This document shows, piece after piece, positions 1-32,015 of a DNA stretch of 32,015 bases. The stretch spans positions 1 through 32,015 of the forward strand of contig PAHI01000061.1 of the NCBI GenBank assembly GCA_002705575.1, written 5' to 3'. This DNA is from Fidelibacterota bacterium (lineage in GTDB: Bacteria > Marinisomatota > Marinisomatia > SCGC-AAA003-L08 > GCA-002719095). A program made the position numbers and the translations under genes. Every line of letters begins with the position of its first letter. Position 1 is the first letter of the stretch. The notes beneath the pieces are model-generated. The model saw only the letters and a list, made by a program, of their open reading frames with translations. It was not told where the DNA came from and made no database searches.

Positions 1-53
1 AAAACTGATAAAATTAATAAAAATAAAATTAACAGACCTACTATATGGTACAA
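1..53 (-). CDS. Possible 5' end of a membrane or exported protein (partial, runs off the window)
   Basis: A reading frame opens with TTG at 53-51 and stays open to the window edge, giving 17 complete codons. A GGGAG ribosome binding site lies at 63-59, five bases before the TTG. The visible N-terminus (MYHIVGLLILFLLILSV) is almost entirely hydrophobic, like a signal sequence or first membrane helix. It follows the Wzz-like gene by about 70 bases on the same strand, so it may continue the polysaccharide operon, perhaps as a membrane glycosyltransferase or other assembly protein. The function cannot be read from 17 residues, and a chance open frame in AT-rich DNA is possible. Confidence 0.35.
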   Translation of the reverse strand, partial: MYHIVGLLILFLLILSV

Positions 54-124
54 AAATACTCCCTTTGATTTTAAACTATTCTATTAAAATATCAATTGAA
101 CCTAGCGCAAAAAAAATGATTTAA

Positions 125-1138
125 TTAATCGTCATTTGATTGAATTTCTTTTTTTATAATAAGGATTATACACGAAAAAATAAAAGACATAAAAATGGAT
201 AAAATTACTATGAGCAGTCTTTGAGGTTTTTGCTGATCGTAAGCAGGTTCCCCTGAATCTAAAATAGCTATTACAGGAATTTTGTTGAGTTCATTAATTT
301 TAGCCATTTCATATTGCTGTCTTAGAGTAATATAGACTTGCTGATTAACTTCCATATTACGCATTAAACGACCTCTAAGAAGTTGAAGTTCGGGGCTATC
401 TATAGCAAATGGATGCTTTTCACTAAAGTTTTTCAATTCTTCTTCTGATTCAGATAATTCTTTTTTAGAGTCTCTTAATCTTTGCTCTATAAATTTACGA
501 TGCTCAGATGTATGCAAAATCACTGATTCACTAATATATTCTTTAATATACTCAGCTATATAATTTGATATATCTGCTGCTAATTGAGGTTCTTCCATTA
601 AAATAGTAATTACAATCAAGCCTGACTGCTGTTCTTTAACCAGCATCTGATCACTAAGTTTATCTATTGCTAAATCCATAAATTTTGATTCCAAATCAAA
701 AAAACCATCATTACTTTTTAAATTAAACAATTTCGTAAAACTAAATTTATTTGAATCATTAATCCCCCAATAAGAAATCAAATCAATAGAGTCATGTTCA
801 TTAGTTTTCCATTGATTTTCAATAACTGATTTTTTTAAAACTCTGCTATTAACAATATCAGGAATATAAAATGAAGGTTTATCATTATCAAAATTACTCA
901 AATTTATATCTACACCATATTGAGATACAAGCCCTTGCAATCCACCAATAGATTGAGATTTATTTATACTATCTCCTATTGGATTTATTGATATATATGA
1001 TTGGTAATAAGGTGTGGCTAAAAATAAATATAGAAGAGATATAAAAAATCCACCTATAGTTGAATAAATAATTATTCTCTTACCCTGCTTAAGAGTTTTT
1101 GAAATTTCAGTAATATCTATTTCTTTTCTTTTATTCAT
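125..1138 (-). CDS. Wzz-type polysaccharide chain-length / polymerase co-regulator
   Basis: This is a 337-residue inner-membrane protein of the Wzz/polysaccharide co-polymerase type, which controls chain length or export of surface polysaccharide. Its layout fits: a short cytoplasmic N-terminus (MNKRKEIDITEISKTL), a first membrane helix, a long periplasmic region with Glu/Lys-rich predicted coiled coil in the second half, a proline-containing segment (GEPAYDQQKPQR) and a C-terminal helix ending in KKEIQSNDD. There is no cytoplasmic tyrosine-kinase domain, so any BY-kinase would be separate. I chose the ATG at 1138. A TTG at 1183 overlaps the stop of the SLBB gene and would add 15 residues, but it has no well-spaced ribosome binding site. 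It lies directly downstream of the SLBB exporter, the usual Wza-Wzc/Wzz pairing. Confidence 0.82.
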   Translation of the reverse strand: MNKRKEIDITEISKTLKQGKRIIIYSTIGGFFISLLYLFLATPYYQSYISINPIGDSINKSQSIGGLQGLVSQYGVDINLSNFDNDKPSFYIPDIVNSRVLKKSVIENQWKTNEHDSIDLISYWGINDSNKFSFTKLFNLKSNDGFFDLESKFMDLAIDKLSDQMLVKEQQSGLIVITILMEEPQLAADISNYIAEYIKEYISESVILHTSEHRKFIEQRLRDSKKELSESEEELKNFSEKHPFAIDSPELQLLRGRLMRNMEVNQQVYITLRQQYEMAKINELNKIPVIAILDSGEPAYDQQKPQRLLIVILSIFMSFIFSCIILIIKKEIQSNDD

Positions 1139-1179
1139 TTTTTCTAAAAAAACATTCCCAAAACTAACAATAATTAAAA

Positions 1180-2757
1180 TCAATCACCATGAAGAACAGC
1201 TATGCTTAGCAAAATACTTAATGTAGATGCCACTCCCTGTGTTATTGTAATCAAATCTAATATTTTTGTCCTTTTATTAACTTCAATTTCTTCTACTATA
1301 TAAACAATATCTCCACTTTCAATTTTCTTAATGTCTTTATATTTAATTCTATTGCCAGTATGAGGTTTAATAATATAAACATCATTAAGGTCAGAATTCA
1401 TCAATCCTCCAGCTTTATTCAAATAGTCCTTAATGGTGAACTTTTCATTATATAAATAAATACCTGGATTTTTAACTGAACCAACCAACTCTATATATGA
1501 GTAGTATTTAGGAATTTCAATAATATCTTTATTCATCAAAGAGTAACTCTTAATTTCATCAGTATACTCTTTTGAATACGAATATATCTTATTAGTATTA
1601 TTCCCTTTTATATTATAAGATCTATCAATATAATCGTGAAACTCTAATTTATAAATCTCATTCCTACTAGAATCTTCCCTTATATTTCTATTGATAAAAA
1701 CTTTATTCTTATCTGCTATACTAGTATAACCACCTGCTCTATCTATTAAATTTTGAACAGTTTCTAAGCCTTCCATAATAGAATATTTACCTGGATATAA
1801 AACTTCTCCTTTTATTTCAACAAGGCTATGTTTTTTAAAATTATTAAGGATCTTAATATTAATAAAATCTTGAGGCATTAACATAAAATCATCAAAATAT
1901 TTTTGCTCTATTATTAAGTTAATTTTTTGGTTATTTTCTGTATATCTACTAACCTCTATTTCATCTTTATATGAATCATACGTAAAGCCTCCAGACAAAT
2001 ATAAAATATCAGATAAGGTTTCACCTTCAACATACTCTAAATTAGATGGAAACTTAACCCCTCCATCAATAGTTACAAATCGATCTTTTAAGTCAAAATA
2101 TAGAACATCGCCATTAATAAGAACAGGATTCAAAGAGTCACGCCCAGAAATAAAATACTTAACCAGATCTATTTGTTTTTTTTCATCACCTCTATTTAAT
2201 AATATTCTCCTTTTAGAAAGGTGTTTTTCTAAATTATGATTATGAGTAGTACCTATAGCAACCTTATCTGAATTTCTAGATATAATTTGTTGATATATAT
2301 CTGATACTCTATCAATTGGAGAAACATTATAAAAACCAGCTTCAGAAAAAGGACCTAGAACTTTTACTTTAAATTTTCTCATTTTAGAAAGTGTGACATA
2401 AATATCGCTATCATTATACTTATCTAGGCACTTACGCTTGATTTGACTAAAACCATCTTCAATGCTTAAACCATCTAAATTAATAACTCCTACTACTGGA
2501 ATTAAAATATTGCCATCAGGAGATATGGTAATATTTAAATTTATAACCTGATTAGAGGTAACGATATTTAAATATATATCGTCACCTGGACCTAGAAAGT
2601 ACTCTTCACGGTTTACTTTATTATACATAGGCTCAAATTCAGAAAATTGCTTTATATTTTTAGCATTACCAGAAAACGAACTATTCATATATCCTTCAAT
2701 ACTATAAGTATATACAAACGTGACAAGTAAAATTTTTAGAAAATACTTACTTTTCAA
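1180..2757 (-). CDS. Wza-like polysaccharide export protein with SLBB domains
   Basis: This 525-residue protein resembles polysaccharide export (Poly_export) proteins that carry capsule or exopolysaccharide across the envelope. After an N-terminal hydrophobic segment (about residues 5-18) comes the export domain, opening with YFLGPGDDIYLNI and ISPDGNILIPVVG (about 53-125). Repeated SLBB modules follow, clearest at about 310-355 (VEIKGEVLYPGKYSI, LIDRAGGYTS) and 420-470 (IELVGSVKNPGIYLY, LNKAGGLMNSD). A hydrophobic C-terminal stretch (about 500-522) could be a membrane segment. Unlike Wza, it has no lipobox cysteine after the signal region. The start is TTG, supported by AGGAG at ideal spacing. 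It is followed by the Wzz-like gene. The 80-base gap upstream separates it from the VWA gene and could hold a promoter, but I see no convincing one. Confidence 0.85.
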   Translation of the reverse strand: MKSKYFLKILLVTFVYTYSIEGYMNSSFSGNAKNIKQFSEFEPMYNKVNREEYFLGPGDDIYLNIVTSNQVINLNITISPDGNILIPVVGVINLDGLSIEDGFSQIKRKCLDKYNDSDIYVTLSKMRKFKVKVLGPFSEAGFYNVSPIDRVSDIYQQIISRNSDKVAIGTTHNHNLEKHLSKRRILLNRGDEKKQIDLVKYFISGRDSLNPVLINGDVLYFDLKDRFVTIDGGVKFPSNLEYVEGETLSDILYLSGGFTYDSYKDEIEVSRYTENNQKINLIIEQKYFDDFMLMPQDFINIKILNNFKKHSLVEIKGEVLYPGKYSIMEGLETVQNLIDRAGGYTSIADKNKVFINRNIREDSSRNEIYKLEFHDYIDRSYNIKGNNTNKIYSYSKEYTDEIKSYSLMNKDIIEIPKYYSYIELVGSVKNPGIYLYNEKFTIKDYLNKAGGLMNSDLNDVYIIKPHTGNRIKYKDIKKIESGDIVYIVEEIEVNKRTKILDLITITQGVASTLSILLSIAVLHGD

Positions 2758-2763
2758 ACTAAA

Positions 2764-2768
2764 CTCCT
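2764..2768 (-). promoter_or_regulatory. Ribosome binding site for a TTG start
   Basis: AGGAG on the minus strand ends six bases before TTG at 2757-2755. It decides the start of the SLBB exporter, which has no ATG nearby upstream. Confidence 0.75.
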
Positions 2769-2837
2769 GTTAAACTAATTAAAATATACATTTAAAAATT
2801 ACTAATTTATTAGTTATTAATACAAAGCCTACCTAAT

Positions 2838-4781
2838 CTAAAGAGAACCTATTTTTTTTCTCAAGTACCATTCAATAATTAAGCTAGCAATAGCTAATAA
2901 TAATATTAATAAATAATCTTTTGAATCAAATATCTTATTATACTCTATAACTTTAATGTTTGTGCCCTTATTTTTCACAATATCATCAAAATAATTGCTT
3001 TCATTCAAATACTTTCCATTGCTATTTGTAGCAATTGCATTAAGATAACTAATATTTTGTCCAACTAAATTAGATTCAATTCTATAACTTTTAACTCTAA
3101 TAGGTATAGTATTGCTTATTAAATTACCATCTTCTAATAATTGAACTTTGTAATTTCCGGAATCTCTTATACTGTTTTTAATTTGAAACTTGTCATTAAT
3201 CTTATATAATTTATTCAAACTATCTCCAAAAACTCTTAAATATACATTAGACATTTCAAAGTCTCTGCTATCATAAAAATTAATTAAAAAATCTTCATTA
3301 CTATAAACTTCATTTCTATTTACATGTATTTTAGTTTTCAAGCCTTGATTGTATGCGTTATTAAACAGATCTATAATAAACCTATTATAGTTATTATTAC
3401 TAAATTCTTTTTCTTTATAGGCTGAACTAGAAAAATCCGATTGAAATATAAAAATATCTTTATTTGAAAAAAGAAATGCTAGTCCGCCATTTTCAAAATA
3501 AATATTCCTATAATCATCTTCAGGTGTAGTTATTTCTGCATAACTCATTGATGCATAATTTTTTATATCATAATCTTTATAAATTGAATTGAGCTGTAAA
3601 CTTTGACTTTGCACTACTCTTTTTTTAACATTAAATGAAAAAATATTAGATATTTTATTCAAAATCTGATAATCCTGATTAGGACCACAAATCATTATAA
3701 AAGGAATATCAAGATTGTATAAGCTTTGTTTTTTAAAATCGTTAAAATCATTAGTTGATGATGGATAATTATCAAATACAATCATACCAAATTTTGAATA
3801 ATCTACTGAATCATTATTTTTCCAAGTATTGCCTATTTTATAATTATGAGTTACAGAATCACTCATTTCAAATAATATTCTGTTTAAATATCGAGTATTT
3901 AAAGATGGTACGCCACTAATCAAAAGAATGGGTTTTTTATCTTTTATGCTGTTCAATACATTAATACTATTATTCAAAACATTGTTATCTCTAAAGTTAT
4001 CGATAACTAATCTTAAATTAGATTTCGATTTATAGTAAAAATCATTTAATTCAATATTGCCTGAAAAAAGACCAGTATTTTTAGAAATATAAAATAAATT
4101 TGACGTTATAAATCTATCCTCATCGTATAAATTAACAGTTAAAGTTGTATCTCTATTATAATTATACTTAAGATTGAAGTTTAGTTGTAGGTTAGAATTA
4201 CTAGTTTCAAATAAGTTCGCATTTTTAAAAGCAACCACATCTGCTAAATCTTTATCACCTATACCTAAAACATTGATACTATTTGGGAATTTATTTTTAG
4301 TATAATCTGAATTCTTCAGACCATCACTAATCAAAAAAATAAGATTGTCACTATTTGCAACAAATTCTCTTTCTAAGCTCTTAAAATCTGTACGAATATC
4401 AGTAAAATCTATATCATATGAATTAGCTTTTCTAATACTATCACCAAATAAAAATAATCTTAATGGAGCATGATTTGAATAATAAAATTTAATATTATTT
4501 AGAATTGTCACTAAACTATCTTTTGATATATTATTAAGCATGCTCTTAGAATTATCTACATAAATATCCATCCCAGTTTTGGATTTTTCGATTTTTTTAA
4601 AATTAAACACTGGATTTAAAAATGAAATAATTAATAAAGTAACAGAAACAACTCTAAAAAACTTAATAATATTAGTTAATTTATTTTTTTTTAGACTTAA
4701 AAACATATATGCAGAAATTAATAACAGGCCTATTGCAATAGAAACACTAAAAAAACTATAATTAAGAAAATAGAAACTCAT
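2838..4781 (-). CDS. Membrane-anchored von Willebrand factor A domain protein
   Basis: This 647-residue protein has two N-terminal membrane helices (about residues 9-29 and 40-58), then a VWA-like domain with a metal-ion-dependent adhesion motif at 76-80 (DNSKS, matching DxSxS), followed by LIFLISDGLKNS. The long middle part is beta-rich and includes a Rossmann-like stretch (about 285-390) of the sort seen in glutamine-amidotransferase-like parts of bacterial VWA membrane proteins. A last helix (about 622-640) precedes the basic tail LRKKIGSL. The architecture resembles large BatA-related VWA proteins, with the bulk outside the cytoplasm. Its role is unknown. It starts three bases after the tsaD stop, so it is probably cotranscribed with tsaD. 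Confidence 0.75.
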   Translation of the reverse strand: MSFYFLNYSFFSVSIAIGLLLISAYMFLSLKKNKLTNIIKFFRVVSVTLLIISFLNPVFNFKKIEKSKTGMDIYVDNSKSMLNNISKDSLVTILNNIKFYYSNHAPLRLFLFGDSIRKANSYDIDFTDIRTDFKSLEREFVANSDNLIFLISDGLKNSDYTKNKFPNSINVLGIGDKDLADVVAFKNANLFETSNSNLQLNFNLKYNYNRDTTLTVNLYDEDRFITSNLFYISKNTGLFSGNIELNDFYYKSKSNLRLVIDNFRDNNVLNNSINVLNSIKDKKPILLISGVPSLNTRYLNRILFEMSDSVTHNYKIGNTWKNNDSVDYSKFGMIVFDNYPSSTNDFNDFKKQSLYNLDIPFIMICGPNQDYQILNKISNIFSFNVKKRVVQSQSLQLNSIYKDYDIKNYASMSYAEITTPEDDYRNIYFENGGLAFLFSNKDIFIFQSDFSSSAYKEKEFSNNNYNRFIIDLFNNAYNQGLKTKIHVNRNEVYSNEDFLINFYDSRDFEMSNVYLRVFGDSLNKLYKINDKFQIKNSIRDSGNYKVQLLEDGNLISNTIPIRVKSYRIESNLVGQNISYLNAIATNSNGKYLNESNYFDDIVKNKGTNIKVIEYNKIFDSKDYLLILLLAIASLIIEWYLRKKIGSL

Positions 4782-4784
4782 TAT

Positions 4785-5786
4785 TTATTCATTCATTGAT
4801 AAATTTGGATTAGCAAGTAAGCTAAGATCAGAAAAGTTTTTATTTATAAATTTCTCATAACCTGCCATACATATCATGGCTGCATTATCTGTACAATATT
4901 TTAGCTCTGGGAAGCTTATTTGATATAAGCCCTGATTATTAAAATCATCTAATTTTGACCTAAACCTTTTATTTGAAGCTACTCCTCCTGCCACGACTAA
5001 ACTATATACATTAATCTGCTTAGTTAAATATTTAACCTTTTGAATCAAAGTATCTATGATAGCTTCTTGATATGATGCAGCAATATCTTTTCTAGATGCT
5101 TTAATGTTTTTTTCATCTAAACGTTTCGATAAGTAATAGAGCGAGGTTTTCAAACCGCTAAATGAAAAATTATATTTAGAATTTTTTATTTTTGGAATGG
5201 GAAACTTAAATGCTTTGAAATCTCCTCCTATTGCCAATTTTTCAATTTCAGGTCCTCCCGGATAATTTAAACCTAAAATTCTCGCACCTTTATCAAAAGC
5301 TTCACCAGCGGCATCATCAATTGTAGTTGACATCAAATCATAATTCTTATATGAATTTACTAACCAAATTTGAGTATGCCCACCAGATACCAATAAACAT
5401 AAAAAAGGATACCTTACTTTATCTGAACCAATAAAACTTGAAAATAAGTGACCTTCCATATGATTAACTCCAATAATTGGGATTTCTAAACTAATCGATA
5501 AACCTTTTGCAAAATTCAACCCAACTAACAAAGCTCCTTTTAAACCCGGACCATTAGTTACAGCTATTGCATTTAATTTATTTGAATCAATACTAGCTTG
5601 CAACAATGCTTCTTCAGCAACATCTGTTATAAGCTGAAGATGTTCTCTAGATGCAATCTCAGGAACTACACCGCCATATTTTTTATGAATAATTTGACTT
5701 ATAGTTACATTGCTTAAAATATTCCTTTTATGGGATATAGCAACAGATGTTTCATCACATGATGTTTCTATACCAAGGAGATACAT
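4785..5786 (-). CDS. tsaD: tRNA N6-adenosine threonylcarbamoyltransferase TsaD
   Basis: TsaD transfers the threonylcarbamoyl group from threonylcarbamoyl-AMP to A37 of ANN-decoding tRNAs (t6A), acting with TsaB and TsaE. The 333-residue product is full length for the family. It opens with the hallmark LGIETSCDETSVAI and has the metal-binding pair His109/His113 in NHMEGH, then LLVSGGHTQ (about 132-140), the nucleotide-binding DDAAGEAFDKGAR and GGPEIEKLA segments, and the C-terminal CTDNAAMI motif that supplies a metal-binding aspartate. It lies 25 bases after rpsA and just before the VWA gene. TsaB and TsaE are not in the window. Confidence 0.97.
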   Translation of the reverse strand: MYLLGIETSCDETSVAISHKRNILSNVTISQIIHKKYGGVVPEIASREHLQLITDVAEEALLQASIDSNKLNAIAVTNGPGLKGALLVGLNFAKGLSISLEIPIIGVNHMEGHLFSSFIGSDKVRYPFLCLLVSGGHTQIWLVNSYKNYDLMSTTIDDAAGEAFDKGARILGLNYPGGPEIEKLAIGGDFKAFKFPIPKIKNSKYNFSFSGLKTSLYYLSKRLDEKNIKASRKDIAASYQEAIIDTLIQKVKYLTKQINVYSLVVAGGVASNKRFRSKLDDFNNQGLYQISFPELKYCTDNAAMICMAGYEKFINKNFSDLSLLANPNLSMNE

Positions 5787-5811
5787 TTTTCTAATTTATA
5801 AGGAACAATAT

Positions 5812-7617
5812 TTATTTGATTTTAGGATTAGCCCCATCATCAGAATCATCAGTATGCTCATTATCAAAAGACTCTGAAAGAATAATACTCTTCACCTTAG
5901 GATTTAATTCTGCAATATACAAATCAAAATCTTTATCATTTGTATACATTTCATTTAAAGCCTCTTTCTGCTTTTCATCCAAACCTTCGAAAGGTAAAAT
6001 ACCAGTTACTGAATTTGATATATCAAATAGTATGCCTTTTTCATTTGAAGAATTGTTCACCTTGACTTTCACTTTATCTCCAATTTTGAAATTTATCCAT
6101 GGATCATCATCTAATTGCTTTATACCAATAGCCAATTTCCTATCTTCTGCAGAGACTTCTAAAACTTTACAATTAATAGAATCTCCCAATTCTAAAGCTT
6201 CCTTAGGATGCTTAATTAATTCGGTCCAACTTATATCAGATATATGCAAAAGACCATCTACTCCTTCTTCTAGCTCAACGAATGCTCCGTATTGAGTAAA
6301 ATGTTTAACAGTACCTTTATTTACGCTACCTACAGGATATTTATTTTCAATCTTAGTCCAAGGGTCATCTTTTAATTGCTTTATACCTAATGCAATTTTT
6401 TTCTGTTCTAAATCAAGAGATATTACAACTGCCTCAATCTCATCATTTACTTTATAAATATCAGAAGGATGTTTGATGTGCTTAGTCCAAGAAATCTCAG
6501 AAACATGAATAAGCCCCTCAATCCCTTCTGATATTTCCATAAATAACCCATAATTCATCAAATTAACAACTTTTCCTTTAACTTTGGAACCTACAGGATA
6601 TTTTTCAGCAACATTTTTCCATGGCTCTTCCTCTAATTGCTTCATGCCTAATGATATTTTTACTTTTTGAACATCAAAGTCAATAACTTTAACTTTAATT
6701 TTATCTCCCAAATTAATTTTATCAGATGGATGATTTATTCTTCCCCAAGTGATATCGGTAATATGTAAAAGCCCATCAATTCCACCTAAATTAACAAAAG
6801 CTCCAAAATCAGTTATATTCTTAACAATACCCTCAAGAACCATACCTACTTCCATTTGATTTAGTATTTCTTGTCTTTTTTCAGTAATTTCATCATTTAA
6901 AAGTTCTTTACGCGACAAAACTATATTTTTTCTAATTTCATTGAACTTCACTATTTTAAAATCACACTCCATATCAATATATTTATCAAAATCAGTCACT
7001 GAATATATTTCAATTTGAGAACCTGGAAGAAAGCCTTGAATAACACCTAACTCAACAACCATTCCTCCTTTAATTCTTTTAATAATTTTTCCTTTTACCA
7101 AGCCATCGTCTTCATAAACTCTTCTAAGCTCTTGCCATTTAAGTTCAAAATCAGCCTTTTGCTTAGATAGTACGAAATTTCCTTTAGAATCTTCAAATTT
7201 TTGTATATAAACTTCAATCTCATCATTAATATTTGGAATTTCTCCTAATTCATCCTTACTGACCATACCTTCAGATTTAAATCCGATATCAACAAAAATA
7301 CCTTTTTCATTAATTCCAACTACTCTTCCTTTAACAATTCTATTTTGCTTTATATCAATAATATCATGATCATATATTGAAGTATCAACTTTAGTATCAA
7401 GATTTATACTATCTAAATTATCACAACTAACTGTTTTCATTTCTAAAATTGAAGCGTCTAAATAATTAACAGAACTTATATCTGTATCACTAGTTTTTAA
7501 AATATCATTATCTTTTAAATCATCAACAGCAGAAACTTGTTCAGCTTTTGAGTTTAAAACTTCTTTATTTGAATCACTCAATTCAACATTAACATCATTT
7601 ATATTTTCTTCATTCAT
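5812..7617 (-). CDS. rpsA: 30S ribosomal protein S1
   Basis: S1 binds mRNA leaders and helps the 30S subunit initiate translation. The 601-residue protein has six S1 (OB-fold) repeats at about residues 92-154, 172-237, 256-327, 343-414, 428-501 and 511-583. Repeats 3 to 5 are the most canonical, each with a GLLHI or GLIHV core and ending in KQLxxxPW. An acidic, low-complexity N-terminal extension of about 90 residues precedes the first repeat, and the tail is also acidic. The first two repeats are divergent, as expected for the ribosome-binding part of S1. It lies six bases after cmk, a widely conserved pairing. Confidence 0.95.
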   Translation of the reverse strand: MNEENINDVNVELSDSNKEVLNSKAEQVSAVDDLKDNDILKTSDTDISSVNYLDASILEMKTVSCDNLDSINLDTKVDTSIYDHDIIDIKQNRIVKGRVVGINEKGIFVDIGFKSEGMVSKDELGEIPNINDEIEVYIQKFEDSKGNFVLSKQKADFELKWQELRRVYEDDGLVKGKIIKRIKGGMVVELGVIQGFLPGSQIEIYSVTDFDKYIDMECDFKIVKFNEIRKNIVLSRKELLNDEITEKRQEILNQMEVGMVLEGIVKNITDFGAFVNLGGIDGLLHITDITWGRINHPSDKINLGDKIKVKVIDFDVQKVKISLGMKQLEEEPWKNVAEKYPVGSKVKGKVVNLMNYGLFMEISEGIEGLIHVSEISWTKHIKHPSDIYKVNDEIEAVVISLDLEQKKIALGIKQLKDDPWTKIENKYPVGSVNKGTVKHFTQYGAFVELEEGVDGLLHISDISWTELIKHPKEALELGDSINCKVLEVSAEDRKLAIGIKQLDDDPWINFKIGDKVKVKVNNSSNEKGILFDISNSVTGILPFEGLDEKQKEALNEMYTNDKDFDLYIAELNPKVKSIILSESFDNEHTDDSDDGANPKIK

Positions 7618-7623
7618 CCTTAT

Positions 7624-8292
7624 TTATCTTACCTCATTTTTATTTGTGTTTACTATAATAGCAATTATCTTATTTACCTGACTTTCTAAAGTTAGATTAG
7701 TAGTATCAAGCAATAATGCGTCAGCAGCCTTACAAAGAGGAGAATTTACTCTACTTCGATCAAAATCATCCCTGTCTTTAATCATTTGCAATACTGTTTT
7801 GTAATCAATTTCAACTTTCTTGTTTTTTAACTGATTAAAACGTCTTTTTGCCCTTATCTTTAATGTAGCATCTAAATAAAACTTATAATCAGCATTTGGA
7901 AAAACTGTAGTACCAATATCTCTTCCATCAATAACTATATCACCACTATTAATCAAATCCCTCTGAATGTTAATCAGCTTATCTCTTACAATTTTCATAG
8001 AACTGACCTTACTAACGCTCACAGTTACTTTAGGTAGTCTAGTAAATTCAGTAACATTTTTTCTATTAATAAAAACTCTATTCCTTAAAATATCATACTC
8101 TATTTCAATACTTAAAACTTCTTTTTTAACAGCAGCTAAGTCATCTAGATTGATTTTTTGACTTATTAAGTAAAATGTTATAGAACGATACAAAATACCA
8201 GAATCACAATAATTTATACCCAACTTCTTTGATAAAAGCTTTGCTGTTGATGTTTTACCACAACCTGAAGGTCCATCAATAGCAATAATCAT
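7624..8292 (-). CDS. cmk: Cytidylate kinase
   Basis: This enzyme phosphorylates CMP and dCMP with ATP, supplying CDP for nucleotide and phospholipid synthesis. The 222 residues are normal for the family. It has the P-loop GPSGCGKTSTA at 7-17, the substrate-binding YCDSGILYRS, the family motif DGRDIGTTVFP and the lid-region DRDDFDRSR with downstream LLLDTTNL. A GAGG ribosome binding site at 8305-8302 precedes the ATG. It follows a 74-base gap after the RluB gene and is followed closely by rpsA. Confidence 0.96.
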   Translation of the reverse strand: MIIAIDGPSGCGKTSTAKLLSKKLGINYCDSGILYRSITFYLISQKINLDDLAAVKKEVLSIEIEYDILRNRVFINRKNVTEFTRLPKVTVSVSKVSSMKIVRDKLINIQRDLINSGDIVIDGRDIGTTVFPNADYKFYLDATLKIRAKRRFNQLKNKKVEIDYKTVLQMIKDRDDFDRSRVNSPLCKAADALLLDTTNLTLESQVNKIIAIIVNTNKNEVR

Positions 8293-8321
8293 CTAAGAAG
8301 CCCTCTTTCAAAAAGCCAATT

Positions 8322-8352
8322 AATATACAATATATATTCTATATTATGACAA
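8322..8352 (-). promoter_or_regulatory. Candidate sigma-70-type promoter for cmk-rpsA-tsaD
   Basis: In the 74-base gap before cmk, TTGTCA (8352-8347, five of six to the -35 consensus) and TATATT (8327-8322, five of six to the -10 consensus) are 19 bases apart, slightly wide. The region is very AT-rich, so chance matches are likely. Confidence 0.3.
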
Positions 8353-8366
8353 CATTTATTGATTTC

Positions 8367-9062
8367 TTAAAAACTCCTCAATCGATTTATCTGATTATTC
8401 GTGGTTTTTTTATATTGCCCCTCTTTTAATGAAGATATTTTTATATTAGCAAATTGATACCTATGTAATGCTATAACTCTTGACTTAAAGTGTTTAAAAA
8501 TTCTTTTAATTTCTCTGTTTTTACCTTCTCTAAGAGATATATCCCAAAATATCTTACCATCTTCTTTTGCCAATCTTTTTAAGCTTGCCTTAACAAAATC
8601 ACCATCATCTAAACGCACACCTTTCTTTAAACTAGCTAAGTATTTGTTATCTATGTCTATTTTTGAAGTTATATAATATTTTTTTTCTACTTCATATTTA
8701 GGATGTGTTAATTCATAAGATAAATCTCCATTATTAGTAATAAGCAAAAGACCTGTAGTATCACGATCTAATCTACCAACAGTAAACAATCTCAAGTCTG
8801 AATCAATCAAATCAAAAACTGTCTTATTATACTTATCACTATTAGAGCAAACATAGCCTTTTGGTTTATTAAGTATATATATTATATCTGGCTCAATAGA
8901 AACAACTTTATCATTATACACAACAATATCCTGATGATTAACCTGAGTGCTAAAATTTGTAGTAATAACTCCGTTAATAGTAATAGACCCTGAACGTATC
9001 AATTCATCTGCCTTCCTACGAGAAGCTAATCCTGACTTTGCTAGATATTTATTCAACCTCAT
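8367..9062 (-). CDS. rluB: RluB/RsuA-family rRNA pseudouridine synthase
   Basis: The family isomerises specific uridines in ribosomal RNA; RluB acts on 23S and RsuA on 16S. The 231-residue protein has an N-terminal S4 RNA-binding domain (RLNKYLAKSGLASRRKADELI, residues 2-22, in which the basic ARRK-type motif is clear). The synthase domain carries the motif VGRLDRDTTGLLLITNNG, with catalytic Asp99, and a C-terminal EGKNREIKRIF motif. Length and S4 domain fit either RluB or RsuA; I favour RluB, as is typical of this gene type outside enterics. It begins ten bases after trpS. Confidence 0.9.
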   Translation of the reverse strand: MRLNKYLAKSGLASRRKADELIRSGSITINGVITTNFSTQVNHQDIVVYNDKVVSIEPDIIYILNKPKGYVCSNSDKYNKTVFDLIDSDLRLFTVGRLDRDTTGLLLITNNGDLSYELTHPKYEVEKKYYITSKIDIDNKYLASLKKGVRLDDGDFVKASLKRLAKEDGKIFWDISLREGKNREIKRIFKHFKSRVIALHRYQFANIKISSLKEGQYKKTTNNQINRLRSF

Positions 9063-9072
9063 AAAATAAAAA

Positions 9073-10068
9073 TTATTTTTTAATTAACCCTACTTTACGA
9101 TAAACTTTTGAAATAGTCTTTTGTGCAACATAAGCTGCCTTTTGAGCTCCTTCTAAAAGAATCTTGTTCAAATATTCTTTATCACATATAATTTCATTAT
9201 ACCTATCTCTTATAGGCTTCAAAGATTCTGAAATCAATTCACCCAAATCTTTTTTAAAATCTGAATACATTTTACCTGCATATTTATCTTCAATATCTTG
9301 TGGAGTAAACCCAGAATAGCAAGAATATATAGTGATTAAATTTTTAAGTCCAGGTTTATCATCTGAAAAAACAATTTCAGAGCCTGAGTCTGTAACAGCT
9401 CTCTTAATCTTTCTTATAATTGTATCTTCATCGTCAATTAATGCAATAAAATTATTTTTATTCACATCAGATTTAGACATTTTACTAGATGGTTCTTGAA
9501 GACTCATAATTCGACCACTAGACTCTGAAATATAAGGCTCAGGAATAGTAAAAGTATCTGAATAACGATAATTAAACCTTTCTGCTAAATTCCTAGATAA
9601 TTCTAAATGTTGCTTTTGATCTGCTCCAACTGGCACAAGATCTGCATTATAAATTAAAATATCTGAAGCCATTAAGATAGGATATGTAAATAAACCCGTA
9701 TTAATATTCTTTACATGCTTTTTTGATTTATCTTTAAACTGGGTCATTCTATTAAGCTCACCAATTGAGGTGAGTGTTGATAAAACCCAGGCTAACTCTG
9801 CATGCTGATGAATATGTGATTGAATTGCAATAATACTTTTATTAGGATTTATTCCACATGCTATATATTGTGCTGCAAAAGATAAACACCTTTGTCTAAG
9901 CTCTGATGGAACTTGTTGAACGGTTAAGGAATGTAAATCAACAATTAAAAATATAGATTGATATTCATCTTGTAAGTCTACCCAATTATTTATTGCACCT
10001 AATTGATTAGCGATACAAAGCTCACCAGATGGCTGTATTCCTGATAATATTGTTTTCTTACTACTCAT
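9073..10068 (-). CDS. trpS: Tryptophanyl-tRNA synthetase
   Basis: This class I aminoacyl-tRNA synthetase charges tRNA-Trp. At 331 residues it is normal for bacterial TrpRS. It has the N-terminal SGIQPSGEL signature, the GADQKQHLELSR tRNA/dimer region and the KMSKS loop at 196-200 (SKMSKSD). The HIGH-equivalent motif reads CIAN (18-21) instead of the usual TIGN, so an alanine replaces a normally conserved glycine; everything else looks intact. Its ATG directly abuts the stop of the HNH gene, suggesting translational coupling. Confidence 0.95.
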   Translation of the reverse strand: MSSKKTILSGIQPSGELCIANQLGAINNWVDLQDEYQSIFLIVDLHSLTVQQVPSELRQRCLSFAAQYIACGINPNKSIIAIQSHIHQHAELAWVLSTLTSIGELNRMTQFKDKSKKHVKNINTGLFTYPILMASDILIYNADLVPVGADQKQHLELSRNLAERFNYRYSDTFTIPEPYISESSGRIMSLQEPSSKMSKSDVNKNNFIALIDDEDTIIRKIKRAVTDSGSEIVFSDDKPGLKNLITIYSCYSGFTPQDIEDKYAGKMYSDFKKDLGELISESLKPIRDRYNEIICDKEYLNKILLEGAQKAAYVAQKTISKVYRKVGLIKK

Positions 10069-10587
10069 TTAATTTTTCATATATAAATACTCTTTCCAAG
10101 AATTCTGCAAACTAGTATTAATATACTGCTTAAAATAAAAAAGATAATTAGGTTTTTTGGGCTTTTTTAATAGCTTCATATTTATATTTTCTAAAAGATT
10201 ATCTCCCTTTTTAGCGTTACAGTCAACGCATGCTGCAACAAGGTTTTCCCAAGTATTCTTACCTCCTTTATTCCTAGGAAAAATATGGTCAATAGTCATC
10301 ACATTTGATTTTCTAGAACAATACTGACATACGAAATTATCTCTTTTAAGAATGTTCATCCTATTTAAAACAACATCACTTCTAAAAAATCCAACATATT
10401 GCTTTATCCTAATAATGCTTGGCAAGCTCATACTAAATTCTTGCGATCGAACAATATCTGAGTAATTAGCAATACATTCTGATTTATCTGATAAGATTGA
10501 AATAATTGCGCGCTTAGCTCCTATCACCATTAAAGGTTCGTAGCTTTGATTCAACACAAGAACTTTTTTACCTAAAATATTATCCAT
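10069..10587 (-). CDS. HNH endonuclease family protein
   Basis: This 172-residue protein belongs to the stand-alone HNH family common in FCB-group and other bacterial chromosomes. The HNH core has paired zinc ligands CxxC at 87-90 and CxxC at 120-123 and the catalytic-type DH at 100-101 in TIDHIFPRNKGGKNTWENL. The first 80 residues carry the conserved VLVLNQSYEPL and RAI(I)SILSDK segments of this subfamily. It lies between an NlpC/P60 gene and trpS without gaps. The family has no settled role; a housekeeping DNA or RNA nuclease is possible, and nothing marks it as a mobile homing enzyme. Confidence 0.88.
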   Translation of the reverse strand: MDNILGKKVLVLNQSYEPLMVIGAKRAIISILSDKSECIANYSDIVRSQEFSMSLPSIIRIKQYVGFFRSDVVLNRMNILKRDNFVCQYCSRKSNVMTIDHIFPRNKGGKNTWENLVAACVDCNAKKGDNLLENINMKLLKKPKKPNYLFYFKQYINTSLQNSWKEYLYMKN

Positions 10588-10588
10588 T

Positions 10589-11620
10589 CTATTTGAATCT
10601 CATTATTTGCGATAACCGCATTGGCTGTAGATCCGTTCTAGGTACAAATTCTCCATTATAATCATACATAGACTGCACTTCATCTCCTTCAATAACAACA
10701 TAGTCGCAAAAAACGTTCCCTCTCCATGAACTTGAGTGTGTTAACACAAAAATATCTAAATGGAAATCAAATAAGGATTGATCAGTTTTTGATATAATTC
10801 CTACATGATTGACCTCTTCATTTTTCTTAAAAAAGATTAAATCTCCTATTTCAACTTTTTCTTTTTTAATAGGCTGCAATAAACTCGAATTAATTTGATC
10901 TTTAGTATCTCTTGGAATCTGATACCCTGCCAAATTGGAGCAGGTCTGTACTAGTCCTGAACAATCATATCCTTGAAAACTTCTGCCGCCCCAAAGATAA
11001 GGTGTATCGCACAATAACCTTGCATAGGATTCAATTAGATATCTCCTGTTAAAAGAATAATTAGTTCCTTCCATTATTATAGAAACATCTTTATCATTAT
11101 GATTAAATGACTCTGTCCTATTTTTATCGATCACATCAAGATTTAAGCCATATTCACCCAATAAAAATTCATAATAATCGAAGTGTTCTTCTGATGGAAC
11201 CAAATAATAATTATCATTCTCTTCTATTACAGGCAAAACACATGACATTGATATTTTTTTGTGCCAATTTTGAGACTCCTCTTTTAAAAATAATTCATGA
11301 CTAGTTTTCAAGCCTTCATTTTTACCCCTAACAATAGGTCTGCGGGATGGAAGTCTATAAATTTTAATTTTTTGATTTGTATCAAGCATATCCAGCAACA
11401 TTTCGTTATGCCTTAAATTACCACAAGTTAAATACATACCATTAACCCAACCCACATAACCATCCCTTTTTAGTTTAATCTTATACCATTCATTAAATTT
11501 ACCGTTTATACGTACCTCTTCCCAAAGAAGAGCTTGGTTTATCATCTCTGATTTGAAAGTTGGTTCAGAAAATATGCCACATGCATAAACCTTAACTATG
11601 GCACGCTCTGGAAGATTCAT
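10589..11620 (-). CDS. NlpC/P60 peptidase with SH3-like domains (YkfC-like)
   Basis: NlpC/P60 enzymes cut gamma-D-glutamyl bonds in peptidoglycan peptides. The 343-residue protein has bacterial SH3-like modules in its first half (for example DGYVGWVNGMYL, about 53-64) and a C-terminal catalytic domain. The catalytic triad is visible: Cys220 in GYDCSGLVQ, His272 in VNHVGIIS and His295 in LTHSS. The SH3-plus-NlpC layout and length resemble YkfC-type gamma-D-Glu-diamino acid endopeptidases. There is no signal peptide or membrane anchor, so it probably works in the cytoplasm on imported muropeptides, matching the salvage cluster upstream. It overlaps the tyrS stop by four bases, which fixes the start. 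Confidence 0.87.
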   Translation of the reverse strand: MNLPERAIVKVYACGIFSEPTFKSEMINQALLWEEVRINGKFNEWYKIKLKRDGYVGWVNGMYLTCGNLRHNEMLLDMLDTNQKIKIYRLPSRRPIVRGKNEGLKTSHELFLKEESQNWHKKISMSCVLPVIEENDNYYLVPSEEHFDYYEFLLGEYGLNLDVIDKNRTESFNHNDKDVSIIMEGTNYSFNRRYLIESYARLLCDTPYLWGGRSFQGYDCSGLVQTCSNLAGYQIPRDTKDQINSSLLQPIKKEKVEIGDLIFFKKNEEVNHVGIISKTDQSLFDFHLDIFVLTHSSSWRGNVFCDYVVIEGDEVQSMYDYNGEFVPRTDLQPMRLSQIMRFK

Positions 11621-12816
11621 TGAACTATTTTGAGGAATTTACGCTTTCCGCACTTAATGACTTGTTTTTTAACTTCAAGAATAAGGTTAATATCGCTGAT
11701 TTTAATATCATCAATTTTAACAGCACCTTGTTTAATTAGACGCTTAGCCTCAGCGTTGCTATTAACTAAGTTATTTTCAGTTAAGATATGAAGAAGTTTT
11801 TTTGGCTTATTCATTATATATTCTTCGATATCTTCAGGAATAGATTTTTGAATAAAAACCTGATCAAAGCGCGCCATTGCTTTTAAAGAATCCCCCTTAG
11901 AGTGATAAAATTCTATAATTTTACAAGCAAGCTCACGCTTCATATCTCTTGGATTAGTAATCTCAAATCTTAATCTAAAGTCTAACAAATCATCATCAGA
12001 TGAATTTGTACAATATTCATAATATTTCAATATAAGCTCATCAGGTATTGACAGAACTTTTCCAAACATATCATCAGGAGTATCTGTAAATCCAATATAA
12101 TTATCATTACTTTTGGACATCTTCTCAATGCCATCTAACCCTTCAATAATAGGTGTTGTTATAATGACTTGAGGCTCTTGATTTGAATCTCTTTGCAAGT
12201 CCCTCCCAACAAGCAAATTAAACTTTTGGTCAGTACCTCCAAGCTCAATATCAGTATTCATAACGACACTATCATAACCTTGAGCAAGTGGATACAAAAA
12301 TTCATGAATTGCAATTGGAGAACCTGATTTATAACGTTTAGTAAAATCATCTCTTTCTAACATTCGAGCAACGGTGTACTTTGACGCTAACGAAATAATA
12401 TCATTAAATGTCATTTTACTTAGCCATTCAGAATTATTTTTAGTTACAAGCGTCCTTGAATTTAAAATTTTAGTAGCTTGGTCAAGGTATGTTATTGCAT
12501 TCTTTTTAGTATCTTGAATAGTAAGCTGTGGTCGTGTTTTATTTTTTCCTGTAGGGTCTCCTATCATTGCAGTAAAATCTCCAATAAGCAAAGTAACACG
12601 GTGTCCTAAATCTTGAAAATCACGCATTTTCGCAAGGATAACACCATGCCCTACATGAAGATCAGGCCGACTAGGATCACATCCACATTTAACCTCTAAA
12701 GGTTTTCTCTGCTTTATCGAATCTTCAATTTTTTTAACAATTTCTTCTTCAGGGATTATCTCTTCAGCACCCTTTTTAATTAAATCCATTTGTTCATTCA
12801 AACTGGCAAATTTCAT
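11617..12816 (-). CDS. tyrS: Tyrosyl-tRNA synthetase
   Basis: This class I synthetase charges tRNA-Tyr. The 399-residue product shows the ATP-binding PDLHVGH (HIGH motif at 54-57), FQDLGH and IGDPTGK segments, the tyrosine-binding region YPLAQGYDSVVMNTDIELGG with GGTDQKFN, and KMSKS at 232-236. A C-terminal S4 RNA-binding domain follows (AEAKRLIKQGAVKIDD, about 357-372). The sequence around HVGH and its length fit the TyrZ-like TyrRS subgroup. It overlaps both neighbours (smpB upstream, NlpC/P60 downstream) by four bases, so the three are probably translated in a coupled way. Confidence 0.96.
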   Translation of the reverse strand: MKFASLNEQMDLIKKGAEEIIPEEEIVKKIEDSIKQRKPLEVKCGCDPSRPDLHVGHGVILAKMRDFQDLGHRVTLLIGDFTAMIGDPTGKNKTRPQLTIQDTKKNAITYLDQATKILNSRTLVTKNNSEWLSKMTFNDIISLASKYTVARMLERDDFTKRYKSGSPIAIHEFLYPLAQGYDSVVMNTDIELGGTDQKFNLLVGRDLQRDSNQEPQVIITTPIIEGLDGIEKMSKSNDNYIGFTDTPDDMFGKVLSIPDELILKYYEYCTNSSDDDLLDFRLRFEITNPRDMKRELACKIIEFYHSKGDSLKAMARFDQVFIQKSIPEDIEEYIMNKPKKLLHILTENNLVNSNAEAKRLIKQGAVKIDDIKISDINLILEVKKQVIKCGKRKFLKIVQ

Positions 12817-13265
12817 AATCTCTCTTTTAGTTTTCTATCTATATCTCTTTTCACATCCATATCCTGCTTATCTTTTCTCTTATCCCAAAGCTTCTTACCT
12901 TTCGCAACACCAAACTCTACTTTAACCTTACCTCTTTTAAAATATACGCTTATAGGCACGATAGTATTTCCCTTTTGCTGAGTAAGCACTTGAATTTCTT
13001 CCAATTCTTTACCATTCAACAATAATTTTTTAACTCTTTGCGGGTCATGGGAAGTATAGCCGCTATTGGAATATTCTGAAATATTCATACCTATTGCAAA
13101 AAGCTCATTTTTAATAAACCTAATATAAGACTCCTTAATGTTAATCTTGCCTTCACGAATCGCTTTTACCTCTGAACCAAGAAGAACTACGCCAGATTCA
13201 AATTTCTTAAGAATATGATAGTTGAAATAAGCTTTTCGATTTTTAGATATAATTTTAAGATTCAT
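12813..13265 (-). CDS. smpB: SsrA-binding protein SmpB
   Basis: SmpB binds tmRNA and delivers it to stalled ribosomes for trans-translation. The 150 residues are the standard length. Signatures are ISKNRKAYFNYHI at the N-terminus, VLLGSEVKAIREGKINIKESY, then HDPQRVKKLLLNGKE, and the basic C-terminal tail GVAKGKKLWDKRKDKQDMD with a following helical DRKLKERL that reaches the decoding centre. The tmRNA gene (ssrA) is not visible nearby. A 57-base gap separates it from the small exported protein upstream; its ATG lacks a strong ribosome binding site. Confidence 0.96.
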   Translation of the reverse strand: MNLKIISKNRKAYFNYHILKKFESGVVLLGSEVKAIREGKINIKESYIRFIKNELFAIGMNISEYSNSGYTSHDPQRVKKLLLNGKELEEIQVLTQQKGNTIVPISVYFKRGKVKVEFGVAKGKKLWDKRKDKQDMDVKRDIDRKLKERL

Positions 13266-13322
13266 TGCTTGACATCATTTAGCTATTAAATTACTTAGCA
13301 ACTAAAGGATATACAATAAATA

Positions 13323-13634
13323 TTAGTGATAAACATCTTCAATTTCATAATCCTCGAATGCACAACCCCACTTATCAAGAGATGTTTTAAAATCTTGAAT
13401 TGAAAATTCATTGTAATCGACTATTATCTCTACAAAGCCTGCATCTGAATTAATATTATTATTCTCTACGCCGTTTAATTTCTGAAGCTCATTGTAAATA
13501 GATTTTTTTATATCTAAATCACTAATTTCTGGAACAGTGAAAATTATTTTTGCTAGACTCGAATGCCTTTCTATAGAAGCTGAATATACTGCAATTAAAG
13601 ACGTTAGTATGATTGTAAAACATGCTAGTTTCAT
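13323..13634 (-). CDS. Small exported protein, possibly a ferredoxin-like (HMA-type) fold
   Basis: From the ATG at 13634 the product is 103 residues with a clear signal peptide (MKLACFTIILTSLIAVYSA). A TTG at 13679 would place about 15 extra residues before it and is less likely. The mature part has an alternating strand-helix pattern (KIIFTVPEIS, then DIKKSIYNELQKLNGV, then FVEIIVDYNEF, then IQDFKTSLDKWG) that fits the beta-alpha-beta-beta-alpha-beta layout of heavy-metal-associated domains. It has no CxxC metal motif, and the only cysteine in the mature part is near the C-terminus (WGCAFED). The fold call is inference and the function is unknown. It stands between gaps of 106 and 57 bases, so it may have its own promoter. 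Confidence 0.6.
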   Translation of the reverse strand: MKLACFTIILTSLIAVYSASIERHSSLAKIIFTVPEISDLDIKKSIYNELQKLNGVENNNINSDAGFVEIIVDYNEFSIQDFKTSLDKWGCAFEDYEIEDVYH

Positions 13635-13740
13635 ATATACACGAAATTTAAAAATAAGAACAGGTAATATGCAAGACAATACTTAAAGTAATTTATTAAG
13701 TGATTGTTGTAAGTAAACTATGTTAAAAATAAAAGCATTC

Positions 13741-15027
13741 CTACATAGAATCATCAACAACTTTATCTAATATATATATTCCAGCAATTAAAAGCAGACT
13801 AACAACAAGCATCCCAATCTCTTGTGAACCTGTAATTATAATCATAAGTGAAAGAATAAGAAATCCTGCAAATGATGTTGCTTTACCAGAGAAAGCATAA
13901 AAACCGTAAAACTCGCTTGTTTTTTCATGCGGAACAATACGCCCCATAAGAGATCTGCTCGCAGATTGATTGGGGCCAGATGCAATACCCATAATGATTC
14001 CTGCCAGCCAAAACCAGCCCTCATTAGAAGCAAGAACAGCTATCATGACAGCAGAAAAAATTGAATAATTGCTAATTTGTATTGTTCTTTTTGCTCCTAA
14101 TCTATCATCCAAAAAACCAAACACAAACGCCCCTAAGCCTGCAGCAACATTTATTCCTATGCCAAATAATAAAACCATCTGAATAGTCCATCCAAACTTT
14201 TCTCTAGCAAATATACCGCCAAAAGAAAAAATAGTCAGAATAGCATCATTATAAAGCATTCTTGCAATCAAGAACCTAACAATATTTTTATATTTTCTAA
14301 TTTCTCTAAAAGTCTTTAAAATCATTTCATAGGATTTTTTTATTGATATACTTTTCGAACGATCAACTTTTCTATCTTTTAAAAATATAAATGTTGGTAA
14401 AGAAAAAACAGCGAACCATATTGAAATAAAAATTGGCATAGCTCTAACATGCTCAAAAGTGTCTTTATTGAGAGTATTTCCTGTAAAAGGATTAACTGGC
14501 TGTTCTGGAAAATGAAACACAACCAAGCACAGAACTAAACCAATTAATCCACCTAAATAACCAAAAGACCATCCATATCCAGAAATACGACCAATTTTTT
14601 CTTTTGGAGCAATATCAGGTAAATACGAGTTACAAAAAACCTGCCCCATTTCAAATGCTGAATTTGAAATAATTACTAAAAAAAGGGCTAAAAAAACCTG
14701 GCCTTCAGTAGGGAAATATAAAAAAATACAACTAAGAATACATACCCATGTACATGAAATAAGGTATACTTTCCTATATCCGCTCCTATCTGCAATTGCT
14801 CCCATTAAAGGAGATAGCAGTGCAACTATAATTGCACATATAGAAATAGCAAAAAGCCATAGTGAGTCTGGATTAGAATAACTTGAAGCTAAATTTCCTG
14901 TAAAAAAAGCTGAATAAACAAAAGTAATAATTATTGTTGGATATGGTTGATTAGCAAAGTCATATATAGACCATGTAAAAATAGTTCTCCTATAATTCTT
15001 TGTATAATCCTCGATTTTTTCTTTCAT
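13741..15027 (-). CDS. UMF1/Atg22-type MFS transporter
   Basis: This 428-residue inner-membrane protein has about twelve hydrophobic segments. Its N-terminal TWSIYDFANQPYPTIIITFVY segment (the family's SWxxYDWANS-type motif; positions about 19-39) and the loop SPLMGAIADRSGYRK are typical of the UMF1 (Atg22-like) branch of the major facilitator superfamily. The substrate is unknown for most members. It is the last gene of the tight cluster with the NamZ and NagZ fusions, so transport of a muropeptide, sugar or amino acid product is a reasonable guess. It starts 12 bases after the small membrane ORF. The nearest GAGG is 14 bases before the ATG, longer than ideal, so translation may depend on coupling. 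Confidence 0.85.
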   Translation of the reverse strand: MKEKIEDYTKNYRRTIFTWSIYDFANQPYPTIIITFVYSAFFTGNLASSYSNPDSLWLFAISICAIIVALLSPLMGAIADRSGYRKVYLISCTWVCILSCIFLYFPTEGQVFLALFLVIISNSAFEMGQVFCNSYLPDIAPKEKIGRISGYGWSFGYLGGLIGLVLCLVVFHFPEQPVNPFTGNTLNKDTFEHVRAMPIFISIWFAVFSLPTFIFLKDRKVDRSKSISIKKSYEMILKTFREIRKYKNIVRFLIARMLYNDAILTIFSFGGIFAREKFGWTIQMVLLFGIGINVAAGLGAFVFGFLDDRLGAKRTIQISNYSIFSAVMIAVLASNEGWFWLAGIIMGIASGPNQSASRSLMGRIVPHEKTSEFYGFYAFSGKATSFAGFLILSLMIIITGSQEIGMLVVSLLLIAGIYILDKVVDDSM

Positions 15028-15038
15028 AGTTTATTAAT

Positions 15039-15170
15039 CTACCTCTTTTTATTGTTTAAAAGCTCTCTTATTTCAAAAAAACCTTTATACGACACATATG
15101 AAAAAAGGACTATAAATAAAAAAATTGAAATAAAAAAAACTACTTTCCAAAAATATATCCAAAAACTCAT
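15039..15170 (-). CDS. 43-residue single-pass membrane protein, possible symporter accessory subunit
   Basis: A short frame starts with ATG at 15170, overlapping the stop of the NamZ-symporter gene in an ATGA arrangement, and ends with TAG at 15041-15039. An AGGTAGG ribosome binding site lies at 15182-15176, five bases before the ATG. The product begins MSFWIYFWKVVFFISIFLFI, one membrane helix, and ends in a charged tail (KGFFEIRELLNNKKR). Very small single-pass proteins are encoded beside SSS symporters in various prokaryotes, so an accessory or stabilising subunit is likely. The tail, with its K-G-x-x-E-I-R-E-L pattern, resembles such proteins as I remember them, but I could not check. It sits between the fusion transporter and the MFS gene. 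Confidence 0.72.
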   Translation of the reverse strand: MSFWIYFWKVVFFISIFLFIVLFSYVSYKGFFEIRELLNNKKR

Positions 15171-17845
15171 TTTGACCTACCTGTAAATAATAATGGCCCA
15201 AAAAATGAGCCTATATACATCACTGCAATTGATAAAAAAACAACTATAATCCCAATTAAAGAAGAACTGATATCTATTTCTAAATAGTTTTTGATCGGAC
15301 TTAACCCAATTAAAGAAATTAGTCCACAAAATAAAGAACAGTAAGCTCCATACTTGTTAACGATACTAGAATATAGCCCTAGAACAACTAAAGATATAGC
15401 TCCTGAAAAATATACAGATCCAGTAATAGCTAAGTAGCCCCAGATATCGTCTGAGCCTTTGTAAAAAATTCCCCAATATAATATGTAAAAACCTAGCAAA
15501 ACTATAATGATACGAGATATAGTAATTTTTTTATCAGATGATATTTTACCTTTTTTTAATGGCGTAATTATATCATTTGTTATAATTGTACTCCAACATA
15601 ATAAATAACTATCATGAGTACTCATAAAGGCAGAAAGCATAGCAGCAATAACAAGTCCAACTACTCCAATTGGCAGTATTTCTCTTAAAAACGATGGCAT
15701 CCCTCCTAGAGATGTATCAGCTCCAAAACCGCTAGTCAAAACAATATCTCCTCTAAAATATACAAATGCACAAATACCTAAAAAACTAGGAACCATAAAT
15801 CTAATCATAAAGGATATCGAAGACCACATATATTGCTTTTTAACAGACTCAGAATCTTTCATAGCTAAGGCTCGAGTTGTAGCGGTCGGCCATATAACGC
15901 AGCTAACAAAAGCTAAAATAATCATCCAAAGTATATAATCATATCCAAAAGACGTATTTATCACAGGATTGAATGCTGGCTCACCAATACCCTTTTCTAA
16001 ATGACTAAATATATTATTCCAACCTACATAATAAATTGCCAAAAAAGTTGAAATTAATAGACCTAAGGAAAGCATAACAAATTGAATATAATCTGTAATT
16101 ATAACAGAAAGCATCCCTCCAAGCAAAGTATACATTAAAACAAGCACTAATAGAAAAAACATAATTAAGTGCAATCCTATTCCAATATCTCCAAATATTG
16201 CTTGAAGAAAAATTCCTCCAACCTTCAAGAATAAGCCCATATTTAATATTCCACCAATAACAAGAAAAAACGCTCCAAGAATTTGCACTTCCTTACCATA
16301 CCTTAATCCGTAAAACTCTGGAATACTTTTCACATTAAGATTCCTTAGCTTTGTAATAACAAAACCACTAAAACCTATACAAAGAGTTATAATAAAAGCA
16401 ATAAAACCAATATGAAAAGAAGCAAAATACCCACTCCAACCTTGCTGAGCATTATACATTACAGTAATTAACCCTAGCTCTGTTCCTGCCATTGATGCAA
16501 CACCTAAGCCGATCCCTATATTGCTATTAGCAATCATAAAGTCATTAAAAGTATTCACTCTGTTTTTAAGAAAAAACCCAATACAAAAAATTATTAAAAT
16601 GTAAATGATAATTATAAGCATATCAATAAGGCTTATTTGTTTTTTTATAGGATATATTAACGAATGCTCTCTTTTAATCTTGAAATTTTCTAGATCTATC
16701 GTGTTTGAATAAAACAATTGATTTAAATCATGCGATTCATTTATTGCAATTCTCAAATCAACGCCGCCATAAAGTTTATCAAAAAAATCTGAATTAAACT
16801 TAAAATCTTCTTTGTGATTTTTATATATCTCGGAGATTATCTGTACACCAACAATAAATGGATTAACCTTTAAATAGTCACTAATATGAATCTGAATTCC
16901 ATTACACTCAATTCCACTATACTTAGATTTACTAGGTGTATATTTTCTCTGAGAAAAAGAAACTCCTTCTAAATTTAAATTATTAAGCCTAAAAGCTATA
17001 TGCTCACTATTAAGCCAGGGGGAACCAAGCAACATAAAAGGTGAATCTGTTCCTCTTCCCTCAGATACATTTGTCCCTTCTAACAAACAAGTACCCAGAT
17101 ACATTAAAGCAGTTTTTTTATCTTTAATATTAGGAGAAGGAGAAATCCAATTTTTATCATAATTAATATCCCATTCATCTCTATTCCAACCATGCACCTT
17201 AATAACCTTTAAATCAAGATTTTTAGAGCCTTCAATTAAACCGTTACGCTTAATAAACAAAGCTATTTCTCCAATTGTCATGCCATGCCTAACAGGTATA
17301 GGATGCATACCTACAAAAGAGCTGAAATCTAAATCTAAAACAGAACCCTGAACAATATTTCCTCCAATAGGATTTGGGCGGTCCAAAACAATAAATTGAA
17401 GATTATTTTGTGACGCTTTTTCCATAGCAAGCGTCATTGTACTAACATATGTGTAATAACGAACACCGATATCTTGTATATCAAAAATCAATATATCTAA
17501 ATCTTGTAAATCAACGGCTTGAGGTGATTTATTTTTTCCATATAAACTTATAATTTCTATTCCATGATTAGAGTCTACATCATTTTCAATATTTTCTCCT
17601 GCACTTCTTTTTCCTAAAAAGCCATGCTCTGGAGAAAAAATTCTAACAAGATCAACTTTTTGATCAATTAAAATATCAACTAAATGCTTATCTTGAGAGT
17701 TCACAGAAGTATGATTAGCTATCACTCCAACTCTTTTATTATTTAAAAGAGACATATGATTTATTTCAAGGGCATCTAAACCAACATAAAAACTAAAAGC
17801 TGCTTGATAAAAAAATAAAAATAATATTTTTTTTAAGAATCTAAT
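15167..17845 (-). CDS. namZ: Exported NamZ (GH171) exo-beta-N-acetylmuramidase fused to an SSS sodium/solute symporter
   Basis: Two complete proteins in one chain. Numbered from the proposed ATT start (892 residues), 1-25 form a signal peptide (MRFLKKILFLFF...). Residues 22-395 are a full DUF1343/NamZ domain with the motifs FSPEHGF (Glu73), DIQDIGVRYYTY, VLDRPNPIGG, VRHGMTIGE, SPSPN and EGTNVSEGRGT, and its usual end. Residues 400-892 are an SSS symporter with about 12-13 helices and the sodium-site-like stretch MLSAFMSTHDSYLLCWS. NamZ releases terminal MurNAc from peptidoglycan fragments. The first ATG (17755) would give 862 residues but deletes the signal peptide and the first NamZ strand (GLDALEINH), and has no ribosome binding site. 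Symporter N-termini normally face outward, which fits a periplasmic NamZ. It overlaps the preceding symporter gene. Confidence 0.85.
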   Translation of the reverse strand: MRFLKKILFLFFYQAAFSFYVGLDALEINHMSLLNNKRVGVIANHTSVNSQDKHLVDILIDQKVDLVRIFSPEHGFLGKRSAGENIENDVDSNHGIEIISLYGKNKSPQAVDLQDLDILIFDIQDIGVRYYTYVSTMTLAMEKASQNNLQFIVLDRPNPIGGNIVQGSVLDLDFSSFVGMHPIPVRHGMTIGEIALFIKRNGLIEGSKNLDLKVIKVHGWNRDEWDINYDKNWISPSPNIKDKKTALMYLGTCLLEGTNVSEGRGTDSPFMLLGSPWLNSEHIAFRLNNLNLEGVSFSQRKYTPSKSKYSGIECNGIQIHISDYLKVNPFIVGVQIISEIYKNHKEDFKFNSDFFDKLYGGVDLRIAINESHDLNQLFYSNTIDLENFKIKREHSLIYPIKKQISLIDMLIIIIYILIIFCIGFFLKNRVNTFNDFMIANSNIGIGLGVASMAGTELGLITVMYNAQQGWSGYFASFHIGFIAFIITLCIGFSGFVITKLRNLNVKSIPEFYGLRYGKEVQILGAFFLVIGGILNMGLFLKVGGIFLQAIFGDIGIGLHLIMFFLLVLVLMYTLLGGMLSVIITDYIQFVMLSLGLLISTFLAIYYVGWNNIFSHLEKGIGEPAFNPVINTSFGYDYILWMIILAFVSCVIWPTATTRALAMKDSESVKKQYMWSSISFMIRFMVPSFLGICAFVYFRGDIVLTSGFGADTSLGGMPSFLREILPIGVVGLVIAAMLSAFMSTHDSYLLCWSTIITNDIITPLKKGKISSDKKITISRIIIVLLGFYILYWGIFYKGSDDIWGYLAITGSVYFSGAISLVVLGLYSSIVNKYGAYCSLFCGLISLIGLSPIKNYLEIDISSSLIGIIVVFLSIAVMYIGSFFGPLLFTGRSK

Positions 17846-19256
17846 TCTCTAATCTCCTAATTAATAAGTCGATAATACATGCAATAAGGAAATTGCTAAT
17901 TATTGAAATACCAATGAAATATTCCCAACTGATGTCGAAATATGCAAGAACAAGAAGGAGAAGAATTGAGAAAATATAGCCTACCTTAATACTTTCCTTT
18001 AGAAAAGAAATATCTAGTCTAGCAAATATAAAGAGACTAATTAACCCTCCATATGTAAATGAAACAATTTTTAAACATAATACAATAATTGATGATTCAG
18101 GATCATACTCAAATATCATGCAAAAAAGTGTCAATAAAGCACCCCATAAAACTGAAGCTAACATAGACCTATTTAAGTTCACCTTTCCTTCAAAGATATC
18201 AATTATGGTAGACGACGCCAATGAATTTATTGAAGAGCTGAGGGATGACATTGCTGCAGATAGAGCTCCTGCAAGCATAATGCCTTTTAAACCAGATGGA
18301 ATATAGTCTATAATATATTGAGTAAATATATTGTTAGAATTAATAGATGAATTAAAAAATCCTCCGTTAAGAATCAATGTTCCAACACAAAGAAATATTG
18401 AAAATTGAATTAAAACAAAAACACCACTACCAATCATAGCTTTTCTAGCGCTAGATATGTCTTTAGTGCTAAGAACACGCTGAACCATTAAATAATCGAT
18501 ACCATGAGACCCTATCGACATTAAAGCTCCTGCAAGAACAGACATCAAAACTCCCTGTAAAGAAAAAAAGCTTACTGAGCCACTTAAAACTTCTAAAAAA
18601 CCATTATCATATATTTTTTGATAATTAAAAGAATTGCTTGCAGCAATATAAAAAACATCCTGATTAAGAATATGAAAAATAGCAATCAAACCACATGATA
18701 AATAAATAAAAAACTGAAATCCATCAACCCACAATATTGTCTTTAATCCACCCATTGAAGAATAAAAAATTGTAATTATTCCAATTGCTAGAATAGAGAA
18801 ATCTAAATTCCAGCCAGTAATGGTGCTGACAATGCCTGCTGTTGCTAAAAAACGCACACCGTCTGCAAAAAGACGGGTTATTAAAAATGTCAGAGATGCC
18901 ATTTTTTGATTAAATTTTCCAAACTTAAATCCTATAATCTGATAGATAGATACAATTCCTTCCTTATAATACATTGGAAGAAAAAAATAACTAACCAATA
19001 TGCGGCCAAAAATATAGCCAAAAACAACCTGTAAAAAATTCCAGTTTGCTTTTGAATAGGATATAGCAGGAATACCAACAAATGTCAAAACTGAAGTCTC
19101 AGTAGCAACAATTGAAAGCATAACAACAAACCAGTGCATACTTTTACCTGCCAAAAAATATGAATTATTATTTTTAATATTTCTTTTCTGATATATTGAA
19201 AAAAGCATAATCCCTGCAAAGAAAAAAATAATAATTATATTATCTAAAAGAGTCAA
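17841..19256 (-). CDS. SSS-family sodium/solute symporter
   Basis: This 471-residue inner-membrane protein of the solute:sodium symporter family has about 13 hydrophobic helices. Family features include SYFLAGKSMHWFVVMLSIVA near the N-terminus (residues 32-51), the FVGIPA segment, YYKEGIVSIYQIIGFKFGKF after helix 3, and the sodium-site region LSAAMSSLSSSINSLAS. The start is TTG with AGGA six bases upstream (19266-19263). It lies eight bases after the NagZ fusion gene and overlaps the start of the NamZ-symporter gene, so it is part of the same operon. The substrate is not readable from sequence; an amino sugar or muropeptide product is the contextual guess, sialic acid and sugars being common substrates of relatives. 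Confidence 0.9.
   Translation of the reverse strand: MTLLDNIIIIFFFAGIMLFSIYQKRNIKNNNSYFLAGKSMHWFVVMLSIVATETSVLTFVGIPAISYSKANWNFLQVVFGYIFGRILVSYFFLPMYYKEGIVSIYQIIGFKFGKFNQKMASLTFLITRLFADGVRFLATAGIVSTITGWNLDFSILAIGIITIFYSSMGGLKTILWVDGFQFFIYLSCGLIAIFHILNQDVFYIAASNSFNYQKIYDNGFLEVLSGSVSFFSLQGVLMSVLAGALMSIGSHGIDYLMVQRVLSTKDISSARKAMIGSGVFVLIQFSIFLCVGTLILNGGFFNSSINSNNIFTQYIIDYIPSGLKGIMLAGALSAAMSSLSSSINSLASSTIIDIFEGKVNLNRSMLASVLWGALLTLFCMIFEYDPESSIIVLCLKIVSFTYGGLISLFIFARLDISFLKESIKVGYIFSILLLLVLAYFDISWEYFIGISIISNFLIACIIDLLIRRLEN
17843..17858 (-). promoter_or_regulatory. Ribosome binding site plus ATT start codon for namZ-symporter
   Basis: AGGAGA (17858-17853) lies seven bases before ATT (17845-17843), which opens the signal peptide MRFLKK. 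The frame upstream of the first ATG contains no ATG, GTG or TTG after its preceding stop at 17851-17849. Confidence 0.55.
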
Positions 19257-19264
19257 ATTTAATC

Positions 19265-22138
19265 CTATTCCAAGATAAGAGCTTCACTTGAAGCTAAAAG
19301 AGTTTTCATAACCTCATTATGAAAACTTCTTCTTACGTTATAAATCCCCTTTTTCTCTCTAGTTGGATAAACTCGGTTAGTTAGAAGGATAACTATAATT
19401 TTATTTTTTTTATCTGCCCATACAGATGTTCCTGTGAATCCTAAATGTCCAAAGCTATAATTTGAAAAAAAATCTCCTGCAGAACTTTTAGATTTAGAAG
19501 GTGTATCCCAACCAATAGCAAAATCCGAATTAAGAGAATCTTTATCGGTAATTGTTTTTTTTACAGCCAACTTATCAAAATGGCGCCTGCCTAACCAAAC
19601 TCCATCATTTAAAAAAGTTTTTGTAAAAATAGCTATATCCCAAGCATTTGAGAATAATCCTGCATGAGCTGATACTCCACCCATCAGATAGGTATTCTCA
19701 TCATGCACTTGCCCTTTAATCATTTTTTTCCTATATATTGAATCATACTCAGTAGGAACTATGTTGCCGATTTTTTCTTGAGAGGGCATGTAATATGTAT
19801 TTATCATATTCAAAGGCTTATAAATCCAGTTTGAAGATAATCTTGAAAAACTAGACCTATTTTCTAATTCAATAATATTTTTTAATAGGATGAAACCTAA
19901 ATCGCTATATTCATGATCTGTTCCCGGCTCAAAAATCAAATCCCTTTTTAAAATATCATAAAGGATATCCTGCTCATCTTTAATATGATTCATGTTAAAA
20001 TATTCTATATAACCTTTTATGCCAGAAGAATGATTTAATAAATGCTTTATTCTTACTTTATTTTTGTATTTTCCTTTAAATTCCGGATAATACTCATAGA
20101 TATAGCTATTCATTGATAGCTTTTTCTTCTGTTCTGATTTCATCGTTAGTGGCAACGCTGATAATACTTTTGTAATAGAAGCTATATCATAAACAGACGA
20201 AGTATCTACAAGAATTGAATTATCTTCATATGTATAATGGCCAAAACCTTTATGAGCAACGATATTTTCATCTTTTGATATAAATACCTGCGCTCCTGGG
20301 AATATTTTATTACTTATAGCACTGTCTATTACTGCAAAAGCTTTGTCTAAATTATATTTATTAACATCTTTTTTTTTGAATTCTGATAATCTTTTAGACC
20401 TATAAACACCGGTACCTCTAGTGTATTTTTTACTTAAATCTATAGGAAGCTTTCCTGAAATATCTTCTCTTCCAAATACAGCGTTCGCAGCTGCTTTAAC
20501 ACTTATAGGTCCATATCCATACGTTGCAATATATGCATCAGAATAATCATATGAATCCATATAAGGGCTACCAAAACTAACTAATAAATTAGGTATATTT
20601 ATTTTCTCCTTAATCATCTTCAAGAGCCTTAAATGCGAAGGGTGAATAGTAGAAACACCTTTATCCATTCGGATTCTAACTAAACTTGACACAATCAAAA
20701 AATCTGAATCTTTTATTTTTTCAATGATTTTTTCTATCAAATAGTTATCTAATTCGTAATTAATAAAAACCTCATCTACATTATTAAAAGTTCTATAAAC
20801 ATCCTTTGAAAAAGATTTTAGATAATCTTTAGCATTGTCATCTATAGACATAATTATATGAGATATTTTTTTCAACTTCTCTGGCTTTAAAGGAATAGAA
20901 TTCAAATCATCTTTAACAAGCGTTATTGAATTTGCAGCTATATAATTAGCAACTTTAGAATGTGAATTAGATCCAACTAATGACTCAACTCTTTCCCATT
21001 CTGGAAGACCTTTACCACTAAATAAACCTGCCTCTTTTTTTAAGTTCCAAATTTTTTCAACAGACTGATTAATCCTATCTTCTGATATCCTGCCATTCTC
21101 AAGGGCAATCTTTATTGATTTTATTGCATTCTTAGTATCAATTGGCAATAATATAATATCAGCGCCTGCCTCAATTGCTCTTACAACAGATTCTCCATTA
21201 GATATATTTTTACTCAATGCACCCATTTCCATTGCATCGGTAATAACCACTCCCTTAAATCCTAATTCATTCTTCAAAATCTCTGTTGTAATTTTATATG
21301 AATGAGTGGCAGGCTTATAAGATGAGTCTAAAGAAGGTACAACTAAATGCCCCATCATAATCATTTTAATGCTATCTTGAATAGCTTTTTTAAAAGGAAT
21401 AATTTCATTTTTATACAAAACATCATCAGATACGTTGATTACTGGCAAGGATGAATGACTATCTATTTCTGTATCACCATGGCCAGGAAAATGTTTTCCA
21501 CATGCAAATACACCTTGACTTTGGATACCTTTTATGAAACTAATACCATATCTTGAAACTACTTCAGGGGTGTCTCCATAAGATCTAAGATTTATAATCG
21601 GATTTTTAGAATTATTATTAATATCAAGTACCGGAGCAAAAACCATATGAACACCAATAGATTTAGCTTCTTTTGCGATAATTTCTCCTTGGAGATATGA
21701 GTTTTTCGGATTATTAGTTGACGATACTGCCATATTGCTAGGAAATAAAGTACCTCCATCCATCCATTGACCAAGTCCTCTTTCATAATCTGAACCTATA
21801 ATAAGAGGGCTATCTGACCAGCTTTGAAACAAATTTATATTATGAAAAGCTCCATGTATATCAGCATAATACATAATCAAGCCACCAATCTTATGATTAA
21901 CAATCAAGTCTTGAATTGAATTATATCTATAATCTTCTCTATTATAAAATTTTCCAGATACTCTAATCATAATCATTTGACCTATTTTTTCATCAATAGA
22001 TAACATTTTCCAAGAATTATAATTTTTTTTTGAATCTAAATTATACATCGTTTTTGAATTTTTAGAATTAGAGCAATAAGAAAAGAATAGACAACAAACA
22101 GCTACAATAAAAATTCTAAATATTATTTTTTGAATCAT
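19265..22138 (-). CDS. nagZ: Exported NagZ (GH3) beta-N-acetylglucosaminidase fused to a serine beta-lactamase-fold domain
   Basis: This is a 957-residue exported enzyme. The N-terminus (IIFRIFIVAVCCLFFSYC) looks like a signal peptide, perhaps a lipoprotein with Cys22, although the lipobox is poor. Residues 45-375 are a GH3 domain of NagZ type: KHFPGHGDTEIDSH at 215-228 holds the NagZ-specific Asp-His acid/base pair, and Asp301 in VITDAMEM is the expected nucleophile. A GH3 C-terminal domain follows (about 395-570). Residues 600-950 are a beta-lactamase/transpeptidase-like domain with SxxK at 654-657 (SITK), YSD at 744-746 and HLGFTG at 898-903. NagZ removes GlcNAc from muropeptides. In Bacillus the beta-lactamase-fold AmiE beside NagZ removes the peptide from MurNAc, so this fusion may do both steps. 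Similar GH3/beta-lactamase fusions occur in Bacteroidetes. Confidence 0.92.
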   Translation of the reverse strand: MIQKIIFRIFIVAVCCLFFSYCSNSKNSKTMYNLDSKKNYNSWKMLSIDEKIGQMIMIRVSGKFYNREDYRYNSIQDLIVNHKIGGLIMYYADIHGAFHNINLFQSWSDSPLIIGSDYERGLGQWMDGGTLFPSNMAVSSTNNPKNSYLQGEIIAKEAKSIGVHMVFAPVLDINNNSKNPIINLRSYGDTPEVVSRYGISFIKGIQSQGVFACGKHFPGHGDTEIDSHSSLPVINVSDDVLYKNEIIPFKKAIQDSIKMIMMGHLVVPSLDSSYKPATHSYKITTEILKNELGFKGVVITDAMEMGALSKNISNGESVVRAIEAGADIILLPIDTKNAIKSIKIALENGRISEDRINQSVEKIWNLKKEAGLFSGKGLPEWERVESLVGSNSHSKVANYIAANSITLVKDDLNSIPLKPEKLKKISHIIMSIDDNAKDYLKSFSKDVYRTFNNVDEVFINYELDNYLIEKIIEKIKDSDFLIVSSLVRIRMDKGVSTIHPSHLRLLKMIKEKINIPNLLVSFGSPYMDSYDYSDAYIATYGYGPISVKAAANAVFGREDISGKLPIDLSKKYTRGTGVYRSKRLSEFKKKDVNKYNLDKAFAVIDSAISNKIFPGAQVFISKDENIVAHKGFGHYTYEDNSILVDTSSVYDIASITKVLSALPLTMKSEQKKKLSMNSYIYEYYPEFKGKYKNKVRIKHLLNHSSGIKGYIEYFNMNHIKDEQDILYDILKRDLIFEPGTDHEYSDLGFILLKNIIELENRSSFSRLSSNWIYKPLNMINTYYMPSQEKIGNIVPTEYDSIYRKKMIKGQVHDENTYLMGGVSAHAGLFSNAWDIAIFTKTFLNDGVWLGRRHFDKLAVKKTITDKDSLNSDFAIGWDTPSKSKSSAGDFFSNYSFGHLGFTGTSVWADKKNKIIVILLTNRVYPTREKKGIYNVRRSFHNEVMKTLLASSEALILE

Positions 22139-22141
22139 ACC

Positions 22142-23113
22142 TTAATATTCTACCGCTGGATTGTTGCCCACTATTTTCTTTTTATTTACTTTCATCGATT
22201 TAAGATCAGCGCATAAAAGACCTGCAGCATAGGATGGACATATATCTAAAAAAAGCCACTTTATATCAACAAAATCAAAGCTTAGGGAATTATTTAAATC
22301 AGAACGAAAGTAATCATTTTTTATAATACTACCATTTGCTGCAATAATAATATTTTTACTACCATATCCAAGTAAATCTTTTAATTCTAAAATATAATCT
22401 CCAATAATTCTTGTTGCTTGTTGAACTATAGATACAGCGATTTCATTGCCATTTTCTGCTTCTAATATTACTGTTTTTGCAAATGAGCTCAATAAAGAAA
22501 CTTTGTTTTCAGAATCATTTATTTTAGTTATTAAATCATCATAATTATTAACATTAAAATGTCCAAGAGCTAATTTATTCATTTTATCTATATCTGATTT
22601 AAAAACAGACTCATTTAAACCTATTTCAACAATAGCTTCTTTAGCTATCCAATACCCACTTCCAATATCTCCTTTATCGTGACCTTTTCCTGCAACTTTT
22701 ATAAAACTATTTTCTTTTTTCGCAATACATGCAATCCCTGTCCCAACATTAACTAAAATTCCCTGCCTACTTCCTAGCATAAAATTATAAACAGATTCTA
22801 CATCGCTAGTTATAATAGATTTACTTGATAATTTTAAATTATCTAAAAGACCAAACAATCTCTGCCTACCAGTTTCATTTGAAGCTCCAGCCAGAGCTAT
22901 CCCAACTGCGGAAAAATCATTTATGTCAATATTTGATTCTTTTGATAAATCTACGATTAAATCAACTACAATTTTAGCTGAAGATTTTTCATTAACAGAA
23001 ATATTTGACCCACAAGTTATTTTATGCGCAATAGTCTGACCAGAATCATTAAAAACAACTCCTCTAGTTTTTGATGCTCCACCATCTATACCTATAATGT
23101 ATTTATGATTCAT
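22142..23113 (-). CDS. BadF/BadG/BcrA/BcrD-type amino sugar kinase (GlcNAc or MurNAc kinase)
   Basis: This 323-residue ASKHA-fold ATPase opens with the phosphate-1 motif IGIDGGASKTRG (7-18), followed by GSNISVN, VGIALAGAS, the phosphate-2 stretch VNVGTGIACIA, and the family motif DKGDIGSGYWIAKEAI. These match the BadF/BadG/BcrA/BcrD family in its amino sugar kinase branch, which includes human NAGK and the bacterial MurK enzymes that phosphorylate MurNAc and GlcNAc. It lies three bases before the NagZ fusion and overlaps the ABC permease by 11 bases. The context favours phosphorylation of imported GlcNAc and/or MurNAc. MurNAc-6-phosphate would then need MurQ, which is not in the window. Confidence 0.88.
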   Translation of the reverse strand: MNHKYIIGIDGGASKTRGVVFNDSGQTIAHKITCGSNISVNEKSSAKIVVDLIVDLSKESNIDINDFSAVGIALAGASNETGRQRLFGLLDNLKLSSKSIITSDVESVYNFMLGSRQGILVNVGTGIACIAKKENSFIKVAGKGHDKGDIGSGYWIAKEAIVEIGLNESVFKSDIDKMNKLALGHFNVNNYDDLITKINDSENKVSLLSSFAKTVILEAENGNEIAVSIVQQATRIIGDYILELKDLLGYGSKNIIIAANGSIIKNDYFRSDLNNSLSFDFVDIKWLFLDICPSYAAGLLCADLKSMKVNKKKIVGNNPAVEY

Positions 23114-23816
23114 TTTCTCTACTTACCAAGGTTACTGCTAAATAACTCAAAAGCCCACAAACTATAATAGCAATAGTATACCATAATAGAGCAGGAAAAA
23201 GATTTATTTCATTATTGGCATTCAAAACATCTGAAGAAACAACAACTATAGAATATATAATGTTATATTCTGATGAATTATCTAATGGCAGAAGCCTGCA
23301 ATACTGTACAAAAGAAACACATATTAATAACAGACTAATAAAACTAACATTATAAATATTATAGATGCTAGAAATAATACCAATAAAAAAACAACTAGAA
23401 ACAATAGGCACTATTTTTATAAACAAAAAAATAAAATCTAAGATAGAAATAGATATGTTATTAATTAACATCGTAAATAAAAATGAAATAATTAATTCTA
23501 AAAATGCAATAAATAAAGAAATCAACATACCAGAAAAAAGCAAACCGAACATAGATATAGGTTGATTAAAAATAAAACTTCTTTTTTTACTCAATGCCTG
23601 ATTTGAAAAAAAATCATATACATACATATAAGAACATATAATAGGAGATGATATCCAAATACCCACAGAAGACCAAATCTTTATTTGCTCATCCATGAAA
23701 GGAACTACATTTATTAAATATAAAGCCATAGGCACTATAAATAAAACAAGCAAGTATTTAACATGTAAATTCTTTAGAACAAACATATTTTTAATTAATA
23801 TAATACTACTCATCAT
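23103..23816 (-). CDS. ABC-2-like membrane permease (partner of the upstream ATPase)
   Basis: This is a 237-residue, very hydrophobic protein with about six membrane helices and no soluble domain, in the size range of ABC-2-type permeases. I recognise no specific family motif. It overlaps the end of the ABC ATPase gene and its start is decided by GAGG at 23827-23824, seven bases before the ATG at 23816; an earlier in-frame start at 23852 would add 12 residues (MRMFFYHRRGNI) and is less likely. Gene order indicates that it forms a transporter or a regulated membrane complex with the ATPase. The substrate is unknown. It could be linked to the downstream salvage genes only by shared transcription. 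Confidence 0.72.
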   Translation of the reverse strand: MMSSIILIKNMFVLKNLHVKYLLVLFIVPMALYLINVVPFMDEQIKIWSSVGIWISSPIICSYMYVYDFFSNQALSKKRSFIFNQPISMFGLLFSGMLISLFIAFLELIISFLFTMLINNISISILDFIFLFIKIVPIVSSCFFIGIISSIYNIYNVSFISLLLICVSFVQYCRLLPLDNSSEYNIIYSIVVVSSDVLNANNEINLFPALLWYTIAIIVCGLLSYLAVTLVSRENES

Positions 23817-24738
23817 TATATTTCCTCGTCTGTGATAAAAAAACATCCTCAAAATTAAAAGGCCTATTTTGCATATCTAAAAGATCATTTGGCAATGAAT
23901 TTTTAAATATATCAAAAAAAGTTTTTTTATCTGAACAATAAAACTCCATCTCATTTCTTTTAATCCTAACATGATATAAATTGTCATTCAAGCGTACTTC
24001 AGAACTAAATTTTTTACTAATATTACTTTTAAATATCAGTTTATAATAACCATAACTTTCGGTTTTATCCATTATATCTTTAATGCTACCATTCAATCTT
24101 ATTTTGCCTTTATCTAAAAAAGCAATTCTATCAGAGTAAGACTCAACTTCATTAAAATCATAAGATGTGTATATAATTGTTGAATACTTTAATGTTGTAT
24201 TAATAAGACTCCACAACCACTTTTTGTTTTCTGAGTCTAGACCAAATGAAGGTTTATCTATTAATAAGTATTCAGGGCTAGAGGCAAGCGCTCTTGAGAT
24301 TTGAATAAGCCTTAGCTTACTATATTCAACTTCAGAAATCATAGAATACAATATATGCGAGAAGCCTAATATATTTGACCAGTGATATATATTATGCTTA
24401 ATTTCATTTGAAGTTTTCTTTGATACTAGCCTTAAATAAATATACAAATTCTGATAAACATTTAGATTATAATCAAAGTCAATATAATCTGGAATGTAGC
24501 ATATTTTTCGTCTTACTTTAACAGATTCTCTTGTTAAAGAATTCCCATCAATAAATATTTTCCCTGAATCTACATTAATAATACCTGCAATTATTTTTAA
24601 CAATACGGATTTACCGCAACCATTAACACCTACAATAGATAATGTCTGATTTTTTTCAAGCCCCAAATCACAATCTGCAATAATTGTTTTACCATTTATT
24701 TGTTTAGCTACTGATTGTAAGGATATTATTGCAGGCAT
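23806..24738 (-). CDS. ABC-type ATPase with degenerate catalytic motifs
   Basis: This 310-residue ABC nucleotide-binding protein has a normal Walker A (GVNGCGKS, 37-44) and D-loop (FGLD, 165-168). The other catalytic elements are altered. The Q-loop glutamine position holds Asp84 (YIPDYIDF), the LSGGQ signature reads VEYSK (137-141), the Walker B glutamate is replaced by Lys162 (LLIDKP), and the switch histidine is Tyr193 (TSYDFNE). Such a protein would probably bind ATP but hydrolyse it poorly or not at all. A C-terminal extension (about 225-310) is not conserved in ordinary ABC ATPases. The gene follows polA by six bases and precedes the permease. Whether it pairs with an active ATPase elsewhere or acts as a non-hydrolytic switch is unknown. 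Confidence 0.85.
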   Translation of the reverse strand: MPAIISLQSVAKQINGKTIIADCDLGLEKNQTLSIVGVNGCGKSVLLKIIAGIINVDSGKIFIDGNSLTRESVKVRRKICYIPDYIDFDYNLNVYQNLYIYLRLVSKKTSNEIKHNIYHWSNILGFSHILYSMISEVEYSKLRLIQISRALASSPEYLLIDKPSFGLDSENKKWLWSLINTTLKYSTIIYTSYDFNEVESYSDRIAFLDKGKIRLNGSIKDIMDKTESYGYYKLIFKSNISKKFSSEVRLNDNLYHVRIKRNEMEFYCSDKKTFFDIFKNSLPNDLLDMQNRPFNFEDVFLSQTRKYNDE

Positions 24739-24744
24739 AATATT

Positions 24745-27453
24745 TTAATGAATGTCGTACCAGCTGTAACCAGACTTACAGTCAACTTTTATAGGAACAT
24801 CAAGCTTTACAGAATCCTCCATTTGACTAACGATAATTTCAGTCATAACTCTCTCCTCATCTAATGGCAACTCAAAAATAAGCTCATCATGTACTTGAAG
24901 CACCATATTAGATTTTAGCTTATTGCTTACAATTAAATTATTAATATTAATCATTGCAATTTTAATCATTTCAGATGCGGTTCCTTGTATTGGCATATTT
25001 ATAGTAGCTCGCTTTTCTGAATTAACAACATTATTATTCAAAGCATTTAAATTACTAGTATCTCTTTTACGCCCAAAAAGTGTAGATATATATCCATCTT
25101 TTTTAGCTTTTTGTATCGTATTATCTATAAATAATCTAATGTTAGGATATGTCTTGAAATATTGATCAATTAATTTTTTAGCTGAAACCATACTAATATT
25201 AAGCTCCTTACACATTCTAAATGGACCCGCACCATACATTATCCCATAATTAACTATTTTAGCTTGCCTTCTTTGATCAGGCGTAACGCTTGAAACTTTT
25301 ACGTTATGGACAAGAGATGCCGTCCTTGAATGGACATCTTCATTTTTTCTAAAAGCATCCAACAATGCAGGCTCTTTTGAAAAATGTGCCATAACTCTAA
25401 GTTCTATTTGAGAATAATCAGCAGAAATTAGCATCCATTTTTTTCTTTGAGGCTTAAAAGCCTTCCTTATTTCTTTACCTATAGCTGTTTTTATAGGAAT
25501 ATTCTGAAAATTTGGCTTCGTGCTAGAAAGTCTGCCAGTAGAGGCGACCGTTTGATTAAAAGAAGTATGCACTCTATTGGTGTTTGCATTCAAAAATTTA
25601 GGAATACCATCTAAATAAGTAGTTTTCAATTTATTTAAGTGCCTATAATCAAGTATACTTTCTGGCAGAGGATGAACCTTCTTTAAGACCTCTAATACTT
25701 CTACTGCCGTACTTCTTTTTCGCACCTCTTTTAACCCTAGCTCATCAAATAGGACCTGAGCTAATTGTTGAGGAGAATTAACATTAAAATTCCTTCCTGA
25801 ATGGTTGTAAATTTTATCTAATAATAAATCAATATTAGCACAAATTTTATCAGAGATTAATTTTAAAACTTCCAGATCAACAAACAATCCATTTTGCTCA
25901 ATAATAACAAGAACATTAATAAAGGGGATTTCTATATTTTTAAATAAATCCCATAAACTATTTTGTTTTAGCTTATCTTTCAATAAATAATATAGCTTAA
26001 AAGTTACATCTACGTTTTCACAGGTATAATTCTTTAAAATCTGCAAATCAACTTCTGAAATACATATTTGATTTCCCTTGTAACCCAAAATATCTTCAAT
26101 ATTTATTTTTTGATAATCTAAATATTTTAAAGATAACTCATCCAAATTATATGAATTTTTAGTAGGATTCAGTAAATGAGCAGCAATCATCGTATCAAAG
26201 TAGATATTATGAACCTTGACATCTAAAGCGGATAAAACAAGACAATTATACTTCATATTATGGCCAACAAACATCTTTTGAGGGTCTTCAAACACATCTT
26301 TCAATTGATTAATAATAAGATTTTTGCTTAAATCATAGCCTTCTAATTTGCCATTAAAAATTAAAGGAATATAGAAAGCCTGATTTTTATAAAAAGAGAA
26401 TGAAATGCCTATAATTTCTGCATCTAATGGATTAGTGCTTGTTGTCTCTAAACTAAATGATACAACATCATGCTTGACAATATTTTTCTTTAATTTTTTT
26501 AAATCCTTCAAATTTAAAATCGAAATATATTGCTTATTTGAATTTTCAAGCTTTTTTAATGACGGTTCTTCAAAATTAATGTTTAACTTTTTATTGATTG
26601 AATCAATCATAGAAGGCATTTCAAAATCAATAAAATCCTGAGATATATTTTTCCAAACAATATCTTTCGTCCACATTTTATTTAAATCAATATTAATGGG
26701 AACATCTCTATCTAGAGAAACTAATTTATTAGAAAGTTCAATTGTTTGTACTTGATTTTTTATCATACCCTTAATTCTATCATTTAATATATTGTCTGAA
26801 TTTTCAATAATACTAGCGACAGACCCAAATTGATTGATTAGCTTTGCAGCTGTCTTGGGACCTATACCACTAACTCCTGGAATATTATCTGAAGAATCAC
26901 CCATCAATGATAATAAATCACATATTTTTTCTGGAGTAACATTCCATTTTTTTTGGACATTAGCCTCATCATATATAACTGGCCCCGAATATTTATTACC
27001 TGGATTATAAACAAACACATTTTTACATACTAATTGCATAATATCCTTATCACCTGTAACAATGTATGTTTCTAGTTTTTCTGATTTAATATATTTTGTT
27101 ATAGTTGCTATTACATCATCCGCTTCATAGCCATCCTTCATAAGAATATTCATATTGCTTCTTTCAATCATCCTTATTATTTCTTTAATTTGTATGCTTA
27201 AATCATCTGGCATTTTTACTCTATTGGCTTTGTAAGCAGAATACATATTGTGCCTAAAAGTTGGTTTTTTAGAATCCATTGTAATTGCAATATAATCAGG
27301 AGATTCTTCATTTAAAATCTTAATAATTGAATTAAAAAAGCCATATATTGCTGAAGTTGGAAATCCTTTTTTAGTATAAAGAGGATTATTTATAAATGCA
27401 TAGAAGGCTCTAAATATTAAAGCCATACCATCAATTAAAAATAATTTTTTCAT
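24745..27453 (-). CDS. polA: DNA polymerase I, probably lacking 3'-5' proofreading
   Basis: The enzyme removes primers and fills gaps in replication and repair. The 902-residue protein has the 5' nuclease domain at 1-290 (LFLIDGMALIFRAFYAF, GYEADDVIA, TGDKDIMQLV, GVSGIGPKTA), an exonuclease-like domain at about 305-490 and the polymerase at about 500-902. Polymerase catalytic residues are present: DYSQIELR (Asp679) and VHDELIF (Asp856). The O-helix reads RRQAKIVNYG, with Tyr736 where E. coli has Phe762. In the exonuclease domain, three of the four metal-binding acids are gone: Ser334 for Asp355, Asn403 for Asp424 and Asn480 for Asp501; Glu336 and Tyr476 remain. Proofreading is therefore predicted to be inactive. 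The ATG abuts the asnS stop. Confidence 0.96.
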   Translation of the reverse strand: MKKLFLIDGMALIFRAFYAFINNPLYTKKGFPTSAIYGFFNSIIKILNEESPDYIAITMDSKKPTFRHNMYSAYKANRVKMPDDLSIQIKEIIRMIERSNMNILMKDGYEADDVIATITKYIKSEKLETYIVTGDKDIMQLVCKNVFVYNPGNKYSGPVIYDEANVQKKWNVTPEKICDLLSLMGDSSDNIPGVSGIGPKTAAKLINQFGSVASIIENSDNILNDRIKGMIKNQVQTIELSNKLVSLDRDVPINIDLNKMWTKDIVWKNISQDFIDFEMPSMIDSINKKLNINFEEPSLKKLENSNKQYISILNLKDLKKLKKNIVKHDVVSFSLETTSTNPLDAEIIGISFSFYKNQAFYIPLIFNGKLEGYDLSKNLIINQLKDVFEDPQKMFVGHNMKYNCLVLSALDVKVHNIYFDTMIAAHLLNPTKNSYNLDELSLKYLDYQKINIEDILGYKGNQICISEVDLQILKNYTCENVDVTFKLYYLLKDKLKQNSLWDLFKNIEIPFINVLVIIEQNGLFVDLEVLKLISDKICANIDLLLDKIYNHSGRNFNVNSPQQLAQVLFDELGLKEVRKRSTAVEVLEVLKKVHPLPESILDYRHLNKLKTTYLDGIPKFLNANTNRVHTSFNQTVASTGRLSSTKPNFQNIPIKTAIGKEIRKAFKPQRKKWMLISADYSQIELRVMAHFSKEPALLDAFRKNEDVHSRTASLVHNVKVSSVTPDQRRQAKIVNYGIMYGAGPFRMCKELNISMVSAKKLIDQYFKTYPNIRLFIDNTIQKAKKDGYISTLFGRKRDTSNLNALNNNVVNSEKRATINMPIQGTASEMIKIAMININNLIVSNKLKSNMVLQVHDELIFELPLDEERVMTEIIVSQMEDSVKLDVPIKVDCKSGYSWYDIH

Positions 27454-28743
27454 TTAAGGATTTATTCGAGTCATAGTTCTAGCAAAGGGAACCGTCTCTC
27501 TTATATGAGAAATTCCACAAATCCAAGCAACTACCCTTTCTAAACCCATGCCAAATCCAGAGTGAGGAACAGAGCCATATCTTCTTAAATCTAAATACCA
27601 TTCATAGTCACTCTCATTTAGATTTTCTTTTTTAATTCTATCTAATAAAACATCTATATCTGTCTCTCTTTCAGACCCTCCAACAATTTCTCCGTACCCT
27701 TCTGGTGCTAATATATCCATACTTAAAACGAGTTTGTCATTATCTGGATCCCTTCTCATATAAAATGCTTTAATATCTTTAGGCCAACCATAAACAACAA
27801 CAGGCTTATCATATTGTTCTGATATAAAAGTATCTTCTTTTGCCCCAAAATCTTCTCCCCAATTAATATCAAATCCATTTTTTTGAAGCAAGTCTACACT
27901 ATCTGAATAGCTTATCCTTGGAAAGGGAGCTACAATTTTATTCAAATTATCTATATCTCTATTCAAAATATTCAAATCCTGAGATTTATTTTTAACAACT
28001 TGTTTAACTACATAAGATATTAAATTTTCGGCCCACTGAATATCTTCTTCAATACCACAGAATGCAATTTCAGGCTCAACCATCCAAAACTCAGTTAAAT
28101 GACGTCTCGTTTTACTCTTTTCAGCTCTAAAGCATGGCCCAAAATTATAGTGACGACCAAATGCCATAGCAGAAGCTTCTCCATATAATTGTCCTGTCTG
28201 AGCTAAATACGCCATTTTATCAAAATACTTTGTTCCAAAAAGAGTTGAAGTTCCTTCTGCAGCATTAGGAGTTAAAATAGGACTATCAATCAAAGTAAAG
28301 TCATTAGAGTCAAAGAAATCACGAATAGATTTGATTATCTGATGTCTAATTTTTAATATTGCATATTGCTTTTTAGATCTTAGCCAAAGATGTCTATGAT
28401 TCATTAAAAAATCAGCTCCGTGCTCTTTTGGAGAAATTGGATAATTTTTACTTATCTGCAATACTTTTAAATCATATGCAATTAATTCAATTCCTCCAAT
28501 AGCTCTTTCATTACTCACTACTTTTCCACAGACTTGGATTGAAGATTCTTGAGATAATCCCTTAAAGAGTTCAAACTTTTCTTCGCCAACATCATTTTTT
28601 GAAAAGATACACTGCAATAATCCAAATCCATCTCGAAATGTCAAAAACCCAATCTTACCACTTCTTCTAGAGCTATAAACCCATCCTTTCAAAGTAACAT
28701 CTTTGCCTACATATTTACCTAAATCTTTTGATAGAATATTCAT
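27454..28743 (-). CDS. asnS: Asparaginyl-tRNA synthetase
   Basis: This class IIb synthetase charges tRNA-Asn. The 429-residue product has an N-terminal OB-fold anticodon-binding domain (VTLKGWVYSSRRSGKIGFLTFRDG within about 16-40), a motif 1 region (RHLWLRSKKQYAILKIR), motif 2 with FRAEKSKTRRHLTEFWMVE, which distinguishes AsnRS from AspRS, and motif 3 GFGMGLERVVAW near the C-terminus. I chose the ATG at 28743, two bases after the lptE stop. A TTG at 28752 would add three residues and overlap lptE. The presence of a genuine AsnRS means asparagine is charged directly rather than only by GatCAB transamidation. Confidence 0.95.
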   Translation of the reverse strand: MNILSKDLGKYVGKDVTLKGWVYSSRRSGKIGFLTFRDGFGLLQCIFSKNDVGEEKFELFKGLSQESSIQVCGKVVSNERAIGGIELIAYDLKVLQISKNYPISPKEHGADFLMNHRHLWLRSKKQYAILKIRHQIIKSIRDFFDSNDFTLIDSPILTPNAAEGTSTLFGTKYFDKMAYLAQTGQLYGEASAMAFGRHYNFGPCFRAEKSKTRRHLTEFWMVEPEIAFCGIEEDIQWAENLISYVVKQVVKNKSQDLNILNRDIDNLNKIVAPFPRISYSDSVDLLQKNGFDINWGEDFGAKEDTFISEQYDKPVVVYGWPKDIKAFYMRRDPDNDKLVLSMDILAPEGYGEIVGGSERETDIDVLLDRIKKENLNESDYEWYLDLRRYGSVPHSGFGMGLERVVAWICGISHIRETVPFARTMTRINP

Positions 28744-28745
28744 AT

Positions 28746-29321
28746 TTACCAAGTTGCAATTATATTAGCCACAATATTTTCAGACATTTTCTTAGAAGCA
28801 ATTTTAATTGCTGAATCTCTTGCAAGCCCAAATTCATCTTCATCTTCTGAATCCGTCAATCCGTCACCATCATTATCAATGCCATCATCCGATATATCTG
28901 ATTTAGTTGCACTATAAACCCCAAAAGAAGATATTTCATTTGAAAAAATCAATTTATCTTCCAATAAATCATACCAAGAAACTTTAGCTTTAATAGTAAC
29001 TCTCCATTCATCTACTAATTCGTATGCAACATTATCATAAGAAGAAAAAGTATAAGGTTTATCATCAACTGAATTTATAGTTATATCTAACCTACTCTTT
29101 GCTTCATTAAGACTTGTTAATTTAAGAACATTTTCCTTTAATAGAGTATCATATATTTCATTTTCTAAAACTTCCATAACTAAATATTCTGTAGAATTAT
29201 TAATAATGGGTAAAATATTTACATTATCTATGTGTGCAGGCAATGAGCCTTTAAATGAATAATAAGAACATGACACAACAAATAATAAGCTCGCTAAAAA
29301 ATATTTATTCTTCAATTCCAT
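28746..29321 (-). CDS. lptE: LptE-like lipopolysaccharide-assembly lipoprotein with acidic calcium-loop-like insert
   Basis: LptE plugs the LptD barrel that inserts LPS into the outer membrane. The 191-residue protein has a lipoprotein signal (FVVSC, Cys18), then YYSFKGSLPAHIDNVNILPIIN and ENEIYDTLL segments typical of the LptE family in FCB-group bacteria. It ends in a helix (DSAIKIASKKMSENIVANII), as family members do. An unusual acidic insert at 145-164 (DDGIDNDGDGLTDSEDEDEF) resembles the DxDxDG calcium loops of thrombospondin type 3 or EF-hand-like repeats. It overlaps the sigma-54 activator gene by 17 bases, a gene pair seen in Bacteroidetes and relatives. Confidence 0.85.
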   Translation of the reverse strand: MELKNKYFLASLLFVVSCSYYSFKGSLPAHIDNVNILPIINNSTEYLVMEVLENEIYDTLLKENVLKLTSLNEAKSRLDITINSVDDKPYTFSSYDNVAYELVDEWRVTIKAKVSWYDLLEDKLIFSNEISSFGVYSATKSDISDDGIDNDGDGLTDSEDEDEFGLARDSAIKIASKKMSENIVANIIATW

Positions 29322-30513
29322 ACTCTTTGATTTTCCTATACAATGTTCTCTCAGAAATATCCAAAACAGCCGCCGCCTTTCTTCTATTCCCTTCCATTTT
29401 TCTTAATGTTCGTTCTATAATCTCACCTTCAATATCTTGCATAGTAACTTGCCCAACCGAGTCATCTTGTAATGCAAAAGCTTTTGCATCATCAATTTCT
29501 TTATTTTCATTTTTCATATTATCAAAATTTGATTCTTTAGGCAAAAAATATGTATTTGAATTTACACTATTTTGATAAACATCATCTAAACCTTTTGAAT
29601 TTAAAAACATTTGCTTAATATCATTGACATCTTGCCTTAAATAAAGGAGCTGCTTTAATATTAATTCTCGCTCTAGTTTATCGGAATCTGAATCTAGCTT
29701 CAAAGGAAGACTTTTACTGCTAGAATTATATTCATCTAAATTTATTTGAGAACAAACCATATCTCTTGTAACTCTACTCCCTTTATTTATAACCAATATA
29801 CTTTCTACAACATTTTTTAATTCTCTTATATTGCCAGGCCAAGAGTAATTTTTCATTAATAATATAGCCTCTGCTGAAAATCCTTTATACGAAATACTAT
29901 TCCTTGCTGTAAATTGGAGAGAAAACCTATCTATCAAGTCATCCAAATCCTCTAAATGATTCTTCAAATCAGGAACTCTTATATTTATTGTTTTAAGCCT
30001 GTAATATAGATCTTGCCTAAAATTATTTTTATCAACCTCACTTGAAAGGTCTTTATTGGTTGCAGCTATGATTCTAACATCAACTTTTTTAGATTTTGCT
30101 TCACCAACCCTTAAAAATTCACCTTGTTCAATAACTCTAAGTAGCTTTGCTTGTGTTTCTAATGGTAGCTCGCCTATCTCATCTAAAAATATTGTACCTT
30201 TATCTGCAGACTCAAAATACCCTTTTCTATTCTCTGTTGCTCCTGTAAAAGATCCTTTTTTATGCCCGAAAAGTTCACTCTCAATAATACCCGAAGGAAT
30301 AGCTGCGCAATTAACAGTAATAAGTTCTCGAAATTTACGACGACTATTTTTATGAATTGCCTTTGCTACCATTTCTTTTCCTGAGCCTGAAGAGCCTGTA
30401 ACAAGCACTGATATATCTGTGTCAGCAATCTGACTTATTAAAACAAGCATTTCTTCAATTAAGCTTGATTTACCAATAATACCTACAGATTTTCTTATTT
30501 TATCAGTTTGCAT
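29305..30513 (-). CDS. Sigma-54-dependent transcriptional activator, Fis family
   Basis: This 402-residue AAA+ activator opens promoters bound by sigma-54 RNA polymerase. The AAA+ domain starts almost at the N-terminus: Walker A GSSGSGKE at 40-47, the sigma-54 contact loop GSFTGA at 87-92 (a common variant of GAFTGA), Walker B GTIFLDEIGE at 106-115, and the RQDLYYRL and NYSWPGNIRELKN motifs. A C-terminal Fis-type helix-turn-helix (about 355-402, with GNRRKAAAVLDISERTLYRK) binds DNA. There is no receiver, GAF or PAS domain, so it is either constitutive or controlled by a partner. A perfect AGGAGG lies five bases before the ATG. The gene overlaps lptE; family members in this position are common in Bacteroidetes. 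I see no good -24/-12 promoter in the gaps of this window. Confidence 0.93.
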   Translation of the reverse strand: MQTDKIRKSVGIIGKSSLIEEMLVLISQIADTDISVLVTGSSGSGKEMVAKAIHKNSRRKFRELITVNCAAIPSGIIESELFGHKKGSFTGATENRKGYFESADKGTIFLDEIGELPLETQAKLLRVIEQGEFLRVGEAKSKKVDVRIIAATNKDLSSEVDKNNFRQDLYYRLKTINIRVPDLKNHLEDLDDLIDRFSLQFTARNSISYKGFSAEAILLMKNYSWPGNIRELKNVVESILVINKGSRVTRDMVCSQINLDEYNSSSKSLPLKLDSDSDKLERELILKQLLYLRQDVNDIKQMFLNSKGLDDVYQNSVNSNTYFLPKESNFDNMKNENKEIDDAKAFALQDDSVGQVTMQDIEGEIIERTLRKMEGNRRKAAAVLDISERTLYRKIKEYGIEE

Positions 30514-30526
30514 TAATTCCTCCTTA

Positions 30527-31795
30527 TTAGAGACCTTTTTGGCCTATATCTTTTCTGTAGTACATACCTTCAAATTTTATATTTTCAATTTGAGCATAAA
30601 CATTTTTAATTCCATTTCTTAAATTAGAGCCATAACTAACAACATTTAAAACTCTTCCCCCTGCAACAAGCAAATTACTATTAGAATAAATTGTTCCTGC
30701 ATGAAAAATAAACCCAGCGCCACTATTTTGTTTAATTTTATCTAATGATATTTTTTGACCTTTTTTATATTTATCAGGGTATCCTTTTGAGGCCAGCACT
30801 ACAGTTATATAAGTTTCATCACTAAAATGAATGGGTAAATCCTTCAATTTTCCCTTTATTGATTCTTTAATTAATTTAAACAAAGAAGTTTTAAGCCTAG
30901 GAATAACGACTTGAGTTTCAGGATCCCCCATTCTTACATTAAATTCAATAACATAGGGTCTTTCTTCAACTATCATTAACCCCACATACAAAAAACCCAA
31001 ATAAGGATGACCTTCATCTGCAATTCCTTTTAAAGTAGGTTTAATTATATTATTCTCGACATTTTCAAGCAATTGCGGTGTGCATATTTTAGTAGGAGAA
31101 TAGGCCCCCATTCCACCAGTGTTGCCACCTTTATCTCCATCAAAAACTCTTTTATGATCTTGCGCATCTCCTATAATCTTATAATCAGAGCCATCACATA
31201 TGGCAAAAATAGATAATTCCTCTCCAACCAAGCACTCTTCAATTGAAATCTTATCTGATGCTTCACCAAACTTTTTATTAACAAATAATTCACTTAAAGC
31301 CTCCTCAAAATCTTGCTCTGAATGACAAATAAAAACACCTTTTCCTGAAGCTAGTCCATCAGCCTTAAGTACAATAGGTAACCCTAAATCTTTCTTAATT
31401 TTATAAGCATCTTCAATATTATCACACTCAAAATATTTAGGCTGCGGAATATTATTTTTACTCATAAATTTTCTTGCAAATAATTTACTACCCTCCAATT
31501 GAGATGCAAATTTATCTGGGCCAAAAATTTCAATGTTTCTATCTTTAAAAAAGTCAACAATACCTTCGTTTAAAGGTCCTTCTGGACCAACGACTATCAC
31601 ATCAATACCTTTTTCTTTCACATATCTATAAATTGAATCAAAATCATAAATATCTATATCGTAGTTTTTGGCCAATTCAAGTGTCCCACCATTTCCAGGA
31701 ATGCAATGAACTTCTTCTACGAACTTATCATTTGAAATCTTATATGCTAAAGTATGCTCTCTTCCTCCAGAACCAATTATTAGTACTTTATTCAT
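30527..31795 (-). CDS. purD: Phosphoribosylamine-glycine ligase (GARS)
   Basis: PurD joins glycine to phosphoribosylamine with ATP in the second step of purine synthesis. The 422-residue product starts MNKVLIIGSGGREHTLAYKI, the family N-terminus, followed by VVGPEGPLNEGIVDFF, the ATP-grasp segments LPIVLKADGLASGKGVF and EECLVGEELSIFAICDG, the signature DHKRVFDGDKGGNTGGMGAYSP (about 213-234), and FNVRMGDPETQVV. An ATG at 31807 would add four residues, but GGAG at 31805-31802 is ideally placed for the ATG at 31795, so I use the latter. It lies just downstream of uvrB. Confidence 0.96.
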   Translation of the reverse strand: MNKVLIIGSGGREHTLAYKISNDKFVEEVHCIPGNGGTLELAKNYDIDIYDFDSIYRYVKEKGIDVIVVGPEGPLNEGIVDFFKDRNIEIFGPDKFASQLEGSKLFARKFMSKNNIPQPKYFECDNIEDAYKIKKDLGLPIVLKADGLASGKGVFICHSEQDFEEALSELFVNKKFGEASDKISIEECLVGEELSIFAICDGSDYKIIGDAQDHKRVFDGDKGGNTGGMGAYSPTKICTPQLLENVENNIIKPTLKGIADEGHPYLGFLYVGLMIVEERPYVIEFNVRMGDPETQVVIPRLKTSLFKLIKESIKGKLKDLPIHFSDETYITVVLASKGYPDKYKKGQKISLDKIKQNSGAGFIFHAGTIYSNSNLLVAGGRVLNVVSYGSNLRNGIKNVYAQIENIKFEGMYYRKDIGQKGL

Positions 31796-31807
31796 AATTT
31801 TCTCCAT

Positions 31808-32015
31808 TTATAAATTTTTCTGAATTTCATCAATTTTATCTCTTAAAACAGCTGCTTTTTCAAACTGTAAATCTCTCGATGCCTTAAACATTCTTTTCTT
31901 TAAATTTTCTACTTCTAGCTTATCCAAACTATCAAGTTCAATCTTCAATTCTTCAGCGTCAGATTTCTGCTCGTCTGCGATTCTAGTTGAAAGGTTTATA
32001 TCTTGAATAGATTTA
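31808..32015 (-). CDS. uvrB: UvrABC excision nuclease subunit B, C-terminal end (partial)
   Basis: The last 69 codons of a gene entering from the window edge. The product begins near KSIQDINLSTRIADEQK and ends with a UVR motif, LKKRMFKASRDLQFEKAA followed by VLRDKIDEIQKNL and a TAA stop. In UvrB this helical-hairpin motif sits at the extreme C-terminus and binds UvrC. In UvrC the same motif is central, so a terminal location favours UvrB. UvrB is the damage-verifying helicase-like subunit of nucleotide excision repair. The stop is 12 bases before purD. Confidence 0.88.
   Translation of the reverse strand, partial: KSIQDINLSTRIADEQKSDAEELKIELDSLDKLEVENLKKRMFKASRDLQFEKAAVLRDKIDEIQKNL

What the first reader, a model, noticed from the sequence alone, without database searches (positions are those of the whole stretch)
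15167..17845. Peptidoglycan hydrolase (GH171 NamZ) fused to its likely uptake transporter
A complete exo-muramidase domain is joined in one chain to a complete SSS symporter. The NamZ part ends normally before the first symporter helix, so this is a genuine two-domain protein rather than a truncated remnant. With the signal peptide, the hydrolase would sit in the periplasm at the mouth of the transporter and could hand over released MurNAc directly. I know of secreted NamZ and separate transporters in Bacillus and Tannerella, but not of a characterised fusion.
Basis: partly seen in the sequence, partly recalled or inferred. Interest (0 to 1): 0.72.

Follow-up and report, generated by a model that had tools for sequence, protein, structure and literature searches.

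The report
Cell-wall-eating enzyme fused to sugar pump
A marine bacterium carries an enzyme that clips sugars off bacterial cell walls built in one chain with a sodium-driven membrane pump, and related bacteria have joined the same kind of enzyme to other pumps more than once, which suggests that tying the cutter to the importer is useful.

Summary
The fusion is real. Window 15167-17755 (-), open upstream past an ATT at 17845, encodes complete NamZ_N and NamZ_C domains and a sodium:solute symporter (SSF2) in one frame. The locus belongs to Ca. Neomarinimicrobiota. Relatives have namZ and SSF2 as separate genes; here the stop codon and SSF2's start codon (ATG to ATA) are both lost, leaving a five-residue linker. 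A second protein cluster of 11 sequences has the same fusion (P0003); none of 245 genomes of the phylum showed it in the listed matches. In 14 of 245 genomes NamZ is instead fused, in opposite order, to the other neighbouring symporter, SSF1; one origin is rejected (p 3e-41). Four more carry a NamZ-SSF1-like fusion, two an SSF1-beta-lactamase-like fusion. SSF1, not the fused SSF2, has the better MurNAc case: it follows NamZ in 8 of 8 Bacteroidota loci fetched, some with AmgK- and MurU-like genes ahead, as ybbC precedes murT in Tannerella (PMC5388701 passages). SSF2's substrate and any direct hand-over are untested. New variant of a known kind.

The parts
15167..17845 (-). NamZ-SSF2 fusion gene as read from the ATT codon (892 aa; 862 aa from ATG 17755)
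   Evidence: ATT start inferred
17854..17858 (-). AGGAG, Shine-Dalgarno-like, 8 bases before ATT 17845
   Evidence: read
17756..17845 (-). signal-peptide-like N-terminus (IRFLKKILFLFFYQAAFSFY...), ATT start overlapping the SSF1 stop TAG (17841-17843)
   Evidence: role inferred
17120..17731 (-). NamZ_N domain (residues 9-212)
16652..17107 (-). NamZ_C domain (residues 217-368)
16637..16651 (-). linker PIKKQ (residues 369-373); L001 has a stop codon here
16634..16636 (-). ATA (Ile374) at the place of the SSF2 start ATG of relatives
15170..16636 (-). symporter SSF2 (residues 374-862; Pfam SSF 442-811)
17841..19256 (-). SSF1, second sodium:solute symporter; MurT-like by position and family; partner of NamZ in most fusions of relatives
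19265..22138 (-). GH3 (NagZ/YbbD-like) joined to a serine beta-lactamase-like domain (AmiE-like by recall)
22142..23113 (-). BadF-type amino-sugar kinase, closest solved match a MurNAc/GlcNAc kinase (8zo3)
13741..15027 (-). MFS transporter (Atg22-like), next to the same locus in relatives

Best explanation
This is the membrane end of a peptidoglycan-sugar salvage operon (amino-sugar kinase, NagZ plus beta-lactamase-like domain, symporter SSF1, NamZ, symporter SSF2, MFS). Shown: NamZ is intact in its conserved residues and is joined in frame to SSF2 by loss of the stop and start codons between two neighbouring genes; related genomes join the same enzyme instead to SSF1, more than once, or leave it free. 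Inferred: NamZ is exported through its N-terminal hydrophobic stretch, works in the periplasm, and is held at the inner membrane by the symporter's first helix, so that MurNAc is released beside the two symporters rather than diffusing away; SSF1 takes up MurNAc, SSF2 takes up another product of the same digestion (GlcNAc is my guess) or also MurNAc; the kinase and MurQ (present in relatives) then feed the sugars into metabolism. The functional point is tethering the cutter to the importers; which side it is tied to matters less.
For: Domains and conserved residues. Junction DNA: L001 TAG ATG CAT CTT ATT GAT against window CCT ATA AAA AAA CAA ATA AGC CTT ATT GAT; 12 of 13 related loci were printed and all 12 have an ATG for SSF2; all 13 have NamZ and SSF2 in separate frames. 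Same fusion in P0003, grouped with the window at 100%. Operon: closest solved relatives are YbbD/NagZ (3bmx, 3e-75) and a MurNAc/GlcNAc kinase (8zo3, 1e-16). SSF1-NamZ in one frame in 14 of 245 genomes and 73 of 120 listed proteins, three of them short; 4 changes of state on a tree of 23 loci, at least 3 forced, one clade rejected. NamZ-SSF1-like fusions in 4 genomes, SSF1-beta-lactamase-like in 2 (Pfam run on 3 of the 4 and 1 of the 2). NamZ directly ahead of the SSF1 orthologue in 8 of 8 Bacteroidota loci fetched; AmgK/MurU-like genes ahead. MurQ over cut-off in 19 of 23 relatives, AnmK in 18 of 23. Model of an SSF1-NamZ fusion: pLDDT 85, symporter half like SiaT (TM 0.84), NamZ half like 4k05 (0.88).
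Against: No expression or activity data. SSF2's substrate is unknown; its aligned pocket lacks SiaT's carboxylate ligands Ser60 and Arg135 (Gly, Asn), which speaks against an acidic sugar such as MurNAc, and its relatives elsewhere show no peptidoglycan neighbours. SSF1 also lacks Arg135 (Gly) and Gln82 (Pro). KK in the linker lies on the side predicted to be outside, against the positive-inside rule. The NamZ-SSF2 form is rare (none in the listed matches of 245 genomes), and even SSF1-NamZ is in only 14 of 245. The start codon is non-standard. The AmgK and MurU matches are below their cut-offs, and in L137 MurU leads a mannose-1-phosphate guanylyltransferase model by 1 bit. The structure model of the window protein is poor in its symporter half (mean pLDDT 64), so nothing is known of how the two parts face each other.
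Confidence: 0.62

Rival explanations
1. The fusions are neutral read-throughs: neighbouring co-directed genes with compatible topology lose the codons between them now and then, and joining the enzyme to the pump has no effect on function.
For: The genes are neighbours already, order and topology allow both joins, and separate genes are common: 5 of 13 close loci, and only 14 of 245 genomes of the phylum have SSF1-NamZ in one frame; close sisters differ (L008 fused, L003 separate).
Against: More than one origin, on both sides of NamZ, and a similar join with a beta-lactamase-like domain point to selection; whole clades keep the fusion; the window lost the SSF2 start codon, so the joined form is probably obligatory there.
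Confidence: 0.22
2. The true product is SSF1-NamZ-SSF2 in one chain of about 1,360 residues, made by a +1 ribosomal frameshift at the SSF1 end; the ATT is not a start.
For: Neither window nor L001 has an ATG, GTG or TTG ahead of the NamZ domain's start for an exported form; both have NamZ in the +1 frame overlapping the SSF1 end; a related clade joins SSF1 and NamZ in frame.
Against: Overlaps are short (8 and 26 bases) and by eye share no slippery sequence; ATT sits on the SSF1 stop in both, with AGGAG at good distance in the window; three other separate relatives start NamZ with an ATG overlapping the SSF1 stop, a fourth with GTG or ATG just before it. No triple fusion among the 120 listed proteins.
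Confidence: 0.1
3. Assembly or sequencing error joined two genes.
For: The window is one contig without a held genome.
Against: Same fusion in a separate cluster of 11 sequences, 67% identical in NamZ, with a similar linker (HIKKK against PIKKQ); the window also has the start codon changed, which a single indel would not explain.
Confidence: 0.02
4. NamZ is only anchored: the symporter part serves as membrane anchor and no longer transports.
For: SSF2 differs from SiaT at Na2 residues Ala56 (Gly) and Ser343 (Thr); weak, since Ala56 binds through its backbone (PMC5931594 passage) and SSF1 also has Thr at 343.
Against: The SSF2 half is up to 77% identical to free SSF2 proteins over its whole length, without gaps in the core, so it looks equally constrained.
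Confidence: 0.04

Closest known systems
NamZ exo-beta-N-acetylmuramidase, GH171 (B. subtilis YbbC; T. forsythia NamZ1, NamZ2; B. fragilis 4k05, 4jja)
   Same: Both Pfam domains in full, conserved residues kept but one, nearest solved structures 4k05 and 4jja
   Different: Known members are free secreted or exported enzymes (recalled; the NamZ1/NamZ2 paper was seen only in a reference list); here fused to a symporter
Tannerella forsythia ybbC-murT-murK-murQ operon
   Same: ybbC (NamZ) directly ahead of a sodium-symporter-superfamily MurNAc transporter, with kinase and etherase (PMC5388701 and PMC5790795 passages)
   Different: Separate genes there; identity of SSF1 to TfMurT not compared, its sequence was not at hand
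B. subtilis amiE-nagZ-namZ (ybbE-ybbD-ybbC) salvage set
   Same: Same activities by family; the window GH3 part is closest to YbbD
   Different: Bacillus uses a PTS (recalled); here symporters plus kinase, and the GH3 is joined to the beta-lactamase-like domain
SiaT, sodium/sialic acid symporter (5nv9)
   Same: Closest solved sequence of the Bacteroidota SSF1 (9.6e-36) and closest symporter fold of the SSF1-NamZ model (TM 0.84)
   Different: For the window SSF1 itself the best match is the iodide symporter (5e-24), SiaT sixth (2.8e-20); for SSF2 SGLT1 is first, SiaT second. Arg135 is Gly in SSF1, with Arg at -3 and +4; Asn in SSF2
SLC5/STAC sensor kinases (CbrA, CrbS/MxtR)
   Same: An SSS symporter joined to another functional domain (PMC7918813 passages)
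   Different: Joined at the C-terminus to signalling domains, not to a periplasmic hydrolase

Membership tests
NamZ / GH171 exo-muramidase | NamZ_N and NamZ_C domains over cut-off and full length | tested here: met
   (263.9 and 147.3 bits; cut-offs 26.9 and 25)
NamZ / GH171 exo-muramidase | family-conserved residues, including the PEHG Glu (catalytic role recalled) | tested here: met
   all columns at least 97% conserved kept but Phe272 (Tyr)
NamZ / GH171 exo-muramidase | release of MurNAc from non-reducing ends | not testable with these tools
   needs an assay
SSS (SLC5) sodium:solute symporter | SSF domain over cut-off | tested here: met
   (100.9 bits, cut-off 22.8); the NCBIfam superfamily model sss scores 136.1, below its cut-off of 184
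SSS (SLC5) sodium:solute symporter | 13-helix LeuT-type fold with outside N-terminus | tested here: inconclusive
   SSF2 aligns to SiaT residues 8-449; 12 hydrophobic peaks; the AF2 model of this half is unreliable
SSS (SLC5) sodium:solute symporter | Na2 residues (Ala56, Leu59, Ala339, Ser342, Ser343 of SiaT) | tested here: inconclusive
   SSF2 has Gly, Leu, Ala, Ser, Thr
MurT-type MurNAc transporter (claimed for fused SSF2) | neighbourhood of MurNAc genes in other phyla | tested here: not met
   SSF2: no NamZ, kinase or GH3 match in 61 loci outside Neomarinimicrobiota; an APH/NTP pair there is unrelated to the AmgK/MurU-like pair. In Neomarinimicrobiota it does lie beside NamZ
MurT-type MurNAc transporter (for SSF1) | sodium-symporter-family gene beside namZ and MurNAc kinase genes | tested here: met
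   8 of 8 Bacteroidota loci fetched beside NamZ; neighbours scanned in 4: kinase and nucleotidyltransferase in L134, L135, L137, kinase (only gene of the pair scanned) in L139; AmgK and MurU best models in L135 and L137, both under the cut-offs
MurT-type MurNAc transporter (for SSF1) | orthology to T. forsythia MurT | not tested
   MurT sequence not at hand; the 2016 paper is not held

The most novel reading that the evidence does not exclude
Selection has repeatedly built one-chain cutter-importer units from NamZ and sodium symporters, on either side of the enzyme and with different symporters, because MurNAc freed beside the pump is captured before it can diffuse out; in the window NamZ may sit between SSF1 and SSF2 as the hub of a two-pump salvage complex.
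Probability: 0.35. Interest if true: 0.78.

Novelty: new variant of a known kind. Interest (0 to 1): 0.6.

Why it matters
Fidelibacter multiformis, the described isolate of this phylum, lives on cell-wall fragments of other bacteria (PMC11652737 passages); how the uncultured marine members take up such fragments I do not know from print. Recurrent hydrolase-symporter fusions give a concrete, testable device for it, and a possible case in which the product of a periplasmic enzyme is passed to a secondary transporter within one chain. They also give a Rosetta-stone argument for the substrate of a symporter family (SSF1) shared with Bacteroidota.

Tried and rejected
Triple fusion: none among 120 listed proteins. 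Viral origin: 41 stretches matched a pattern in viral contigs, none encoded a relative. Plasmids: 55 records match, none covers 80% of the query. Peptidoglycan auxotrophy as in Fidelibacter: not supported for these relatives, MurA over cut-off in 21 of 23 genomes and MurB in 16 of 23 (draft genomes, so misses may be gaps). AmgK/MurU-like pair beside SSF2 in Planctomycetota: similar Pfam names, no similarity. Alignment A2 seemed to put NamZ-only proteins on the symporter (14-19% identity) and was dropped; A3 replaced it. The AF2 model of the window fusion is too weak in the symporter half to judge the interface. Open-frame figures suggested fusions in G184 and G185 that the DNA did not show. 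Long frames around symporter or NamZ matches in other phyla (for example G322, 1074 aa; G936, 1298 aa) were not looked at, so other fusions there are not excluded. Print: six searches with NamZ, DUF1343 or YbbC and transporter or symporter words, or for hydrolase-symporter fusions, showed none in the listings, which are capped (for example 20 of 2,923); one more found no paper. The library lacks most subscription papers, and the founding NamZ and MurT papers are not held, so a description there cannot be excluded.
Full report
What is there. On the minus strand at 15167-17755 lies one open frame of 862 codons from its first ATG. Pfam finds NamZ_N (residues 9-212), NamZ_C (217-368) and SSF (442-811), all over their cut-offs. 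Compared with 119 listed homologues the NamZ part keeps every column that is at least 97% conserved, save Phe272, which is Tyr. The nearest solved structures are 4k05 and 4jja for NamZ and, by sequence, SGLT1 and SiaT for SSF2.

The N-terminus. The frame is open to 17848 and reads a signal-peptide-like stretch, but without ATG, GTG or TTG before 17755. ATT at 17845 overlaps the TAG of the upstream symporter gene and is preceded by AGGAG at 8 bases. In L001, the nearest genome locus, NamZ shows the same ATT-on-stop layout; L003, L009 and L016 have an ATG overlapping the SSF1 stop, L017 a GTG and an ATG just before it. I take ATT as the likely start; a frameshift from SSF1 is the rival.

Origin and synteny. 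A scan of named genomes found the locus in Candidatus Neomarinimicrobiota (the best 80 of 196 related stretches were returned). In 13 loci (L001-L011, L016, L017) SSF1, NamZ and SSF2 stand in a row; PolA lies upstream in 12 (L007 begins inside the GH3 gene) and the MFS gene downstream in 13. Arrangements: SSF1-NamZ fused with SSF2 separate, 8 of 13; all three separate, 5 of 13; NamZ-SSF2 fused, 0 of 13. The window is the third form.

How the fusion arose. Free SSF2 proteins begin at the place of window residue 374. In L001 NamZ ends with a stop directly before ATG CAT CTT ATT GAT; in the window the stop is gone, the five codons CCT ATA AAA AAA CAA stand there and the ATG is ATA. P0003, a protein with 11 member sequences, has the same fusion with linker HIKKK and keeps the Met. 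Window and P0003 group at 100%, with L001 next at 100%, so this fusion arose once in what I could see. Among the listed matches in 245 genomes of the phylum none runs over both halves without a stop; the two longest read through one stop each (mostly three candidates scored per genome, list cut).

A wider pattern. Of the 120 listed homologues of the NamZ half, 73 have SSF1 in front of NamZ (3 of these are short), 2 have NamZ in front of SSF2 (the window and P0003) and 45 have no symporter match (7,975 proteins passed the E-value limit, only 120 are listed). Searched with an SSF1-NamZ protein, 14 of 245 genomes have it in one frame without a stop. A tree of 23 of 24 loci (one near-copy left out) needs 4 changes of the fused state, at least 3 forced by strong branches; one clade is rejected at p 3.3e-41 (LG+G4, five rows with odd composition, and I had seen an earlier tree, when I ran the test). 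Gain and loss cannot be told apart by count. In four genomes (L125-L128) a diverged NamZ (29-30% identity) stands in front of an SSF1-like symporter (35-38%) in one frame of 880-916 codons, and in two (L123, L124) SSF1 carries a C-terminal beta-lactamase-like domain; Pfam confirms this for L125, L126, L128 and L123, the ones scanned. Among the listed rows for 395 Bacteroidota and 294 Planctomycetota genomes I saw no one-frame SSF1-NamZ fusion (limit 1e-60, the Bacteroidota list cut, long frames there not examined).

Which symporter carries MurNAc. Bacteroidota have SSF1 orthologues with up to 62% identity to the query's symporter half. In 8 of 8 loci fetched, chosen from the strongest matches, NamZ lies directly ahead of SSF1. 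In L134, L135 and L137 a kinase and a nucleotidyltransferase precede it, and in L139, where of the pair only the kinase was scanned, a kinase; for L135 and L137 the best NCBIfam models are AmgK (120 and 110 bits, cut-off 550) and MurU (140 and 134 bits, cut-off 250), in L137 one bit ahead of a mannose-1-phosphate guanylyltransferase model. [quoted passage not shown] Mapped on SiaT, the Bacteroidota SSF1 of L135 keeps Ser60 and Thr63, loses Gln82 and Arg135, and has Arg at -3 and +4 of Arg135; SSF2 keeps Thr63 but has Gly at 60 and Asn at 135 (ligands from PMC5931594, passages). The two Arg are invariant in 39 SSF1-NamZ proteins (R113, R120 of P0018). SSF2 relatives in 61 loci of other groups show no NamZ, kinase or GH3 match. 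So the fused partner in the window is not the symporter with the better MurNAc case; its substrate is open.

Topology. SSS proteins have an outside N-terminus, and SiaT an inside C-terminus (PMC7918813 legend; PMC5931594 passage). An exported NamZ can therefore be joined directly to SSF2, and can be joined behind SSF1 if its own signal peptide becomes an extra helix. A hydrophobic stretch is present at that place in the three SSF1-NamZ proteins tested (P0016 468-486, P0018 450-468, P0026 462-480). The model of P0018 is fairly confident (pLDDT 85.3, pTM 0.71) and both halves match known folds; P0018 lacks part of the first helix. The model of the window protein is good only in NamZ.

Pathway. 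The operon has a kinase closest, among solved structures, to a MurNAc/GlcNAc kinase (NCBIfam NagK 65.8 bits, cut-off 370) and a GH3 protein closest to YbbD/NagZ with a beta-lactamase-like tail. MurQ passes its cut-off in 19 of 23 related genomes and AnmK in 18. MurA and MurB pass in 21 and 16 of 23, so unlike Fidelibacter these lineages probably still make peptidoglycan; salvage would be for carbon, energy or recycling.

Judgement. Tethering is strongly suggested; hand-over is not shown; the partner's substrate is unknown. Known families in a new architecture: new variant of a known kind.

Noticed in passing
L125:2052-4799, L126:3648-6317, L127:3506-6175, L128:3685-6324: Diverged NamZ joined in front of an SSF1-like symporter; in all four a second, free NamZ gene and an MFS match follow (Pfam run on L125, L126, L128)
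   Followed up: partly
L123:1273-3930, L124:1559-4216: SSF1-type symporter with a C-terminal Beta-lactamase2 (PF13354) domain (Pfam run on L123 only)
   Followed up: partly
window 19265-22138: NagZ-like GH3 domain and serine beta-lactamase-like domain in one chain, also in the 13 close relatives
   Followed up: partly
window 17843-17845 and L001:9860-9862: ATT as apparent start of NamZ, overlapping the stop of the gene before it, in two genomes
   Followed up: partly
window 13741-15027: Atg22-like MFS transporter kept downstream of the locus; possible further salvage transporter
   Followed up: no
L002:4560-5639: Extra gene between kinase and GH3 gene, absent in window and L001; a similar gap is seen in several relatives; looks like alanine racemase (recalled, not scanned)
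   Followed up: no
proteins P0070, P0058, P0015: NamZ also occurs joined to MurQ-type SIS domains, to GH3 and to beta-lactamase domains (precomputed Pfam)
   Followed up: no
window 23103-23852: No Pfam match; overlaps an ABC ATPase gene, probably its permease
   Followed up: no
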